From: an uncultured Clostridium sp.
GTDB taxonomy: Bacteria; Bacillota; Clostridia; Clostridiales; Clostridiaceae
Direction: 5' to 3'
DNA: 64,000 nt
NCBI GenBank assembly: GCA_934746015.1
Contig: CAKVEW010000007.1
Coordinates: 62,001 to 126,000 of the forward strand
Shown here: piece after piece, positions 1-64,000 of the stretch
How the letters are laid out: each line of letters starts with the position of its first letter
How positions within the stretch are numbered: position 1 is the stretch's first letter
Program-made: the position numbers and the translations under genes
The notes under the pieces: model-generated
The model's database searches: none
What the model was told of the DNA's origin: nothing
What the model saw: the letters and a program-made list of their open reading frames with translations, nothing else

Positions 1-1
1 A

Positions 2-109
2 ATTAAAGCATCTAAGAATAAAACTGAATCAAAAAAATTCATTGACTTCTTACAATCAGATGAAGCAATGAAGGTTTTTGAGAGCTATGGATTTTCATCT
101 AATAAATAG
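2..109 (+). CDS. modA: Molybdate ABC transporter substrate-binding protein, C-terminal end (partial)
   Basis: Only the last 35 codons are in the window; the gene enters from the left edge and stops with TAG at 107-109. The peptide ends with a helix of the type KFIDFLQSDEAMKVFESYGF, the usual C-terminal signature of ModA/WtpA-type periplasmic-binding proteins. The family binds molybdate or tungstate outside the membrane and hands it to the ModB permease. Identity rests mainly on the short tail plus the modB and modC genes that follow directly in the same direction. The 9-bp gap to modB indicates one operon. Confidence 0.8.
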   Translation: MKASKNKTESKKFIDFLQSDEAMKVFESYGFSSNK

Positions 110-118
110 GAGAATATA

Positions 119-790
119 ATGGATATATCACCAATAATAATATCTTTAAAAACAGCAATATTTTCAATGATTTTTACATTTTTATTAGGACTTTTTATTG
201 CAAAGTTTGTAGTGAATTTGAAGTTGGAAAAAGCAAAGATGATTTTAGATGGATTTTTAACACTTCCATTAGTTTTACCTCCAACAGTAATTGGATTTTT
301 CCTTTTAATGATTTTTGGAGTTAATAGACCAGTAGGGAAGTTCTTATTAGAATTTATGGGAGTTAAGATAGTCTTTTCATGGTGGGCTACTGTAGTAGCT
401 TCTGTAGTAATATCATTTCCACTTATGTACCGCTCTGCTAGAGGGGCATTTGAACAAATAGATGAAAATTTGATTTTAGCTGGAAGAACTCTTGGAATGT
501 CAGAAAGAAAAATATTTTGGCGTATTATTATGCCAAATGCCATGCCTGGAGTTGCTTCAGGTGGAATATTAGCCTTTGCAAGAGGGTTAGGGGAGTTTGG
601 TGCTACAGCAATGATAGCTGGTAATATAGCAAATAAAACAAGGACACTTCCATTAGCTATATATTCAGAAGTATCAGCAGGAAATATGGAATCAGCTCTA
701 GGCTATGTATTAATAGTAACTATAATTTCCTTTATAATTATTATTTTAACTAATTATTTCACTATAAGAGAAAGAAAATTTTTAAAGTAG
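119..790 (+). CDS. modB: Molybdate ABC transporter permease ModB
   Basis: A 223-residue integral membrane protein with about five to six hydrophobic segments and the binding-protein-dependent permease (EAA-loop) region around residues 120-150, where the motif EQIDENLILAGRTLGMSERK is followed by IMPNAMPG. This loop contacts the ATPase. The stretch LPLVLPPTVIGFFLL near residue 55 is typical of ModB/CysT-type permeases. ATG 119 follows AGGAG with good spacing. It lies between modA and modC, which fixes the substrate class as molybdate or tungstate. Regulation is not visible because the operon start is outside the window. Confidence 0.93.
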   Translation: MDISPIIISLKTAIFSMIFTFLLGLFIAKFVVNLKLEKAKMILDGFLTLPLVLPPTVIGFFLLMIFGVNRPVGKFLLEFMGVKIVFSWWATVVASVVISFPLMYRSARGAFEQIDENLILAGRTLGMSERKIFWRIIMPNAMPGVASGGILAFARGLGEFGATAMIAGNIANKTRTLPLAIYSEVSAGNMESALGYVLIVTIISFIIIILTNYFTIRERKFLK

Positions 791-801
791 GTAAGAAGAA
801 A

Positions 802-1869
802 ATGAGTTTATTTGTGGATATTAAAAAAGAATTAAAAGGATTTTCTTTAGATGTTTCTTTTGAAACAAATGGTGATTATCTTGGAATTTTAGGGGCATCA
901 GGTAGTGGGAAAAGTATGACACTTAAGTGTATAGCAGGAATTGAAACACCTGATGAAGGGCGTATTGTTTTAAATGGAAAAGTCTTATTTGATTCAAAGA
1001 AAAATATTAATTTAAAGCCTCAGGAAAGAAAAATAGGATATTTATTTCAAAATTATGCCTTGTTTCCTAATATGACTGTTGAAGAAAACATAGGAATAGG
1101 ATTGAAAGATTCTAAGGTAGAAAAAGCTAGAAAGGTAAATGAAATTATAAAAAGCTTTCATTTACAGGGCCTTGAGAAAAAGTATCCAAGACAACTTTCA
1201 GGTGGGCAGCAGCAAAGGGTAGCTATAGCTAGATGTATTATATATAAACCTGATATTTTAATGTTAGATGAGCCATTTTCAGCTTTAGATTCCTATTTAA
1301 AAGAAAAGCTTCAGAGAGAAGTATTAGAACTTTTAAAGTATTATCACGGAGAAGTGCTTATGGTTACACATAGCAGAGATGAAGCTTATAAGTTTTGTAA
1401 AAATATTTCTATAATAGAAAAGGGAAAGTCAATTTTACTAGGTGAAACAAAGGATGTATTTAAAAATCCAAAAGTAAAAGAAGCTGCAATTCTTACAGGA
1501 TGTAAAAATATTTCACCATGCAAGGTTTTATCAAAAAATAAGATACATGCCTTAGATTGGGATATTATATTGGAGGCAGAAACATTAAATAATAAAAATA
1601 TTAATTATATAGGAATTAGAGCTCATAATTTTGTGATTGTAGATAAAATTCAAAAGGATTATTTGGAAAATACTATAGAGTGCAAAATAGATAAAGTAGA
1701 AGAAGAGGTATTTGAATATAATATACTATTTGAAAACGAAAGTTCTAAGACAAGTATAAGAGATAACAAAATTTTATTTAAGGTTAAAAAGGAAGAATGG
1801 GATAATAGAAAAAATAAAGATAAACTATTTTTAAAAATTCCTAAAGAAAGTATTTTACTTTTAGAGTAA
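802..1869 (+). CDS. modC: Molybdate ABC transporter ATP-binding protein ModC
   Basis: A 355-residue ATPase that powers molybdate import with ModB. The ABC domain fills residues 1-225: Walker A GASGSGKS near residue 32, Q-loop LFQNYALFPNM, signature LSGGQQQR, Walker B ILMLDEPFSALD and the switch His in VTHSRDE. The remaining 120 residues form a divergent TOBE/Mop-like C-terminal domain, the usual oxyanion-sensing region of ModC. It starts 11 bp after modB and ends just before a strong bidirectional terminator, so it is probably the last gene of the mod operon. Its presence fits the large molybdoenzyme and cofactor region at the right end of the window. Confidence 0.93.
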   Translation: MSLFVDIKKELKGFSLDVSFETNGDYLGILGASGSGKSMTLKCIAGIETPDEGRIVLNGKVLFDSKKNINLKPQERKIGYLFQNYALFPNMTVEENIGIGLKDSKVEKARKVNEIIKSFHLQGLEKKYPRQLSGGQQQRVAIARCIIYKPDILMLDEPFSALDSYLKEKLQREVLELLKYYHGEVLMVTHSRDEAYKFCKNISIIEKGKSILLGETKDVFKNPKVKEAAILTGCKNISPCKVLSKNKIHALDWDIILEAETLNNKNINYIGIRAHNFVIVDKIQKDYLENTIECKIDKVEEEVFEYNILFENESSKTSIRDNKILFKVKKEEWDNRKNKDKLFLKIPKESILLLE

Positions 1870-1948
1870 GTCTCTTACTTTTTAATAAAAAATATGAAAT
1901 AGTTTTTATAATTTCAAATAAAATGAGGAATTATTACCTTCAGTATAG

Positions 1949-2023
1949 AAAGAGATAAATATCATATAAGGGCCACTTGGAGTTTACGAAGTGGCAACAA
2001 ATATGATATTTATCTCTTTTTTT
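1949..2023. terminator. Bidirectional terminator with an embedded inner hairpin, between modC and the amidase gene
   Basis: A perfect 19-bp stem (1949-1967 with 2001-2019) surrounds an inner hairpin (1972-1978 with 1989-1995) whose loop is GGAGTTTACG. A run of T follows on the plus strand, directly after modC; the minus-strand gene ends at 2022, so the structure can end both transcripts. It is longer and more layered than an ordinary terminator. The loop closely resembles that of the terminator at 58930-58991 beside the molybdenum cofactor genes (see findings). Confidence 0.85.
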
Positions 2024-3143
2024 AATAATGAACATGTATTAGATGAAACTTAATATTGTCATTGCTCCAACCTAAATCATAAGGTACTAAAAGTCTATTA
2101 GTATTATGACAGGTTACTAATGGGTATCCCTTAGAGTCAAAGCCTGTAACAGTTGACACATGAGTTATCCTTCCTTTCTTTTCATAAGCTACAAAATCTC
2201 CTGGTTTCATATTAAAGGCTTCTTTATAAATTTGTTGGTAAGAGCCTTTTGCAATATAGGATGCTCTACCACTATTCACCATATAATTTTTAAAGCCTTG
2301 AGCATTAAGCCAAGCTTTAGTTCCTTCTTTACCACAATAATTCCATGAAGAATTTTTCTTAAAAGCTCCACTTTCAAAAAGAATTTGTGAGGCAAAGTTT
2401 GCACAGTCACCACCATCTGGATTATGATCCTTATATTTTGTATTATATTTAAATGTAAGATTTTCATCTTCAGAAACACCACAATACATATGAGCATATT
2501 CTATAGCCTTTTGTAATCTTTCGTTAGGTGAAAAGCTAGGAGCTTTTTGATTTAATATAAAATTTTTTATTTCTTCAGATTTTATATTATTTAAATCCAA
2601 GGAGTCTGCAAAGGGATCTGTATACCATTCCTTTGTAATAATATATTTATCATCAATTTTCTTTAAATTTAAATAGTGATTAGTACCAAGTCTAAAATGA
2701 TTACTTATATCTGGTGAATCAATGTAATAATAATTAAAATCTGTTGCTACATCACAAATAACCCCATAGAGGTTTGGTTCTTTTTCAGCTACCTTTCGTA
2801 TCTTCACAATAGATTGTATATCTTTAAATTTTACAGCTTGTTTTTCTGACCAGTTAATTAAATATTGAGTTTTTTTAGCTTCACTTTCGTAAGCCCATAA
2901 ACTTACTTTAATATTTAGATTATAAAATCCTTTTAAAAGTTCTGTATCATTAGAAACTATTGCAGCATTTCTTTGAGCAAATAGATTTTCTAGTAAATCT
3001 TTAAATTCCTTTTTTACTTCATCAGAAGAATAATCTATTTTAGTAGAATTTGATTCATCCTCTAAAGCAAAACATTGTGAAACAGGAATAATATTAAAGA
3101 TAAGAAAAACAATTAAGACTATATTAATTAATTTAAGCTTCAC
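2022..3143 (-). CDS. Secreted protein with C-terminal amidase-like (Amidase_6) domain
   Basis: A 373-residue protein with an N-terminal signal peptide (about residues 1-27, ending VSQCFA). Residues 30-200 form a region with no recognised motif, possibly a substrate or wall-binding module. The C-terminal 160 residues match the putative amidase domain found in many Clostridium and Bacillus surface proteins: the Cys in GGDCANFASQ is the likely nucleophile and the His in GRITHVSTVTGF the partner, with a conserved TCHNTNR near the end. The fold is NlpC/P60-like, so a role in cleaving amide bonds of wall or peptide material is inferred. Translation probably starts at GTG 3143 behind AAGGGG. It is divergent from the metallophosphoesterase gene. 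Confidence 0.8.
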   Translation of the reverse strand: MKLKLINIVLIVFLIFNIIPVSQCFALEDESNSTKIDYSSDEVKKEFKDLLENLFAQRNAAIVSNDTELLKGFYNLNIKVSLWAYESEAKKTQYLINWSEKQAVKFKDIQSIVKIRKVAEKEPNLYGVICDVATDFNYYYIDSPDISNHFRLGTNHYLNLKKIDDKYIITKEWYTDPFADSLDLNNIKSEEIKNFILNQKAPSFSPNERLQKAIEYAHMYCGVSEDENLTFKYNTKYKDHNPDGGDCANFASQILFESGAFKKNSSWNYCGKEGTKAWLNAQGFKNYMVNSGRASYIAKGSYQQIYKEAFNMKPGDFVAYEKKGRITHVSTVTGFDSKGYPLVTCHNTNRLLVPYDLGWSNDNIKFHLIHVHY

Positions 3144-3295
3144 AAATAATTTTCCCCTTTCTTAAATACTTATTTGTAGTTTGTACTAAAACTACAAAAT
3201 TTATATATAAGTTATAAGTATTTAGTTAGGATGTTTTTAGCAAATAAGTAATTTTAACCATATACTATAAATAATTAATTTAAGAGGTTATATAA

Positions 3296-4240
3296 ATGAA
3301 TAGGTTAAATTATTTGTATGATAATGCTGAAGAAGTTAAATTTGATGATGGAGATAATATAGTTTTTATTTCTGATATCCATAGAGGAGATGGAACATAC
3401 TATGATTCACTTTTGCCAAACAAAAATATATATAAAACTGCTTTAGGATATTATTTTAAAAAAGGATTTACTTACGTAGAAGTTGGAGATGGAGATGAGC
3501 TTTGGAAAAATAGAAATTGTAATGATATTGCTTATATTTATAGTGATATTTTTAAGTTGTTAAATAAATTCAAAGAAGAAAATAGAATTTATCTTATTTA
3601 TGGGAATCATGATATAATAAAAAATAGAGAAAGTTTTTATACTACCCAATATAAAGCAGTTAAAAAAGTGGGAAATGACTATGGTAAGCATTTTTTTAAA
3701 TTCATTAAAGATATTCATTTTTATGAAGGTATTAATTTTAAATATATTCCTGCAAATGAAAAGTTTTTAGTAACTCATGGACATCAAGTAGATCCAATGA
3801 ATTCTAGTTTTTGGCTTTTATCAAGATTTTTAGTAAGATATGTTTGGAAGTTTTTAAATGGTATAGCAGGATTTAATGATCCAACTAGTCCAGCTAAAAA
3901 TAATAAAAAAGGAAATAAAGTAGACAGAAAGCTAGAAAAATGGTCTAAGGATAATGGTAAAATGATACTTTGTGGACATACCCATAATAGTAGGATGCCA
4001 GAACTTAATGATCCGCCATATTTTAATGATGGATGTTGTGTATTGCCTTATGCAATAACTACTATAGAAGTTGAAAAAGGAAATATTTCATTAGTTAAAT
4101 GGAATATAGAATCCCAAGAATCAGGAGTTTTATGGGTAAGAAGGAAGGTAATAACTGGGCCCTATAGATTAGAAAATTATTTATTGTGGGCAAGAGATGA
4201 AAGAATTAGAATGATAGAAGAAGAAAAGAAAAAGAAATAA
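3296..4240 (+). CDS. Calcineurin-like metallophosphoesterase
   Basis: A 314-residue cytoplasmic protein containing all five metal-binding motifs of the calcineurin-like superfamily: ISDIHRGDG, VGDGDELW, YGNHD, VTHGHQVD and CGHTHNSR. Length and spacing resemble LpxH-like UDP-diacylglucosamine hydrolases. A Gram-positive host has no lipid A, so the true substrate is unknown (a phosphodiester or phosphomonoester). It is the first gene of an apparent three-gene operon with a dipeptidase and an SDR reductase, with gaps of 13 and 15 bp. The ribosome site AGAGG before ATG 3296 is weak. The family is secure; the specific function is not. Confidence 0.85.
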   Translation: MNRLNYLYDNAEEVKFDDGDNIVFISDIHRGDGTYYDSLLPNKNIYKTALGYYFKKGFTYVEVGDGDELWKNRNCNDIAYIYSDIFKLLNKFKEENRIYLIYGNHDIIKNRESFYTTQYKAVKKVGNDYGKHFFKFIKDIHFYEGINFKYIPANEKFLVTHGHQVDPMNSSFWLLSRFLVRYVWKFLNGIAGFNDPTSPAKNNKKGNKVDRKLEKWSKDNGKMILCGHTHNSRMPELNDPPYFNDGCCVLPYAITTIEVEKGNISLVKWNIESQESGVLWVRRKVITGPYRLENYLLWARDERIRMIEEEKKKK

Positions 4241-4253
4241 AGGAGAAATTAAG

Positions 4254-5186
4254 ATGTATTCAATTGATTTACACTGCGATACAGCTAGCAGATTATTATA
4301 TGAAAATTTAAAATTAAAAGAAAGTATTTGTAAAGTAGATATAGAAAAATTAAAAAAAGCAAGGGCAAAAGCACAAGTTTTTGCACACTTTATAGAACTA
4401 AATATTGTTGATAATCCTTATACTGAATTTATTAATATGTATAATAATTTTATTAAGGAATTAAAGGAAAATGAAGATAGCATAGAAATTGTTAGAAACT
4501 TAAATGAGTTAGAAAATGTTAATAATAAAGGAAAGATAGGAGCCTTTTTATCAATAGAAGAAGGTGAAGTTCTAGAGGGAAAAGTAGAGAGAGTAAAAGA
4601 ACTTTATGATATGGGAATAAGGTTTATAACTTTAACATGGAATTTTAAAAATAGTATAGGATATCCTAATGCAGGATATAAATATAAAGACTGTGGATTA
4701 ACTGAAAAAGGTAAAGAAATTGTTTTAGAAATGGAGAGGCTAGGAATAATACCTGACTGTTCTCATTTATCAGATGGCGGATTTTATGATTTAGTTGATA
4801 TATGTAAAAAACCTTTTATAGCTACTCATTCAAATGCAAGGAAAGTTACAGATCATTCAAGAAATTTAACTGATGATATGATAGTAAAGCTAGCAGAAAA
4901 GGGAGGAGTTATGGGATTAAACTTCTGTGCCCCATTCTTAGGAAATGAAAAAGTCCCTTCAATTAATTCTATGATTCAACATATTAAACATACTAGAAAT
5001 GTTGGAGGAATTGATGTACTTGCTTTAGGAACAGATTTTGATGGAATAGGAAATGAAGTTGAAATTGAAAATATAGGTGAAATAGGACGCTTAAGAGATG
5101 CTTTAATAAAAGAAGGTTTTACAAATTCAGAAGTTGATAAAATCTTTTATGGAAATGTAAAAAGAGTCCTTAAAGAGTGGATGTAA
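4254..5186 (+). CDS. Membrane dipeptidase (peptidase family M19)
   Basis: A 310-residue protein of the renal dipeptidase family, zinc enzymes that cleave dipeptides, often with a D-residue at the C side. The zinc ligands are visible: DLHCDT near the N terminus (HxD), the bridging Glu in SIEEGE, His in DCSHLSD and His in ATHSNAR, followed by GTDFDG near residue 262. No signal peptide is present, so it should act in the cytoplasm. AGGAGAAATTAAG places the start at ATG 4254. Transcribed with the upstream phosphoesterase and downstream SDR. Confidence 0.92.
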   Translation: MYSIDLHCDTASRLLYENLKLKESICKVDIEKLKKARAKAQVFAHFIELNIVDNPYTEFINMYNNFIKELKENEDSIEIVRNLNELENVNNKGKIGAFLSIEEGEVLEGKVERVKELYDMGIRFITLTWNFKNSIGYPNAGYKYKDCGLTEKGKEIVLEMERLGIIPDCSHLSDGGFYDLVDICKKPFIATHSNARKVTDHSRNLTDDMIVKLAEKGGVMGLNFCAPFLGNEKVPSINSMIQHIKHTRNVGGIDVLALGTDFDGIGNEVEIENIGEIGRLRDALIKEGFTNSEVDKIFYGNVKRVLKEWM

Positions 5187-5201
5187 AAGTAGGAGTGAAA
5201 A

Positions 5202-5945
5202 ATGGAGAACTTAAAAGGTAAGATAGCACTGGTTACTGGTGCAACAAGAGGAATTGGAAAGGCTATAGCTATTGAACTAATAAAAGAAGGAGCTACTGTA
5301 GTTTTAAATTACTCTAAAGATGATTTATCTGCAGAAGAAACATTAAAAGAAATAGAAACTTTAGGAGGCTATGCTAAGTTATATAAAGGTAATATATCAA
5401 ATTATGAAGAATGCAAAAATATGATAGATTTCGTAATAAGTACTTTTGGGAAAATTGATATATTAGTAAATAATGCTGCTGTTTCCTTTAGAGGATTATT
5501 TATGGATTTTTCAGAAAGAAATATAAATGATATATTTGGAATAAATGTATTAGGGGCAATGTACTTAAGTAAGGAAGCTATACCTCATATGTTAGGTAAG
5601 GGAAAAGGAAATATAATAAATATTTCATCTATATGGGGGGAAGCAGGAGCTTCTTGTGAAGTATTATACTCTAGTACTAAGGGAGCTATTAATTTATTTA
5701 CTAAATCCTTAGCAAAGGAATTAGCTCCAATGGGAATAAGAGTTAATGCTATAGCACCAGGAGTAATAGATACGGAAATGAATTCATTTTTATCTAAAGA
5801 TGAAAGAGAAGAATTAGAAGAGGAAATACCCTTTGGACGATTTGGAAGTCCAAGTGAAGTAGCTAGAATGGTAACTTTCTTATGTAGTGATAAGTGTGAG
5901 TACTTAACTGGGCAGATAATTAAAATAGATGGAGCAATGGTTTAG
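5202..5945 (+). CDS. SDR-family oxidoreductase, FabG-like
   Basis: A 247-residue classical short-chain dehydrogenase/reductase. The NAD(P)-binding motif TGATRGIG is at residues 13-20, NNAA near residue 90, and the catalytic Ser/Tyr/Lys set appears as NISSIWGEAG and YSSTK. The C terminus, LTGQIIKIDGAMV, is typical of 3-oxoacyl-ACP reductases (FabG). It is not beside other fatty acid genes, so a paralog of unknown substrate (YmfI-like) is more likely than the housekeeping FabG. It ends the operon that begins with the metallophosphoesterase. Confidence 0.88.
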   Translation: MENLKGKIALVTGATRGIGKAIAIELIKEGATVVLNYSKDDLSAEETLKEIETLGGYAKLYKGNISNYEECKNMIDFVISTFGKIDILVNNAAVSFRGLFMDFSERNINDIFGINVLGAMYLSKEAIPHMLGKGKGNIINISSIWGEAGASCEVLYSSTKGAINLFTKSLAKELAPMGIRVNAIAPGVIDTEMNSFLSKDEREELEEEIPFGRFGSPSEVARMVTFLCSDKCEYLTGQIIKIDGAMV

Positions 5946-5993
5946 TGCTATCGCACAATTAAAAATGCATAATGCTTAATGAATAATTAAGGT

Positions 5994-6068
5994 AAAAACT
6001 ACTTTCAGTAGTTTTGAAATAATATAATTTTCAAATAAGAGGTCGCTATAAGCAACCTCTTATTTTTA
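5994..6068. terminator. Hairpin plus bidirectional terminator between the SDR gene and the VanZ-like gene
   Basis: A small hairpin (AAAACTAC with GTAGTTTT, 5994-6014) precedes a 10-bp stem (6034-6043 with 6055-6064) followed by TTTTT. The convergent gene on the minus strand stops at 6066, so the structure can serve both genes. Confidence 0.75.
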
Positions 6069-6476
6069 TCTTTTAATATGTTTTGAGTATTTTTTATATG
6101 CCTTTTTTATTGCTATGATAATAAACTTAATTAATAAATAAACTCCGAATATGTAAAGAAATCCATATAGACCATAGGCTATATCTGCAAATTCCATATT
6201 ACCTCTGTTTGTAAGTTTTTGCTGAATTTCTATAGCAAATACTATAACTATCATAACAGTTAAAGTATAAATAAAAGAAATGGCAGTAATGCTATACTTA
6301 GCAAGCTTCTTAAAAATAATTTGTGTAAAAGCAAATATAATAATACCTATTAAAGCCATAAATATAAAGTGAAGTTGTTTATCATTTAATGGATAGCCAG
6401 CAATATCTACAATATCCAAGACTTTATCATGCAAATCATTTATAAAACCTGCTACTAATTTTAATATTTCTACCAT
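6066..6476 (-). CDS. VanZ-like family membrane protein
   Basis: A small membrane protein of 137 residues with four predicted transmembrane segments. The family pattern is present: DKQLHFIFMALIG after the first loop (the DK..H element), then EIQQKLTNRGNMEFADIAYG, the E..Q......R..D..D element of VanZ-like proteins. VanZ gives low-level teicoplanin resistance in enterococci, but most family members are uncharacterised, so no resistance role is claimed. The start is ATG 6476, not an upstream in-frame ATG at 6524, because GGAGG lies seven bases before 6476. Monocistronic. Confidence 0.8.
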   Translation of the reverse strand: MVEILKLVAGFINDLHDKVLDIVDIAGYPLNDKQLHFIFMALIGIIIFAFTQIIFKKLAKYSITAISFIYTLTVMIVIVFAIEIQQKLTNRGNMEFADIAYGLYGFLYIFGVYLLIKFIIIAIKKAYKKYSKHIKR

Positions 6477-6668
6477 ATGCTTGTCCTCCAATATCTTTAG
6501 AGTTATTATAACATAAAATAACAATAATAATAACTCTATGATATAATAGAGTTATTGAGTTTATAAAAAATATATAGTTATAGGATTGTTTAAGAAGGAA
6601 GAATATAAAATGATATGGAGTATTTTTATATGTCTATCCTTGTTATGGCAGGAGAAAGGAAATAAAAT

Positions 6669-8864
6669 ATGGGAAAAATACTAGTACTTGCAGAAAAACC
6701 ATCTGTAGGTAGAGATATAGCAAAGGTTTTAAAATCTAATGTAAATAAGGGAGCTTATATAGAAGGAAACAAATATGTTGTAACTTGGGCTTTAGGACAT
6801 TTAGTTGGATTACAAGACCCTGAAAGCTATGATGAAAAATATAAACATTGGAGTATGGAAACTCTTCCAATGCTACCTAAGCATATGAAACTTACTGTTT
6901 TAAAGAAAACATCAAAGCAATTTTATGAAGTGAAAAAACTTTTAAATAGAAATGATATAGAAGAAATAGTTATTGCAACAGATGCTGGAAGAGAAGGGGA
7001 ATTAGTTGCAAGATGGATAATAGAAAAGGTAGGAGTTAAAAAACCTATTAAAAGACTTTGGATATCTTCTCAAACAGATAAGGCAATACTTGAAGGATTT
7101 AGAAATTTAAAATCTGGAAATGAATATGAAAATTTATATAAGGCTGCTGTGTGTAGAGCAGAGGCAGATTGGATAGTTGGACTTAATGCAACAAGAGCCT
7201 TAACTTGTAAATATAACGCTCAGCTTTCAGCAGGAAGAGTTCAATCACCAACTTTAGCCATGATAGTTGATAGGGAAGAGGAAATTAAAAATTTTAAGCC
7301 TAAGACTTTTTATACTATACATGCTAAAAGTAAAGATATAAATTTCCAATGGGCTAATAAGGATAATAATTTACGAATATTCGATGAAGAGTATGCTAAT
7401 AAGATAGTAAATAAAATTCAAGGCCAGGATGCAAAGATAATATTAATAACAGAAACTCCTAAGAAAAAGTTCTCACCAGCTCTTTATGACTTAACAGAGC
7501 TTCAAAGGGATGCAAATAAGATATGGGGTTATTCTGCAAAACAAACATTATCTATAATGCAAAGACTTTATGAAAATCATAAAGTACTTACTTATCCAAG
7601 AACTGATTCAAGATATATTTCTACAGATATAGTTGCTACTATTCCTGAAAGACTTAGAGCAATATCTATTGGAGAATATAGATTGCCAGCTACAGAAATA
7701 CTTAAGAATAAAATTAATGCAAATAAAAGCTTTGTAGATAATAGTAAGGTTAGTGATCACCATGCTATAATTCCAACAGAACAAAAGCCTAACTTAAGCA
7801 ATTTAAGTTCTGAAGAAAGACATATATATGATCTTGTTATTAAAAGATTTTTAAGTGTATTAATGCCACCTTTTGAATATATACAAACTAATATAAAGGC
7901 AGATATAAATGGAGAAAGCTTTGTTGCTAAAGGAAAGGTAATAAAGTCAAAAGGATGGAAATCCTTATATGATAAGGACTTTTCAGAAGAAGATTCAAAA
8001 GAAGAGGATTTAAAAGAACAAGTTCTTCCTAAGATTAGTAAAGGTGATGTAATTAATATTAATAAAGTTGAACTGAGCAAGGGAGAAACTAAACCTCCAG
8101 CAAGATTTAATGAAGGAACCCTTTTATCAGCAATGGAAAACCCTCAAAAGTATGTTAATGTAAATAAGGAAGCTGCTAAGACTTTAAATGAAACAGGTGG
8201 ACTTGGAACAGTTGCCACTAGAGCAGATATTATAGAAAAACTATTTAATTCTTTTGTTATTGAGAAAAAGGGAAAAGAAATAGTTCCAACATCTAAGGGA
8301 AAACAATTAATAGATTTAGTACCTAATGAACTAAAATCTCCATTGTTAACAGCAAAATGGGAAAGTAGACTTGATGGAATTAGTAAGGGAAAAGATAATC
8401 CAAATGCCTTTATTAAGGAAATGAGAAACTATGCAATAGCTTTAGTAGAAGCAGTAAAAAATGATAATAACAAGTTTGTTCATGATAATAAGACAGGTAA
8501 AAAATGCCCTAACTGTGGTAAATACCTTTTAGAAGTTAAAGGTAAAAATGGAGTTATGAATGTTTGTCAAGATAGGGAATGTGGATATAGAGAAAATGTA
8601 AGTAGAACTACAAATGCTAGATGCCCAGAATGTAAAAAGAAATTAGAAGTTAGAGGACAAGGCGATGGAAAGATATATGTATGCCCTAATACTAACTGTA
8701 ATTTTAGAGAAAAGGCATCACAATTTGAAAAGAGATTTGATAAAAAGGGAAAAGTAGATAAAAGAGAAGTAAATAATATGATGAAGAAGATGAAAAAGGA
8801 AGCAGAAGACTTTAATAATAATCCTTTTGCAGAGCTTTTAGGAAAGATGAATTTAAAAGATTAA
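6669..8864 (+). CDS. topB: DNA topoisomerase III
   Basis: A 731-residue type IA topoisomerase that passes single strands through transient nicks to resolve intertwined DNA. The N-terminal Toprim domain has AEKPSVGRDIAKVL and the acidic set in ATDAGREGE. The catalytic Tyr is Y309 in LTYPRTDS. The C-terminal 110 residues carry two zinc-ribbon-like repeats (CPNC...CQDREC and CPEC...CPNTNC). Length is normal for clostridial TopB. AGGAG lies upstream of ATG 6669. The last 45 bp and the bases after the stop are repeated at 17735-17790, beyond the cobalamin locus, which matters for the history of that locus. Confidence 0.96.
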   Translation: MGKILVLAEKPSVGRDIAKVLKSNVNKGAYIEGNKYVVTWALGHLVGLQDPESYDEKYKHWSMETLPMLPKHMKLTVLKKTSKQFYEVKKLLNRNDIEEIVIATDAGREGELVARWIIEKVGVKKPIKRLWISSQTDKAILEGFRNLKSGNEYENLYKAAVCRAEADWIVGLNATRALTCKYNAQLSAGRVQSPTLAMIVDREEEIKNFKPKTFYTIHAKSKDINFQWANKDNNLRIFDEEYANKIVNKIQGQDAKIILITETPKKKFSPALYDLTELQRDANKIWGYSAKQTLSIMQRLYENHKVLTYPRTDSRYISTDIVATIPERLRAISIGEYRLPATEILKNKINANKSFVDNSKVSDHHAIIPTEQKPNLSNLSSEERHIYDLVIKRFLSVLMPPFEYIQTNIKADINGESFVAKGKVIKSKGWKSLYDKDFSEEDSKEEDLKEQVLPKISKGDVININKVELSKGETKPPARFNEGTLLSAMENPQKYVNVNKEAAKTLNETGGLGTVATRADIIEKLFNSFVIEKKGKEIVPTSKGKQLIDLVPNELKSPLLTAKWESRLDGISKGKDNPNAFIKEMRNYAIALVEAVKNDNNKFVHDNKTGKKCPNCGKYLLEVKGKNGVMNVCQDRECGYRENVSRTTNARCPECKKKLEVRGQGDGKIYVCPNTNCNFREKASQFEKRFDKKGKVDKREVNNMMKKMKKEAEDFNNNPFAELLGKMNLKD

Positions 8865-8875
8865 TATAATAATTA
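8820..8875 (+). repeat. 56-bp direct repeat, copy 1 (3' end of topB and following bases)
   Basis: Positions 8820-8875 match 17735-17790 at 54 of 56 bases. The differences are T8861/C17776, synonymous in the last Asp codon, and A8866/G17781 after the stop. Copy 1 is the functional end of topB. The two copies flank the whole cobalamin capture and transport locus in the same orientation. Confidence 0.95.
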
Positions 8876-8876
8876 A

Positions 8877-8917
8877 AATAAAGGATATATAGTTTTTACT
8901 ATGTATCCTTTATTTTT
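8877..8917 (+). terminator. topB terminator
   Basis: An 11-bp stem (8877-8887 with 8904-8914) with a further partly paired loop, ending in TTTTT. It lies directly after topB and before the cobalamin riboswitch. Confidence 0.8.
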
Positions 8918-9045
8918 ATAATATTATAAAAAATAAATACTATAGTAAGAATAATTTAATATATATTTAAATAAAGTATATTAAAGATAAAAAATGTATA
9001 TATTATTTGTGATTTATGATATAATATGCATATAATTTAATACTA

Positions 9046-9206
9046 TTTTTATGGTTGCATACGCAATAACAGGGAATGAGGTTAGATTCCTCAACAGCCC
9101 CCGCTACTGTAAAAGCTACGAAACTCTCAATAGCCACTAGGATAATATCTTGGGAAGGTAAGAGGAATAGGTTTGAAGCTTTAAGTCAGGAGACCTACCA
9201 TAAAAA
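9046..9206 (+). promoter_or_regulatory. Cobalamin (B12) riboswitch aptamer
   Basis: The region carries the conserved cobalamin riboswitch sequence blocks in order: ACAGGGAATGAGGTTAGATTCC, AGCCCCCGCTACTGT, GCCACT, CTTGGGAAGG and the B12 box AGTCAGGAGACCTACC. The closing P1 stem is visible as TTTTTATGGT (9046-9055) with ACCATAAAAA (9197-9206). This class binds adenosyl- or methylcobalamin and normally switches expression off when B12 is abundant. The sequence downstream to 9321 holds the expression platform. It places the whole following operon under B12 control. Confidence 0.96.
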
Positions 9207-9292
9207 TTATACACAAAATTTCGGTGGGAAATTAAGGTGGAATTAATATTATGGTATATAAGTCTTTATAGTATCATATATTTTTGTGCGCT

Positions 9293-9321
9293 AAAGTCCT
9301 ATGAAAGTAGGGCTTTTTTTT
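9293..9321 (+). terminator. Riboswitch expression-platform terminator
   Basis: The stem AAAGTCCTA (9293-9301) with TAGGGCTTT (9308-9316), one G-T pair, ends in eight T. It sits 87 bp after the B12 aptamer and before the first gene, as expected for ligand-dependent premature termination. The bases between aptamer and terminator probably hold the competing antiterminator; I did not fold them. Confidence 0.85.
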
Positions 9322-9402
9322 ATCGTAATTTAATAAATCGTTATAGTTATAATTAGTATTAAATTGTTTTCGAGCAATTGAAAGGGAGGAGGGATAAGTA
9401 GT

Positions 9403-9549
9403 ATGGAAGAAAAAAAAAGAAATTTAGATACTAAGGAGGAGAAGTTAATAAAGATTATTAATGATATAAAATTTGGAGAAATTAAAATTATAGTTCAAGA
9501 TGGATTGCCTATTAGAATTGAGGAAATAAAAAAATCAATTAAATTATAA
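9403..9549 (+). CDS. Small DUF2292-family (YezD-like) protein
   Basis: A 48-residue ORF with a very strong ribosome site (GGGAGGAGGG) before ATG 9403. The pattern of a charged N-terminal helix followed by IKFGEIKIIVQDGLPIRIEE resembles the DUF2292/YezD family, whose core is a short strand pair around FG.V.I.VQDG. The family function is unknown; members often lie beside cofactor or sulfur-uptake genes. It is the first gene after the B12 riboswitch terminator and so part of the B12-controlled transcript. The family call is by eye. Confidence 0.65.
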   Translation: MEEKKRNLDTKEEKLIKIINDIKFGEIKIIVQDGLPIRIEEIKKSIKL

Positions 9550-9594
9550 GTTAAAAACAATTGTACTGACCAGAAAACTGGAGGTGCTAAGATA

Positions 9595-9630
9595 ATGATA
9601 ATATTAAAGTTATTTATAATTAAAAATTAG
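9595..9630 (+). CDS. Possible 11-residue leader peptide
   Basis: ATG 9595 follows a good ribosome site (GGAGGTGCTAAG), and the frame reads MIILKLFIIKN before TAG at 9630. It ends 14 bp before the start of the large secreted protein. A short CCAGAAAACTGG hairpin sits just before its ribosome site. It could couple translation to the next gene, whose own start context is poor. It may equally be an unused start site. Confidence 0.35.
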   Translation: MIILKLFIIKN

Positions 9631-9644
9631 TATATAAATGGAGG

Positions 9645-12302
9645 ATGATTACAATTAATAAGGAAAATAAAAAAATTATCAAAGTCATGGTCAGTTTATT
9701 GGTTCTTATGTCTATGTTTTTAAACTTTACAGTTACAGCATTTGCAGGAAATAATACAACTACACCAAAAGGTTATGTCACCATTGCCATAGAAAAATTC
9801 ACTTTGGGGCTTGGCTATGTAATTGAGCCAGTTAAAGTGCCATTTTATGAAGGAGATAATATTGCCAAATTAACTACTGATTTAATTGGTGAAGGAAATT
9901 ATGAAAATACAGGAAGCATAGAAAGCGGATTTTATTTATCTTCTGTAAAAGATAATGATATGAGAGAACCTAAGGTACCTCAGTATATATTAGATGAATC
10001 TGGAAGTATAGATGATAGAGGAACAGAAGGCTGGCTTGGAGAATTTGATTATACCTTTATGGCAGGTTGGATGTATTCTGTAAATAATAAATTCCCTAAC
10101 GTTGGATGTTCTGATATTATGCCAACAGATGGAGACGTAATTAGATGGCAGTTTACTGTTTATGGATATGGAATGGACTTAGGAGGTGGATTTGCAGGTG
10201 ATGCAAACTCAGGATCTTTTGAGGGTTCATATATCAAAATGGCTAATAAGGATATTCTTACTAAAAAGTTAGGTGAGATAAATAGTTCAGAAGATAAAGC
10301 TACAATTCTTGCAAAAAATGGAGCACAAGAGGCTTATGACAAGGCTTATGAAGTTATTAAAGTAGCTGAGTCATCTCAGGAAGAAGTAGATTTATCATTA
10401 AATAATCTTAATAAAGTAACTAATGAATCTAGTGAAAATTTAGATTTAGTAAAATTTAATCCAAGCTTAAAGGATGCAATTAACGAAACAGCAGCATTAA
10501 TGTATAAAAATACTCCAAATCCTGCTATTGGAACTGGATCTGGAGAATGGACAATATTATCCTTAGCCAGAGCTGGATATAATGTTCCACAAAGTTATTA
10601 TGATAAATACTATGAAAATGTGGAGAAGGAATTAGTGGAAAAGAATGGTGTATTGAGTACGGCAAAATATACTGAATATTCAAGATTGATTTTAGGACTT
10701 ACATCTATAGGTAGAGATGTAACAAATGTTTCAGGATATAATTTACTTGAAAAACTAGCTGATTTTAATAGTGTTAAAAAGCAGGGGATAAACGGACCTA
10801 TATTTGCTTTAATTGCACTAGATACAAATAAATATGAGATACCAGTGGTACCTGGTGTTACAGTACAAACTACAAGAGATATGCTTATAGATTATATATT
10901 ACAAAAAGAAATAACTACAAGTGACGGTAAATTAGGTGGATGGGCATTATCAGGGAAAACTCCAGATCCTGATATAACTGCTATGGCATTACAATCATTA
11001 GCTCCTTATAAAGATGATGAGAGAGTTAAGCCTTATATAGATAGAGCTGTACAAGCGCTTGCAGATATACAAAAAGATAATGGTGGATATTCAAGCTGGG
11101 GTTCAATTAATAGTGAGAGTATAGCTCAAGTTATAGTTGCCTTAACAGCTCTAGGAATAGATCCAACTAAAGATACTAGATTTATAAAAGGAGAAGGAAA
11201 TTGGATACTTTCTGCTATTATGGAGTTCTACGTTGAAGGTGGAGGATTTAAGCATATATTAGCAGGAAATAGAGATGGGATGGCAACAGATCAAGGAATG
11301 TATGCATTAGTTGCTTATGATAGATTTGTTAATGGGAAAAATAGTCTTTATGATATGACAGATGAAGAAATTACTGAAAATTTAGAGGGAAATGTAATAT
11401 TATCAGTACCTGAAAGAATTAATGGGAATAAAGGTACTGAATTTAAAATAAATGTAAGGATTGGAAGTTTTCCAGAAGGTTCATATAAATTATTAGATGG
11501 AATAATTAATATTCTAGACAGTATTGAAATTAAAAATGTAGAAATGAGTAAAAGTATTACTGGTGGATTACCTGACTTTGGAGTGGAAGGGAATAAGATA
11601 AGATTAGTATATACTAATACCAATCTTGCAAATATAGTATTTAGTGGAACTGAGTTCCCAGATGATATTATAACTATTACAGCTGTACTTAAAGAGAATA
11701 TTACAAAAGATACAGAATTACCAATTTCTATAGATACATTTACATTAAAAGCTAGTTCAGAAGCAGCGAGTACAGTATATTTTGATACAAGCAAATCATC
11801 TAAAAAGATAATAATTGGAGAGCAAGTAACAGCTAGTGGAAGAATTATGTATGATGGTGATGGAATTGATATAATTCCATCAAACAAATCTGCTATAGCA
11901 GTAGAATTTTCAAATTTAACTGGAACTCCTAGTATAAAGCTAAATGATAATATTGAAATGCGTTATTCAGCAGAAATATCTAATAAAACAGGTAAGGTAA
12001 CTTATGTTGCATTAGTTAATAAAACAGTAGCTTTAGATGGATTAAGCGATATAAATAAATATACTATAGCTAATAAAAAATCAAGTGAAATTAAATTTGG
12101 AGATGCAAATCTTGATTCAACAGTAAATGCTCAAGATGCTTTAAATACTTTATCTGCATGGCTACGAAAAAGTGGAACCCCAAGTGATGAAGGTATACTT
12201 TCTATGAATGTAACTGGAGATTCAAGAATTGATACTTATGATGTACTTGGAATTATGGAAAATTATATAAATGGTAGTGAATTCAGAGTTATAAGTAAAT
12301 AA
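9645..12302 (+). CDS. Secreted transcobalamin/intrinsic-factor-like protein with C-terminal dockerin
   Basis: An 885-residue exported protein. Visible order: signal peptide (1-34, ending TAFA); a DUF4430 domain (about 42-185, with the typical GWMYSVNNKFPNVGCSD and DGDVIRWQFTVYG), the fold of the beta domain of intrinsic factor and transcobalamin; a helical linker; an alpha/alpha toroid (about 270-585, with GGWALSGKTPDPDITAMAL and DNGGYSSWG), resembling the cobalamin-binding alpha domain and prenyltransferase-like barrels; a beta-rich, cohesin-like region (590-815); and a type I dockerin (about 825-880, two repeats GDANLDSTVNAQDAL and NVTGDSRIDTYDVL). With the B12 riboswitch upstream and ECF genes downstream, extracellular cobalamin or corrinoid capture is inferred. 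The start is uncertain: GGAGG abuts ATG 9645, so a slightly later start is possible. Confidence 0.78.
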   Translation: MITINKENKKIIKVMVSLLVLMSMFLNFTVTAFAGNNTTTPKGYVTIAIEKFTLGLGYVIEPVKVPFYEGDNIAKLTTDLIGEGNYENTGSIESGFYLSSVKDNDMREPKVPQYILDESGSIDDRGTEGWLGEFDYTFMAGWMYSVNNKFPNVGCSDIMPTDGDVIRWQFTVYGYGMDLGGGFAGDANSGSFEGSYIKMANKDILTKKLGEINSSEDKATILAKNGAQEAYDKAYEVIKVAESSQEEVDLSLNNLNKVTNESSENLDLVKFNPSLKDAINETAALMYKNTPNPAIGTGSGEWTILSLARAGYNVPQSYYDKYYENVEKELVEKNGVLSTAKYTEYSRLILGLTSIGRDVTNVSGYNLLEKLADFNSVKKQGINGPIFALIALDTNKYEIPVVPGVTVQTTRDMLIDYILQKEITTSDGKLGGWALSGKTPDPDITAMALQSLAPYKDDERVKPYIDRAVQALADIQKDNGGYSSWGSINSESIAQVIVALTALGIDPTKDTRFIKGEGNWILSAIMEFYVEGGGFKHILAGNRDGMATDQGMYALVAYDRFVNGKNSLYDMTDEEITENLEGNVILSVPERINGNKGTEFKINVRIGSFPEGSYKLLDGIINILDSIEIKNVEMSKSITGGLPDFGVEGNKIRLVYTNTNLANIVFSGTEFPDDIITITAVLKENITKDTELPISIDTFTLKASSEAASTVYFDTSKSSKKIIIGEQVTASGRIMYDGDGIDIIPSNKSAIAVEFSNLTGTPSIKLNDNIEMRYSAEISNKTGKVTYVALVNKTVALDGLSDINKYTIANKKSSEIKFGDANLDSTVNAQDALNTLSAWLRKSGTPSDEGILSMNVTGDSRIDTYDVLGIMENYINGSEFRVISK

Positions 12303-12321
12303 AAATCAAGTAGTATGCAGG

Positions 12322-12350
12322 CAACCTGTAAGAGTATTTCTTACAGGTTG
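12322..12350 (+). terminator. Intercistronic hairpin, probably a weak or partial terminator
   Basis: A perfect 11-bp stem (12322-12332 with 12340-12350) with a 7-base loop lies between the dockerin protein and the cohesin-like protein. Only TATTAT follows, not a true T-run. It may lower downstream expression or stabilise the upstream message, giving uneven amounts of the two proteins. Confidence 0.55.
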
Positions 12351-12373
12351 TATTATAAGTTTAGGAGGATTTT

Positions 12374-13009
12374 ATGATAGAGAAAATTAGAAACTTATCA
12401 AAGAAGAAAAAAATAGTAGGAGGTTCTATATTACTAATATTTATAGCTTTAATTATTTTTATATTTATTAAAACTTTAAAAGTTATTCAGACACCAACTA
12501 TTACACTAATGCCTCCAGCACCTCTAGAATCTTCAAATAGGGAAGAATTTATTGTAGATGTTATATTATCTGATTTGCCTAAAAATATTTATCCAGCAGC
12601 TAGTTTAACCATTGGATTTGATAAAAATAAAATAGAGTTTACTGGTACAAAACTTGGAACAATGATGACTTATGGTGATACTACAATAGATGGAAATTCA
12701 ATGAATATACCACTGTGGGATTGTAACGTAGAAAGAGCAAATGAAATTGGACAAATAAATACTATGTATTTGGATATGACAGCAGGAAAATACTCTTATT
12801 CTAGAGAGGGATTTGATAACGAAAAAAATAATGTTCTTCTTAGATTAGGTTTTAAGTTAAAGGATAGCGTATCAAAAGGTGAGGTATATAATATTAAAAT
12901 TAATGATGCAGTAATTGCTACTATAAATGGAGATATAGATAAAACAAGTCTTGCTACAAATCAAAAAACATTAAGATATAGTAACTGTAAGATAGCAGTA
13001 TTAAAATAG
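12374..13009 (+). CDS. Membrane-anchored cohesin-like protein
   Basis: A 211-residue protein with a basic N terminus, one transmembrane helix (about residues 14-35) and an extracellular domain of some 165 residues. The domain looks like a cohesin: VDVILSDLPKNIYPAASL, then TIGFDKNKIEFTGTKLG, a central INTMYLDMTAG strand and NVLLRLGFKLKD near the end, as in the jelly-roll modules that bind dockerins. The preceding gene ends in a dockerin, so this protein is a natural membrane anchor for it. This pairing is inferred. AGGAGG precedes ATG 12374. The call is by pattern; another immunoglobulin-like fold cannot be excluded. Confidence 0.68.
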   Translation: MIEKIRNLSKKKKIVGGSILLIFIALIIFIFIKTLKVIQTPTITLMPPAPLESSNREEFIVDVILSDLPKNIYPAASLTIGFDKNKIEFTGTKLGTMMTYGDTTIDGNSMNIPLWDCNVERANEIGQINTMYLDMTAGKYSYSREGFDNEKNNVLLRLGFKLKDSVSKGEVYNIKINDAVIATINGDIDKTSLATNQKTLRYSNCKIAVLK

Positions 13010-13027
13010 GGATAAGGGGAGGAATTA

Positions 13028-14275
13028 ATGAAAAAGAATTGGAGAAAGATAGTAATACCATTACTTACAGTAGCAGTATTAGTAATGGGGATTTTAACAG
13101 CTAAATCAATTTTAGGCAGGACGAATGGAAGTAGAGTTAATGATATTCCTGAAAATGGAGTTGTATCATCATCAGTTTTTAAAAAACTTATGAATAGCAA
13201 AGATATGATGATGTTTAATGGAGATAGCGGTGATATAAAATATCAATGGCTTTTTCGTGGTAATTATATAAAAGAGCCAACTGATACAAACTTATTAATG
13301 AATTTTGAAAATTATAAATTAGAGGATATAAAAGATTCAACTAAGTCAGAGTGGATACAAGGATTTCAATTTAATGAAACTAATAGTATTGAATCAAATC
13401 CTACTATATCTATAGAACTTCCCATTAAGTGGGACTGTAGTGGAGCTGATATTTATAAGTTTGATGAAGATAATAATATATATAAGGTAATATCAGGAGC
13501 TACTGTTGAAAATTCTGAAAAAACCACTATAACATTTACCCTTCTCGATAATAAAGGTAAGTTTTATATAGTAGGTAATGGATCAGCTATAAGCGGTAAT
13601 ATTAATGAGGAAAAAGATAAAACTAATGAAGAAATAGGAAATGTAGATAATAGTGAAGGGACACAAAGATATCTTACAGATGGTATAGCATCATCTGGTA
13701 AAAAATCTAAGGAAAAATATGCAGATACTGCAAAAGAGAGAGCTCAGATGGGGTTAGGGTCTGATAATAAAGATAAATATCAGACAGATCCAACACCAGA
13801 AGGAAAGCCAGGGCCAACAGAGTGGCAAGATTCAGTTATAGATAAGAACAAAATGAAAAAAGCTACTCTTTCAATTAGATGTGACACTTTATTAATACCA
13901 TCAAACTATGAGGTTGCTAAAGATAATGGAAAAGAAGAGATGATTCCAGCAAATGGTGTTATATATGCAACTAGAGAAGTGGAATTTTATGAAGGAGAAT
14001 CTGTTTTTGATGTACTATTACGTGAAGTTAAAAAGGAAAAAATTCATATGGAGTTTTCTATGACTCCAGTATATAACAGTAACTATATTGAAGGGATTAA
14101 TAATCTTTATGAATTTGATGGTGGAGAATTAAGTGGATGGATGTATAAGGTTAATGGATGGTTTCCAAACTATGGCTGTAGCAGATATCAACTTAAAGAG
14201 GGAGATACTATAGAATGGGTATATACCTGTGATTTAGGTAGAGATGTAGGATGCGATTGGTTAGGTGATGAATAA
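13028..14275 (+). CDS. Membrane-anchored DUF4430-domain protein
   Basis: A 415-residue protein with an uncleaved signal anchor (about residues 7-28), a beta-rich region without recognised motif (40-190), a low-complexity charged linker (190-280) and a C-terminal DUF4430 domain (285-410). The domain carries REVEFYEGESVFDVLLREV, GWMYKVNGWFPNYGCSRY and GDTIEWVYTCDLG, closely matching the DUF4430 domain of the secreted protein two genes upstream. DUF4430 is the fold of the transcobalamin beta domain. Placed between the capture protein and the ECF transporter, it may pass cobalamin to the S component. The tail has two or three Cys. Confidence 0.75.
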   Translation: MKKNWRKIVIPLLTVAVLVMGILTAKSILGRTNGSRVNDIPENGVVSSSVFKKLMNSKDMMMFNGDSGDIKYQWLFRGNYIKEPTDTNLLMNFENYKLEDIKDSTKSEWIQGFQFNETNSIESNPTISIELPIKWDCSGADIYKFDEDNNIYKVISGATVENSEKTTITFTLLDNKGKFYIVGNGSAISGNINEEKDKTNEEIGNVDNSEGTQRYLTDGIASSGKKSKEKYADTAKERAQMGLGSDNKDKYQTDPTPEGKPGPTEWQDSVIDKNKMKKATLSIRCDTLLIPSNYEVAKDNGKEEMIPANGVIYATREVEFYEGESVFDVLLREVKKEKIHMEFSMTPVYNSNYIEGINNLYEFDGGELSGWMYKVNGWFPNYGCSRYQLKEGDTIEWVYTCDLGRDVGCDWLGDE

Positions 14276-14277
14276 AT

Positions 14278-15168
14278 ATGAGTAATTCTTTTAAAAGCTT
14301 TCACCCTATAGTAAACTTCTATTACTTTGTAGTAGTTATATTCTTTAGTATGTTTTTTATGCATCCTATATTTTTAAGTATATCTCTTATTTGTTCATTT
14401 ATATATTCAGTGGCATTAAAGGGAAAAAAGGCAGTGAAGTTTAATATTTTGTATATGCTACCATTATTAATTGTAACTGCATTTATTAATCCAGCCTTTA
14501 ATCATGAAGGAGTAACTATTTTATTTTATTTAAAAGGTGGAAATCCCATTACTCTTGAATCAATTATATATGGCATAGCTGCAGCAATGATGTTTATATC
14601 AGTTATATTATGGTTTTCTTGCTATAACGAAATAATGACATCTGATAAGTTTATTTATTTGTGGGGCAGAATTATTCCAGGGATTTCACTTATTATTTCT
14701 ATGGTTTTAAGATTTGTACCTAAATATAAAGCACAAATTAAAAATATATCAAATGGACAAAAATCTATAGGTAGAGATATAAGTAATGGCAATATTATTA
14801 CTAGAGCAAAAAATGGGATTAAGATTTTATCTATTATGACTACTTGGGCTTTAGAAAATGCTATTGAAACAGCTGATTCTATGAAGTCTAGAGGTTATGG
14901 ATTAAGAGGTCGTACAAGCTTTTCTATATTTAGATTTGATAAAAGAGATAAGATTACTTTATCTTCAATGTTTATATTAACAGTAGTTATATTAATAGGT
15001 TATTGGTTTGGAAAAAATAGCATTAAGTATTTTCCTTATATAAAGATAGAACCAATTAGTGCTTTTAGTATAGTAGTATATAGTTCGTATTTTTTACTTT
15101 GTATTACTCCTGTTATAGCAGATTTTAGGGAGGAAATTAAATGGAAATATTTAAAGTTAGAAACTTAA
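14278..15168 (+). CDS. ECF transporter transmembrane component EcfT (CbiQ-like)
   Basis: A 296-residue membrane protein with about five to six hydrophobic helices. The cytoplasmic coupling helices carry the EcfT signature around residues 200-210, ADSMKSRGYGLRGR, matching the A..xRG motif that docks on the EcfA ATPases. It starts 3 bp after the upstream stop and overlaps the fused ATPase gene by 28 bp. EcfT couples ATP hydrolysis to movement of the substrate-binding S component. Substrate is not set by this subunit; the riboswitch suggests cobalamin. Confidence 0.88.
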   Translation: MSNSFKSFHPIVNFYYFVVVIFFSMFFMHPIFLSISLICSFIYSVALKGKKAVKFNILYMLPLLIVTAFINPAFNHEGVTILFYLKGGNPITLESIIYGIAAAMMFISVILWFSCYNEIMTSDKFIYLWGRIIPGISLIISMVLRFVPKYKAQIKNISNGQKSIGRDISNGNIITRAKNGIKILSIMTTWALENAIETADSMKSRGYGLRGRTSFSIFRFDKRDKITLSSMFILTVVILIGYWFGKNSIKYFPYIKIEPISAFSIVVYSSYFLLCITPVIADFREEIKWKYLKLET

Positions 15169-16895
15169 TATTTAAATATCCACTAAAGGATACACCTGCA
15201 CTAAATGGTGTTAATTTATCAATAAAACAAGGGGAATTTATAGTTATATGTGGAGAGTCAGGTTGTGGGAAAAGCACTTTACTTAGACAATTTAAAAGTA
15301 CTTTAACACCTCATGGGGAAAAGTATGGAGAAATTTTCTTTAATTCTAAGCCTATAGAAGAAATTAGTATGAGAATGCAAGCATCAGATATAGGATATGT
15401 GCTTCAAAGTCCTGATAATCAAATTGTAACAGATAAGGTTTGGCATGAATTAGCCTTTGGACTTGAAAGCTTAGGATATGATAATAATACAATAAGGCTT
15501 AGAGTGGCAGAAATGGCAAGCTTCTTTGGAATACAAACATGGTTTATGAAAAATGTAACTGAATTATCAGGAGGTCAAAAGCAACTTTTAAATCTTGCAT
15601 CAATAATGGCAATGCAGCCAAAGGTATTAATTTTAGATGAACCAACTTCACAACTAGATCCTATTGCAGCTGGAGATTTTCTAGAAACTATAAAGAAAAT
15701 TAATAGGGAGCTTGGAATAACTATAATTATGAGCGAGCATCATTTAGAAGAGGCTTTTAATATGGCAGATAGAGTTATTGTAATGGATAATGGAAAAATA
15801 ATAGTAGATGATACACCAACCTTAGTTGGGAAAAAATTAAAGGAAATAAATCATAAAATGTTTCTTGCAATGCCATCTGCAATGAAAATATATTCAAAGG
15901 TAGAAAATGATTTAGAGTGTCCAATTACAGTGAGAGATGGGCGAAACTGGATTGATGAACTTTTAAAGGATAAAGATATTAAACATAATGAAGTTGAAGA
16001 AAAAAATATAGAATTAGAAAGTCTGAAAAAAAGAAAGATTATTAATGATAATAAGTTAAATATTAAAGAATTTGGATTAAAAAAAAGAAATGAAATTAAT
16101 AGTGATATTGCAATAAAAATTAGGGATGTATGGTTTAAGTATGATAAAAATGAACCAGATGTTATTAAGGATTTATCATTAGAAGTGAAAAAGGGAGAAT
16201 TCCATTGTATTGTTGGAGGAAATGGTACTGGAAAAACTACAGCACTTTCAATTATAAGTGGAATAAATAAGCATTACAGAGGTAAAGTTGAAATATTTGG
16301 TAAGGATATAAAAAAGTATAATAGCATGGAGCTTTTTAGAAATAAATTAGGAGTTCTTCCTCAAAATCCACAAGTCTTATTTGTTAAAAAGACAGTGGAA
16401 CTAGATTTATATGAGGCCTTATCTGGATTTAAATTAAGTAAGGAAGAAAAGACAAAAAGAGTTAGAAAAATTGCGAGTTTAGTAGAGATTGAGGATTTAT
16501 TACTAATGCATCCTTACGATTTAAGTGGTGGTGAGCAGCAAAGAGCAGCTCTAGCTAAGGTACTTTTATTAGAACCTAAAATTTTACTTTTGGATGAACC
16601 TACCAAAGGAATTGATGGACATTTTAAAATAAAATTTGCCAGGATATTACGAAAATTGCAAGTAGATGGAATGACTATTGTTATGGTTTCTCATGATATT
16701 GAATTTTGCGCTGAGTATGCTGACAAATGTTCATTATTCTTTGATGGAAATATAGTTACTTCAAATACTGCTAATAAATTCTTTTCAGGAAATAGTTTTT
16801 ACACTACATCTGCAAATAGAATATCAAGACATATTTTTAAAAATGCTGTTACTTGTGAGGATGTGATTAAGCTATGCCAAGAAAATCAAAGATAG
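15141..16895 (+). CDS. ECF transporter ATPase, two fused EcfA domains
   Basis: A 584-residue protein with two complete ABC ATPase domains in tandem, replacing the usual separate EcfA and EcfA' subunits. Domain 1 (about 1-240): Walker A GESGCGKST, Q-loop VLQSPDNQIV, signature LSGGQKQ, Walker B VLILDEPTSQLD. Domain 2 (about 325-560): GGNGTGKTT, LPQNPQVLF, LSGGEQQR, ILLLDEPTKGID. A charged linker of about 80 residues joins them. Both domains keep the catalytic Glu. The start overlaps the end of EcfT, implying translational coupling. A dedicated (group I type) ECF module fits the complete gene set here. Confidence 0.92.
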   Translation: MEIFKVRNLIFKYPLKDTPALNGVNLSIKQGEFIVICGESGCGKSTLLRQFKSTLTPHGEKYGEIFFNSKPIEEISMRMQASDIGYVLQSPDNQIVTDKVWHELAFGLESLGYDNNTIRLRVAEMASFFGIQTWFMKNVTELSGGQKQLLNLASIMAMQPKVLILDEPTSQLDPIAAGDFLETIKKINRELGITIIMSEHHLEEAFNMADRVIVMDNGKIIVDDTPTLVGKKLKEINHKMFLAMPSAMKIYSKVENDLECPITVRDGRNWIDELLKDKDIKHNEVEEKNIELESLKKRKIINDNKLNIKEFGLKKRNEINSDIAIKIRDVWFKYDKNEPDVIKDLSLEVKKGEFHCIVGGNGTGKTTALSIISGINKHYRGKVEIFGKDIKKYNSMELFRNKLGVLPQNPQVLFVKKTVELDLYEALSGFKLSKEEKTKRVRKIASLVEIEDLLLMHPYDLSGGEQQRAALAKVLLLEPKILLLDEPTKGIDGHFKIKFARILRKLQVDGMTIVMVSHDIEFCAEYADKCSLFFDGNIVTSNTANKFFSGNSFYTTSANRISRHIFKNAVTCEDVIKLCQENQR

Positions 16896-16909
16896 ATAAG
16901 GAAAAAATA

Positions 16910-17698
16910 ATGATATATGAAGATCAATTTGAGAAAAAAGTAGAAGAGGATGTTAATGAAATTAAATTAATAAATAATGAGAAGACTATAAAAAATAAGT
17001 TAAGCGAAAGAACTATATTTGCTACAGTATTGATATTAATAGTTATTCCAATAACTATAGCCTTTGGAGTATTTGTGCTAAATGATAGAAAGTATTATTT
17101 TATAAGTATGCTTATAGTTTTATATACAATGATTCCATTCTTTATGGTATTTGAGAAAAAGAAGCCACAGGCAAGAGAACTTATAATAATTTCAGTTTTA
17201 GCAGCTATTGCAGTTGCTGGTAGGGGGGCTTTTTTCATGATACCTCAATTTAAACCAGTAGTTGCAATTGTAATTATTTCAGGAGTATGCTTTGGAGCAG
17301 AATCAGGATTTTTAGTTGGATCCATGACAGGTTTTGTTTCAAATTTTTTCTTTGGTCAAGGTCCATGGACTCCATGGCAAATGTTTAGTTTTGGAATAAT
17401 TGGTTTTTTAGCAGGAATATTATTCAAAAAAGGAATGCTTAAAAAGACAAGGTTACCACTATGTATATTTGGTGGAGTTTCTACATTTGTTATTTATGGA
17501 ATAATAATGAATACGGCATCGTTATTTATGTTCTCTTCAAAGATTACATTTAAGGCGTTGATGACATTTTATATATCAGGAATCTCATTTGATGCAATTC
17601 ATGCTATAGCTACAGTATTTTTTTTATTTATAATATCAGATCCAATGATAGAGAAATTGGATAGAATAAAGATAAAGTATGGGCTTATAGAGAGGTAG
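16910..17698 (+). CDS. ECF transporter S component, probable cobalamin/corrinoid type
   Basis: A membrane protein of about 262 residues with a charged 35-40-residue N-terminal extension and six hydrophobic helices. The core has VLAAIAVAGRGAFFMIPQFKP and, further on, GFLVGSMTGFVSNFFFGQGPWTPWQM, the pattern of S components often annotated for cobalamin (CbrT-like). It supplies substrate specificity to EcfT/EcfA. ATG 16910 follows AAGG and lies just after the EcfA stop; an earlier in-frame ATG at 16874 overlaps EcfA and is possible. Substrate is inferred from the B12 riboswitch and the DUF4430 partners, not from binding residues. Confidence 0.8.
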   Translation: MIYEDQFEKKVEEDVNEIKLINNEKTIKNKLSERTIFATVLILIVIPITIAFGVFVLNDRKYYFISMLIVLYTMIPFFMVFEKKKPQARELIIISVLAAIAVAGRGAFFMIPQFKPVVAIVIISGVCFGAESGFLVGSMTGFVSNFFFGQGPWTPWQMFSFGIIGFLAGILFKKGMLKKTRLPLCIFGGVSTFVIYGIIMNTASLFMFSSKITFKALMTFYISGISFDAIHAIATVFFLFIISDPMIEKLDRIKIKYGLIER

Positions 17699-17734
17699 AT
17701 AATTAAATTACAGAGTGATATTTTAATAAAAATT

Positions 17735-17790
17735 AATCCTTTTGCAGAGCTTTTAGGAAAGATGAATTTAAAAGACTAATGTAATAATTA
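17735..17790 (+). repeat. 56-bp direct repeat, copy 2 (orphan topB 3' end)
   Basis: This intergenic stretch repeats the last 45 bases of topB, including an in-frame NPFAELLGKMNLKD plus stop, and 11 bases beyond. It is not part of any gene here. The nearby bases also begin with a related TTTTAATAA. Two substitutions separate it from copy 1, one of them synonymous. It marks the right boundary of the cobalamin locus. Confidence 0.95.
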
Positions 17791-17793
17791 GAT

Positions 17794-17838
17794 AGCAAAG
17801 GAAACATGTAGAAATACTTGTTTCCTTTGCTTTTTTTA
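17794..17838 (+). terminator. Terminator after the ECF operon
   Basis: A perfect 13-bp stem (17794-17806 with 17819-17831) followed by seven T. It directly follows the orphan topB end, so it may originally have been the topB terminator; it now ends the cobalamin operon. Confidence 0.9.
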
Positions 17839-17929
17839 ATTAAAAATACAAGGTATTTTGATTAAAATGAACATACATTTATTAACCAATATTTGGTATA
17901 ATTCTCTTATTAAATATGGGAGGCGCAGT

Positions 17930-19986
17930 ATGGATGAAATGATTTTGATTGGAATTAAAGTAGTAGCCATAATCCTTGGAGTAATAATATTACTTTGGGT
18001 TATAGGCTTTAGGATAATTCCAAATGATAAGGTTGGTATTGTTGAAAAATGGTGGTCTACAAAGGGATCATTAAAGGAACAAATAATTGCATTACAAGGG
18101 GAATCTGGATATCAGCCTGCATTACTAAGAGGAGGTATTCATTTTAGAACTCCATTTATTTATAAAGTTCACATAGTTCCTTTAGTGACAATACCTCAAG
18201 GGAAAATTGCCTATGTTTTTGCAAGAGATGGTAAGCCTCTTGAAGCTACACAAACTTTAGGAAGTGTAGTTAAAGAAGGAAACAACTTTCAAGATGTAAG
18301 AGGATTCTTAGAAAATGGAGGGCAAAAGGTCCACAAAGGGGAATAATAAGAGAAGGTACCTATGCCTTTAACCTTGCACAATTTGTAATTATTACTGAAA
18401 ATAAAACTTATTATTTGAAAATGGGAAATAGACAAGAACTAGATACTATATCGACTATGTCTAGATTAATTTCTGAGAGAAGAGGATTTGAGCCAGTAAT
18501 AATTGAAGGTAATAGTGATTTAGTAGGAATAGTAACGGTCCATGATGGACAATCATTAGGATCAGAAAATATAATATGTCCTATAGTTGGTGATAATCAT
18601 AATGATGAAAATTACCATAATAATTTTCAAGATATTGATGCATTTTTAAGAGCGGGTGGATATAGAGGTAGACAATATCAAGTTTTAGCAGATGGTACTT
18701 ACTTTATAAATAGATTATTTGCAACAGTAGAGTATATTCCTAAAATTATTATTCCAGTTGGATTTGTGGGAGTTGTTGTTTCATATACAGGATCAAAAGG
18801 GGAAGACTTTTCGGGAACTGACTATAAACATGGAGAACTTGTTAAGAAGGGCTATAGAGGAGTATGGAATGAAGCGTTAATGCCTGGAAAATATGCTTTT
18901 AACACTTATGCAGGAAATATAATTAAAGTTCCAACAACTAATGTAATATTGAAGTGGATTAGTAATCAAAATGGTAGTCATAAATATGATGAAAATCTTA
19001 AAGAAGTAAATTTAATTACTAAGGATGCCTTTGAACCAACATTACCACTATCTGTTGTATTCCATATAGACTATAGAAAAGCACCTCTTGTAATTCAAAG
19101 ATTTGGAGATATAAAGATGCTTGTAGACCAAACATTAGATCCTATGGTATCTGCATATTTTAAGAATATTGGACAAACTAAAACATTAATAGAATTAATA
19201 CAACAAAGAAATGAAATTCAAGCTCAAAGTTCATTGGAAATGAAAGGAAAATTTGATCATTATAATTTAGAATTGGAAGAAGTATTAATAGGAACTCCTG
19301 GAAGTTCTAAAGCTGATACTAATATTGAAACTATATTAACTCAGCTAAGAAGTAGACAAATTGCAAAAGAGCAGCTTGAAACTTATGAAACTCAACAAAG
19401 GGCAGCAGAGAAAGAAAAGGAACTTAGAGAAGCTGAAGCCATTGCAAAACAACAAACTACATTAACAGAATCAGATATTAATATTAGAATCCAGGAAAAT
19501 CAAGGCAAAGCAGAACTTATGAAGGCTAAGCAAGATGCTGAAAAAATACAAAAGCTTGCAGAAGCAGATGCTTATAAAGTTAAAAAGCAATCTGAAGCGG
19601 AAGCCTTTAAGATAAAAGTAACTGCAGAAGCAGATGCTGATAAAGAAGCAAGAGTAGGTATATCAAAGGCTATAGCTGCAAAAGAACAAGTAAATGCTTA
19701 TGGTGGACCACAATATAAAGTTATAAATGATGTTATGACTTCCTTTACAAATGCAATAAAAGAAGGAAAAATTGATATAGTTCCAAGAACCCTTATTAAT
19801 ACTGGAACAGAAGGGGAAGGTAATGGAGCTAATGCTTTTGAATCTTTGGTTATGCTTCTACTTAGTGAAAAATTGACTGCAATTGGAGAAAATAAAACTA
19901 TTGAAGAATCAGCTGATATATTAAGAATAAAGGAAGAAATAATGAATAATCTAAGAGAAAAAAATCCTATCGAGTTAGAAAGTTAA
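17930..19986 (+). pseudogene. SPFH/band 7 (flotillin-like) protein gene, split by a frameshift
   Basis: GGGAGG precedes ATG 17930. The first frame encodes a transmembrane helix and the start of an SPFH domain (about 138 residues) and stops at 18346. The second frame continues it (open from before 18415 to 19986) with the rest of the SPFH domain and a long Ala/Glu/Lys coiled coil typical of flotillin-like scaffold proteins. At 18324-18330, CAAAAGGTCC reads through perfectly if one G is added: the frame then gives GGQKGPQRGIIREGTYAFNLAQF, a normal SPFH sequence, across the break. A one-base deletion, a sequencing error or a -1 slip at AAAAG are all possible. Intact members organise membrane microdomains. 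Confidence 0.85.
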
Positions 19987-19996
19987 TAATTGGTAT

Positions 19997-20035
19997 TTTT
20001 TATAGGAGAGTGTTTACTCTCCTATAATTTTTATC
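19997..20035. terminator. Bidirectional terminator
   Basis: A perfect 11-bp stem (20001-20011 with 20016-20026) with a 4-base loop and T-runs on both sides, between the SPFH gene and the convergent GNAT gene. Confidence 0.88.
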
Positions 20036-20050
20036 TAATTAAATTATAAT

Positions 20051-20608
20051 TTATAATTTTGAAAAGGTATATTCATCTAATTCTACAATCTCGTATCCGC
20101 CCCAATTTTTACCCATAGACTTTGTTTCTGATTTAGTAAAACCATTCTTCAGCAAAGCTTTAGATGAATAGATGTTTTCCTCCATAACAAATGCCTTAAG
20201 TGTTGAAATATTCATCTCTTCAACCAGATAAATTTTAAGCATAGATATCACTTCCGTAGCAATTCCACAATGCCAGTAATCCTCATTCAATCTGTATCCT
20301 ATAGTGATTTGATTGAGTTTTTTCTTATAATCAAACATCTCAGCCAAACCAATTAATTGATTAGATTCTGTGGAAAGATATATTCCAGCAATAATTAACT
20401 TCTTTTTGTCAAAATCTCTTCCTCCAAGATTACGTATTGCTGCCAATAAGTTTCCTTTACTTTTTTTGTATAAAAATGGTGGAATAAATCTATATACATT
20501 ATCATTCTCTGTGATTAACGAAAGAGCCTCTATATCATTCTCAGTCATCTTTTTTATTGTAAGCATTTCACTGCAGATATTAGGAAATGTATCAAACAAT
20601 TCTTTCAT
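20051..20608 (-). CDS. GNAT-family N-acetyltransferase
   Basis: A 185-residue protein of the GNAT superfamily (RimJ/RimL-like), which moves an acetyl group from acetyl-CoA to an amine on a protein or small molecule. The core pattern LTIKKMTENDIEALSLI, a central TIGYRLNEDYWHCGIATEVI (acetyl-CoA loop variant) and the closing ALLKNGFTKSE strand-helix are visible. GAGGAGGG lies before ATG 20608. It is monocistronic, with no neighbour pointing to a substrate. Confidence 0.85.
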   Translation of the reverse strand: MKELFDTFPNICSEMLTIKKMTENDIEALSLITENDNVYRFIPPFLYKKSKGNLLAAIRNLGGRDFDKKKLIIAGIYLSTESNQLIGLAEMFDYKKKLNQITIGYRLNEDYWHCGIATEVISMLKIYLVEEMNISTLKAFVMEENIYSSKALLKNGFTKSETKSMGKNWGGYEIVELDEYTFSKL

Positions 20609-20839
20609 GTGTATCCCTCCTCAAATTCAAGTTATGCAACTAATGGAATTTTATGTGACATAGACTTTTTTATCATTTAATACTGATAATTTGTTAATAA
20701 TTAACAAGTTTGTGGGTTTAATTTTTTCATATATAATGCAGTATCCTTATATTTAAATTATACTATTTCTACTGGTAATAATAGTATAATTATTATAAAA
20801 TTCAGAAAAAATAAAAAATAAAAAAAGGTTAGGAATTTA

Positions 20840-20868
20840 TTGACAATTTATATTGTAGGGAATATAAT
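20840..20868 (+). promoter_or_regulatory. Consensus sigma-A promoter for the leader peptide and ABC exporter
   Basis: TTGACA at 20840-20845 and TATAAT at 20863-20868 are separated by exactly 17 bases, a perfect consensus promoter. It lies 42 bp before the 34-residue leader ORF. The stretch 20609-20839 otherwise shows no gene. Such a strong promoter before an attenuator suggests control after initiation. Confidence 0.88.
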
Positions 20869-20909
20869 AATTGAGTAAGAAAAAATAAAGTAAAAAGGAG
20901 GTAGGAAAG

Positions 20910-21014
20910 ATGTTAAATATTATAAATGGTTTTAGACCTATTAATAAAAATCAGATAATGCAAAAAAATAATTGTATTAATAATCCTATCTCATTGTGTG
21001 AATTTAAGATTTAA
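20910..21014 (+). CDS. 34-residue putative leader peptide upstream of the ABC exporter
   Basis: AAGGAGG precedes ATG 20910 with ideal spacing, directly downstream of a perfect promoter. The frame reads MLNIINGFRPINKNQ, then an Asn/Ile-rich stretch with two Cys, ending CEFKI. No family is recognised. A terminator-like hairpin follows 77 bp later, then two ABC exporter genes. This layout resembles bmrB-bmrC-bmrD of Bacillus subtilis, where stalling on a leader ORF under antibiotic stress opens an attenuator. A regulatory leader is therefore the preferred reading; a small secreted or signalling peptide is the alternative. Confidence 0.6.
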   Translation: MLNIINGFRPINKNQIMQKNNCINNPISLCEFKI

Positions 21015-21090
21015 AGAATTTATGCAGTTTTACTTTATAAAAACTACTTTTATTTTAAGTTAAAAGTGTAATTTTATAAAAAAAGTAATT

Positions 21091-21120
21091 AAGCCAGGGT
21101 TATTACCAGGGCTTTTTGTT
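21091..21120 (+). terminator. Putative attenuator terminator before the ABC exporter genes
   Basis: The hairpin AGCC..GGT/ATTACC..GGCT (21092-21113, with a two-base internal mismatch) is followed by TTTTTGTTTT. It is located between the leader ORF and the first exporter gene, where it would stop the strong upstream promoter unless disrupted. Confidence 0.65.
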
Positions 21121-21151
21121 TTATTTAATTTTATATTAAATAAAACAAAAA
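21113..21151 (+). repeat. Perfect 17-bp AT-rich inverted repeat overlapping the attenuator T-run
   Basis: Bases 21113-21129 are exactly complementary to 21135-21151 with the loop TTTAT. The left arm is the T-run of the preceding terminator. The structure may be a second terminator, a transcript stabiliser or a competitor for the attenuator. The exporter ribosome site lies about 85 bases downstream. Confidence 0.8.
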
Positions 21152-21247
21152 GTTATGGATTTCCTTGGCCTTTTTATATTTATTAACATATGAGGAGGTT
21201 ATAAATAAAAAATATAAGCAATATATGAAGCAAAAGGGGGAAAATAA

Positions 21248-22984
21248 ATGACTAGAATACTTAAATATGTTTCAAAGTATAAAGGATTATTATTCTTTGG
21301 AACTTTTGCAATGATAGCAGTAATTGGCGTAGATCTTTTTATGCCTTATATTCAAAAGGTATTTATTGATGAAGGTATTATTCAAGGAAATTACAGTATT
21401 ATAAAGAACATTTTAATAGCAATTTCAGCAATTACAATAACAAAATCAATTTTGGGGTATTTCAAGGAACTTCTTTATGACTATTTAAGCGTAAAGGTTC
21501 ATGCAGATATTAAAAATGATATGTTTAATCATATTCAAAAATTAGAATTTAAATATTTTGATGAAATGAATACTGGGGAGCTAATGTCTAGAATAGGTGA
21601 AGATGTTGAAAATATCTGGCAAACTCTTAGCTTTGGTTTTAGATTATTTATAGAAAATATAATTTATTTTGTTATTTCAACAATAATTCTATTTTCATTA
21701 AATTGGCAACTAGCTTTAGCTTGTTTTATTATTATGATTCCAATAGGCTTTATGGGAATTAGTTTAGAGAAGAAGTTTGGAGAAAACTATGGTAAATTAA
21801 GTGATAAAACAGCCGAAATTACAACTACTGCCCAAGAAAATATTGCAGGGGTTAGACTTGTTAAAGCCTTTGCAAGAGAAAAATATGAAATGAAAAAGTT
21901 CTTAAAAATGAACAGAAAATTTTATGATTTAAGCATGGAACAAGGAAAAATAATTGGAGATTACTTTCCACCTATTGAATTTTTAACAAATATAGCTTTA
22001 GTTGTAATGATAGTTTATGGTGGTTTCATTGTTATGAAAGGGAATATAAGCATTGGAGTATTAGTAGCTTTTAGTGGTTATATTTGGAATCTGATATGGC
22101 CAATGAGAATGCTAGGAGAATTACTTGACTTACTTTCAAGAAATACTGCTTCAGCTAAGAAGATATTTGAAATAATGGATAAAGAACCTGAAATTCAAAA
22201 TATAGATAAAACTTATAAACCTAAAGAATTAGTTGGAGATATTATATTTAATAATGTTAGCTTTAAATATAAGGATGAATATGTTCTTAAAAATATTAAT
22301 TTAGATATTAAGGCTGGAAGTACAGTAGCCATAATGGGAACAACTGGTTCTGGGAAATCTACTTTAATTAATTTAATTGGAAGATACTATGATGTAACTG
22401 AAGGAAATATAAAAATAGATAATGTGGATCTTAAGGATTATGATTTAAACTTTTTAAGAGAAAAGATGGCTATTGTTCCACAAGATACCTTCCTATTTTC
22501 AGATTCAATAATTAATAATATAAAATTTAGTAATGAAAATGCAAGCTTTGAAGAAGTAGTAAAGGCAGCAGAATTAGCTTGTGCTTTAGAATTTGTAGAT
22601 GGATTAGAAGAAGGATTCTATACAGAAATAGGAGAAAGAGGTATGGGCTTATCTGGAGGCCAAAAGCAAAGAATTTCAATTACTAGAGCTTTGATAAGAC
22701 AAGCTAAAGTATTGATTTTAGATGATTCTACTTCAGCTTTAGATATGGAAACTGAATATAATTTATTAAAGAATTTATCTAATAGAGAAAATACTAGTAC
22801 AACTTTTATTATCGCACACAGGATTTCAGCTGTTAAGAATGCAGACCTTATAATCTATCTAGAAGATGGAGAGATAAAGGAAAAAGGAACTCATGAAGAA
22901 TTATTAAAGCTTAAAGGAAAATATTTTGATATTTACTGTAACCAATTTAAAGACTTTAATCTTTTAGAAGAGGAGGTTATATAG
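21248..22984 (+). CDS. ABC exporter half-transporter, subunit 1 (degenerate ATP site, BmrC-like)
   Basis: A 578-residue fusion of a six-helix type I exporter membrane domain (about 1-320) and an ATPase domain (340-578). Walker A is GTTGSGKST and the signature LSGGQKQR, but Walker B reads LILDDSTSALD, with Asp in place of the catalytic Glu. That change is typical of the noncatalytic site of heterodimeric multidrug exporters. The catalytic partner is the next gene, starting at the following base. GGGGG lies before ATG 21248. Substrate is unknown; drugs, lipids or peptides are all possible. Confidence 0.92.
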   Translation: MTRILKYVSKYKGLLFFGTFAMIAVIGVDLFMPYIQKVFIDEGIIQGNYSIIKNILIAISAITITKSILGYFKELLYDYLSVKVHADIKNDMFNHIQKLEFKYFDEMNTGELMSRIGEDVENIWQTLSFGFRLFIENIIYFVISTIILFSLNWQLALACFIIMIPIGFMGISLEKKFGENYGKLSDKTAEITTTAQENIAGVRLVKAFAREKYEMKKFLKMNRKFYDLSMEQGKIIGDYFPPIEFLTNIALVVMIVYGGFIVMKGNISIGVLVAFSGYIWNLIWPMRMLGELLDLLSRNTASAKKIFEIMDKEPEIQNIDKTYKPKELVGDIIFNNVSFKYKDEYVLKNINLDIKAGSTVAIMGTTGSGKSTLINLIGRYYDVTEGNIKIDNVDLKDYDLNFLREKMAIVPQDTFLFSDSIINNIKFSNENASFEEVVKAAELACALEFVDGLEEGFYTEIGERGMGLSGGQKQRISITRALIRQAKVLILDDSTSALDMETEYNLLKNLSNRENTSTTFIIAHRISAVKNADLIIYLEDGEIKEKGTHEELLKLKGKYFDIYCNQFKDFNLLEEEVI

Positions 22985-24772
22985 ATGGAAAATAATGCAA
23001 TAAAAAAAGATGAAGAAATAATGAGAAGAAATAAAAGTGAAATAATAATAAAACTTTTAGCTTATTTAAAACCTTATAAATTAAAATCATTTATTGTTAT
23101 TTTATTAATGATTTTTGTTATGATTTCTGGAATTGTGAATCCTCTTTTACTTAAAATAGCTATAGATGATTATATTGTAAATCAAAATGTTACAGCACTG
23201 ATTATGATTGGTGTACTTCTAGTAGTATTAAATTTAGCAGCTTGGATAGTATCGAAAATTAGATGGACAATGATAACTTCAATAACTAATAATATTTTAG
23301 TTAATATAAGACATGAATTATATAGCCATATTCAATATTTATCCTTTGATTTTTTTGATGGAAGACCAGTAGGGAAAATCTTAGCTAGAGTAGTTGGAGA
23401 TGTGAATTCTTTAAAGAATTTATTTTCACAAAGCATTCAATCCTTTATTCCTCAAATTTTAAATTTAATATGTGTTACTATAATTATGTTTATTCTTAAT
23501 ATAAAACTTGCTTTAGCCTGTTTAGCACTTTTACCTTTATTAGGAATTGCAATGTTTTGTATTGAAATTATTTCAAGAAGAAGATGGGAAGTTTATAGAA
23601 ATAAAAGATCTAATTTAAATGGATTTACCCATGAAGATTTTTCAGGAATAAAAGTAGTAAAAGGATTTGCTAGAGAAAAAGGAACTGAAAAAAACTTCAA
23701 ATCTATGGTAGAGGAACAAAGTGATACATTTATTGATGCAGTAAAAATTAATGATATGTTTTGGCCTTTAGTTGAATTATCTTGGGGGCTTGGAACTGTT
23801 ATAGTATTTTTAATTGGATATAAATTAGTTATAAATAATGAAATTGAAATAGGTACTTTAATAGCATTTTCTATGTATGTGGGAATGTTTTGGAGACCTA
23901 TAATGAATCTATCTAGTTTTTATAATAATTTAATTACAAACTTTTCAGCTGCAGATAGAATATTTGATATTTTAGATATAAAACCAATTATTAAAAATTC
24001 ATTAAATGCAAAGGAAATTGGGGAAATTAAAGGAATAGTTGAATTTAAAAATGTACATTTTGCTTACGATGAAAATAATGAGGTTCTAAAGAATGTGAGC
24101 TTCAAGGTTAATAAGGGTGAAAAAATAGCATTAGTTGGAGCAACAGGAGCAGGGAAGACTACAATAGTATCTCTACTTAGTAGATTTTATGATCCTACTT
24201 CAGGTGAAGTTTTAGTTGATGGTAAAAATATTAAATATGTAGATTTAGAATCTTTAAGAAGTCAAATGGGAATAATGCTTCAAGATACCTTCTTATTTTC
24301 ATCAACTATTATGGAGAATATAAGATATGGAAGATTAGATGCAACAGATGAAGAAGTTATAGAAGCAGCAAAAGCAGTTAATGCCCATGACTTTATAATG
24401 AAGCTAGAAAAAGGATATGAAACTGAGGTGAATGAAAGAGGATCAAGACTTTCTTTAGGACAAAGACAACTTGTATCCTTTGCGAGAGCCTTACTTGCTA
24501 ATCCTCGAATTCTAATTTTAGATGAAGCTACTTCCAATATTGATACTCAAACAGAAAGATTAGTGCAAGAAGGAATTGAAAAGCTTCTTCATGGAAGAAC
24601 TTCCTTTGTTGTTGCTCATAGATTATCTACAATTAGAGACTGTGATAAGATTATGGTTATAAATGATGGCCAAATTGAAGAAGCAGGAAATCATGATGAA
24701 TTACTAAAAAATAAAGGTAGTTATTATGATTTATATATGGCTCAATACAAATTCTTAAGTGAAGGAGTATAG
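22985..24772 (+). CDS. ABC exporter half-transporter, subunit 2 (catalytic, BmrD-like)
   Basis: A 595-residue exporter subunit with six membrane helices (about 30-330) and an ATPase domain. Walker A is GATGAGKTT and Walker B ILILDEATSNID keeps the catalytic Glu, whereas the signature is the altered LSLGQRQL. Together with subunit 1 this gives one active and one degenerate ATP site, as in BmrCD, LmrCD and TM287/288. AGGAGG lies inside the end of subunit 1, so the two are translationally coupled. The pair is probably transcribed from the promoter at 20840. Confidence 0.92.
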   Translation: MENNAIKKDEEIMRRNKSEIIIKLLAYLKPYKLKSFIVILLMIFVMISGIVNPLLLKIAIDDYIVNQNVTALIMIGVLLVVLNLAAWIVSKIRWTMITSITNNILVNIRHELYSHIQYLSFDFFDGRPVGKILARVVGDVNSLKNLFSQSIQSFIPQILNLICVTIIMFILNIKLALACLALLPLLGIAMFCIEIISRRRWEVYRNKRSNLNGFTHEDFSGIKVVKGFAREKGTEKNFKSMVEEQSDTFIDAVKINDMFWPLVELSWGLGTVIVFLIGYKLVINNEIEIGTLIAFSMYVGMFWRPIMNLSSFYNNLITNFSAADRIFDILDIKPIIKNSLNAKEIGEIKGIVEFKNVHFAYDENNEVLKNVSFKVNKGEKIALVGATGAGKTTIVSLLSRFYDPTSGEVLVDGKNIKYVDLESLRSQMGIMLQDTFLFSSTIMENIRYGRLDATDEEVIEAAKAVNAHDFIMKLEKGYETEVNERGSRLSLGQRQLVSFARALLANPRILILDEATSNIDTQTERLVQEGIEKLLHGRTSFVVAHRLSTIRDCDKIMVINDGQIEEAGNHDELLKNKGSYYDLYMAQYKFLSEGV

Positions 24773-24869
24773 ATTATAAATTCTTTATTTTAAAGTTTTG
24801 TAAATAAGATTTTCTTAATGAAAAGATTTAATAAAAAAATAATTTAATAATTTTGTATTAATAAAAATA

Positions 24870-24908
24870 AAGGTGATGGAAGCTAATAAATTCCATTGCC
24901 TTTTTTAT
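24870..24908 (+). terminator. Terminator after the ABC exporter
   Basis: A 12-bp stem (24870-24881 with 24891-24902, one G-T and one mismatch) followed by six T. Confidence 0.85.
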
Positions 24909-25039
24909 TTGTAAATAAGAAAGTAAATTCCATTTTTATTCAATTATTAATAATAATATTTATATAATCTGCATAGAATTTAATAAAACATAACATAAGG
25001 ATTAAAGGGTAATTTAAGATGAAGGGAGGAAAGAATTTA

Positions 25040-25660
25040 GTGCAGGATTTAGAAAAAATTATTATTGATGATAATATATTTTTCGTAAATGGGATTAAAG
25101 GATTTATTAAAGATTATGAAAAGGAAACTGATAAAATATACTTAAAAGAAAATATTAATTTTGAAAAAGTATACCAATCAAAAAAGGATACTATAAAATA
25201 TATAAGAAATAAAAGAAAAAAATATAAAGAAAAAATTTTATCTATAGAAAATAATATTATTATATTAAGCAATACTTTAAAAGATTTAGAGTTTGAAAGA
25301 AATTTAAGAGCAGAAAAAATAATAGACAATACTAATATTAATAATGAAGTTAAAGAAAGTTTAGAAGATATTGTAGATGCAATAGAAGAAAATAAGAAAA
25401 TAATATTTATTGAAGAAGATAAAATTATAAAATTAAGAGAAGATTATAAAAAATTTAATGATGCATCTTTAGAAGAAGAAAAAATAGTTTATATTTTTTT
25501 TAATTATATTAAAAGAGAATATATTAAATTTAGAAGGAATATAGTTAAATTTCTAAATTCTAATATTTTAACTGAAACAGACTTGATTTTAACATACGAA
25601 TATCTTTTGATTGTAACTAAAAGAATGATATGTATTGAGGAGGATTTATTTGGTGGATAA
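25040..25660 (+). CDS. Uncharacterised coiled-coil protein
   Basis: No family recognised. A hydrophilic protein of about 206 residues rich in Lys, Glu, Ile and Asn, with heptad-like stretches (residues 45-125) that suggest a long coiled coil. No signal peptide or membrane segment is seen. GTG 25040 sits ten bases after GGGAGG and is preferred; an in-frame ATG at 25019 has a weaker site. The stop overlaps the next gene by eight bases, so the two products are probably made in fixed ratio and may interact. Confidence 0.6.
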   Translation: MQDLEKIIIDDNIFFVNGIKGFIKDYEKETDKIYLKENINFEKVYQSKKDTIKYIRNKRKKYKEKILSIENNIIILSNTLKDLEFERNLRAEKIIDNTNINNEVKESLEDIVDAIEENKKIIFIEEDKIIKLREDYKKFNDASLEEEKIVYIFFNYIKREYIKFRRNIVKFLNSNILTETDLILTYEYLLIVTKRMICIEEDLFGG

Positions 25661-25976
25661 TTATTTAAAGGAGGATTTACTAAAAGAAAATGTAAAAGAA
25701 AAAATTAAGCTACTTTATAAGGATATAGTAATAGCGGATATAAAAGAAGAAATAATTAAAAGCAAAGAGGAAGTTTTAGAGAATATTAATGATGGAAATA
25801 ATAACAAAAAAGTAAATAAGGAAATACTTAATAAGTTAGATCAATTACTAATTATGGTGGATATGATTGAAAATAAAGAAGAAAAGGATATAAATACCAT
25901 TGCTAAAAATAATAAAATCATTATTATTTTAAATATTATAATAGTTATATTTTTATTAATTAGATTTTTCATATAG
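25653..25976 (+). CDS. Small tail-anchored coiled-coil protein
   Basis: A 107-residue protein, not assigned to a family. The N-terminal 85 residues are charged and helical; the C terminus is one hydrophobic helix (IIIILNIIIVIFLLIRFF), so it looks tail-anchored in the membrane with a cytoplasmic coiled coil. GTG 25653 follows GGAGG by nine bases and overlaps the stop of the preceding coiled-coil gene. Together they could form a membrane-tethered complex; the function is unknown. Confidence 0.6.
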   Translation: MDNYLKEDLLKENVKEKIKLLYKDIVIADIKEEIIKSKEEVLENINDGNNNKKVNKEILNKLDQLLIMVDMIENKEEKDINTIAKNNKIIIILNIIIVIFLLIRFFI

Positions 25977-26051
25977 GCTTTAATATTTATTTATACATTA
26001 GTAAGAGTTAAAAAGACAGGAGCTGTAAAACCACAACTCCCATTTTAAAAT

Positions 26052-26080
26052 AGAAACTCCGCAAGGAGTTTCTTCTATAA
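26052..26080. terminator. Hairpin terminator, member of a dispersed repeat
   Basis: A 9-bp stem AGAAACTCC/GGAGTTTCT with loop GCAA (26052-26073) lies between the coiled-coil pair and the convergent histidine kinase gene. The hairpin and the bases after it resemble part of the repeat at 40723-40846. Confidence 0.65.
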
Positions 26081-26096
26081 TTCTGAATTTTAGACT

Positions 26097-27623
26097 TTAA
26101 ATTTCTTGATAGCTTTCTTCATCATTTGCTTTCTTTAGAGTAAATTCAAATTTAACACCATCTTCAGTATTAAATAAAGAATAGGAACTTTCGTGTAATT
26201 TTAAAATCCTTTTTACAATAGCAAGGCCTAAGCCATTACTATTATTTGAAGAGTTTCTTGCCTTATCTATTCTATAGAATTTATTATATAAATTATCTAT
26301 TTCCTCTTCAGGAATATATGCTCCTTTATTTTCAATAGAAATAGTAACTAACTCATCATTGGTATTTAGTTCTACAATTACTTTATTATTATTAGGCGTA
26401 TACTTTAAAGCATTACTTAATAGATTAGTTATAACTTGCTCTAATTGAAAAATATCACCTAAAATATAACAATATTCTAAATTAGTATTTAGTTCTAATT
26501 TTATGTTTTTTGATTCAAATTCTAATTTAAAGCTTTTTATTATTTTTTGAATTAATCTTAAAATATTGAATCTTTCAATTACTAGCTCTAAATTACCTGA
26601 TTCTAATTTTGAAAGCTCTAGCATATTAGTAACTAATTTATTCATTTTATGAGATTCATCTATTATGGTATCAAGATAAATTAAGGCGTCCTTTCCAGTA
26701 GCTATACCATCCTTTAAGCCTTCAGCATATCCTTCTATAATTCCTATTGGAGTTTTTAAATCATGAGAAACACTTGCTACAAAGTCTTTCCTCATCTCCT
26801 CAAGTTTACGCTCCTTTTCAATGTCCTCTTCTAATTTTTTATTTTTATATTTTAAATCTTCTAAAGCATTTTCTAAAGTAGAAGATAAAAAATTCAATGT
26901 TTTTGCAAGATTTCCTATTTCATCATCAGAAGTTGTTTCTTCACATTTAGCTGTAAAATCCATGGCTGACATTCTTTTAGCAACTTTATTTATGTTAACT
27001 AATGGTTTAGATATTAAATTGGCATAAACAGAAGAAAGGAAAATTCCAACTAAACTAAATCCTAAAAATAAATAAAAATAAAACTCTCTTATTACATCAG
27101 TAGCTTCATTTATAGGTTTCATTGAAGATACAGTTACTATAATAGAATCATTCTTTTGATTTAATGACATTGGAGTTAAAATACCAATCTTTGTAGTATT
27201 ACTAAAAGCATTTTCAAAAACACTAGTTTGTGATTTTCCAGTAGTAAGAACTTTATTAATAAGATATTTATCATCTATAAGTTCTTTACAGAAGGAGGTT
27301 AGTGTTTGAAAATCATCACTATTATTATAATTTAGCAGATATTTAAGATTACCATCTGTAGAAAATATAGCTATTTTAGAATTTGTATCCTGTTCAAATC
27401 TAAGTAAAGCTTCTGTTAATCTATTTTGATCTGAAATATCATAAGAATACATATTGCTGAATTTTATTGCTTCTTTAGTCATATCTTTAATTTTTTTATT
27501 TAAATAAAAGTCCTCAAAAAATAAAATTTGAAATAGCATACTAAAAATTAGTACCATAAATATTAATCCAAAGGTTATAAAAAATAATTTTTTTGACAGA
27601 CTAAATTTATTTTTTAGCTTCAA
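26097..27623 (-). CDS. Sensor histidine kinase
   Basis: A two-component sensor of about 508 residues. Two membrane helices (near residues 12-35 and 175-195) flank an extracellular sensor of roughly 140 residues, followed by a HAMP domain, a HisKA domain with the phosphorylated His in VASVSHDLKTPIGIIEGY, and an ATPase domain with NLLSNALKYTP (N box) and NGLGLAIVKRIL (G box). TTG 27623, inside the end of the response regulator gene, has GAGGAAG at proper distance; a longer frame to 27674 lacks a good start. The 17-bp overlap implies coupling with the regulator. The signal is unknown. Confidence 0.92.
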   Translation of the reverse strand: MKLKNKFSLSKKLFFITFGLIFMVLIFSMLFQILFFEDFYLNKKIKDMTKEAIKFSNMYSYDISDQNRLTEALLRFEQDTNSKIAIFSTDGNLKYLLNYNNSDDFQTLTSFCKELIDDKYLINKVLTTGKSQTSVFENAFSNTTKIGILTPMSLNQKNDSIIVTVSSMKPINEATDVIREFYFYLFLGFSLVGIFLSSVYANLISKPLVNINKVAKRMSAMDFTAKCEETTSDDEIGNLAKTLNFLSSTLENALEDLKYKNKKLEEDIEKERKLEEMRKDFVASVSHDLKTPIGIIEGYAEGLKDGIATGKDALIYLDTIIDESHKMNKLVTNMLELSKLESGNLELVIERFNILRLIQKIIKSFKLEFESKNIKLELNTNLEYCYILGDIFQLEQVITNLLSNALKYTPNNNKVIVELNTNDELVTISIENKGAYIPEEEIDNLYNKFYRIDKARNSSNNSNGLGLAIVKRILKLHESSYSLFNTEDGVKFEFTLKKANDEESYQEI

Positions 27624-28281
27624 ATCTATATCCACTTCCTCTAACTGTAATAATATATGAAGCCTTTTCTCCAAGTTTTTCTCTTAACCTTTTTATATTA
27701 GTATCTACAGTTCTTAAATCACCATAATAGTCCAATCCCCAAACATTATCTAATATGGTATCCCTTGACAAGGCTATTCCTTCATTATCTGCTAAGTAGC
27801 ATAAAAGTTCAAATTCCTTAGGAGAAAGATTAATAAGCTCATCATTTATCTTAACTTCGTGGGAAAGCTTGTTTATAGTTAAACCATCATATTCATTTAA
27901 ACTTGAGAAAGTATCTTCAGAGGTTCTCTTAAGCAGTGCCTTTACTTTAGCTATTAATACCTTCGGAGAAAATGGCTTAGTCATATAGTCATCTGCTCCC
28001 ATTTCATAACCAAAAAGTTTATCTTCTTCTTGTCCTTTTGCAGTTAGTAAAATAACAGGTACTGCAGAAACTTTTCTTATAGTTTCTAAAACTGTTATTC
28101 CATCAACTTTAGGCATCATTATATCTAAAATAACTAAATCTATTTTGTTATTTATAAAGTAGTTTATACCTTCATCCCCATCAGCAGCTTCTATAATAGT
28201 GAAGCCTTCTTTTAAAAAATAATCTCTTAACAAGAATCTTATACGAGTTTCGTCTTCAATTAATAAGATATTCTTTTTCAT
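27607..28281 (-). CDS. Response regulator, OmpR/PhoB family
   Basis: A 224-residue regulator. The receiver domain (1-120) has the acidic pair EDE near residue 10, phosphoacceptor Asp in DLVILDIMMPKVDG, Thr in LLTAKG and Lys in DDYMTKPFSP. The C-terminal winged-helix domain (130-224) ends RTVDTNIKRLREKLG and VRGSGYRFE, the PhoB-type DNA-binding signature. AGGAGGG precedes ATG 28281. It partners with the overlapping histidine kinase. Target genes cannot be read from the sequence, though the divergent M16 peptidase gene is a candidate. Confidence 0.94.
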   Translation of the reverse strand: MKKNILLIEDETRIRFLLRDYFLKEGFTIIEAADGDEGINYFINNKIDLVILDIMMPKVDGITVLETIRKVSAVPVILLTAKGQEEDKLFGYEMGADDYMTKPFSPKVLIAKVKALLKRTSEDTFSSLNEYDGLTINKLSHEVKINDELINLSPKEFELLCYLADNEGIALSRDTILDNVWGLDYYGDLRTVDTNIKRLREKLGEKASYIITVRGSGYRFEAKK

Positions 28282-28481
28282 AAAAGCCCTCCTTTTATTG
28301 TTAATATAATTATTATAAGTGCCAATAAAAATAAGGTAAAGTATTATTACAAATAATTTAAATCAAAAAGCTTTAATAATATAGATTATTACTGCAAACA
28401 TAGATATAATAATATTGTTATATTTTTAAGATACTCATATTATATTTTAAATAAGATAATGTGAGAGATGGGTGGGCTAGA

Positions 28482-29723
28482 ATGTTTAAATTGAATTTTG
28501 ATGTAAAAAAGCATCTTTTAGATAATGGCTTAGAAGTTGTAACTATAAAAAAAGATACTAAGGTAACTTCTATAAATGTTGGAGTTAAGGTTGGATCTTT
28601 ATATGAGAATATAAATGAAAAGGGAATATCTCACTTTATTGAGCACATGTTATTTAAGGGAACTAAAGGTAGAACTTACGAGGAGTTAAATGATGAGCTT
28701 GAGTTTTTAGGGGGAGAGTATAATGCTTATACTGATTATACTTCAACTGTTTATACTATAAGTTGTTTAGAAGAAGAACTGAATAATGCTATTGATATAT
28801 TAGGTGATATGATAATTAATCCTGCTTTTGATAGTGAAGAATTAGAAAAAGAAAGAGGAGTAATTCTTGCAGAAATGAGGGCAAGTAAAGATGATATAGA
28901 AGATTTAAGCTTTAAGAGAACTAATGAAGTAGCATTTAAAAATAATCCTTTAAGATATGATGTTGCAGGGTTAGAAAAGAATGTTAAAGCTTATAAAAGA
29001 GAAGATTTATTAGATTACTATAATACATATTATTTACCTAATAATTCATTGATAACTATAGTATCTTCCTTAGAACATGATGAGGCACTTAAAAAAATTG
29101 AAGAAGTATTTTCTTCATGGAAAGCTGGAGAGACAAAGGAAGTAGTAATAAGCGAAGAAGGGAATATTTCTAAATCAGTAACTACAATTAAAAAGAATAT
29201 AGAACAAAACACCATAGTTTATTTATATACTTTTTATAACTTAAGTAAGGATTTAGAATTGCCACTTAGAATACTAAATCATAGATTGGGAGAAAGTTCT
29301 AATTCTTTATTATTTAGAGAAGTAAGAGAAAAAAGAGGACTTGCTTATGATATTTATACTAGTATAGATATGACAAATAATGTTAAGACTTTATATATCT
29401 ATACTTCAGTTGGAGAAGAAGATTTAGAAGCAGCTAAAAAAGCTATAGATGAAACTATAACATCAGTAAAAAATGGAGATTTAGAAATTGGAGAAAGGGA
29501 TTTAGAACTTATGAAAAAGGTTCATAAGACAGCAGTTATATCTACTTTAGAAGATCCATCTGAATTATGTAATTATATGTTACATCAAGGTTTAGATGGA
29601 GAAGATTTTTATGAATTCCTAGAAGATATGAAGAGACTAAACAGTTTAGATATAAATAAAATTCATAAAGTAGCAGAAACAGTCTTAAATAATCCAACAA
29701 TTCATATACTGAAATCTAATTAA
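28482..29723 (+). CDS. M16-family zinc metallopeptidase
   Basis: A protein of about 413 residues of the insulinase/processing-peptidase family. The inverted zinc motif HFIEH lies near residue 50 with the distal Glu in EELEKERGVILAEM about 75 residues later. The C-terminal half keeps the inactive-lobe signature with RGLAYDIYTS. No signal peptide is seen, so it should act inside the cell. ATG 28482 is favoured; a GTG at 28461 is also in frame. It is followed 13 bp later by recX. Substrate unknown. Confidence 0.88.
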   Translation: MFKLNFDVKKHLLDNGLEVVTIKKDTKVTSINVGVKVGSLYENINEKGISHFIEHMLFKGTKGRTYEELNDELEFLGGEYNAYTDYTSTVYTISCLEEELNNAIDILGDMIINPAFDSEELEKERGVILAEMRASKDDIEDLSFKRTNEVAFKNNPLRYDVAGLEKNVKAYKREDLLDYYNTYYLPNNSLITIVSSLEHDEALKKIEEVFSSWKAGETKEVVISEEGNISKSVTTIKKNIEQNTIVYLYTFYNLSKDLELPLRILNHRLGESSNSLLFREVREKRGLAYDIYTSIDMTNNVKTLYIYTSVGEEDLEAAKKAIDETITSVKNGDLEIGERDLELMKKVHKTAVISTLEDPSELCNYMLHQGLDGEDFYEFLEDMKRLNSLDINKIHKVAETVLNNPTIHILKSN

Positions 29724-29736
29724 TGTGGAGAAATTT

Positions 29737-30372
29737 ATGGATGTAATTACAAAAATTGAAGTACAAAAGAGAAACAAAGACAGATCTAATATATATATTA
29801 ATAATGATTATGCATTTTCATTAAGCAATGAGTTAGTTTATAAAGAAGGACTTAAAGTAAATGAAAAAATAGACATAGATAGAATTAATTCTATTGCAAA
29901 GGAAGATAATTATTTGAAGTGTAAGACTACAGCTTTAAGAATAGTTGAAAAATCCTATAAAAGTGAAAAAGAATTAATAGATAAACTTATTCTAAAAGGC
30001 TATGATAATGAAGCTATAGATAAAACTATGAATGTATTAAAAGAATATAATTTTATAAATGACGAGAATTATGTTAAAATGTACATTAAAGATAAAGTTA
30101 AACTAGTAGGTAAAAAAAAGATAAAATACGATTTAGCTAAAAAGGGAATTAGCGATAAAATAATAGATGAAGAAATTTATAATATAGACAGTGAAGATGA
30201 AAGGAATACTGCCTATAACTTAGCAATAAAAAAATATAATACTATAGCTAAAAGAGAATCAGATAGATTTAAGTTATCACAAAAGCTATATAGATTTTTA
30301 TTGTCAAAGGGATATGGCTACGATATAGTTTCAAATGTTGTAAAGGAAATTACAAAGGTGGAGGATAACTAA
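29737..30372 (+). CDS. recX: Regulatory protein RecX
   Basis: A protein of about 211 residues made of repeated three-helix units, with the RecX patterns ALRIVEKSYKSEKELIDKL, KGYDNEAIDKTMNVLKEYNFINDE and KLVGKKKIKYDLAKKGIS. RecX binds RecA filaments and modulates recombination and the SOS response. ATG 29737 is chosen because GGAG lies six bases upstream; a GTG at 29725 is in frame but lacks a site. Low sequence conservation is usual for this family. recA is not in the window. Confidence 0.88.
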   Translation: MDVITKIEVQKRNKDRSNIYINNDYAFSLSNELVYKEGLKVNEKIDIDRINSIAKEDNYLKCKTTALRIVEKSYKSEKELIDKLILKGYDNEAIDKTMNVLKEYNFINDENYVKMYIKDKVKLVGKKKIKYDLAKKGISDKIIDEEIYNIDSEDERNTAYNLAIKKYNTIAKRESDRFKLSQKLYRFLLSKGYGYDIVSNVVKEITKVEDN

Positions 30373-30393
30373 TTTTTTAAAGGAGATGCATTA

Positions 30394-31464
30394 ATGATTG
30401 CATATTTACCACATATTATATGTACCTTATTAATGATTTTTTCAATAAAAGATAGTATTAAAGGATCATTAGAAGATGAAAGTGCTAAATATTCATTAAA
30501 TAGATTAATATATTATTTTTCAATATTTATAACTTTTTTTCTTATGTTTTTAAATTTAGAAAAGATATATTTAATTATTTTACAGTTTATTAGTAATAAT
30601 CCTAATTTAATTATTTTTAATAATAGTATTTTTAAAGCTTTAATTTTAGGCATAGTTTTTCTTTTAATACAGTCAATAATATATTGGGTATTAAAAGCCT
30701 TAAATGAACCTTTAACTAAGGCTTATAATATTTTGTTAAGTAGGGGTAAATTTAGGATAATTTTATTTTCTACGATTTTTGGATTATTAAGAGGATTAGT
30801 AATAATACTTATAATTTTTATGGGTATAATTTCATATAATACTACTTTTGGAAAAGAATATAAAATTAATTTTTTTAATAGTATAAATGGCTATAGTAGG
30901 CTAGAAAGTATTGTTTCAATAAATAAACCTATTTTATCTTATAGTGATTTTAAAGAATATTTACCAGCCAATTCAAATGTGATTATATACTATAATGGTG
31001 TTACTTTAGAAGAAGGAATAAAATCATTACCAGAGATAGATAATAAAGCAAAAGAAATAGTAAGTAATGCAAAGACAGATAGAGAAAAGGCACAAAGATT
31101 ATATGCTTGGATTGGATCTAATATAAGATATGATTTTGATAAAGCTGAAAAAGCATTAAGTCCAGAAGGCGTTTCTAATAGTGGATCAATTGAAGCGTGG
31201 AATAGTAGAAGTGGAATATGCTTTGATTATGCTTGCCTCTACGTTTCAATGTCTAGAGCAGTTGGATTAAAAACTAGAATAATCACTGGGGAAGCTTATG
31301 ATGGTCAAAATTATGGGCCTCATGCATGGAATCAAGTTTATTTAGAGGATGAAGGAAAATGGATTAATGTAGATCCTACTTTTTACTTGTCTGGAAATTA
31401 TTTTGACAATGCTGATTTTAATAAAGACCACTTAAATTCAGAAGTTGCTGGAGAGTGGATGTAA
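30394..31464 (+). CDS. Membrane protein with C-terminal transglutaminase-like domain
   Basis: A 356-residue protein. Residues 1-150 contain about four membrane helices; the rest is a transglutaminase-like cysteine protease domain. The catalytic triad is visible as Cys in SGICFDYACLY, His in YGPHAWNQVY and Asp in WINVDPTF. The topology suggests the catalytic domain faces outside. Such proteins are common in clostridia; wall or peptide processing is inferred, not shown. AAAGGAGATG precedes ATG 30394. Confidence 0.87.
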   Translation: MIAYLPHIICTLLMIFSIKDSIKGSLEDESAKYSLNRLIYYFSIFITFFLMFLNLEKIYLIILQFISNNPNLIIFNNSIFKALILGIVFLLIQSIIYWVLKALNEPLTKAYNILLSRGKFRIILFSTIFGLLRGLVIILIIFMGIISYNTTFGKEYKINFFNSINGYSRLESIVSINKPILSYSDFKEYLPANSNVIIYYNGVTLEEGIKSLPEIDNKAKEIVSNAKTDREKAQRLYAWIGSNIRYDFDKAEKALSPEGVSNSGSIEAWNSRSGICFDYACLYVSMSRAVGLKTRIITGEAYDGQNYGPHAWNQVYLEDEGKWINVDPTFYLSGNYFDNADFNKDHLNSEVAGEWM

Positions 31465-31500
31465 GTAGAAATATTTTAAGTATAGATATTAGATTAAAAG

Positions 31501-31545
31501 AAAAAAGTCCTATTACCGAAAAGAGGTCATAGGGCTTTTTTACTT
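31501..31545. terminator. Bidirectional terminator
   Basis: Stem AAAAAAGTCCTAT (31501-31513) with ATAGGGCTTTTTT (31529-31541), one G-T pair, between the transglutaminase gene and the convergent TPR gene; A- and T-runs flank it on both strands. Confidence 0.85.
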
Positions 31546-31883
31546 TTTGATAGTATTAATTTAATTGCTTTTTCACAATCTGTATCTGATGAATCTAGGG
31601 ACCAAGCCATATTAAAGTATATTAATGCTTTTTTTACATCTTCTTTCATTGCATAACAATAAGCTAAATTGAAATAATATTTGCTTTCTTGTTGCATAGT
31701 TAAAGCTTTTTTTATCATTTCCATTGCTTTATCGAATTCTTTTAATTTAATGAAACATACACCACAATTATAATATGAACATGCTGTATTTTCATTATTT
31801 TCAATGGATACCTTGTATAGATCTATAGCTTTTTCATAATCTTTAAGATTATAATATTTGTTACCTTCATTAAATGAATGCAT
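31527..31883 (-). CDS. Tetratricopeptide-repeat protein
   Basis: A 118-residue protein made almost entirely of about three TPR units, e.g. NKYYNLKDYEKAIDLYKVSI, then CGVCFIKLKEFDKAMEMIKK and NLAYCYAMKEDVKKALIYF. TPRs form helical scaffolds for protein contacts; nothing indicates the partner. ATG 31883 follows GGAGG at five bases and is preferred over a GTG two codons upstream. The last bases overlap the terminator. Confidence 0.8.
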   Translation of the reverse strand: MHSFNEGNKYYNLKDYEKAIDLYKVSIENNENTACSYYNCGVCFIKLKEFDKAMEMIKKALTMQQESKYYFNLAYCYAMKEDVKKALIYFNMAWSLDSSDTDCEKAIKLILSKSKKAL

Positions 31884-32109
31884 AGACACCTCCTGGATAG
31901 TCTTTCTATTAATATAATTATTTCCTAATTAATTTATTATTATTCAATATATGTATTTTTTATATTCTGTGATAATAAAAAATATACATATATAATTTGC
32001 ACAATACAATTCGACAAAGTTTTTCAAAAATCACTTTATTTTTTTAGATTTCTTTAATATAATGTATTTATGTTTTTTAGAAAGGACAATATAGATCAGG
32101 AGAGATGGT

Positions 32110-33054
32110 ATGTGTAAGAAAAATCCTTATATTTTAGTATTAGGGGCATCAATAGTAGATATTATAGGTTTTAGTAGAAAGAAGTATCAAAAAAGGGATT
32201 CAATACCTGGGCAAATAAAAATATCTTTAGGTGGAGTATGTAGAAACATTGCTGAAAATTTAGCGAGAGTTAATGTTAATACAGAATTTATATCTATTTT
32301 AGGTGGGGATGATCAAGGAAAAAATATATTAAACAACTCTATTAAGATAGGGTATAATATGAGCAATTCTTTGATTTTAGAAGATGAATATACTCCTACA
32401 TATATGGCAGTTTTAAATGAAGATGGTGAGATGGAATCTGCTATAGTAGATATGGAGTGTTTAAATAAAATGGACTCTTCATTTATAGATTCAAAAGCAA
32501 GTATTATAGAAAATGCAGAATATGTTATTTTAGATGCTGATAATCCAGAACTTCTAGAATATATATTAACTAAGTTTGCAGGGAAAACTAAATTTATTTT
32601 AGATCCTGTTTCAGCAACAAAAGCAAAAAAAGTAGAGCATTTAATAAAATATTTTCACACTATAAAACCAAATAGGTTAGAAACAGAACTTTTATGTGGA
32701 TTTAAAATAGAAAGTGATAATGATTTAATTAAGGCTGCTAATTATTTTAGATCTTTAGGGGTAGAAAATGTATTTATAAGCTTAGATGCTGATGGAATAT
32801 ATTATAAAAATTCAAAAGAAGAAGGCAAAATTAGAACTACAGCAGTTGAAGTGAAAAATGTAACAGGAGCAGGAGACTCATTTGTTGCAGGTGTTGGATA
32901 TGGGTATATGAATAATTTATCAATTAAAGATACGATAAAATATGCCATTGCAATGTCTATAGTTACTATAACTCATGAAGAAACTATAAATCCAAGTATG
33001 AGTGAAGAGTTTGTTAATGAGTTTATTAAAGATATGGAGTGGATTGAAGGATAA
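32110..33054 (+). CDS. PfkB-family carbohydrate/nucleoside kinase
   Basis: A 314-residue ribokinase-like sugar kinase. The N-terminal GGVCRNIAENLARVN pattern and the C-terminal NVTGAGDSFVAG, containing the catalytic Asp and anion hole, are both present. The central KPNRLETELLCG resembles pseudouridine kinases (PsuK/YeiC), which phosphorylate pseudouridine for breakdown. No psuG partner gene is adjacent, so the substrate is uncertain. CAGGAGA precedes ATG 32110. The upstream 31884-32109 interval is AT-rich with no recognised element. Confidence 0.85.
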   Translation: MCKKNPYILVLGASIVDIIGFSRKKYQKRDSIPGQIKISLGGVCRNIAENLARVNVNTEFISILGGDDQGKNILNNSIKIGYNMSNSLILEDEYTPTYMAVLNEDGEMESAIVDMECLNKMDSSFIDSKASIIENAEYVILDADNPELLEYILTKFAGKTKFILDPVSATKAKKVEHLIKYFHTIKPNRLETELLCGFKIESDNDLIKAANYFRSLGVENVFISLDADGIYYKNSKEEGKIRTTAVEVKNVTGAGDSFVAGVGYGYMNNLSIKDTIKYAIAMSIVTITHEETINPSMSEEFVNEFIKDMEWIEG

Positions 33055-33112
33055 TTACATAAAATATATTTCTTTTACATAAGCTAATGATACAAGCTTG
33101 GAGGTGAAAGAA

Positions 33113-33238
33113 ATGAGTAAAAAAAGTAAAAATAGTCATAAAAAGAATATTAATCATAATCCACAAGTAGAAAGTGTAAAGGCAGCCTTTGGAGAACCAA
33201 AAGCAAAAGAACATGATAAAAAGGATTTTATAATTTAA
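33113..33238 (+). CDS. Small basic hydrophilic protein
   Basis: A 41-residue ORF with an excellent ribosome site (GGAGGTGAAAG) before ATG 33113. The first 15 residues are Lys/Ser/Asn/His-rich, followed by VESVKAAFGEPKAKEHD. No signal or membrane helix. I do not recognise a family with confidence. The ribosome site and balanced composition support a real gene; a spore or nucleic-acid-binding role would be speculation. Confidence 0.6.
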   Translation: MSKKSKNSHKKNINHNPQVESVKAAFGEPKAKEHDKKDFII

Positions 33239-33309
33239 TTCTTTCATTTCTTTAATATTGACAAAAATAATAATATATTATAAGATAACTTTACAAAATC
33301 ATATATTAA

Positions 33310-33550
33310 AAGCAATGAGAAAGAGGAGTAAGGAATACTGTATATAAAGAGAATGAAGGTCACTGGCTGAAAGCCTTCTATATTAAAGTACCCTGAAGGT
33401 AGCTTTTGAGCATCTTTACTGAAATTAAGTAAGTAAAGGCGGCTGTTCTTAGTCGTTAATAAATAAAGAGCTTAATATATTTATTATGTTAAGAATAAAG
33501 GTGGTACCGCGAGTCTTCGTCCTTTTATGACGAAGGCTCTTTTTATTTTA
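33310..33550 (+). promoter_or_regulatory. T-box leader of valS
   Basis: The leader carries a Stem I (GAATGAAGGTCACTGGCTGAAAGCCTTC region), the antiterminator T-box AAAGGTGGTACCGCG (33498-33512) and a terminator stem (GAGTCTTCGTCC with GACGAAGGCTC, 33511-33539) followed by T. T-boxes read uncharged tRNA and permit transcription when it accumulates. A GTA triplet at 33388-33390, in the expected 3' side of Stem I, is a candidate Val specifier. TTGACA at 33258-33263 is a probable -35 element. It controls valS. Confidence 0.93.
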
Positions 33551-33603
33551 TACAAATTTAATTGATACTAACACTAGTTGATTAAATAAAGGAGGAAAAT
33601 GAT

Positions 33604-36246
33604 ATGTCAGAAAAGAAAAACTTAGCCACAACTTATAACCCAAAAGAGTTTGAAGAAAGAATTTATAAGAATTGGGAAGAAAAAAAATATTTTACACCAA
33701 TAATTGATAAAAGTAAGAAGCCTTTTTCAATAGTTATGCCACCACCAAATATAACCGGTAAGTTGCACTTAGGTCATGCCCTTGATAATACTCTTCAAGA
33801 TATGCTTATAAGATTTAAGAGAATGCAAGGATATTGTACTTTATGGCTGCCAGGACAAGACCATGCTTCAATTGCTACTGAAGTTAAGGTTGAAAACGAA
33901 CTTTTAAAAGAAGGTTTAGTTAAAAAGGAAATGGGAAGAGAAGCATTTCTTGAAAAAGTTTGGGAATGGGCAGATGAATATAGAGGCACTATAAGAACTC
34001 AGCTTAAGAAAATGGGAGTTTCTTGTGACTTCTCTAGAGAAGCCTTTACTATGGATGAAAATTTAAATAAGGCAGTTAGAACTGTTTTTGTTAAATTATA
34101 TAATGAAGGATTAATTTATCAAGGAAATAGAATAACAAATTGGTGTCCAAAGTGTACAACAGCACTTTCAGATGCAGAAATAGAATATGAAGAAAAAGAA
34201 GGCTTCTTCTGGCATATAAATTACCCATTAGCTGATGGAAGTGGATATTTAGAAATAGCAACTACAAGACCAGAAACATTACTTGGTGATACTGCAGTTG
34301 CTGTAAATCCAAATGATTATAGATTTAAAGATTTAGTAGGAAAGATGATAAAGTTACCTTTAACAGATAGAGAAATTCCTATAGTTGCTGATGATTATGT
34401 TGACATTGAGTTTGGAACTGGTGCTGTTAAGATAACACCTGCTCACGATCCTAATGACTTCCAAGTTGGACTTAGACATAACTTACCACAAATTAGAGTT
34501 ATGGATGATCATGGGGTTATTAATGAGCTTGGAGGAAAATATAAAGGCTTAGATAGATATGAAGCTAGAAAGCAAATGGTTAAAGATTTAGAGGAACAAG
34601 GCTTATTAGTTAAAGTTAAACCTCATACTCATAATGTTGGAACACATGATAGATGTGGAACTGTTATTGAGCCTATTATATCTAAACAATGGTATGTTAA
34701 AATGGAATCTTTAGCAAAACCAGCTATAGAAGCAGTAAGAAATAATGAAACTAAATTTGTTCCAGAAAGATTTGATAAGATTTACTTCAATTGGATGGAA
34801 AATATTCAAGATTGGTGTATTTCAAGACAATTATGGTGGGGACATAGAATTCCAGTTTGGTACTGTGATGATTGTAGAGAAATTATAGTTGAAGTAGATG
34901 CACCAGAAACTTGCCCTAAGTGTGGCTCTAAACACTTACATCAAGATGAAGATGTGTTAGATACTTGGTTCTCATCAGCATTATGGCCTTTCTCAACTTT
35001 AGGTTGGCCAAATAAAACAGAGGATTTAGAATACTTCTATCCAACAAATGTTTTAGTAACTGGATATGATATTATTTTCTTCTGGGTTGCAAGAATGATA
35101 TTCTCGGGAATACACAACATGGATAAAACTCCATTTGATACAGTTCTAATCCATGGTATTATAAGAGATTCTCAAGGAAGAAAAATGAGTAAATCTCTAG
35201 GTAATGGTGTTGATCCATTAGAAGTTATTGATGAATATGGTGCTGATGCCTTAAGATTTATGTTAGTTACAGGAAACTCACCAGGAAATGATATAAGATA
35301 TATTCCAGAAAGAGTTGAAGCAGCTAGAAACTTTGCAAATAAGATGTGGAATGCATCTAGATTTGTTATGATGAATCTTGATAAAGAAGTTATGGATAAG
35401 TACGCTGATTGCAAAGAATATAGTTTAGCTGATAAGTGGATTCTTTCAAGAATGAATACTTTAGTTAGTGAAGTAACTGAAAACATGGAAAAATATGAAT
35501 TAGGAATTGCTCTTCAAAAAGTATATGACTTTATGTGGACTGAATTCTGCGATTGGTATATAGAATTAGTTAAGGGCGTATTATACGGTGAAGATGAAAA
35601 AGCAAAAGGAATAGTTTATAATGTTTTAAATGAAGTATTACAAACTGGACTTAAGTTATTACATCCTGTAATGCCATTTATAACTGAAGAAATATATACT
35701 ACATTAACAGATGGAGATTCAATAATTGTTTCAAACTGGCCAGAGTATAATGAAGCTCTAAGAAATGAAAAAGCTGAAAAAGATATGGACTTTATAATTG
35801 AAGCAATTAAAGGTTTAAGAAATGTTAGAGCAGAAATGAATGTTCCACCATCAAGAAAGGCTAAGGTTATAGCACATGCTACAAATGAAGCAAAAGAAGC
35901 CTTTACATCAGGAGTTAACTATATTGAAAAATTAGCATCTGCTTCTGAAGTAGTATTTATAGCTGATAAAAATGAAGTTCCAGAAAATGCAGTATCTTTA
36001 GTTGTTAAAGGCGGAGAATTATTTATGCCGCTTTTAGACTTAGTAGATAAGGAAAAGGAACTTGAAAGATTAAATAAAGAAAAGAAAAAGCTAGAAGGGG
36101 AAGTTGAAAGAATTGACAAAAAGCTTTCTAACCAAGGCTTTGTAGCTAAAGCACCACAAGCTGTTATAGATGGTGAAAAAGAAAAGAGAGAAAAGTATCA
36201 AGAAATGCTAAATGCTGTTTTAGTTAGAATAGAAGCTTTAAATTAG
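33604..36246 (+). CDS. valS: Valyl-tRNA synthetase
   Basis: An 880-residue class I aminoacyl-tRNA synthetase that charges tRNA-Val and edits misactivated Thr. The HIGH-type motif is [15 protein letters not shown] near residue 45 and the KMSKS motif [14 protein letters not shown] near residue 525. The editing domain has [17 protein letters not shown]. The C-terminal coiled coil (about 815-880) is the tRNA-binding arm typical of ValRS. AAAGGAGG precedes ATG 33604. Control is by the T-box directly upstream. Confidence 0.98.
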
Positions 36247-36313
36247 TGAAGAACTAAAAGGTAATAGTGAATAGTTAGTGTTGTAATTTGTGCCAAATTA
36301 CACAAATAAACTT

Positions 36314-36362
36314 AGGGAGTATCATTAATGGATTGAAATCTATTAATAATACTCCCTTTAAT
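36314..36362. terminator. Bidirectional terminator after valS
   Basis: A 16-bp stem (36314-36329 with 36342-36357, one mismatch) followed by TTTA on the plus strand. It also lies just past the end of the convergent minus-strand gene. Confidence 0.85.
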
Positions 36363-36371
36363 TTATTTATA

Positions 36372-36803
36372 TTAAAATATTTGTAAAATAGTATTAGCTA
36401 AATTACTACTTGGATCTTTTTCTAGAACTTCTTCTGCTATTTTAATTGCATCATAAGGCTTTAAAAATGGTGTTGGTAATGTAGAAAAAATCAGAATCCA
36501 CTCTTTGTAGTCTATGTTATCATCATACCTTAAAGCTTTTTGAATATGATAAAAAGCTAACTCCTCGTAAGATAAAGGTGTTAATACTATAAATATATAA
36601 TAGGACATTAAATAATTGGCATAAGCTAGTTCTTTAAAAAGATTTTTAGCTTCAAGGGTATTTATTTTATTAATTAACCAAAAATAAAAATTATTTCTTA
36701 AATAGTAATCGCAATTCTTTAATTTAACTAGTTTTTCTTCATTTATTTCGTATATAGATATTTTATTTAAATCTAAATCTAAAATTTCGTTTAAATCATT
36801 CAT
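36372..36803 (-). CDS. Uncharacterised helical protein
   Basis: A 143-residue protein not recognised. It is mostly alpha-helical; the second half, with YHIQKALRYDDNIDYKEW and AIKIAEEVLEKDPSSNLA, resembles degenerate TPR units. No signal peptide. AAAGGAG lies before ATG 36803, supporting expression. Monocistronic and convergent with valS. Confidence 0.6.
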   Translation of the reverse strand: MNDLNEILDLDLNKISIYEINEEKLVKLKNCDYYLRNNFYFWLINKINTLEAKNLFKELAYANYLMSYYIFIVLTPLSYEELAFYHIQKALRYDDNIDYKEWILIFSTLPTPFLKPYDAIKIAEEVLEKDPSSNLANTILQIF

Positions 36804-36915
36804 CTTTAAGCTCCTTTGTTTACTTATAATAATTATAGTATAAAGGTTGACAAAGAAATTTAAAAGTGATAAAAATAGGTTAATTAATACTACATAATAA
36901 GAGAGTAGGTTGAAT

Positions 36916-37809
36916 ATGACAGGATGGATAATTTACAATGGAACATTAAATGTTCCAAAGATAAAAGAACTTGTAGATTCCTTAGTTAAAGATGCTAGGG
37001 AGTTGAATATAAATTTAGAAGCAATTAAAAATACAGAATTAATTCCTATGTACTCAAATAATGGAGAAGCTAAACTTATTCATATAAAAAAGGTTGAAGA
37101 ACCAAGTTTTATAATTTTTTGGGATAAAGATGTATTACTTGCAAGTCATATAGAAAAAATGGGCTATAGAGTTTTTAATTCTAGTACTGCTATTAAGAAT
37201 TGTGATCATAAGGGTCTTATGCATTTAGTTCTTTCAAATAATAATATAAATATGCCTAGAACAATTTTATCTCCAATGATATTTGATTATTCATTAAATA
37301 GGGAAGATTACTTAATAAGTTGTTATGAAACCTTAGGAGAAAGTGTAATTATAAAAGAATCTATGGGATCATTTGGAATGCAGGTTTACTTAATAAATAA
37401 TAGGGAAGAATTTATTAATAAAGTTAAGGAGCTAAATAAGAATAAAATAGATTTTATAATTCAAGAAAATATAAAAAGCAGCTTTGGAAAAGATATAAGA
37501 GTTAATATTATAGGAAATAAAGTTATAGGGGCTATGCTTAGGGAATCAGAAACTGATTTTAGAGCTAATATATCTCAAGGTGGCAAGGGTACTTTAATAG
37601 AGCTAAATAAAGAGCAAGAAGAGATTGCACTAAAGGCACATAAAGCACTTGGATTAGATTTTTCAGGGGTGGACCTATTATTTGGAGATAATAATAAGCC
37701 TTTACTTTGTGAGGTAAATTCAAATTTAAATTTTCTAAGCTTTGAAAAGATATGGGGGCAAGGCTTTGGGAAAAAAATAATAGAATATATTTTAGGGGAA
37801 ATTTTATGA
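36916..37809 (+). CDS. ATP-grasp ligase, RimK-like (first of a tandem pair)
   Basis: A protein of about 297 residues of the ATP-grasp superfamily, which joins a carboxylate to an amine through an acyl phosphate. The ATP-grasp elements are visible: ESVIIKESMGSFGMQVYLI (ATP-binding Lys), DFIIQENIKSS, RVNIIGNKVIGAMLR and the Mg-binding LLCEVNSN near the end, as in RimK/GshB. ATG 36916 follows GAGTAGG. The stop overlaps the next gene (ATGA). Its neighbours, a second ATP-grasp gene and folC, suggest amino acid ligation to a cofactor or peptide; the substrate is unknown. Confidence 0.85.
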   Translation: MTGWIIYNGTLNVPKIKELVDSLVKDARELNINLEAIKNTELIPMYSNNGEAKLIHIKKVEEPSFIIFWDKDVLLASHIEKMGYRVFNSSTAIKNCDHKGLMHLVLSNNNINMPRTILSPMIFDYSLNREDYLISCYETLGESVIIKESMGSFGMQVYLINNREEFINKVKELNKNKIDFIIQENIKSSFGKDIRVNIIGNKVIGAMLRESETDFRANISQGGKGTLIELNKEQEEIALKAHKALGLDFSGVDLLFGDNNKPLLCEVNSNLNFLSFEKIWGQGFGKKIIEYILGEIL

Positions 37810-38594
37810 TTGATGGTATTTTAATATACAATGAAAAAGATGTAGAGAAAAATAAATCATACATAAGTTGGCTTATTGAAGAGGGAAGAAAAAGGAAACT
37901 TAATATAAAGCTTTTATTAGATAATGAAATTAATGATTTAAAAAATAATTTTAAATTTGCAATAAATAGATCTAGAAATTTTAATATTACATATAAGTTA
38001 GAAGAAGAAGGAATTAGGGTTTATAATAACTATAAATTTTGTATTTTAGGTAATGATAAATTAATTGCTTATGACTATGTAGAAACATTAGGAATAAAGT
38101 ATCCAAAGATTTATAGTAACTTGGAGGAAAGTTTTCTAAGAAAAAAAATTATAGAAAAACCTAAAAATGGCCATGGTGGTACTGATATTAAAATAGTTGA
38201 AGACTTTAATAATTTGGATTTTAGTAAAAATGTTTATCAAGAATATATAGAGGACTATATTGGAGATATAAGGTTTTATATTATAAATAACAAAATTGAA
38301 CATGCTGTAATTAGAATTCCAAAAGAAAATAGCATTATATCTAACTTTACAAAAGGCGGAAATGTTGGTATTTATAATTATTCTAACAAAGAAGAAAAGA
38401 TTATTAATAAGATATTAGAAAATTTAAATATAGACTTTGGTGGAATAGATTTTTTACTTTTAAAAAATGGAGAAGTTTTATTTAATGAATTTGAAGATGC
38501 AGTTGGAAGCAGAATGCTTAGTCATTTAGGCATAAATGATACAATGGAGAAATTTTTAAATCATATTTCAACTGAGATTAAAGGGATGGTATAG
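37806..38594 (+). CDS. ATP-grasp ligase, RimK-like (second of a tandem pair)
   Basis: A protein of about 262 residues, a diverged paralog of the preceding gene. It keeps IIEKPKNGHGGTDIKIV (ATP-binding Lys and Gly loop), VYQEYIEDYIGDIRFYII and FNEFEDAVGSR in place of the usual NxN metal motif, so the metal site is altered (Glu-Asp instead of Glu-x-Asn). ATG 37806 overlaps the previous stop as ATGA and follows AGGGGAAA. folC begins 2 bp after it, so all three are likely one operon. Function unknown. Confidence 0.82.
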   Translation: MIDGILIYNEKDVEKNKSYISWLIEEGRKRKLNIKLLLDNEINDLKNNFKFAINRSRNFNITYKLEEEGIRVYNNYKFCILGNDKLIAYDYVETLGIKYPKIYSNLEESFLRKKIIEKPKNGHGGTDIKIVEDFNNLDFSKNVYQEYIEDYIGDIRFYIINNKIEHAVIRIPKENSIISNFTKGGNVGIYNYSNKEEKIINKILENLNIDFGGIDFLLLKNGEVLFNEFEDAVGSRMLSHLGINDTMEKFLNHISTEIKGMV

Positions 38595-38595
38595 A

Positions 38596-39909
38596 ATGAA
38601 AGACTTAGACACATTAAAATATTTAGAAGAACTTAGAGTACTTGGATCAAATTATGGACTTGAACGTACAGAAAGATTATTAGAGCTATTAGGCAATCCA
38701 CATAAAAATTTAAAATTAATACATATAGCTGGTACTAATGGGAAAGGTTCAACATCTGCAATTCTAGGTAAAATATTAATAGAACATGGATATAAAGTAG
38801 GATATTTTAATTCTCCACATTTAGAAGAAATTGAAGAAACCATAAGAATAAATGAAGAAAATATTAAAGAAGAGGATTTTATAAGCTTAATAAGGGAAAT
38901 AAAGCCTTTTGTAAATCAAGTAGTTAAGGAAGGATTTAATCATCCAACTGAATTTGAAGTTTTAACCTGCATAATGTTTTTATATTTATATAGACAAAAA
39001 GTAGATTTTGGAGTTATAGAAGTAGGCCTAGGTGGAAGACTTGATTCAACAAACGTATTAACTCCTATTTTATCAGTTATAACCTCAATTAGTTTAGATC
39101 ATATGAATATTTTAGGTGATACAATAGAAGAAATAGCTAGAGAAAAAGCAGGAATAATTAAAAGAGGAGTTCCTATAGTTACTTGTATTCAGAAGGATGA
39201 AGCAATAAAGGTTATTACAGAAAAATCTATAAAAGAAAACTCCAATTTAATTATAGTTAATCCTAATAATTATAAGTTTTTAGGCATTAATAAGAATAAA
39301 ACTATAAATCAAGGTATTTTAGTAAATATTAAAGGTAAAGAAGAGGTTATAAATTTATCTTTGCTAGGAGAACATCAAATTATAAATTTATCTTTAGCTA
39401 TGGAAGCTATAAAAGAATTAGATAGTCTAAATTATATTAATATAGATATAGATAAATTAAAGGTAGCTACTAAAATGGTAAAATGGAAGGGAAGATTAGA
39501 AATCTTAGATGAAAAACCTTATATTGTAGTTGATGGTGCCCATAATGTAGATGGTATTAAGTTTTTAAGAATGAATATAGAAGAATACTTTAAGTACCAA
39601 AATTTATATTTAATATTAGGAATTTTAGCAGATAAAGAAGTAGAAAAAATGTTAGAGATAATTGCACCTATGGCTAAAGAAATTTATACAGTTACTTCTA
39701 ATTCAATTAGAGCTACGAGTTCAGAGGATTTAAAAAATGAAGTTCTAAAATATAATAAGAATTCTTTGGCCTTTGAAGATTATGAGGATGCAGCTAATTA
39801 TGCAATTAATAAAGCTAAAGAAGATGATATAATATTAGCTTCTGGATCTTTATATATGATTGGTAAAATGAGAGAAATAATTAATAAGATAATAAGTAAT
39901 AATTACTAA
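38596..39909 (+). CDS. folC: Folylpolyglutamate synthase / dihydrofolate synthase
   Basis: A 437-residue Mur-ligase-family enzyme that adds glutamate to dihydropteroate or folates. The ATP loop IHIAGTNGKGSTSA is at about residue 43, FDVIEVGLGGRLDSTNV-like GVIEVGLGGRLDSTN near 145, and the C-terminal domain has VVDGAHNVDG. Length is normal. It is downstream of two ATP-grasp ligases in an apparent operon. Other folate genes are not in the window. Confidence 0.95.
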   Translation: MKDLDTLKYLEELRVLGSNYGLERTERLLELLGNPHKNLKLIHIAGTNGKGSTSAILGKILIEHGYKVGYFNSPHLEEIEETIRINEENIKEEDFISLIREIKPFVNQVVKEGFNHPTEFEVLTCIMFLYLYRQKVDFGVIEVGLGGRLDSTNVLTPILSVITSISLDHMNILGDTIEEIAREKAGIIKRGVPIVTCIQKDEAIKVITEKSIKENSNLIIVNPNNYKFLGINKNKTINQGILVNIKGKEEVINLSLLGEHQIINLSLAMEAIKELDSLNYINIDIDKLKVATKMVKWKGRLEILDEKPYIVVDGAHNVDGIKFLRMNIEEYFKYQNLYLILGILADKEVEKMLEIIAPMAKEIYTVTSNSIRATSSEDLKNEVLKYNKNSLAFEDYEDAANYAINKAKEDDIILASGSLYMIGKMREIINKIISNNY

Positions 39910-40008
39910 GGGGGTAAGATAACTCTTTTAAAAAAAATAATATGAGTATATAATAATATTTGTATAATAAAATGCAAATTATAAATATATCTTAAGGAGG
40001 CTTTTAAT

Positions 40009-40719
40009 ATGGCAAAGCATTTACACATTATGGCTACTGAAGGAGCAATAGCAGAAACAGTATTACTACCAGGAGATCCACTAAGGGCTAAATTTATAGC
40101 AGAAACTTACTTAGAAAATCCTGTTTGTTATAATACAGTTAGAGGAATGTATGGTTATACTGGTACATACAAAGGAAAAAGAATATCAGTACAAGGAACA
40201 GGAATGGGATTGCCATCACATTCAATATATGTAAATGAATTAATTAGATTTTATGGAGCTAAAAGACTTATTAGAATTGGATCAGCTGGCTCAATAAATG
40301 ATAATGTAAATGTAAGAGATATAGTATTAGCACAAAGTGCATCTACTAATTCAGGAATAAATAACAGAAGGTTCTTAGGAATGGATTATGCTCCAACAGC
40401 TAACTTTGATCTTTTATTAGAAGCATACAATAAAGGAAAAGAAAAGGGAGCAAATATAAAGGTTGGTAATGTTTTATCTTCAGATTTATTTTATGATGAT
40501 ACAAATGTAGGCGGATTAAATTTATGGGCAGAATATGGATGCTTAGCTGTAGAAATGGAAACAGCAGAGTTATATACACTTGCTGCAAAATATAACGTAG
40601 AAGCATTATCAATATTAACAATTTCAGATCATGTATTTAAAGGAATAGAAACAACACCAGAAGAAAGACAAGAAAGCTTTACAGACATGATGGAAATTGC
40701 CCTAGAACTAGCAAAATAA
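40009..40719 (+). CDS. deoD: Purine nucleoside phosphorylase, DeoD type
   Basis: A 236-residue hexameric-type purine nucleoside phosphorylase that splits purine (deoxy)nucleosides with phosphate into base and (deoxy)ribose 1-phosphate. Signatures: [51 protein letters not shown] and the catalytic Asp in TISDHV. AAGGAGG precedes ATG 40009. Monocistronic. Confidence 0.96.
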
Positions 40720-40722
40720 TGA

Positions 40723-40846
40723 AAAATGAAAAATGTAGAATGTAAAATTAATGATGAAACTCCTTAGGAGTTTCTGAAATGAATTTTAAACTCTATTAAT
40801 AAAACTCCGAAAGGAGTTTTTTCCATAATTCTACATTTTTCATTTT
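40723..40846. repeat. 124-bp palindromic, MITE-like element
   Basis: Perfect 19-bp terminal inverted repeats (40723-40741 and 40828-40846) enclose two internal hairpins (AAACTCCTTAGGAGTTT and AAACTCCGAAAGGAGTTTT). The interior lacks any ORF. Pieces of the same sequence recur at 26052-26090 (AACTCCGCAAGGAGTT...CTATAATTCT) and a related AT-rich tail lies at 5950-5990. This looks like a dispersed nonautonomous repeat; its hairpin with T-run can also act as the deoD terminator. Confidence 0.7.
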
Positions 40847-40886
40847 ACATTTTAGATTGTGCGTAGCACAAAAAGGAGGTGTTTTT

Positions 40887-41828
40887 ATGATAGATTTAAC
40901 TTTACTAGGGTGTGGTGGCGGAATGCCTATGCCTAATAGGCATCTATCTTCTCTTTTTATTAATTTTAGTGGGAGAAAAATATTAATAGATGTAGGCGAA
41001 GGAACTCAAGTTGCTATAAGGAAAAATAAATTAGGATTTAAGTCTATTGATTTAATATTAATAACTCATGCACATGGAGATCATATAGTAGGTTTACCTG
41101 GCCTTCTTGCAACCATTGGGAATAGTGGCAGAGAAGAACCATTGACTATCATTGGGCCAACAGGGATAAAAGATGTTATTAAGGGGCTTAGTGTGTTATT
41201 TCCATATTTACCTTATGAGCTAAAGGTAGAAGAAAATAGAAAAGAATTGGGATTTACTTTAAATAAAACTAATTTAGATTTATGCGATATAAATAAATCT
41301 GAGGTTATTCTAAAAACAGAAGAGCTTGCTCATTCAGCACCTTGTTTAGGCTATAGTCTTTATTTTAAGAGAAGAAGAAAGTTCAATATAGATAAAGCTA
41401 TAGAAATGAATGTTCCTAAAGTTTTATGGAGTAAATTGCAGATAGAAGAAATTATTAATTTTAATGGTATTACTTATGATAGTTCTATGGTTTTAGGTGA
41501 TGAAAGAAAAGGAATAAAGTTAAGTTATATTACAGATACAAGACCCAATGAAAAAATAGTAGAATTAGTTAGGGATAGTGATTTATTTATATGCGAAGGT
41601 ACTTATGGAAGTGATGAAGATATAAATAAAGCTATTAAAAATAAACATATGACTTTTAGAGAAGCTGCAAACTTAGCCAAAGCTTCAAAGGTTAATGAGT
41701 TATTACTAACACATTTTAGCCCTACTATGAATGAACCTAAAGATTACATAAATAATGCTACAGAAGTTTTTAATAATACTGTAATTGGTGAAGATGGAAT
41801 GACAAAAGCCTTAAAGTTTTTAGATTAA
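40887..41828 (+). CDS. Ribonuclease Z-like metallo-beta-lactamase-fold protein
   Basis: A 313-residue MBL-fold hydrolase. The start [19 protein letters not shown] matches the GxGGGxP N terminus of tRNase Z, and the metal motif is [16 protein letters not shown]. Further metal ligands are His in [11 protein letters not shown], Asp in YITDTRP and His in LLTHFSPTM. tRNase Z trims tRNA 3' ends; in clostridia this could be Rnz or a related phosphodiesterase. AAAGGAGG precedes ATG 40887, ruling out the longer frame that runs into the upstream repeat. Confidence 0.87.
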
Positions 41829-41845
41829 ACTTTAAGGCTTTTTAG

Positions 41846-42859
41846 TTAGTTGCTTGAAGCAGCAGCGGCTGCAGCAGCACTAGCAGCAGCGGCTGCAGCA
41901 GCACTAGCAGCAGAGGCAGCTGCTATTTGCATAATTATTACTACATTTAATGTAATATTGTTTGTAGTATCTATAACCTTATTCTTAACTAGAGAATCAT
42001 TATTTTCAATAGATTCTAAGGAAAGTAAAGAAGCTACTATCATATTTCTAACAACAGAATTTATAGAGAAGCTTCCAAAGCCACGTTGCTTTCTTAAAAA
42101 TTTACTCGATGAAATAATTTCTTTAGCAAAGCTTTCATAGTCACTAATAGTTAAGGCTGCAACTCCTAAAATAGGTAAAGAGTAAGCAGTTAAAGGAGTT
42201 GAATATTTTTTTAACACCTTATTTAATATAATTACTTTATTACATTTTTCTTCTGAAGTACCTTCAAAAAGAGAAAGTATATGGGTTAGAGCTTGTAGGT
42301 TATTTCCAGCCCAAAAACCATTTTCCCTTAAAATATCATAACATTTTTCCATATCTATAAAGGTTTCATCTAAATTGCTAGATGTTACAGCAATTAATGC
42401 AGCTGAACTTATATCTTCTTGACCTGTTAAAAATAAGTGGTTTTCTTTCATAAGATCATAGGCTTTTCTTGTATTTATTACAAGGGTATCTACATCATTA
42501 GTTCCTTTATAGCTATAAATTATTTGAGCAGCTAAAACTAAAAATTCATTAGTAAAAAAATGCTTTTTTAGTTTATTATATATACTCATGATTTCATTAA
42601 AGCTTTCTTCTGGATTGTTTTGAATTGATAAATTAACAGCAGTAGTAAGTAAGTTATTTCCTCTAAAATTTGAGAAAAAGCTAGAATTATTTCTAATTAA
42701 GTCTATGCAGCTATTAATTTTATCTACATCAGCATAAACTTCTCTAATGGTCAAATTAAGAGCACTACATCTTTTGAAAGTACCCATTCCAAAAGTAGAT
42801 TTTACATTGTCTAAGGAATTACTATTTTTAATTAATAAATCTAGTTTGCTTTCTATCAT
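41846..42859 (-). CDS. DUF4003-family protein with polyalanine C-terminal tail
   Basis: A protein of about 337 residues. The body (1-305) matches the look of DUF4003 family proteins of Firmicutes, helical, with a conserved FKRCSALNLTIREVYAD segment near the N terminus; function unknown. The last 25 residues are almost only Ala and Ser. This tail is encoded by a tandem 24-bp repeat (41858-41905). ATG 42859 follows AAAGGA; a longer frame to 42922 lacks a site. Tail length probably varies between strains. Confidence 0.75.
   Translation of the reverse strand: MIESKLDLLIKNSNSLDNVKSTFGMGTFKRCSALNLTIREVYADVDKINSCIDLIRNNSSFFSNFRGNNLLTTAVNLSIQNNPEESFNEIMSIYNKLKKHFFTNEFLVLAAQIIYSYKGTNDVDTLVINTRKAYDLMKENHLFLTGQEDISSAALIAVTSSNLDETFIDMEKCYDILRENGFWAGNNLQALTHILSLFEGTSEEKCNKVIILNKVLKKYSTPLTAYSLPILGVAALTISDYESFAKEIISSSKFLRKQRGFGSFSINSVVRNMIVASLLSLESIENNDSLVKNKVIDTTNNITLNVVIIMQIAAASAASAAAAAAASAAAAAAASSN
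41858..41905. repeat. 24-bp tandem repeat, two perfect copies plus a partial third
   Basis: Unit AGCAGCAGCGGCTGCAGCAG plus CACT occurs at 41858-41881 and 41882-41905, with a diverged start of a third unit to about 41924. It is in frame and encodes the polyalanine tail of the DUF4003 protein on the minus strand. It is very GC-rich compared with its surroundings. Confidence 0.92.
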
Positions 42860-43027
42860 ATTCAAAGTCCTTTCAAATATTATACATATAGTATAAATAT
42901 AATTTAGAGAAAAGTCAAACATTATAACTTATTAAGCGGTATTAAATAACTTATGATTTTACTGAAGGTTTTATTTTATAAATATAATAAAAATGGTATA
43001 ATGGTAAAGATAGGAGGGGATGAAAAT

Positions 43028-44008
43028 ATGAAGAAAAATAGTAAAATTATATTTGGTTTATTGGTAGCATTTAGTATGGTATTTGTAATTGTAGGGTGTA
43101 GTAAAAAAGAAGAAGTTAATACATTAAAGAAGGAAATATCTTTTATTGCACCAAATGGAGTTCCAGCAACAGCTATATCTAAGATGATTAAAGAAAATAT
43201 CCAAATAGATGATAATTATAATATTAATTATTCTATTGAAAATACATCGGATACTTTAGCTACATCAGTTATGAAGGGGGAACCAGATATAGCAATAGTT
43301 CCATCAAATTTAGCAGCCCAAGCCTATAATAAGGGATTAGGATATAAGTTAGTGGGAACTACAGGACTTGGAGCTTTATATTTAATATCAACGGAAAATG
43401 ATATAGATTTAAATGAATTAAGTGGTAAAGAGGTTTATAATATCGGAAGTGGATTAACACCAGATATAGTTTTTAAAGCTCTTTTAAAGGAAAGTGGCAT
43501 AAATGATGTTACATTAAGTTATGTTGGAGGACCAACTGAATTAGCACCAGCTATTCTTGGGGGAAAAGCAAAATATGCAGTTGTACCAGAACCTACATTA
43601 ACAACTATATTAAATAAAAATCCTAATATAAAAGTAATTGCTAGCTTGAATGATTTGTGGAAGGAAAAATTTAATAGTGAAAGTGGATTTCCTCAAGCAA
43701 GCTTAATTGTAAAAGAAACTTTAATAAATGAAGATAAAGATTTTATAAATAAGTTAATAGAAGAGGTTTCTAATTCAATTAATTGGGTAAATAAAAATAA
43801 TAAAGAAGCTGCAACATATTCTATTGAAAATGGATCACAAGTTGATGAAGCTATAATAGAAAAATCAATTTCAAATAGCAGCATTATATTTATAAATGCA
43901 AAAGATAATAAAGCTGACTATATTGATTATTATAAAGTTTTAGAAAAGGAAAATGCAAAATCTATAGGAGATAAAATACCAGATGAAAGCTTCTTCTATG
44001 AAAGATAA
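43028..44008 (+). CDS. ABC transporter substrate-binding lipoprotein, NMT1/SsuA-like
   Basis: A 326-residue exported lipoprotein; the lipobox is VIVGCSKK with Cys near residue 24. The body is a two-lobed binding protein of the NMT1/THI5/SsuA group (FIAPNGVPATAISKMI, DIAIVPSNLAAQAYNKG, AVVPEPTLTTIL). Members bind thiamine precursors, sulfonates, nitrate or related small molecules. AGGAGGGG precedes ATG 43028; a longer frame from 42953 is less likely. No thiamine riboswitch is visible upstream, so the substrate stays open. Confidence 0.88.
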   Translation: MKKNSKIIFGLLVAFSMVFVIVGCSKKEEVNTLKKEISFIAPNGVPATAISKMIKENIQIDDNYNINYSIENTSDTLATSVMKGEPDIAIVPSNLAAQAYNKGLGYKLVGTTGLGALYLISTENDIDLNELSGKEVYNIGSGLTPDIVFKALLKESGINDVTLSYVGGPTELAPAILGGKAKYAVVPEPTLTTILNKNPNIKVIASLNDLWKEKFNSESGFPQASLIVKETLINEDKDFINKLIEEVSNSINWVNKNNKEAATYSIENGSQVDEAIIEKSISNSSIIFINAKDNKADYIDYYKVLEKENAKSIGDKIPDESFFYER

Positions 44009-44750
44009 AAAGCTTATTTTAATATCATTAATTATTATTATACTTATATGGATATTAATATCTAATATAATGAATAATTCTATATACCTACCTAAATTAA
44101 CTGAGGTTCTTAAAGAATTAATTGATATAGTAACAGAAAAAAACTTTTTAAAAAGTATCGGCTATTCTTTAATTAGAGGTTCCTTTAGTTTTTTAATAGC
44201 TCTTTTATTTGCAGTTATAATAGGTATTATTTCTAGCTTTAATAAGATATTTTATAATTTCTTTTATCCTATTAATTCAATATTAAAATCCATACCAACT
44301 ATAGCTTTTATTCTTATAGCATTAATTTGGCTAAATAAAAATTATGCGACCTACTTAATTGGAATAATTATTTCCTTTCCAATTTTATATGAAAGCACTT
44401 TGAATTCTATTTTAAATTCAAATGAAGACTTATGTGAAATGCTTGATTCATTTAAGGTTAATTATATGGATAAGCTATGCAATTTACATCTTCAATCAAT
44501 TTTATTAAGTATTTCTCAAATTGCAACATCAACATTTTCTTTAGTTTTAAAAGTAGTAATTGCAGGAGAAGTTTTTGGACAACCAACCTTTGGAATTGGA
44601 ACAGCAATTCAAGGAGAAAAAATAAATTTTAACACTGCTGGAATATTTGCTTGGATAATTATTGTTGCAATATTATGCTTTATCTCTGATAAGATAATTA
44701 ATAGTTTGAGTAAGAGATTTTTAAAAGGTGGTAGATATTTAGTTGATTAG
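43983..44750 (+). CDS. ABC transporter permease, NMT1/SsuC-like system
   Basis: A 255-residue membrane protein with about six helices and the permease core KSIPTIAFILIALIWLNKN followed by the coupling loop NEDLCEMLDSFKVNYMDKL. It overlaps the lipoprotein gene by 26 bp and the ATPase gene by 8 bp, a tightly coupled operon. An alternative start is ATG 43998. It resembles SsuC/TauC/ThiX permeases. Confidence 0.88.
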   Translation: MKASSMKDKKLILISLIIIILIWILISNIMNNSIYLPKLTEVLKELIDIVTEKNFLKSIGYSLIRGSFSFLIALLFAVIIGIISSFNKIFYNFFYPINSILKSIPTIAFILIALIWLNKNYATYLIGIIISFPILYESTLNSILNSNEDLCEMLDSFKVNYMDKLCNLHLQSILLSISQIATSTFSLVLKVVIAGEVFGQPTFGIGTAIQGEKINFNTAGIFAWIIIVAILCFISDKIINSLSKRFLKGGRYLVD

Positions 44751-45342
44751 TTTTGATAATATAAATATATCCTTTAATGATAAAGTACTATATAAAGATT
44801 TTTCTATTAGTTTCAAGGAAAATAGTATTAATTTTATAATGGGTGAATCAGGAATAGGTAAAACCACTTTAATAAAATATTTAAAAGATGAACTTTTATC
44901 AAAAGATAAAAAAATAAGTGTAACTTATCAAGAGAGTAGATTAATACCTTGGAAAAATGTTTATAAAAACTTAGAATTAGTTATAAAGAATAAATATAGT
45001 AAAGAAGAAAGAGAGTATATTATTAAAAATATATTAAATGATATGAATTTATCAGGGACCGAAGGCTTGTTTCCTAATGAATTAAGTGGTGGAATGAAGC
45101 AGAGGGTAAGTATAGCAAGAGCAGTTATTTATAATGGAGATATTTTTATTATGGATGAACCATTTAAAGGTTTAGATAAAGATAATAAAGAAAAAATAAT
45201 AAAGTATTTAAAAAAATATTTTCAGGATAATAATAAAACTGTAATAATAATAAGTCATGATATAAACGAAGTAAAAGAATTTATTAGGAATTATATGCTC
45301 CTTAAGGGTGAACCTGTTGATAAAGAAATAGTATCAATATAA
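44743..45342 (+). CDS. ABC transporter ATP-binding protein, NMT1/SsuB-like system
   Basis: A short 199-residue ABC ATPase. Walker A GESGIGKTT, Q-loop VTYQESRLIPWKN, signature LSGGMKQR, Walker B IFIMDEPFKGLD and His in IISHDINE are all present, so it should be active despite being about 40 residues shorter than SsuB. It starts at TTG 44743 after GGTGG inside the permease gene. Last gene of the transporter operon. Confidence 0.9.
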   Translation: MISFDNINISFNDKVLYKDFSISFKENSINFIMGESGIGKTTLIKYLKDELLSKDKKISVTYQESRLIPWKNVYKNLELVIKNKYSKEEREYIIKNILNDMNLSGTEGLFPNELSGGMKQRVSIARAVIYNGDIFIMDEPFKGLDKDNKEKIIKYLKKYFQDNNKTVIIISHDINEVKEFIRNYMLLKGEPVDKEIVSI

Positions 45343-45349
45343 AAGGAGA

Positions 45350-45405
45350 ATGCACAATGTCATTTATATAAGATTTATTTCTTATCTAAATGACATTGCT
45401 ATATA
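45350..45405 (+). other. Hairpin at the left edge of the accessory patch, with a stranded ribosome site
   Basis: AAAGGAGAATG follows the ABC ATPase stop, but the frames from ATG 45350 (18 codons) and ATG 45357 (4 codons) end at once. An 11-bp stem (45356-45366 with 45387-45397) overlaps them. It could be a terminator without T-run, or the truncated start of a gene removed when the accessory genes arrived. Confidence 0.45.
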
Positions 45406-45469
45406 GTCTTATATTTATTGACAATACAAAAATAATTAATTAATATAAAAGAAAAGAAGGATTGCTTGT

Positions 45470-45580
45470 TTGAAAACGTTATACCGATTTAAATCTCAAA
45501 ATTGTGCAGGATATTGTAAGTTGAATAAATACAGTAGGATTATAAAAGTTTTTAAAAAGAATTTTGACATCTGGAGATGA
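45470..45580 (+). pseudogene. Possible remnant of a small Cys-rich protein
   Basis: The frame from TTG 45470 (after AAGAAGGA) encodes 36 residues including QNCAGYCKLNKYS. This resembles ENCAGFCKKHNCN of the Cys-rich protein encoded at 46120-46344. The later cysteines are absent here. It may be a decayed relative or a chance match; too short to decide. Confidence 0.3.
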
Positions 45581-45667
45581 ACTAAGCACATGATTGCTGG
45601 AGGCAAATAGCTGTTACAAAACAGAAAAGGCTTGCAAGAAAAGAAAGATTTAATGGGGGTATTGAAA

Positions 45668-46090
45668 ATGTATAAAAAAGAGAAGTACAACAGAGAACCT
45701 GCATATGTATTTTATAATGCTAACCCTAAAGGTAGAGTAACAGATGACTGTGTAATACGTGTAATTTCAGAAGCTGAAGATAGATCCTGGGAAGAGGTAT
45801 TACGACAACTTGTAGATTATTCTATCAAAACTGGATATATGGTAACGACAGTAGAAAATTATACGAAGTATTTTGAAGAGAATGGCTGGAAGAAGATGAA
45901 GCAACCAATAAAAAGTGATAAAAAGAAGTATAAGGCATATGAATTTGCAAAGGTATATAATGGAAGATGTCTTGCTCACGTAGGAACAAGACATATGAGT
46001 TATCTGTGTGACCATAGTTGGTATGATATTTGGGACTGCACAGATGGAGTTGTAGGAAACTATTGGGAGTATGTTGGAGAGAAAAAATGA
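45668..46090 (+). CDS. Phage/plasmid-type papain-like cysteine peptidase-fold protein
   Basis: A 140-residue protein. The segment GRVTDDCVIRVISEAEDRSWEEV and the later CLAHVGTRHMSYLCDHSWYDIWDCTDG match the pattern of small proteins in Firmicute phages and plasmids that carry a Cys in DCVxRA and a downstream His, as in papain-like folds. Function is unknown. GGGGG lies before ATG 45668. The gene overlaps the start context of the next small gene, and the group lies in an accessory patch between conserved operons. Confidence 0.6.
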   Translation: MYKKEKYNREPAYVFYNANPKGRVTDDCVIRVISEAEDRSWEEVLRQLVDYSIKTGYMVTTVENYTKYFEENGWKKMKQPIKSDKKKYKAYEFAKVYNGRCLAHVGTRHMSYLCDHSWYDIWDCTDGVVGNYWEYVGEKK

Positions 46091-46119
46091 AACTTATTAT
46101 CACAGAAAGGAAGGTCAAA

Positions 46120-46344
46120 ATGGAAACATTGTATGGTACTTGTTCTGAAAACTGTGCTGGTTTTTGTAAAAAACACAATTGCAATATGACTGTAAAGCAA
46201 ATTAGAGGCAGAGAGTGTCTTAAGAAAAATTGTTGGCATCTTGTAAAGAATGATAATCATGAATGGTGGCAGCAGAGGGAGAGAACGAAACAAAAGAGAA
46301 AGAATAGAAAAGTAGAAATTGAAAATATGTGCCAAATGTATTAA
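46120..46344 (+). CDS. Small Cys-rich, probably metal-binding protein
   Basis: A 74-residue protein with eight Cys, seven of them in the first half (TCSENCAGFCKKHNC and later GRECLKKNC), followed by a Trp/Arg/Lys-rich tail. The spacing suggests one or two zinc sites. Such proteins occur in phages and integrative elements. ATG 46120 follows AGGAAGG; an earlier in-frame ATG at 46087 overlaps the preceding stop and is possible. Family unknown. Confidence 0.6.
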   Translation: METLYGTCSENCAGFCKKHNCNMTVKQIRGRECLKKNCWHLVKNDNHEWWQQRERTKQKRKNRKVEIENMCQMY

Positions 46345-46467
46345 AGAAAAGGCTAAATGATATTTTGAGAGATGTGGATAGTATTATTTTAAATAAACCT
46401 TGATAAATAGATATTCTATTTTTCGTGTTATCAAAGTATAAAAAGATCATATAAAGGAGATAAGTTA

Positions 46468-47379
46468 ATGTATGAAAAAGAGCAAAAAGAAGGATTTATA
46501 GAATACTACTTAAGGTCTAAAGTCATAGCCAGCACTTCTTTATATGCGATTTTAAAAAAAACAGAACAATTTGAAAGTGAAGCAAATAAAGATGTATCTG
46601 AATTTAATAAAGATGAAATCTTAAAGATGTTTAAAGAGTTTAAGGCAAAATCAGTAAGTTCTTTATTAAACTATACAGTAATTCTTAAAGATTATACAAG
46701 ATATTTTAATTATAAACTAACTGGTACAGCAACAGGGGGAGCCTATGAAGAAATAAGTAAAAAAGATGTAAAAGATTTAATAGATAAGTCTGCAAGTTTT
46801 TTATTGAGCAGAGAGGAAGTAACAGAAATAGAAGAAAATTTATATAATGCATCAGATAAAGCATTGCTAGAGGCACTCTGGGAAGGCATTGCTGGTCCTA
46901 ATATGCAAGATATTACTGATTTATCAGAAGAAAATGTATATAAAGATAAATCAATAATTATCGTAAATAGGAAAGAATATCCTTTGACAGATAGAACGTA
47001 CAAGCTTTTAAAGGATGCATTTTCTGAAACAGAAATAATGAGTTATGGGAATACCATGCGTGTTATCCCAGTAAAGGGTAGAGGAAGATTATATAAGGAA
47101 AGAGCGAATGTAAGAGATATAGATAGTGAAGATGTCCGTTTTAGATATGTTTACCGCAAAATTCAATTATTTAGAAAACAAGCTGATATTCCACAGCTTA
47201 CTATGAAAAATTTACAGGCATCAGGGCTCTTGTATTATTTAAAAAAAGGAATGAAAGAATCTTGCCTAGATATAAGGGGCTTTTTAAAGACAAAATCAGG
47301 AGAAGAGTTGGCGAAACGTTACGGATTTGGGGATTTTTATATAGAAAATATATGTCGAAAGTATGAAGAATATATATAA
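46468..47379 (+). CDS. Uncharacterised accessory protein, possible recombinase-like helical N terminus
   Basis: A 303-residue protein with no confident family. Residues 45-75 (FKEFKAKSVSSLLNYTVILKD) look like the SAM-like core-binding domain of tyrosine recombinases, but no catalytic Arg-His-Arg-Tyr set is visible in the rest. The C-terminal part, QASGLLYYLKKGM and RYGFGDFYIENICRKYEEY, is helical. AAAGGAG precedes ATG 46468. It may be a phage DNA-binding protein. It is the largest gene of the accessory patch. Confidence 0.5.
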   Translation: MYEKEQKEGFIEYYLRSKVIASTSLYAILKKTEQFESEANKDVSEFNKDEILKMFKEFKAKSVSSLLNYTVILKDYTRYFNYKLTGTATGGAYEEISKKDVKDLIDKSASFLLSREEVTEIEENLYNASDKALLEALWEGIAGPNMQDITDLSEENVYKDKSIIIVNRKEYPLTDRTYKLLKDAFSETEIMSYGNTMRVIPVKGRGRLYKERANVRDIDSEDVRFRYVYRKIQLFRKQADIPQLTMKNLQASGLLYYLKKGMKESCLDIRGFLKTKSGEELAKRYGFGDFYIENICRKYEEYI

Positions 47380-47450
47380 GAATAGAGTCAGTAGCTCAAT
47401 AGTAAGGGAAAGACTTATGGCTAATTTGCCAAAGGGAAAGGAGGAATTTA

Positions 47451-47795
47451 ATGACATTAGAAGATTTTTTAGCGTTTCTTGAGGAGGATTTCAAAAGGAA
47501 AAAGATTTTTGTGGCAAATCCTCAAAGGAAAATGGATTTTGCAAAAGCATACCGAACTTTAGAGCAACTTATCAACGATGAGGACAACATCAACGCGCAA
47601 ATGTGGTGCGAAATGGGCGAACTCATTAACGGATATGCCGTCATCAAAGTTTCGGCAGACTGGCTTATCGTAAGGGAAATAGATAAGTTCTATGAGGCAG
47701 TTAGAGCTGCAGACAATTTTGAGATTTTTGCCGTAGAAGATGGCATGGTGCAAATTAACATTATATTCCATGGTGTGCGTTCGAGGGTTAAGTAA
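47451..47795 (+). CDS. Uncharacterised protein with foreign base composition
   Basis: A 114-residue acidic protein, family not recognised, e.g. MTLEDFLAFLEEDFKRKKIF at the start and WCEMGELINGYAVIKVSADW in the middle. The central part (about 47575-47700) uses GC-rich codons such as CGC, GGC and GCC that are rare around it, which points to recent transfer from a higher-GC gut Firmicute. AAAGGAGG lies before ATG 47451. Confidence 0.55.
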   Translation: MTLEDFLAFLEEDFKRKKIFVANPQRKMDFAKAYRTLEQLINDEDNINAQMWCEMGELINGYAVIKVSADWLIVREIDKFYEAVRAADNFEIFAVEDGMVQINIIFHGVRSRVK

Positions 47796-48028
47796 AAAAG
47801 AAAATAGAATAATTTCCTAACAAAGAACAAGAAATTATTATTGACAGTATTGCTTATGACTATTTGAAATGTAGATTTGACGCGATAATTTAAAGGTACT
47901 TTCAATTACAAATCCACAAGGAAAATAGGTGCATTATGTCAATAAAATGCCAATTTTTGCAAAAGGTACTTGACAAATGCAAGAAATATGAAACGTTTAT
48001 AATACGAAATTAATTGAGGGGGTTGAAT

Positions 48029-48463
48029 ATGAGCAAATTATATGATGTTTCAGGAGCAAATCTTGAGGTAGTGTCTGCCGAATTCATAGAGAATAAGATG
48101 AATGGTGAAAAATATTATCATGCAGTCTGTAAATGCAATAACAATACAGTTCTTATTACAAAGAATGTTACTACAGTAGATTATGATATTGTAAAGGATG
48201 TTCTTAGTAATATTTATGAAGTTCCACATAAGTATCTTGGAAAGGTTTTGCAGAATGAGAACAATGTACTTGTAATGATTGGTAAACACAGAGAGGACGC
48301 GTCCTTCTATATAATCTATTATGGATATGATGTAAGCTTCGACACAATGTTTGATGCTTATGAGTGGGTACATTACCATAATGATTTTGCGGCTAGTAAG
48401 TATATGTACACAGAGGTTCATAATGGACATCAAGAGGAAATTAAATTCAAGGATAAACTATGA
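48029..48463 (+). CDS. Uncharacterised accessory protein
   Basis: A 144-residue protein without recognised domain. It appears alpha/beta, with a Tyr/His-rich second half (YIIYYGYDVSFDTMFDAYEW). GAGGGGG precedes ATG 48029. It closes the accessory patch and overlaps a following tiny frame. Function unknown. Confidence 0.5.
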   Translation: MSKLYDVSGANLEVVSAEFIENKMNGEKYYHAVCKCNNNTVLITKNVTTVDYDIVKDVLSNIYEVPHKYLGKVLQNENNVLVMIGKHREDASFYIIYYGYDVSFDTMFDAYEWVHYHNDFAASKYMYTEVHNGHQEEIKFKDKL

Positions 48464-48516
48464 AGAAATACTTTTTAGATTATGTAAGTACTACTTGTCC
48501 ATATAAAGAAATATAA
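48460..48516 (+). pseudogene. 18-codon frame, probable truncated gene start
   Basis: ATG 48460 overlaps the upstream stop as ATGA and follows AAGGAT. It reads MKKYFLDYVSTTCPYKEI then stops. The start looks real and operon-like, but the frame is too short for a normal protein, so it is probably what is left of a gene cut at the right edge of the accessory patch. Confidence 0.35.
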
Positions 48517-48899
48517 ATTCTTTAAATATCTACATAAAATTAGAAAAATAATATATAGACCTAATGCTGTGAAAAGCTATAATAATCAATTTAGATAAGT
48601 TACTAAGACTAAAGCTATCTTTCAGAAGAATGAATAATTAATGAGGATTTTATACCTTACTACTGTTGATACAATTAAGAAATAGAATCAATTAATACTA
48701 TTATGGGTCATAATTTTAGCTTAATTATCATTCTTCTTCTAAGGTCATTTAAACGACCAGTTATTCTAAAAAATATTTAGTTTAATTCTTAATAAATTTC
48801 AAATTTCTATGTAAAAATTATTGACATACTTCATTTTTTATTTAAAATATAATATGGTATTTCTCGTATTGTGAATTAAATAACAAAAAATCATCATAG
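48517..48899. other. AT-rich intergenic stretch without a gene
   Basis: No ORF with a credible ribosome site is seen. A TTGACA at 48821-48826 with TAAAAT at 48843-48848 (16-base spacing) could be a second promoter toward the nar operon. A weak hairpin (GGTCATTTAAACGACC, 48752-48767) is also present. Confidence 0.4.
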
Positions 48900-48947
48900 T
48901 GTGATTATTATCACAGTTTATAGAATTTATAAATGCTAAAATATAAT
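48900..48947 (+). promoter_or_regulatory. CRP/FNR-type operator and -10 element of nar operon 1
   Basis: TGTGATTATTATCACA at 48900-48915 is a TGTGAT-N4-ATCACA palindrome of the CRP/FNR class. TATAAT at 48942-48947 is a good -10 without a matching -35. The operator centre is about 41-46 bases before the predicted start site, the class II activator position. The 14-base core GTGATTATTATCAC is the exact reverse complement of the one at 63941-63954. Confidence 0.75.
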
Positions 48948-48991
48948 AGCTTAAATTAATTTCTATTATTAGAAGTGGAGATGTAAATAAT

Positions 48992-51076
48992 ATGAGAAAG
49001 ATTCAATCAACTTGTAACTTATGTGCTTTAGCATGTAATGTAGATTTTTATGTCGAAGGTGGAGAAATAAAGAAAGTTTCCCCTACTAAGGACTATCCTG
49101 TTAATAAAGGATTTTGTTGTATAAAAGGTTTAAATTTAGATAAGCAACAAACTAAAATAAAGGCAAGAAAGTCTCCATTATTAAGAGATGAAAATGGAGA
49201 AATGAAGGAAATATCTTGGGAAGATGGAATCAAGGTATTTGCAGAAAAAATGACAAGTATTCAAAATAAATATGGAAAAGAAAGTGTTGCCTATATTAGT
49301 ACTGGCCAAATGACTACTGAAGAAATGGCTTTATTAGGTCACGTTGGTAGAAATTATATGGGTATGCATGGAGATGGAAACACTAGGCTTTGCATGGCTA
49401 CGTCAGTTGTCGCACATAAACAATCCTTTGGCTTTGATGCACCACCATACACATTAAAGGATGCTGAGCTTTCAGATACGATATTCTTAATTGGAGCTAA
49501 TCCAGTAATAGCTCATCCAGTATTCTGGGGAAGAATAAGAGAAAATAAAGATGCTAAAATAATTACAATAGATCCAAGAAAATCAGAAACAGCTTTAAAT
49601 TCAGATTTATGGATTGATATTAAGCCAAAGGCTGATTTAGTTTTAATGTACACATTAGCTAATACATTAATTCAAAATAATTGGATTGACAAGAACTATA
49701 TAGAAGAACATACTGAAGGATTTGAAGAGTTTAAGAATCATGTTTCTAAATTTACTTTAGAAGATGTAGAAGAAAATACAGGAATATCTAAAGAAAGAGT
49801 TCAAGAACTTGCAGAAATAATACATAACGGTAAAAGAGTATCTTTCTGGTGGACAATGGGTGTAAATCAAGGATACCAAGCGGTTAGAACAGCTCAATCA
49901 ATAATAAACTTAGCTTTAATAACTGGAAATATGGGAAAACCAGGAACAGGAGCAAATTCACTAACAGGACAATGTAATGCTATGGGTTCAAGAGCTTTCA
50001 GTAATACTGCAGGACTTTATGGAGGAGGAGATTTCGATAATCCAGTAAGAAGAAAAGCTGTTGCAGAAGCTTTAGGAGTAGAGGAAGATGTACTTATAAC
50101 TAAGCCTACATTACCATATAACGTAATAATAGAAAAAGCTATTGCGGGAGAAATTAAAGGATTATGGGTAATTTGTACAAACCCAAGACATTCATTCACT
50201 AATAATAAGCAATTTTTAGATGCTGTTAAAAATTTAGATTTCTTAGTAGTTCAAGATATATATGAAGATACTGATACAGCTAAACTTTGTGATTTATATT
50301 TACCATCTGTTCCAGCAATTAAAAAAGAGGGAGTACTTATAAATACTGAGCGTAGAGTATCAAAGGTTAACCCTGTTATAGCTAAAGAAGAAGGTGAACT
50401 TTCTGATTATGAAATATTCTTCAAAATTGGTGAAGAATTAGGAATGGGAAGCTTATTAGATAATTGGAAGACCCCAAGAGATGCTTTTGAGTTATTAAAG
50501 AAGTGTTCTAAGGGAATGCCTTGTGACATTACTGGGGTTACTTATGAAATGCTAGAAGGTGAAAATATGAGCGGCTCTAAAGGTGTTCAATGGCCATTTA
50601 GAGAAGGACAAGTATTAGAAGAAGATGAAAGAAGATTATATGAAGATGGAAATTACTATACACCTTCTAAGAAGGCTAAGATATTATTTGAAGATATAGC
50701 TGAAAATCCAACAAAGACTTCTGATGAATTCCCTTATATATTTAATAGCGGAAGAGGAACTGTTGGACAATGGCATACTCAAGTTAGATCAAGAGAAATT
50801 GATCATAATAAGATTTATAGCAAAGTATCTTACGTATTAATGAATCCAGAATTAGCAAAAGAATTAAATATAGAAGAAAACGAAAGAATAAATATTACTT
50901 CTCAAAACGGAAAAACTAGTGAATTTAATGTTGTGTATTCAGAAAATGTAAAGAAAGATCATCTATATGCACCTATTCACTATATAGAAACAAATTCACT
51001 TACTCCTTCAGTTTATGATCCTTATTCAAAGGAACCATCTTTTAAAACTGTTGCAGTAAATATTTCTAAGAAGTAG
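48992..51076 (+). CDS. narA: Molybdopterin nitrate reductase catalytic subunit, copy 1
   Basis: A 694-residue molybdoenzyme of the DMSO reductase family, of the C. perfringens-type soluble nitrate reductase. An N-terminal 4Fe-4S cluster is bound by C8, C11, C15 and C42 or C43 (STCNLCALAC...GFCCIKG). C134 in DGNTRLCMATS is the likely Mo ligand. Molybdopterin-guanine dinucleotide contacts include LIGANPVIAHP and the C-terminal FNSGRGTVGQWHTQ. No Tat or Sec signal is present, so it is cytoplasmic. It heads an operon with a ferredoxin and an FAD oxidoreductase, controlled from the CRP/FNR-type site. Nitrate as substrate is inferred. Confidence 0.88.
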   Translation: MRKIQSTCNLCALACNVDFYVEGGEIKKVSPTKDYPVNKGFCCIKGLNLDKQQTKIKARKSPLLRDENGEMKEISWEDGIKVFAEKMTSIQNKYGKESVAYISTGQMTTEEMALLGHVGRNYMGMHGDGNTRLCMATSVVAHKQSFGFDAPPYTLKDAELSDTIFLIGANPVIAHPVFWGRIRENKDAKIITIDPRKSETALNSDLWIDIKPKADLVLMYTLANTLIQNNWIDKNYIEEHTEGFEEFKNHVSKFTLEDVEENTGISKERVQELAEIIHNGKRVSFWWTMGVNQGYQAVRTAQSIINLALITGNMGKPGTGANSLTGQCNAMGSRAFSNTAGLYGGGDFDNPVRRKAVAEALGVEEDVLITKPTLPYNVIIEKAIAGEIKGLWVICTNPRHSFTNNKQFLDAVKNLDFLVVQDIYEDTDTAKLCDLYLPSVPAIKKEGVLINTERRVSKVNPVIAKEEGELSDYEIFFKIGEELGMGSLLDNWKTPRDAFELLKKCSKGMPCDITGVTYEMLEGENMSGSKGVQWPFREGQVLEEDERRLYEDGNYYTPSKKAKILFEDIAENPTKTSDEFPYIFNSGRGTVGQWHTQVRSREIDHNKIYSKVSYVLMNPELAKELNIEENERINITSQNGKTSEFNVVYSENVKKDHLYAPIHYIETNSLTPSVYDPYSKEPSFKTVAVNISKK

Positions 51077-51087
51077 GAGATTTAAAG

Positions 51088-51495
51088 ATGAAAAGAATTA
51101 AAATAGATAGATCTAAATGTGTTGGTTGTTTAACATGCACAACAGCATGTATAGTATCCCACAATTCAGAAGATACAAGAAGCAGAATAACTATAGATAG
51201 TAATGGTAAATATGCACCAATCTTTTGTAGACATTGCGATAGACCAGAATGTGTATATACTTGTATGACAGGGGCTATGAGTAAGGATAAAAACACAGGA
51301 AAAGTTACTTATGATAAGGAACGTTGTGCAAGCTGTTATATGTGTATTATGGCATGTCCATATGGGGTATTAAAGGCAGATAGTAGAACACAAAAGGAAA
51401 TTATGAAATGTGATGGATGTAAAGAGGCAGGATCTCCACAATGTGTAGCAAGATGTCCAATGGCAGCTATTACATTAGAGGAGGTATCTAATTAA
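51088..51495 (+). CDS. narB: Four-cluster 4Fe-4S electron-transfer protein, nar operon 1
   Basis: A 135-residue ferredoxin-like protein with four Cys groups: CVGCLTCTTAC, CRHCDRPECVYTC, CASCYMCIMAC and CDGCKEAGSPQCVARC, enough for four 4Fe-4S clusters, as in HycB/DmsB-type subunits. The second group reads YTCMTGAM, with Thr-Gly where CP is usual. It would carry electrons from the FAD protein to NarA. It lies 11 bp after narA and shares one base with the next gene. Confidence 0.9.
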   Translation: MKRIKIDRSKCVGCLTCTTACIVSHNSEDTRSRITIDSNGKYAPIFCRHCDRPECVYTCMTGAMSKDKNTGKVTYDKERCASCYMCIMACPYGVLKADSRTQKEIMKCDGCKEAGSPQCVARCPMAAITLEEVSN

Positions 51496-52721
51496 TGAAA
51501 TATGTAGTTATAGGAGCATCTGCAGCTGGAATTAGTAGTGCAAAAACTTTAAGAGAATTAGATAAGGATGCTGAAATAGTATTAATTTCAAAAGATACTG
51601 AAGTATATTCAAGATGTATTTTACATCATTATATATCTAATCATAGAAATATTGAAAAATTAAATTTTACATCTAAAAACTTTTTTGAAGAATACAATAT
51701 AAACTGGATTAAAGGGGTAGAGGTTCTATCTTTAAAGGACGAAGAAAAGTCATTAACTCTTTCAAATGGTGAAACTATTAAATATGATAAGTTAATGATT
51801 TGTAGTGGTGCATCTGCATTCATTCCTCCAGTTGAAGGTTTAAGAGAAGGAAAAAATGTAGTAGGTCTTAGAAATTTAGATGATGCAATTTTAATAAAAG
51901 AAGAAGCTTCTAAGGTTAAAAATGTTGTTGTGTTAGGAGCTGGACTTGTTGGAATAGATGCTATTAGTGGACTTATAGACACAGGTGTAAATATTTCCTT
52001 AGTAGAAATGGGAGATAAAGTACTTCCTATCCAATTAGATAAACACACTTCATCAGTATATGAAAGTAAATTTTCTGAGAAAGGTGTTAACTTAAAGCTA
52101 GGAGTTAAAGCAGAAAAGTTAATACTTGATGAAGAAAATAATCCTAAAGCTTTATTAATAAACACAGGTGAAGAAATCCCATGTGAATTAGTAATAGTTG
52201 CAACTGGTGTAAGATCTAATATTGGATTCTTAGCTGATAGTAATGTTGAATGCGATAGATTTGGTTTAATAATAGATGAAAAAGGAAAAACTAATATTAA
52301 AGATATATATGGAGCAGGTGATGTTACTGGTAGAAATCCAATATGGCCAACAGCAGTAAAAGAAGGAATAATTGCAGCTCATAATATGTTAGACAAGGAA
52401 ATGATAATGACAGATTTCTTTGGAAGTAAGAATACAATGAATTTTGTTGGAATTGCTACTATGTCATTAGGAGATGTTGAGCCTAAAGATGATACTTATA
52501 AAGTTGAGATAAGTCTAGATAAAGATAATTATAAGAAGATAATCCATAAAGATGGCAAAATATATGGAGCTATAATTCAAGGAGATTTATCATATGCAGG
52601 TGTTTTGACTCAATTAATTAAAGAAAAAATAGATATATCAAAGGTTACTAAAAATATTTTTGAAATAGACTATGCTGATTTCTTTAACTTAGAAAAGAAT
52701 TTTGAGTTTAGCTATAAGTAA
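51495..52721 (+). CDS. narC: FAD/NAD-dependent oxidoreductase, nar operon 1
   Basis: A 408-residue pyridine nucleotide-disulfide oxidoreductase-like flavoprotein (NirB N-terminal/rubredoxin reductase type). FAD motif VVIGASAAGISSAKTL at residue 4, NAD motif VVLGAGLVGIDAISG near 150 and a second FAD motif DIYGAGDVTGRNPIWPTA near 280. It probably passes electrons from NAD(P)H to the four-cluster ferredoxin and then to nitrate reductase. The start overlaps the ferredoxin stop (TAATG). Confidence 0.9.
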   Translation: MKYVVIGASAAGISSAKTLRELDKDAEIVLISKDTEVYSRCILHHYISNHRNIEKLNFTSKNFFEEYNINWIKGVEVLSLKDEEKSLTLSNGETIKYDKLMICSGASAFIPPVEGLREGKNVVGLRNLDDAILIKEEASKVKNVVVLGAGLVGIDAISGLIDTGVNISLVEMGDKVLPIQLDKHTSSVYESKFSEKGVNLKLGVKAEKLILDEENNPKALLINTGEEIPCELVIVATGVRSNIGFLADSNVECDRFGLIIDEKGKTNIKDIYGAGDVTGRNPIWPTAVKEGIIAAHNMLDKEMIMTDFFGSKNTMNFVGIATMSLGDVEPKDDTYKVEISLDKDNYKKIIHKDGKIYGAIIQGDLSYAGVLTQLIKEKIDISKVTKNIFEIDYADFFNLEKNFEFSYK

Positions 52722-52725
52722 AATT

Positions 52726-52770
52726 ATTTATATGGGAATTAGTTTTATAATTTCCATATAAATTTATTTT
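52726..52770 (+). terminator. Terminator after nar operon 1
   Basis: A 12-bp stem (52726-52738 with 52751-52763, one bulged G) followed by TTATTTTT, separating nar operon 1 from mobB. Confidence 0.75.
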
Positions 52771-52785
52771 TAAAATTAAAAGGAT

Positions 52786-52833
52786 AATTTTAAAAAGTAT
52801 AGAAATAGTTCATATATAATACTTTTTAAAATT
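52786..52833 (+). repeat. Perfect 15-bp inverted repeat upstream of mobB
   Basis: AATTTTAAAAAGTAT (52786-52800) and ATACTTTTTAAAATT (52819-52833) are exactly complementary, with an 18-base loop. No T-run follows, and the mobB ribosome site is 10 bases away. It may be an operator or a messenger hairpin controlling mobB. Confidence 0.75.
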
Positions 52834-52854
52834 AAGCTTAAAGGATGAAAAATT

Positions 52855-53352
52855 ATGTCTAAAGTAATAAATATAGTTGGAGATAAATCTAATGTAGGAA
52901 AAACCTTTGTTATGGAAGGAATTATAAAAGAACTTAAGAGAAGAGGCCTTAGTATTGCAACCATTAAGCATGATGTTCATGGTTTCGATATAGATAAAGA
53001 AGGTAAGGATACATATAAGCATAGAGAAGCAGGAGCTGAAACTGTAATTATATCTTCTCCTAAGAGATTTGCTTTAATAAAGGAAGTTAAGGAAGAAATC
53101 CCTTTAGAACAAATTATTAATTTAGCTATGGATAAAGATGTAATTTTAGTGGAAGGCTATAAAAAGAGTGCTTTGAGGAAAATCGAAGTATATAGAAAGG
53201 GTTATAGTGATAGAATTATATCCCAAAAAGAAAACCTAATTGCAATTGCTAGTGATGAAGATTTGGATTTTGAAGATATTTTAGTAGTAAAAAAAGACGA
53301 CTTCAAAAAAATTGTAGATTTAATATTACAAGAAAAAGATTATAAAATTTAA
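52855..53352 (+). CDS. mobB: Molybdopterin-guanine dinucleotide biosynthesis adapter MobB
   Basis: A 165-residue P-loop GTPase. Walker A is GDKSNVGKTFVMEG, followed by ATIKHDVHGFDIDKEGKDTYKHREAGA, the MobB family signature, and LVEGYKKS as Walker B region. MobB binds GTP and assists MobA in attaching GMP to molybdopterin. AAAGGATG precedes ATG 52855. First gene of the cofactor cluster. Confidence 0.92.
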   Translation: MSKVINIVGDKSNVGKTFVMEGIIKELKRRGLSIATIKHDVHGFDIDKEGKDTYKHREAGAETVIISSPKRFALIKEVKEEIPLEQIINLAMDKDVILVEGYKKSALRKIEVYRKGYSDRIISQKENLIAIASDEDLDFEDILVVKKDDFKKIVDLILQEKDYKI

Positions 53353-53385
53353 TAATATAATCAATAAAATTTTCTAGAGTATTTG

Positions 53386-53610
53386 TTTCCTAAGGGTTTT
53401 CTATGGAACTTATACCTGAATTTAAATTCACAGGGTACATATTTGAAAAAATAGTATCTCCACTTTTATGGGAAGGAAAATAAGTTGATTTAAATATCAT
53501 TTTAAGATTTAGGTTTTAAAATCTAAATCTAATTTAAAACTATTTATAGTTACTAAATATATTTAAATTTAGACTTATTATTCACAAACATATGAATAAT
53601 AAGTCCTTTT
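53386..53610 (+). promoter_or_regulatory. Structured attenuator upstream of moeA, candidate molybdenum cofactor riboswitch
   Basis: Bases 53386-53479 can form a multi-branched fold: P1 TTTCCT (53386-53391) with AGGAAA (53474-53479), a hairpin TACCTG (53413-53418) with CAGGGTA (53431-53437), and a small CTCC/GGGA stem. About 90 bases later a perfect 13-bp stem (53572-53584 with 53593-53605) and CTTTTATTTT form a terminator just before the moeA ribosome site. An aptamer plus terminator before a cofactor gene suggests ligand-controlled attenuation. A match to the known Moco/tungsten cofactor RNA class is possible but not shown. Confidence 0.5.
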
Positions 53611-53627
53611 ATTTTAGGAGGAATATT

Positions 53628-54830
53628 GTGAGGTCCTTTATTTCTTTAGAAGAAGCTTTAAAAATTTTAAATAGTAATATAGAAAATTTAGATATTGAGG
53701 AAGTATATTTATTAAATGGATTAAATAAGGTTTTAGCAGAGGATGTATATTCTAAGATTAATAATCCTCCTTTTAATAAATCAGCAATGGATGGATATGC
53801 TCTAATTGCTGAGGATGCTTTTATAAATAATAAGATTAAAGTAATTGATAAGATTTATGCTGGAGGAAATAGTAATAAACTAATAACTAAAAATACAGCA
53901 ATAAAAATAATGACTGGAGCTCCAATACCTAAGGGAGCCAATGCAGTTATTAAGCAAGAAGATGTAATTGTAGAAGATAATAATATAGTCATAAGAAAAG
54001 AAGTTTCTGAAAATCAAAATATTTGTCTTATAGGTGAAGATATATCTAAAGATGATTTACTGGTAAAGGCTAAGAAAAAACTTGATTATTCAGATATTGG
54101 AATTATAGCTAGCTCTGGAATAAATAAAATTAAGGTTTATAAAAAGCCAAAAGTTGCTTTTTTTAGCACTGGTGATGAAGTTACAGATATAGGTGAAGAA
54201 CTTAAATACGGTAAAATCTATAATAGCAATAAGTTTTCAATTATTTCAAGGTTGTTAGAGCTTGGATATGAAGTGAACAATGTTAATCATATAAAAGACG
54301 ACTATATAGAAATAGGAAGAACAATAAAGGAAGCTTCTAAAGAAGCCGATATAATTATTACTACTGGTGGTGTATCTGTAGGAGAAAAAGACCTATTAAA
54401 AGAGGCAATTAAGAGTGCTGAAGGTGAAATATTATTTTGGAAAATAACAATTAAGCCAGGGTCAGCAGTCTTATGTAGCAAGATTAATAATTCTATTATT
54501 ATTAGTTTATCAGGAAACCCAACAGCTGCATTAACTACTTTTGAATTATTAGTAAAAACCTCTTTAAATAAGCTGTCAGGGGCAAATAAAGCTGAGATTG
54601 CAAGGGAGAAAGCAATATTAGCAGAGGGTATTATAAAGAAAGATTTTAAACATAAATTTCTAAGAGGATATTTTGAAATAGAGAATTGCAAACAGAAGGT
54701 GTATGTTACACAAAAAAAATCTGGTAACGGAATATTAAAATCCGCATTAAATTCAAATTGCATTATTGAAGTTAATCCTAATAATGAAGAAATACAAACT
54801 GGGGATTTAGTAGATATTATTAAACTTTAG
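53628..54830 (+). CDS. moeA: Molybdopterin molybdenumtransferase MoeA
   Basis: A protein of about 400 residues that inserts molybdenum into adenylated molybdopterin. Signatures: PPFNKSAMDGYAL, IMTGAPIPKGANAVIKQED, FFSTGDEV, TTGGVSVGEKDLL and LSGNPTAALTTFELL. GTG 53628 follows AGGAGG directly and is preferred over the longer frame beginning 53592 inside the terminator. mobA starts 8 bp later. Confidence 0.95.
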   Translation: MRSFISLEEALKILNSNIENLDIEEVYLLNGLNKVLAEDVYSKINNPPFNKSAMDGYALIAEDAFINNKIKVIDKIYAGGNSNKLITKNTAIKIMTGAPIPKGANAVIKQEDVIVEDNNIVIRKEVSENQNICLIGEDISKDDLLVKAKKKLDYSDIGIIASSGINKIKVYKKPKVAFFSTGDEVTDIGEELKYGKIYNSNKFSIISRLLELGYEVNNVNHIKDDYIEIGRTIKEASKEADIIITTGGVSVGEKDLLKEAIKSAEGEILFWKITIKPGSAVLCSKINNSIIISLSGNPTAALTTFELLVKTSLNKLSGANKAEIAREKAILAEGIIKKDFKHKFLRGYFEIENCKQKVYVTQKKSGNGILKSALNSNCIIEVNPNNEEIQTGDLVDIIKL

Positions 54831-54838
54831 GAGGAAAA

Positions 54839-55402
54839 ATGATTAATAAGACTTTAGCAATATTAGCTGGTGGAAAAAGTAGCAGGATGAATTATAAAAA
54901 TAAGGCATTATTAATTTATAAAGAAAAAACTTTTATAGAAAACATTATTAATTCAGGAGAAGAATTTAATGAAATAATAATAATAGCTAATAACATAGAA
55001 GATTATAAAGGGCTAAATTTAAAAGTTTATCCTGACATATATATAGGAAATGGGCCCTTATCAGGTATTCATTCTGCACTTAAAAATGCTAAAAATCATA
55101 AAGTCTTATGTATAGCCTGTGATATGCCATTAATATCTAAGAAAACTTTAGATTTAATTGGAAGTATAAAAGGAGACTATGAGGTATTAGTACCTAGAAT
55201 TAATGATAGACTTCAACCAATGTGTGCTATATATTCTAAAAGTCTAATTCCTAAAATAGAAAAGTCATTATTAAATGGTGAAAATAAGTTGCAAAGGTTT
55301 ATATTATCTACAAAATATAAAGTTTTAGAAAATAATTTATCCTTAAAGGATTTTTCAAATATAAATACAGAAAAAGAATATAAATTACTGGAGGAGATTT
55401 AA
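54839..55402 (+). CDS. mobA: Molybdenum cofactor guanylyltransferase MobA
   Basis: A 187-residue nucleotidyltransferase. The N-terminal ILAGGKSSRMNYKNKALL is the GTP-binding MobA motif, IGNGPLSGIHSALKNA and CIACDMPLIS follow. It converts Mo-molybdopterin to the guanine dinucleotide form required by DMSO-reductase-family enzymes such as the adjacent nitrate reductases. It overlaps the next gene by one base. Confidence 0.93.
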   Translation: MINKTLAILAGGKSSRMNYKNKALLIYKEKTFIENIINSGEEFNEIIIIANNIEDYKGLNLKVYPDIYIGNGPLSGIHSALKNAKNHKVLCIACDMPLISKKTLDLIGSIKGDYEVLVPRINDRLQPMCAIYSKSLIPKIEKSLLNGENKLQRFILSTKYKVLENNLSLKDFSNINTEKEYKLLEEI

Positions 55403-55893
55403 TGTATACTGTTGGAATCATTACTAGTAGTGATAAAGGATATGCAGGAGAAAGAGAAGATAAGAGTGGAGCAGTTATAAAAAGGATAATGGAAGAACGA
55501 GGACTTAAAGTTGAAAGACAAATTGTTCTACCAGATGAAAAAGAAATGCTAAAAAAAGAGTTTATTTATATGAGTGATGAATTAAATTTAAACTTAGTTT
55601 TAAGTACTGGAGGAACAGGATTTTCCAAAAGAGATATTACTCCAGAAGCTACAAAAGAAGTAATTGAAAGAGAAACTCCAGGAATTTCTGAAGCTATAAG
55701 AATGCTTAGTTTGGAAATAACTAAGAGGGCAATGTTATCAAGAGCGGTCTCTGGAATAAGAGGAAATACTTTAATAGTGAATTTACCAGGAAGTCCAAAG
55801 GCTTGCCAGGAAGCTCTAGATTTTATATTAGATGAATTAATACATGGTTTAGGAATTTTATTAGGTACAGAAAAGGAATGTGCAAGAAAATAA
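55402..55893 (+). CDS. Molybdopterin adenylyltransferase, MogA/MoaB family
   Basis: A 163-residue MoCF-biosynthesis domain protein. Motifs VGIITSSDKGYAGEREDKSG, STGGTGFSKRDITPEATKEV and LIVNLPGSPKACQEAL are typical of MogA/MoaB. It adenylates molybdopterin before metal insertion by MoeA. The start shares one base with the mobA stop. MogA and MoaB are hard to separate by eye. Confidence 0.93.
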   Translation: MYTVGIITSSDKGYAGEREDKSGAVIKRIMEERGLKVERQIVLPDEKEMLKKEFIYMSDELNLNLVLSTGGTGFSKRDITPEATKEVIERETPGISEAIRMLSLEITKRAMLSRAVSGIRGNTLIVNLPGSPKACQEALDFILDELIHGLGILLGTEKECARK

Positions 55894-55916
55894 TCATAAT
55901 ATAGGAGATGTTTCAT

Positions 55917-56933
55917 ATGAAGATGATTAGTGTATACGACTCAGTTGGATGTATTTTATCTCATGATGTCACACAAATAATACCTGGAGAATTTAAAGGA
56001 AGATTATTTAAAAAGGGACATATTATTAAGGAAGAGGATATAGAAAAGCTTTTATCTATAGGAAAGGAACATATATATGTATGGGAACCTAAAGAAGGAG
56101 AATTACATGAAAATGAAGCTGCAATAAGATTAGCTAATCTTGTTCTTGGTGAAGGCGTAAGTAAATCCTCTGAAATAAAAGAAGGAAAAGTAGATTTTTT
56201 TGCTGATAGAGATGGAGTATTAAAAATAAATAAAGACGAATTATTTAAGCTAAATACCCTAGGAGAAATTATAGTATCAACCTTACATAATAACACTCCA
56301 ATTAAAAAAGGTGAAAAAATAGGAGCTACTAGAGTCATTCCATTAATAATAGAAGAAGAAAAAATAATTAAAGCAGAGGAATTAATAGAGAAAAAAATAA
56401 TTTATGTAGAAGAAATAAAAGAAAAAAAGTGTTTACTTATTACTACGGGAAATGAAGTTTATAGTGGCAGAATAAAAGATGCTTTTTTACCTGTAATAAA
56501 ATCTAAACTTGGATATTATGGCAGTGAAGTAATAAGACAAGTAATTTTACCAGATTCTAAAGAAAGAATAATTGAAGAAATAAAAAAAGGATTAGATGAA
56601 AAGGTAGATATGATAATTTGTACTGGTGGTATGTCAGTAGATCCAGATGATGTGACTCCAACAGCTATTAAAGAATCTGGAGGGGAATTAGTTACTTATG
56701 GATCACCAGTTTTACCAGGGGCTATGTTCTTGTTAGCTTATTATGGAGATACTCCAATACTTGGAGTGCCAAGTTGTGCTATGTATTCTAAAAGAACAGT
56801 ATTAGATTTAGTTCTTCCAAGGGTTTTAGCAGATGAAAGATTAACTTTAGAAGATATAGCATATTATGGTCATGGTGGATTATGCTTAGATTGTAAGGTC
56901 TGCACATTCCCACATTGTTCCTTTGGAAAGTAG
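55917..56933 (+). CDS. MoeA-related molybdopterin-binding protein with Cys-rich C-terminal tail
   Basis: A protein of about 338 residues. The middle and C-terminal half is a MoCF-biosynthesis domain (LITTGNEVYSG, ICTGGMSVDPDDVTPTAI, GVPSCAMYSKRTVLDLVLPR). The N-terminal 160 residues are divergent, unlike MoeA. The last 20 residues carry four Cys (GLCLDCKVCTFPHCSFG, spacing C-x2-C-x2-C-x4-C), suggesting a metal or Fe-S site. ATG 55917 is nine bases after AGGAG. Such proteins accompany clostridial molybdoenzyme clusters; a role in cofactor insertion or metal choice is inferred. Confidence 0.82.
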   Translation: MKMISVYDSVGCILSHDVTQIIPGEFKGRLFKKGHIIKEEDIEKLLSIGKEHIYVWEPKEGELHENEAAIRLANLVLGEGVSKSSEIKEGKVDFFADRDGVLKINKDELFKLNTLGEIIVSTLHNNTPIKKGEKIGATRVIPLIIEEEKIIKAEELIEKKIIYVEEIKEKKCLLITTGNEVYSGRIKDAFLPVIKSKLGYYGSEVIRQVILPDSKERIIEEIKKGLDEKVDMIICTGGMSVDPDDVTPTAIKESGGELVTYGSPVLPGAMFLLAYYGDTPILGVPSCAMYSKRTVLDLVLPRVLADERLTLEDIAYYGHGGLCLDCKVCTFPHCSFGK

Positions 56934-56942
56934 GAGGATTTT

Positions 56943-57425
56943 ATGGATAACAAATTAACTCATTTTGATAACAGTGGAAACGCTAGAATGGTGGATGTTT
57001 CGGATAAAAATAAAACTGAAAGAGTTGCCGTTGCAGTTTCAAGAATAAGAGTAAGTGAAGAAACATTATCTCTTATAAAAGAAGGCAAGATAGGTAAGGG
57101 GGATGTGCTAGGAGTTGCTAGAATTGCTGGGATTATGGCAAGTAAACAGACATCAAATTTAATTCCTATGTGCCACCCTTTAATGATTTCAAGCTGCAAT
57201 GTAGATTTTGAAATAAATGATAAAGAAGCTTGTATTGATATAAAGGCTACAGTGAAAATAGTAGATAAAACTGGAGTAGAAATGGAAGCATTAACAGCAG
57301 CTAGTATTGCAGCATTAACTATATATGATATGTGTAAAGCTGTTGATAAGAGGATGGTAATAGAAGAAACTCATTTACTTAAAAAAATAGGAGGAAAGAG
57401 CGGAGAATTTAATTTTTATGAATAG
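56943..57425 (+). CDS. moaC: Cyclic pyranopterin monophosphate synthase MoaC
   Basis: A 160-residue enzyme that with MoaA makes cyclic pyranopterin from GTP. Signatures: [36 protein letters not shown] followed by CHPL, and the catalytic-loop [20 protein letters not shown] followed by MCKAVDK. AGGAGG precedes ATG 56943. Confidence 0.97.
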
Positions 57426-57439
57426 CTCTTTAATAAGGA

Positions 57440-58417
57440 ATGAAAGATAAGTATGGCAGAGAAATAGATTATTTAAGAATTTCATTAACTGATAGATGTA
57501 ATTTAAGATGTATTTACTGCATGGAAGAAAAGGAAAATGATTTCTTTAATGAGGAAGAAAAACTTACAAAAGATGAAATATGCAAAATAGTTAATGCTTG
57601 TTCAAAACTTGGAATAAAGAAAATACGATTAACCGGTGGAGAACCTCTAGTAAGAGAAGATATTGTTGAATTAGTTGAAGAAATTAATAAAATACAAGGG
57701 ATAGAAGAAATATACCTTACAACAAATGGAATATTACTAGAAGATAAAGTTAGTATATTAAAAAAAGCTGGGTTAAAGGGTGTGAATATTAGTTTAGACT
57801 CATTGAAGGTTGGAATGTTTAATAAACTAACACGCCTAGGAGATTTGAAAAAAGTATTAAACTCTATAGATAGATGTTTGGAACATGGTATAACTGTTAA
57901 AATAAATACGGTTATGATAAAGGGCATGAATGAAGATGAAATTTTAGATTTTGTAAATCTTACATTAGATAAAAATATAGATATTAGATTTATAGAACTT
58001 ATGCCAATAGGAGTTGGTAGTAAGTTTAAAGGGGTAAGCAACGAAGAAATTCTAAAGTTAATTAATGAAAATTATAGTGATATAGAAGAAGTAAATAAAA
58101 ATATAAATATAAATGGTGGACCAGCAACTTATATTAAATTAAAGAATGCTAAGGGTAGAGTTGGTTTTATAAGTGCTATTAGTAATTGCTTTTGTGAGGA
58201 TTGTAATAGGATAAGGCTTACATCAGAAGGATTTTTAAAACAATGCCTTCACTATAATTACGGCATTGATTTAAAAAAATTGCTTAGAAAAGGAGCAAGT
58301 GACGAAGAAATATTAAATGTAATAAAAGATAATATTTACAATAAACCAGAAAAACACTTATTTATGAGAAAAAGTGAAAATAAAGAATTAAAGTTTATGA
58401 ATCAAATTGGAGGATAA
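57440..58417 (+). CDS. moaA: GTP 3',8-cyclase MoaA (radical SAM)
   Basis: A 325-residue radical SAM enzyme for the first step of molybdopterin synthesis. The N-terminal cluster is TDRCNLRCIYCMEE; the C-terminal cluster Cys are in NCFCEDCNRIRLT and LKQCLHYN. It lacks the C-terminal Gly-Gly of many MoaA proteins: the chain ends NQIGG, so that tail is in fact kept. ATG 57440 matches the family start KDKYGREIDYLRIS, although the nearest AAGGA is unusually close. Confidence 0.95.
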   Translation: MKDKYGREIDYLRISLTDRCNLRCIYCMEEKENDFFNEEEKLTKDEICKIVNACSKLGIKKIRLTGGEPLVREDIVELVEEINKIQGIEEIYLTTNGILLEDKVSILKKAGLKGVNISLDSLKVGMFNKLTRLGDLKKVLNSIDRCLEHGITVKINTVMIKGMNEDEILDFVNLTLDKNIDIRFIELMPIGVGSKFKGVSNEEILKLINENYSDIEEVNKNININGGPATYIKLKNAKGRVGFISAISNCFCEDCNRIRLTSEGFLKQCLHYNYGIDLKKLLRKGASDEEILNVIKDNIYNKPEKHLFMRKSENKELKFMNQIGG

Positions 58418-58422
58418 TTAAT

Positions 58423-58878
58423 ATGTGCAAGGTATTAGCTGTATGTACAAGTAAACATAAGGGGACTTTAAAAAATGAGGTTAATGAAGCTATTTTTATA
58501 GAGGATTTTGGGATAGAAGGAGATGCACATGCAGGTAAATGGCATAGGCAAGTTAGTTTATTAGCATTTGAAAAAATAGATGAATTCAGAAAAAAAGGCG
58601 GAAATGTTGATTTTGGAGCATTTGGAGAAAATTTAGTAGTTGAAGGCTTTGAATTAAATAAGCTACCAATAGGTCAAAAAATAGAAGTAGGAGAAGTATT
58701 ACTAGAAGTAACTCAAATAGGTAAGGAATGTCATGATAAATGTGCTATTTATTATCAAGTTGGAGAGTGTATAATGCCAAGTAATGGTATCTTTACCAAA
58801 GTTTTAAGAGGAGGAAAAGTAAAGATTGGAGATAAATGTACCCTTTTAGAAAATGAAAAGAGAACATTTACTTTATAA
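58423..58878 (+). CDS. MOSC-domain protein
   Basis: A 151-residue protein of the MOSC family (molybdenum cofactor sulfurase C-terminal domain). GIEGDAHAGKWHRQVSLLA and FGAFGENLVVEG are the family core, and the conserved Cys is in IGKECHDKCAIYYQVGEC. MOSC proteins bind molybdopterin cofactor and are thought to carry or transfer sulfur. It is the last gene of the cofactor cluster, 5 bp after moaA. Confidence 0.92.
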   Translation: MCKVLAVCTSKHKGTLKNEVNEAIFIEDFGIEGDAHAGKWHRQVSLLAFEKIDEFRKKGGNVDFGAFGENLVVEGFELNKLPIGQKIEVGEVLLEVTQIGKECHDKCAIYYQVGECIMPSNGIFTKVLRGGKVKIGDKCTLLENEKRTFTL

Positions 58879-58929
58879 AAAATTTTTAGTAATTCTAAAT
58901 AAAGAATTAGTACATTAATTATAGAAGAT

Positions 58930-58999
58930 GATAGATGTTATATTCCTTGAGACTTGGATTTTAAGAAGTCTCAAGGAATATAATATCTATCTCTTTTTT
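58930..58999 (+). terminator. Long-stem terminator after the cofactor cluster
   Basis: A 26-bp stem (58930-58955 with 58966-58991, one G-T pair) with the loop GGATTTTAAG and a T-run. The loop and the closing ACTT/AAGT match the inner hairpin of the modC terminator (loop GGAGTTTACG) at eight of ten loop bases. Confidence 0.9.
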
Positions 59000-59098
59000 T
59001 TATATTTATGAATTTATAAAAAGAGTATTATGTGAATAACTTAAGTAAATCCTTGTAATACTAAATATGAAAAGAATATGAAATAAAGGAGAAATATT

Positions 59099-61204
59099 AT
59101 GAAGGTTGTAAGATCCACTTGTAATTATTGCTCAATAGCTTGTAATTTTGATTTTCATGTAGATGATAAAGGGTTTATAGAAAGAGTTAAACCTGCTGAA
59201 GATTATCCAATTAACAGAGGCTTTTGTTGTGTTAAGGGCCTAAATTTAGATAAACAAAACACCTTATATGAGAATCCTGTTTTGCCACTATTAAGGAAAG
59301 AAAATGATGAATTTGAACATATATCTTGGAAAGATGCTTTTAAAATTTTTGCTGAAAATGTAAAAAGAATTCAAAAAAAACATGGGAAAGAAAGCTTTGC
59401 ATTTTTAAGTACTGGACAACTATTAAGTGAAGAAATGGCATTGGCAGGACATATTGGAAGGACATTTTTAGGTGGAAATGGAGATGGGAATACTAGATTA
59501 TGTATGGCTACAGCTGTTGTAGCTTATAAGCAAAGTTTTGGATTTGATGCACCACCTTATACTTTAGAGGATTTAGAACATTCAGATGTAATGATATTTA
59601 TTGGTTGTAATCCAGTAGTAGCTCATCCTATTTTATGGAGTAAAGTTATAAAAAATAAAAATGAAAACAAAAAAGTTATAGTAATAGATCCTAGAAAAAG
59701 TGAAACTGCATCAAGAGCTGATATGTGGATAGACATTAAAGCTAAATCAGATATTAGACTATTTTATACTATAGCAAATGTGTTAATTGAAAAAGGATGG
59801 ATAGACACAGATTTTATAAGAAGTAATACAGAAGATTTCGAAGGATTTAAAAATCATGTTAAAAAATATGATATTAATGATGTAGAAGAATATACAGGAA
59901 TATCAAAGGGGAGAGTTTTAGAACTAGCAGAAATAATTTATAAAGGTAAAAGAGTTTCTTTTTGGTGGACCATGGGAGTAAATCAGGGCTTTCAAGCAGT
60001 TAGAACTGCACAATCTATTATTAATCTAGCACTTATGACAGGGAATATAGGAAAGCCAGGAACTGGACCAAATTCTATAACAGGTCAATGTAATGCTATG
60101 GGATCAAGACTATTTAGTAATACAACAGGTTTTTATGGTGGAGGAGAATATAGTGATGAAAAGAGGAGAAAAGCAATATCTGAAATATTAGAAATAGATG
60201 AAGATATTTTACCTAAGAAGCCAACAAAGCCATACAATGAAATAGTTGATGGCATAAATAAGGGAGAGATTAAAGCGTTGTGGGTTTTAGCAACTAACCC
60301 TTTAGTTTCTTGGATTAATGACTTAGAGTTTAAGAAGGCAGCAGAAAAATTAGAGTTTTTAGCAGTCCAAGACATATATTCGGATACTCAAACCTGTAGA
60401 TATGCCCATTTAATCCTTCCTTCAACAAATGGATTAAAAAAAGAAGGACTTATCATTAACACTGAAAGAAGACTATCTAAAGTTCAACCAGTACTCGAAA
60501 AAAAAGAAAATGAATTAACTGATTATGATATTATGCTTGGAATAGGTGAAGCTTTAGGTATGGGAAGTTTATTAGATAAATGGAGAACTCCTAAGGATGC
60601 TTTTGAAATATTAAAAAAATGTAGCAAAGGCATGCCATGTGATATTACTGGAGTAGATTATGATGCTTTAAATGGATCTAAAGGAGTTCAATGGCCATAT
60701 AAAGAGGGAGAAGAGGATGTAGAGGAAGAAAGAAGACTATTTGAGGATGGAAAGTTTTACACTCCAAATAAAAAAGCTAAATTTATATATGAAGATATTT
60801 TAAATCCTCCATTTGACAGATCTGAAGAGTATCCATATATTTTAAATACTGGTAGAGCAACTGTTGGTCAATGGCATACACAAACTAGAACAAGAGAAAT
60901 ACCAGATGTTGAAGCAATAATAGTTAAAGAAGGATACATAAATTTAAATACAGATTTAGCAGAAGAATTAGGTATAAAAGAAAATGATAAAGTGAAAATA
61001 AGCTCACCAAATGGTGTAACTAATACTTTTTTAGTTAAGTTAAGTAGAACAGTAAAAAGTGGAGATATTTACGCACCAATGCACTATATAGAAGCTAATT
61101 CAGTATTGACTTCAGTTTTTGATACGTATTCAAAGGAACCTAATTATAAGTATGTACCAGTAAAGATTGAAAAGATAAAAGGTGATAACTATGAAGAGAA
61201 TTAA
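59099..61204 (+). CDS. Molybdopterin nitrate reductase catalytic subunit, copy 2
   Basis: A 701-residue paralog of the protein encoded at 48992, alignable along its whole length. Cluster ligands C8, C11, C15 and C43 or C44 and the Mo-ligand C135 (DGNTRLCMAT) are kept, as are GCNPVVAHP and LNTGRATVGQWHTQ. Differences are spread evenly, including GNPRHSFTNN-type loops changed to ATNPLVSWIND. A different substrate or a different oxygen/nitrate regime is possible. AAAGGAG precedes ATG 59099; no CRP/FNR palindrome is seen in its upstream region. Confidence 0.85.
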   Translation: MKVVRSTCNYCSIACNFDFHVDDKGFIERVKPAEDYPINRGFCCVKGLNLDKQNTLYENPVLPLLRKENDEFEHISWKDAFKIFAENVKRIQKKHGKESFAFLSTGQLLSEEMALAGHIGRTFLGGNGDGNTRLCMATAVVAYKQSFGFDAPPYTLEDLEHSDVMIFIGCNPVVAHPILWSKVIKNKNENKKVIVIDPRKSETASRADMWIDIKAKSDIRLFYTIANVLIEKGWIDTDFIRSNTEDFEGFKNHVKKYDINDVEEYTGISKGRVLELAEIIYKGKRVSFWWTMGVNQGFQAVRTAQSIINLALMTGNIGKPGTGPNSITGQCNAMGSRLFSNTTGFYGGGEYSDEKRRKAISEILEIDEDILPKKPTKPYNEIVDGINKGEIKALWVLATNPLVSWINDLEFKKAAEKLEFLAVQDIYSDTQTCRYAHLILPSTNGLKKEGLIINTERRLSKVQPVLEKKENELTDYDIMLGIGEALGMGSLLDKWRTPKDAFEILKKCSKGMPCDITGVDYDALNGSKGVQWPYKEGEEDVEEERRLFEDGKFYTPNKKAKFIYEDILNPPFDRSEEYPYILNTGRATVGQWHTQTRTREIPDVEAIIVKEGYINLNTDLAEELGIKENDKVKISSPNGVTNTFLVKLSRTVKSGDIYAPMHYIEANSVLTSVFDTYSKEPNYKYVPVKIEKIKGDNYEEN

Positions 61205-61604
61205 AATTGATAGAAAGAAATGCATTGGATGTTTAACCTGCACTACAGCTTGCAAGGTTTCTCATGGTTGTAGAGATACTAGAGGCAGAATAGTAATTAA
61301 TAGTGAAGGAAGATATGCACCAATTTATTGTAGACATTGCACTAGACCAGAATGTGTTTATGCATGTCCAACGGGAGCAATGAGAAGAGATGATGAAACT
61401 GGATATGTAATTTATGATAAGAGTAGATGTGCAACTTGCTATATGTGTATTATGGCATGTCCATATGGTGTATTAAAAATGGATTATCAAACTAATAGAG
61501 AAGTTATGAAGTGTGATATGTGTTTATCTACAGAAAGCAAATACCCTCAATGTGTAGATAAATGCCCTATGGGTGCATTAACATTAGAGGAGGTTAAGGA
61601 ATAA
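61191..61604 (+). CDS. Four-cluster 4Fe-4S electron-transfer protein, nar operon 2
   Basis: A 137-residue paralog of the ferredoxin at 51088, with CIGCLTCTTAC, CRHCTRPECVYAC, CATCYMCIMAC and CDMCLSTESKYPQCVDKC. The second group has the normal CPTGAM, unlike copy 1. ATG 61191 follows AAAGGTG and overlaps the catalytic gene by 14 bp, so translation is coupled. Electron carrier to the molybdoenzyme. Confidence 0.9.
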   Translation: MKRIKIDRKKCIGCLTCTTACKVSHGCRDTRGRIVINSEGRYAPIYCRHCTRPECVYACPTGAMRRDDETGYVIYDKSRCATCYMCIMACPYGVLKMDYQTNREVMKCDMCLSTESKYPQCVDKCPMGALTLEEVKE

Positions 61605-62827
61605 TGAAATATATAATAGTTGGTGCATCAGCATCAGGAATAAATGCAGCAAGAACTTTAAGACAATTCAATAAAGAATGTGAAATAATATTGGTATCTA
61701 AAGATGAATATGTATATTCTCGCTGTATACTTCATCATTTTTTAGATGGAAGAAGAGAAATAGAAGCCTTAGATTTTACACCAGATAATTTTTTTGATAT
61801 CTATGATATAGAATGGATTAAGGGTGTAGAAGTAGTTGGAATAGATATTAAGGATAAAAAAATAAATTTAGACAATGGAAAGAGTATAGAATACGATAAG
61901 TTGTTATTAGCTGCAGGTGCATCTTCATTTTTGCCACCAATAGAAAATCTAAGAACAGCTAATAATGTTATTGGATTAAGAAATTTAGATGATGCTATTA
62001 AGATTAAGGAAATGGCAACTAAAGTAAAAAATATAGCTATATTAGGAGCTGGCCTTGTAGGAGTAGATGCATTAGCAGGATTATTAGATTATGATGTTAA
62101 TTTAACATTAATAGAAATGGGTGATAGATTACTCCCACTACAGCTAGATAAGTATGCAGCCAGTAAGTATGAAGAAAGGCTGAAAAAAGAAGGGGTTAGC
62201 TTAAAGTTTGGAGTGAGAGCAGAAAAAGTGATTATTGATGATGGTAATAATCCGATTTCAATAAGGTTAGACACTGGAGAAGAAGTTCCTTGTGAGTTGT
62301 TAATTGCCTGTGCAGGAGTAAGAGCAAATGTTGGATTTTTAAAGGATAGTGGAATTGAATGTGATAAATTTGGATTGATAATTAATGAAAAAGGGGAGAC
62401 AAATATTAAAGATATTTATGGGGCAGGAGATATAACTGGCAGAAATCCAATATGGCCAACAGCTGTAAAGGAAGGAATGATAGCTGCAAATAACATGGTA
62501 GGAAAAGAAACTTTTATGGAAGACTTTTTTGCTAGTAAGAATACAATGAACTTTTGTGGGTTAGCAACCATGTCACTTGGATTAGTAGCTAAACCAGATG
62601 ATACTTATGAGGAAGTAATAGATATTGATGGTAAAGATTATAAAAAAATAATATATAAAGATGGGGCAATTTATGGAGCTATAGTTCAAGGAGATTTATC
62701 CTATGTAGGTGTTTTGACTCAATTAATTAAAGAGAAAATAAATGTAGATAGAGTTAAAAAGCCTTTATTTGATGTTGATTATTCTGATTTCTTTAATGAG
62801 ACAGAAAATTTAGAGTTCGTATATTAA
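61604..62827 (+). CDS. FAD/NAD-dependent oxidoreductase, nar operon 2
   Basis: A 407-residue paralog of the flavoprotein at 51495. Dinucleotide motifs IIVGASASGINAARTL, AILGAGLVGVDALAGL and DIYGAGDITGRNPIWPTA are intact. It shares one base with the ferredoxin stop, as in copy 1, so the operon architecture is duplicated exactly. Likely NAD(P)H-linked electron source for the second reductase. Confidence 0.9.
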   Translation: MKYIIVGASASGINAARTLRQFNKECEIILVSKDEYVYSRCILHHFLDGRREIEALDFTPDNFFDIYDIEWIKGVEVVGIDIKDKKINLDNGKSIEYDKLLLAAGASSFLPPIENLRTANNVIGLRNLDDAIKIKEMATKVKNIAILGAGLVGVDALAGLLDYDVNLTLIEMGDRLLPLQLDKYAASKYEERLKKEGVSLKFGVRAEKVIIDDGNNPISIRLDTGEEVPCELLIACAGVRANVGFLKDSGIECDKFGLIINEKGETNIKDIYGAGDITGRNPIWPTAVKEGMIAANNMVGKETFMEDFFASKNTMNFCGLATMSLGLVAKPDDTYEEVIDIDGKDYKKIIYKDGAIYGAIVQGDLSYVGVLTQLIKEKINVDRVKKPLFDVDYSDFFNETENLEFVY

Positions 62828-62843
62828 AAAAGTAGGTGATGAA

Positions 62844-63794
62844 TTGGGAAATAGAAGTATAATTAAAAAGATTAAGAATATGCCTGTACCAATTTTGCCT
62901 ACTATGGTCGGAGCAGCAACATTATCAAATGTATATCAAATATTAGGATATAATTGGATTAGACACATAACCATGATTATTACTACAGTTATTTTAATTG
63001 CATATATAATAAAAATAACATTATATTTTGATACTTGTAAAAGTGAATATAGTAATACAGTGCCAGCAAGTCTTTATGCAGCATTTACAATGTTATTAAT
63101 GATTTTAGGTTCCTATTATTTTAGTTATAGTAAGGTATTAGGAAAAGGCTTATGGATTATAGGAATAGTATTACATGCAATTCATATAGTAATATTTACA
63201 TATAGAAATGTATTTTTAGGAGTAAAAAAAGAAACTTTTGTACCTAGTTGGTTTGTAACTTATAATGGTATTATGGTTTCAACTGTTGTTGGAAAGCCTA
63301 TGAATGAACCTTTTTTAGGAAAGATTATAGTTTATTATGGGATAATAGTATTTATAATAATTTTACCTTTTATGATTATTAGACTAAGGAAAGAGCCTAT
63401 AAATGAAGCTTTATTTCACACACAAGCAATTTTATTGGCACCATCAAGCCTTTGCTTAGTTAGCTATTTAAATTTTATAAATAATCCTAATAAAATTTTA
63501 ATTGGCATTTTCTATATAATAATTTTATTAACACTATTATTTATAATATATATGCTACCAAAGTTTTTTTCTTATACTTTTACACCTGGTTTTGCAGGAT
63601 TAACTTTTCCAATGGCTATAGGAATAGTTGCCTCTATAAAGGCTTCTACGTATTTTAATGATATAGGATATAAATCTTTATCATATATTGCTAAAGAAAT
63701 AAGTGGAATTCAAATATACATAACAACTACAATAATAGCTTTTGTATTATATAATTTTATTCACATTTTAGTTAAAAGTTATAAGAAAAATTAG
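62844..63794 (+). CDS. TDT-family (TehA/SLAC1-like) membrane transporter
   Basis: A 316-residue protein with about ten hydrophobic helices. The start PVPILPTMVGAATLSNVYQILG and the internal FTPGFAGLTFPMAIG match the repeat signature of the tellurite-resistance/dicarboxylate transporter (TDT) family, whose TehA and SLAC1 members are anion channels. It begins at TTG 62844 after AGGTGATG, 17 bp behind the flavoprotein, so it is part of nar operon 2. A role in moving nitrate, nitrite or another anion is inferred from position only. Confidence 0.8.
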   Translation: MGNRSIIKKIKNMPVPILPTMVGAATLSNVYQILGYNWIRHITMIITTVILIAYIIKITLYFDTCKSEYSNTVPASLYAAFTMLLMILGSYYFSYSKVLGKGLWIIGIVLHAIHIVIFTYRNVFLGVKKETFVPSWFVTYNGIMVSTVVGKPMNEPFLGKIIVYYGIIVFIIILPFMIIRLRKEPINEALFHTQAILLAPSSLCLVSYLNFINNPNKILIGIFYIIILLTLLFIIYMLPKFFSYTFTPGFAGLTFPMAIGIVASIKASTYFNDIGYKSLSYIAKEISGIQIYITTTIIAFVLYNFIHILVKSYKKN

Positions 63795-63897
63795 ATATAA
63801 TGAGGAGCTATCCTACAATGTAAAAGGAATATATTTTTAGTAAGTTGTTTTAAATTACTTTATTAATTCTATATATTACAATCTAGATTTTTAATTT

Positions 63898-63925
63898 AGG
63901 GCTGTTTTAACAGTCCTTTATTTAC
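63898..63925 (+). terminator. Terminator after nar operon 2
   Basis: Stem GGGCTGTT/AACAGTCC (63899-63916, one G-T pair) followed by TTTATTTACTTTTATTT. The rest of 63795-63940 shows no gene. Confidence 0.7.
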
Positions 63926-63939
63926 TTTTATTTAAAAAG

Positions 63940-63956
63940 CGTGATAATAATCACAG
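63940..63956 (+). promoter_or_regulatory. CRP/FNR-type operator at the right edge
   Basis: CGTGATAATAATCACAG contains GTGAT-N4-ATCAC. Its 14-base core is the exact reverse complement of the operator before narA. It precedes whatever gene lies beyond the window, suggesting that gene shares the regulator of nar operon 1. Confidence 0.65.
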
Positions 63957-64000
63957 AAATATAAGAAGAATAAAGTATAATTAAGAAGAAATTTTCTTTA

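Follow-up and report, generated by a model that had tools for sequence, protein, structure and literature searches.

A probable B12-repressed operon for the capture of corrinoids at the cell surface and their import in an uncultured Clostridium

The locus considered here raises the question of why a cobalamin riboswitch should precede genes for secreted and membrane-anchored proteins with dockerin-like and cohesin-like modules together with those for an ECF transporter, and what the products might jointly bind and carry. It lies within a window of 64,000 nucleotides, the whole stretch of DNA analysed, and all features described are on the plus strand. The list of open reading frames agrees with the gene set and gene order given in a preliminary description of this DNA, that is ORF1 (9645..12302), encoding an 885-residue protein with a signal-peptide-like N-terminus for which ORF, Pfam and AF2 model evidence was combined, ORF2 (12374..13009), ORF3 (13028..14275), an EcfT of the CbiQ family (14278..15168), a fused EcfA-EcfA' ATPase (15141..16895) and a CbrT-like S component (16874..17698). 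As argued below, we consider it probable that this is a B12-repressed operon for capturing corrinoid at the surface and importing it.

The riboswitch itself is confirmed, since the RF00174 covariance model aligns over its full length (model positions 1-189) to the aptamer at 9035..9216 with 118.8 bits against a gathering cut-off of 31.5 (E 3.4e-29). An intrinsic terminator with a 10-pair stem followed by a T run (9293..9316) is its probable expression platform; one terminator is detected downstream of the riboswitch against 0.1 expected in shuffled sequences, and the RNA fold of 9217-9330 has a z of -3.8. By the established mechanism of such switches, low intracellular cobalamin would permit read-through of this terminator. 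The association of capture loci with the riboswitch is conserved, as 52 of the 59 loci searched have one in the preceding 1.5 kb, with none counted over that distance at the other seven. Between riboswitch and capture gene lies a small ORF of 48 residues belonging to DUF2292 (9403..9549; PF10055, 36.1 bits, cut-off 22), relatives of which precede the capture gene by no more than 1.5 kb in 7 of 75 loci.

An indication of what is carried comes from the transporter, all three announced parts of which are found by Pfam or NCBIfam. EcfT is just above its threshold (PF02361, 25.2 bits, cut-off 25), the fused ATPase contains two ABC_tran stretches (203.6 bits) and two TIGR04520 stretches (385.8 bits), and the S component matches ECF_trnsprt with 43.3 bits. 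The best relative of the S component in the PDB is 6fnp_A, from the ECF-CbrT complex of Lactobacillus delbrueckii (PMC5997447), with an E-value of 2e-11 for the single sequence and 1.9e-16 (63.4 bits) for a family profile, and the CbrT-like part comprises residues 95-270, preceded by an extension. It could be argued that this protein imports another vitamin, of riboflavin or folate type, and that the link to B12 is purely regulatory, for it also matches the Pfam riboflavin S-component family (39.2 bits, cut-off 26.7) and, weakly, an NCBIfam folate family (26.4, cut-off 60), but the family profile that scores 63.4 bits with CbrT gives just 22.3 bits to RibU (3p5n) and 19.0 to 4hzu_S. A non-B12 S component was rejected on these scores, and the B12 riboswitch and B12-carrier fold of this operon likewise make the explanation highly improbable. 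By sequence the protein is nearest the B12-specific CbrT among S components of solved structure, and cobalamin transport is its predicted function. The prediction of CbrT itself is reportedly to be credited to Rodionov in 2009. The transporter genes are regularly linked, as the 57 loci with EcfT include 53 with EcfA and 52 with the S component, the five without the latter being short or edge-cut loci, and in 16 loci EcfA-EcfA' is fused to the S component as well.

The extracellular proteins point in the same direction. Residues 40-180 of ORF1 (9762..10184) form a DUF4430 domain (PF14478, 41.6 bits, over cut-off), and since the fold-search lists for the whole protein are filled by its cohesin-like and toroid modules, this domain was predicted alone. 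In the resulting AF2 model (pLDDT 92, pTM 0.86) it has the fold of a transcobalamin beta domain, its top Foldseek and VIA matches being transcobalamin, intrinsic factor and haptocorrin, so that the earlier claim of a secreted protein with a transcobalamin-beta-like DUF4430 is upheld by both family and predicted fold. By sequence these carriers were not found, a DUF4430 profile giving no match among PDB sequences up to an E-value of 10. The Pfam family DUF4430 has been reported in vertebrate transcobalamins (PMC4350170).

The AF2 model of whole ORF1 (pLDDT 85.8) shows, besides the DUF4430 domain, an alpha/alpha toroid, beta modules and, at the C-terminus, a helical dockerin region, and its pTM of 0.47 means that the relative position of DUF4430 and toroid is not fixed by the model. 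The toroid (residues 270-577; 10452..11375) had been likened to the transcobalamin alpha domain, and its modelled structure is indeed compatible with the alpha domain of B12 carriers, being an alpha6/alpha6 arrangement on the same chain as DUF4430. The fold match to these alpha domains is however tied with that to farnesyltransferase and ranks under that to squalene-hopene cyclase, and in sequence the toroid is nearer terpene cyclases. The squalene-cyclase-type Pfam match reaches 17.1 bits, below the cut-off of 26.1, and the toroid profile searched against PDB sequences has squalene-hopene cyclase as its best match (E 1.5e-12) and retrieves cyclases and others, with no transcobalamin or intrinsic factor among them. 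These matches could be taken to mean that the toroid is an enzyme akin to terpene cyclases or prenyltransferases, or else, as dockerin and cohesin modules are chiefly familiar from cellulosomes, that ORF1 is a glycan-related cellulosome part that merely happens to stand behind a B12 riboswitch. The acid motif of class II terpene cyclases is DxDD, but none of the 98 toroid domains examined contains it, DxD[ILMV]T being present in 97 of them, and a terpene cyclase identity was rejected on that account. Furthermore, ORF1 is apparently secreted, joined to a transcobalamin-type domain and encoded within an ECF-CbrT operon, and we regard either variant of this explanation as most unlikely. Some capture-protein forms have several toroids, and in some loci the carrier domains are split over two proteins.

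How the presumed capture protein is held at the cell is suggested by its remaining modules. The Foldseek list for the whole ORF1 model is headed by cohesins, and a cohesin-like beta module can be placed at residues 580-712 (11382..11780) from Foldseek and from Pfam cohesin matches at the corresponding position in two relatives, L030 (32.6 bits, over cut-off) and L006 (19.5, below). The claimed dockerin at the C-terminus (residues 815-876; 12087..12272) falls short of the Pfam threshold (PF00404, 19.8 bits, cut-off 22.9), but two loop-helix repeats are conserved in an alignment of 39 sequences and the AF2 model is helical in this region. Five of seven DUF4430-toroid relatives scanned have a dockerin over the Pfam cut-off, L006 is weak and L008 gives no match, and a separate scan finds no Pfam dockerin in the toroid protein of L034 either. 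The membrane-anchored cohesin proposed for ORF2 is in the same position, with a sub-threshold match (PF00963, 21.2 bits, cut-off 24.1), and a scan of three ORF2 relatives puts L030 over the cut-off with 35.5 bits and the other two below it (22.4 and 23.0). The weak scores of both modules in the window are however backed by the fact that cohesin gene and dockerin, the latter counted across operons with a family-built profile, co-occur exactly. With anchors counted per operon, the toroid ORF of the 57 loci with EcfT carries a dockerin in 30, an S-layer (SLH) domain in 24, a weak SLH in one (L048) and neither in two (L050 and L053, a separate divergent gene at L050 being left out of the count), and a cohesin gene accompanies 30 of 30 dockerin-type operons as against 0 of 24 SLH-type operons and 0 of all 27 without dockerin. 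Counted over loci, a toroid ORF with dockerin has a cohesin gene alongside in 35 of 36 cases, and the one locus lacking it, L039, breaks off directly behind ORF1. Among ORF1 relatives, SLH or other domains stand in place of the dockerin. On the strength of this exact co-occurrence among complete operons we infer that the dockerin of ORF1 would attach to the anchored cohesin of ORF2. It might alternatively be thought that the capture protein is a secreted store, or a sponge that denies corrinoid to competitors, and hence serves a shared or defensive purpose rather than feeding a transporter, as ORF1 is secreted, some forms have more than one toroid, and 8 of 75 toroid loci have by profiles neither dockerin nor SLH on the toroid ORF. 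This is improbable considering that every one of the 57 loci with EcfT has a toroid ORF upstream of ecfT and that 55 of these operons, one of them weakly, have a dockerin or SLH on it. With quite high confidence we take ORF1 to be a surface capture protein, which would hold corrinoid by way of its DUF4430 domain and toroid.

The second anchored DUF4430 protein that had been described is readily recognized in ORF3 (PF14478, 68.7 bits), in which the domain is C-terminal (13994-14227). In all 57 of the loci with EcfT, an ORF3-like ORF ends between -194 and +28 nucleotides from ecfT, and so abuts or overlaps it, and a search with ORF3 alone scored at least 7358 relatives among 7997 candidates. We can envisage that ORF3, adjoining EcfT, takes over the corrinoid, which it and the tethered toroid would probably clamp between them, and delivers it to the CbrT-like S component. 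The EcfT/EcfAA' motor would then empty this component into the cell; of such a hand-over via ORF3 we are only slightly more convinced than not. The alpha and beta domains of transcobalamin, when expressed separately, co-elute only with cobalamin (PMC5599065), which is a precedent for the split DUF4430/toroid forms. A more far-reaching and tentative proposal, to which we give somewhat less than even chances, is that Gram-positives possess a modular bacterial intrinsic factor, the toroid and DUF4430 halves of which reside on one or on separate surface proteins and close only on bound corrinoid, with cohesin-dockerin or S-layer domains keeping the toroid half next to the membrane-held beta half and ORF3 handing the corrinoid straight to a CbrT-type S component. 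As far as we have found, this would be the earliest known case of an ECF transporter supplied by a receptor complex outside the cell.

The genomic distribution agrees with a common function of toroid and transporter. In an even draw of 196 genomes from one class, 57 have the toroid at E <= 1e-20, and among the 55 carriers entering the linkage count (G001 and G007 left out) 36 have a riboswitch upstream and 39 an S component downstream, 26 having both and 49 at least one of them, with neither nearby in six (G122, G136, G173, G178, G242 and G260). The S component is present in 51 of 55 toroid genomes and nonetheless also in 20 of 139 toroid-negative ones (Fisher p 2e-25, genomes treated as independent). 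In a set of 57 host genomes, B12-binding domains over cut-off are found in 54 and the corrin-synthesis marker CbiC in only 12, hosts which may make their own corrins. The fold and the context taken together make a corrinoid very probably the substrate, and the scavenging of extracellular B12 or corrinoid put forward at the outset is thereby supported by the predicted DUF4430 and toroid folds, the nearness of the S component to CbrT and the co-occurrences. The main cargo of the same operon might also be corrinoid precursors or other cobamides, such as cobinamide or pseudocobalamin, in place of cobalamin. ECF-CbrT carries both cobalamin and cobinamide (PMC5997447) and haptocorrin binds cobalamin analogues (PMC5599065, PMC4350170), but CbiC is missing in 45 of 57 host genomes, a count made for CbiC alone, and we find such a preference rather unlikely.

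Competition for B12 shapes microbial communities, and its capture has been characterised in Bacteroides (PMC6143338), with no counterpart found for Gram-positives. The operon, if correctly read, would supply this step for Clostridia and Paenibacillus relatives, represent a transcobalamin-like solution in bacteria, carry the use of cohesin and dockerin beyond polysaccharide breakdown into vitamin uptake, and provide ECF transporters with an extracellular feeder whose proteins are directly testable; it would also offer a functional guess for the many unannotated relatives of ORF3. No description of the ORF1-ORF3/ECF system was found in the literature searched, a scope outside which fall preprints and most subscription journals.

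Parts of the proposal nevertheless have precedents. The gene rtpR encodes a B12-dependent reductase. A DUF4430 gene has been noted beside rtpR in PMC9963975, where the label 'Additional lipoprotein component of putative cobalamin ECF transporter', used for Lacticaseibacillus, likewise assigns an extracytoplasmic extra part to such a transporter; this component presumably belongs to the ORF3 family, and that part of the idea already exists as an annotation, but it is a label, and the excerpted text mentions no toroid, dockerin, cohesin or riboswitch. The present transporter resembles ECF-CbrT (PMC5997447) in having EcfT, a pair of EcfA ATPase domains and an S component of CbrT type, and differs from it in its dedicated riboswitch-controlled operon, its fused EcfA/EcfA' and its added extracellular proteins. 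BtuG of Bacteroides is also a surface B12 grabber ahead of a transporter, with a B12 riboswitch at the BtuG2 locus, but is a seven-bladed propeller lipoprotein partnered with BtuB (PMC6143338), and the DUF4465 surface B12 binders of Bacteroides, which similarly grab B12 ahead of the transporter, are beta-jellyrolls (PMC13398666). ORF1 to ORF3 have no beta-propeller or DUF4465 Pfam match up to an E-value of 1. Cellulosomes, in which cargo glycoside hydrolases are borne on a scaffoldin, are the best-known home of dockerin and cohesin modules. They share with this locus a dockerin, here a predicted one of two loop repeats, and a cohesin anchored in the membrane, but the cargo here is a putative vitamin-binding protein of the same operon in place of scaffoldin-borne glycoside hydrolases. 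Transcobalamin, intrinsic factor and haptocorrin, finally, combine an alpha/alpha toroid with a DUF4430-type beta domain just as ORF1 does, but in the carriers alpha precedes beta, whereas in ORF1 the beta domain comes first with some 90 residues between the two; the toroid of ORF1 is furthermore closer in sequence to terpene cyclases, and its bacterial anchoring modules and the two-protein split at some loci set it apart from these carriers.

The capture operon opens with the cobalamin riboswitch that the preliminary description had placed ahead of the capture gene (9035-9216, 118.8 bits) and an intrinsic terminator (9293-9316; a single one here, versus 0.1 in shuffled sequence), after which the reading frames of the window give six genes, all co-directional. 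A 48-residue DUF2292 protein is encoded at 9403-9549, between the terminator and the capture gene ORF1, and relatives of it lie 5' of the capture gene in seven of the 75 loci obtained from the best 80 of 530 confirmed relatives in a species-genome scan. Read from sequence, ORF1 begins with a signal-peptide-like stretch, and ORF2 and ORF3, the anchored cohesin and DUF4430 proteins, have a single N-terminal hydrophobic stretch each. Within 9640-9656, the ATG called as the start of ORF1, at 9645, is touched directly by a GGAGG ribosome site, and since an in-frame ATT at 9654 is better spaced from this site and close to the aligned start of the relatives, ORF1 may begin at this rare codon. The claimed transporter set was likewise found, namely EcfT (14278-15168; a CbiQ match of 25.2 bits against a Pfam cut-off of 25), the fused ATPase EcfAA' (15141-16895; two ABC domains) and an ECF S component (16874-17698; 43.3 bits), the ATPase gene overlapping both of its neighbours. 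Elsewhere the window holds a T-box leader (33306-33527, 126 bits) upstream of an 880-residue ORF, and a molybdenum/tungsten cofactor riboswitch (53359-53494, 52.4 bits) that precedes a MoeA gene, with two genes for molybdopterin oxidoreductases in the same region.

DUF4430 is recognised by Pfam in both the secreted and the anchored protein (41.6 bits in ORF1, 68.7 in ORF3), as had been proposed. The dockerin of ORF1 and the cohesin of ORF2 score below the Pfam cut-offs in the window itself (19.8 against 22.9 and 21.2 against 24.1 bits), but relatives often show these modules more clearly: the dockerin exceeds its cut-off in five of seven DUF4430-toroid capture proteins (L010, L013, L017, L030 and L035; weak in L006, no match in L008), and the cohesin in one of three ORF2 relatives (35.5 bits in L030; L001 at 22.4 and L013 at 23.0 are slightly below). 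A cohesin-like module is also found within the L030 capture protein (32.6 bits), and ORF1 has one of its own (11382-11780) in addition to the dockerin; it is therefore possible that capture proteins chain to one another through dockerin-cohesin contacts.

That dockerin and cohesin would form a pair, and that tethering would matter, is most strongly supported by the exchange of tether types across operons among these best 80 of 530 relatives. With dockerins called by a profile built from the capture-protein family itself, as in L034, whose toroid-dockerin protein gave no domain in a Pfam scan, 36 of the 75 loci have a dockerin on the toroid ORF, and 35 of these a cohesin gene, the exception (L039) stopping shortly after ORF1; SLH is found on the toroid ORF in 31 loci and neither tether in eight, with a cohesin gene in none of them. 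Counted over the 57 loci with EcfT, a cohesin gene is present in 30/30 dockerin-type versus 0/24 SLH-type operons, and absent from one with a weak SLH (L048) and two with neither (L050, L053), in agreement with the anchoring originally suggested.

The putative receptor also occurs in divided form. In L034 one protein combines DUF4430 with CWB2 wall-binding repeats and another combines toroid with dockerin, and L029 has the same split, with no CWB2 repeats recognised. Minimal operons have an SLH-toroid protein and ORF3 (L071, L072, L074) or, in L050 (9848-11263), a toroid joined to a copper-amine-oxidase-N-type domain in place of dockerin or SLH; a divergent neighbour gene of the latter encodes another SLH-DUF4430-toroid protein. 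The only DUF4430 domain recognised in the minimal operons is that of ORF3, and a toroid-DUF4430 clamp would therefore need two proteins. The separately made alpha and beta domains of human transcobalamin co-elute only with cobalamin, as described in section 5 of PMC5599065.

Hosts among the best 80 of 530 relatives include Clostridium, Terrisporobacter, Ruminococcus, Oscillospiraceae, Christensenellaceae, Paenibacillus, Ureibacillus, Tissierella, Lutispora and others, as well as three actinobacterial-family or Coriobacteriales MAGs. One record (L043) is titled Alistipes senegalensis (MAG), yet has a Clostridia-type operon with an EcfAA'-S fusion, and the contig is possibly mis-binned. In all 57 of the 75 loci that contain EcfT, a toroid ORF lies 5' of ecfT and an ORF3-like ORF ends between -194 and +28 nt of ecfT, as measured with longest-ORF starts. 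EcfA was recognised in 53 of these loci and the S component in 52; the five lacking S (L008, L010, L015, L022, L031) are short or edge-cut. In whole-genome searches with RF00174 and RF01482, where contig identity was inferred from coordinates, a cobalamin riboswitch lies within 1.5 kb upstream on the same strand in 52 of 59 loci, one of them (L075) with a score below cut-off, and none was found in that interval in L009, L011, L026, L028, L029, L056 and L065. Direct Rfam scans are consistent with this, finding the riboswitch at six of seven loci, the seventh of which starts 108 bases before the ORF.

The association extends to an even draw of 196 genomes from the class of L001's genome, 57 of which were positive with a toroid profile. 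Of the 55 used for linkage (G001 and G007 left out), 39 have an S component no more than 12 kb downstream of the toroid and 36 a riboswitch no more than 8 kb upstream of it; 26 have both and 49 at least one of the two. The S component occurs in 51 of these 55 versus 20 of 139 toroid-negative genomes (13/70 plus 7/69; Fisher p 2e-25, uncorrected for relatedness).

The best PDB match of the S component is 6fnp_A (E 2e-11 with the single sequence, 1.9e-16 with a 24-sequence profile), spanning residues 95-270 and preceded by an extension; RibU (3p5n) and 4hzu_S reach 22.3 and 19.0 bits against the same profile, and by these scores the S component is unlikely to be of a family for an unrelated vitamin. 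6FNP is ECF-CbrT, stated in PMC5997447 to carry cobalamin and cobinamide with a cobalamin affinity of about 9 nM, and the CbrT gene of L. delbrueckii lies in the context nrdJ-cbrS-cbrT-pduO. In 16 of the 75 loci from the best 80 of 530 relatives, EcfAA' continues at its C-terminus into S, giving a single polypeptide of 736-1172 residues as called (L006, L011-L014, L016-L018, L020, L032, L036, which reaches the contig end, L038, L040, L041, L043 and L053), an unusual ECF arrangement.

The corrin-synthesis marker CbiC is found in 12 of the 57 genomes carrying the 59 loci and a B12-binding domain above cut-off in 54, so judging by the genes present in these assemblies most hosts appear to need external corrinoid, the B12-binding domain being also present in 12 of 14 control genomes and hence not distinctive of hosts. 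The analysis establishes the operon, its riboswitch, the folds, the closest family of the S component, and the co-occurrence both of the tethers and of toroid with S component. On the proposed mechanism, ORF1 would bind corrinoid and dock onto ORF2, and the ligand would then be passed via ORF3 to the S component.

Several parts are already known, as PMC5997447, PMC6143338 and PMC13398666 indicate, namely ECF-CbrT, B12 riboswitches, cohesin-dockerin, and B12 capture in Bacteroides by BtuG and DUF4465 proteins, and PMC4350170 places DUF4430 at the C-terminal end of vertebrate transcobalamins. The claimed novelty of the combination holds insofar as our literature search found no capture-plus-ECF operon of this make-up described, but the idea is partly anticipated in annotation, since the label 'Additional lipoprotein component of putative cobalamin ECF transporter' appears in a Lacticaseibacillus rhamnosus paper (PMC9963975), which also mentions a DUF4430 gene adjoining rtpR. 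Going by its sequence features, we would describe the system as one in which an ECF-CbrT-type transporter imports B12 with the aid of a transcobalamin-like receptor.
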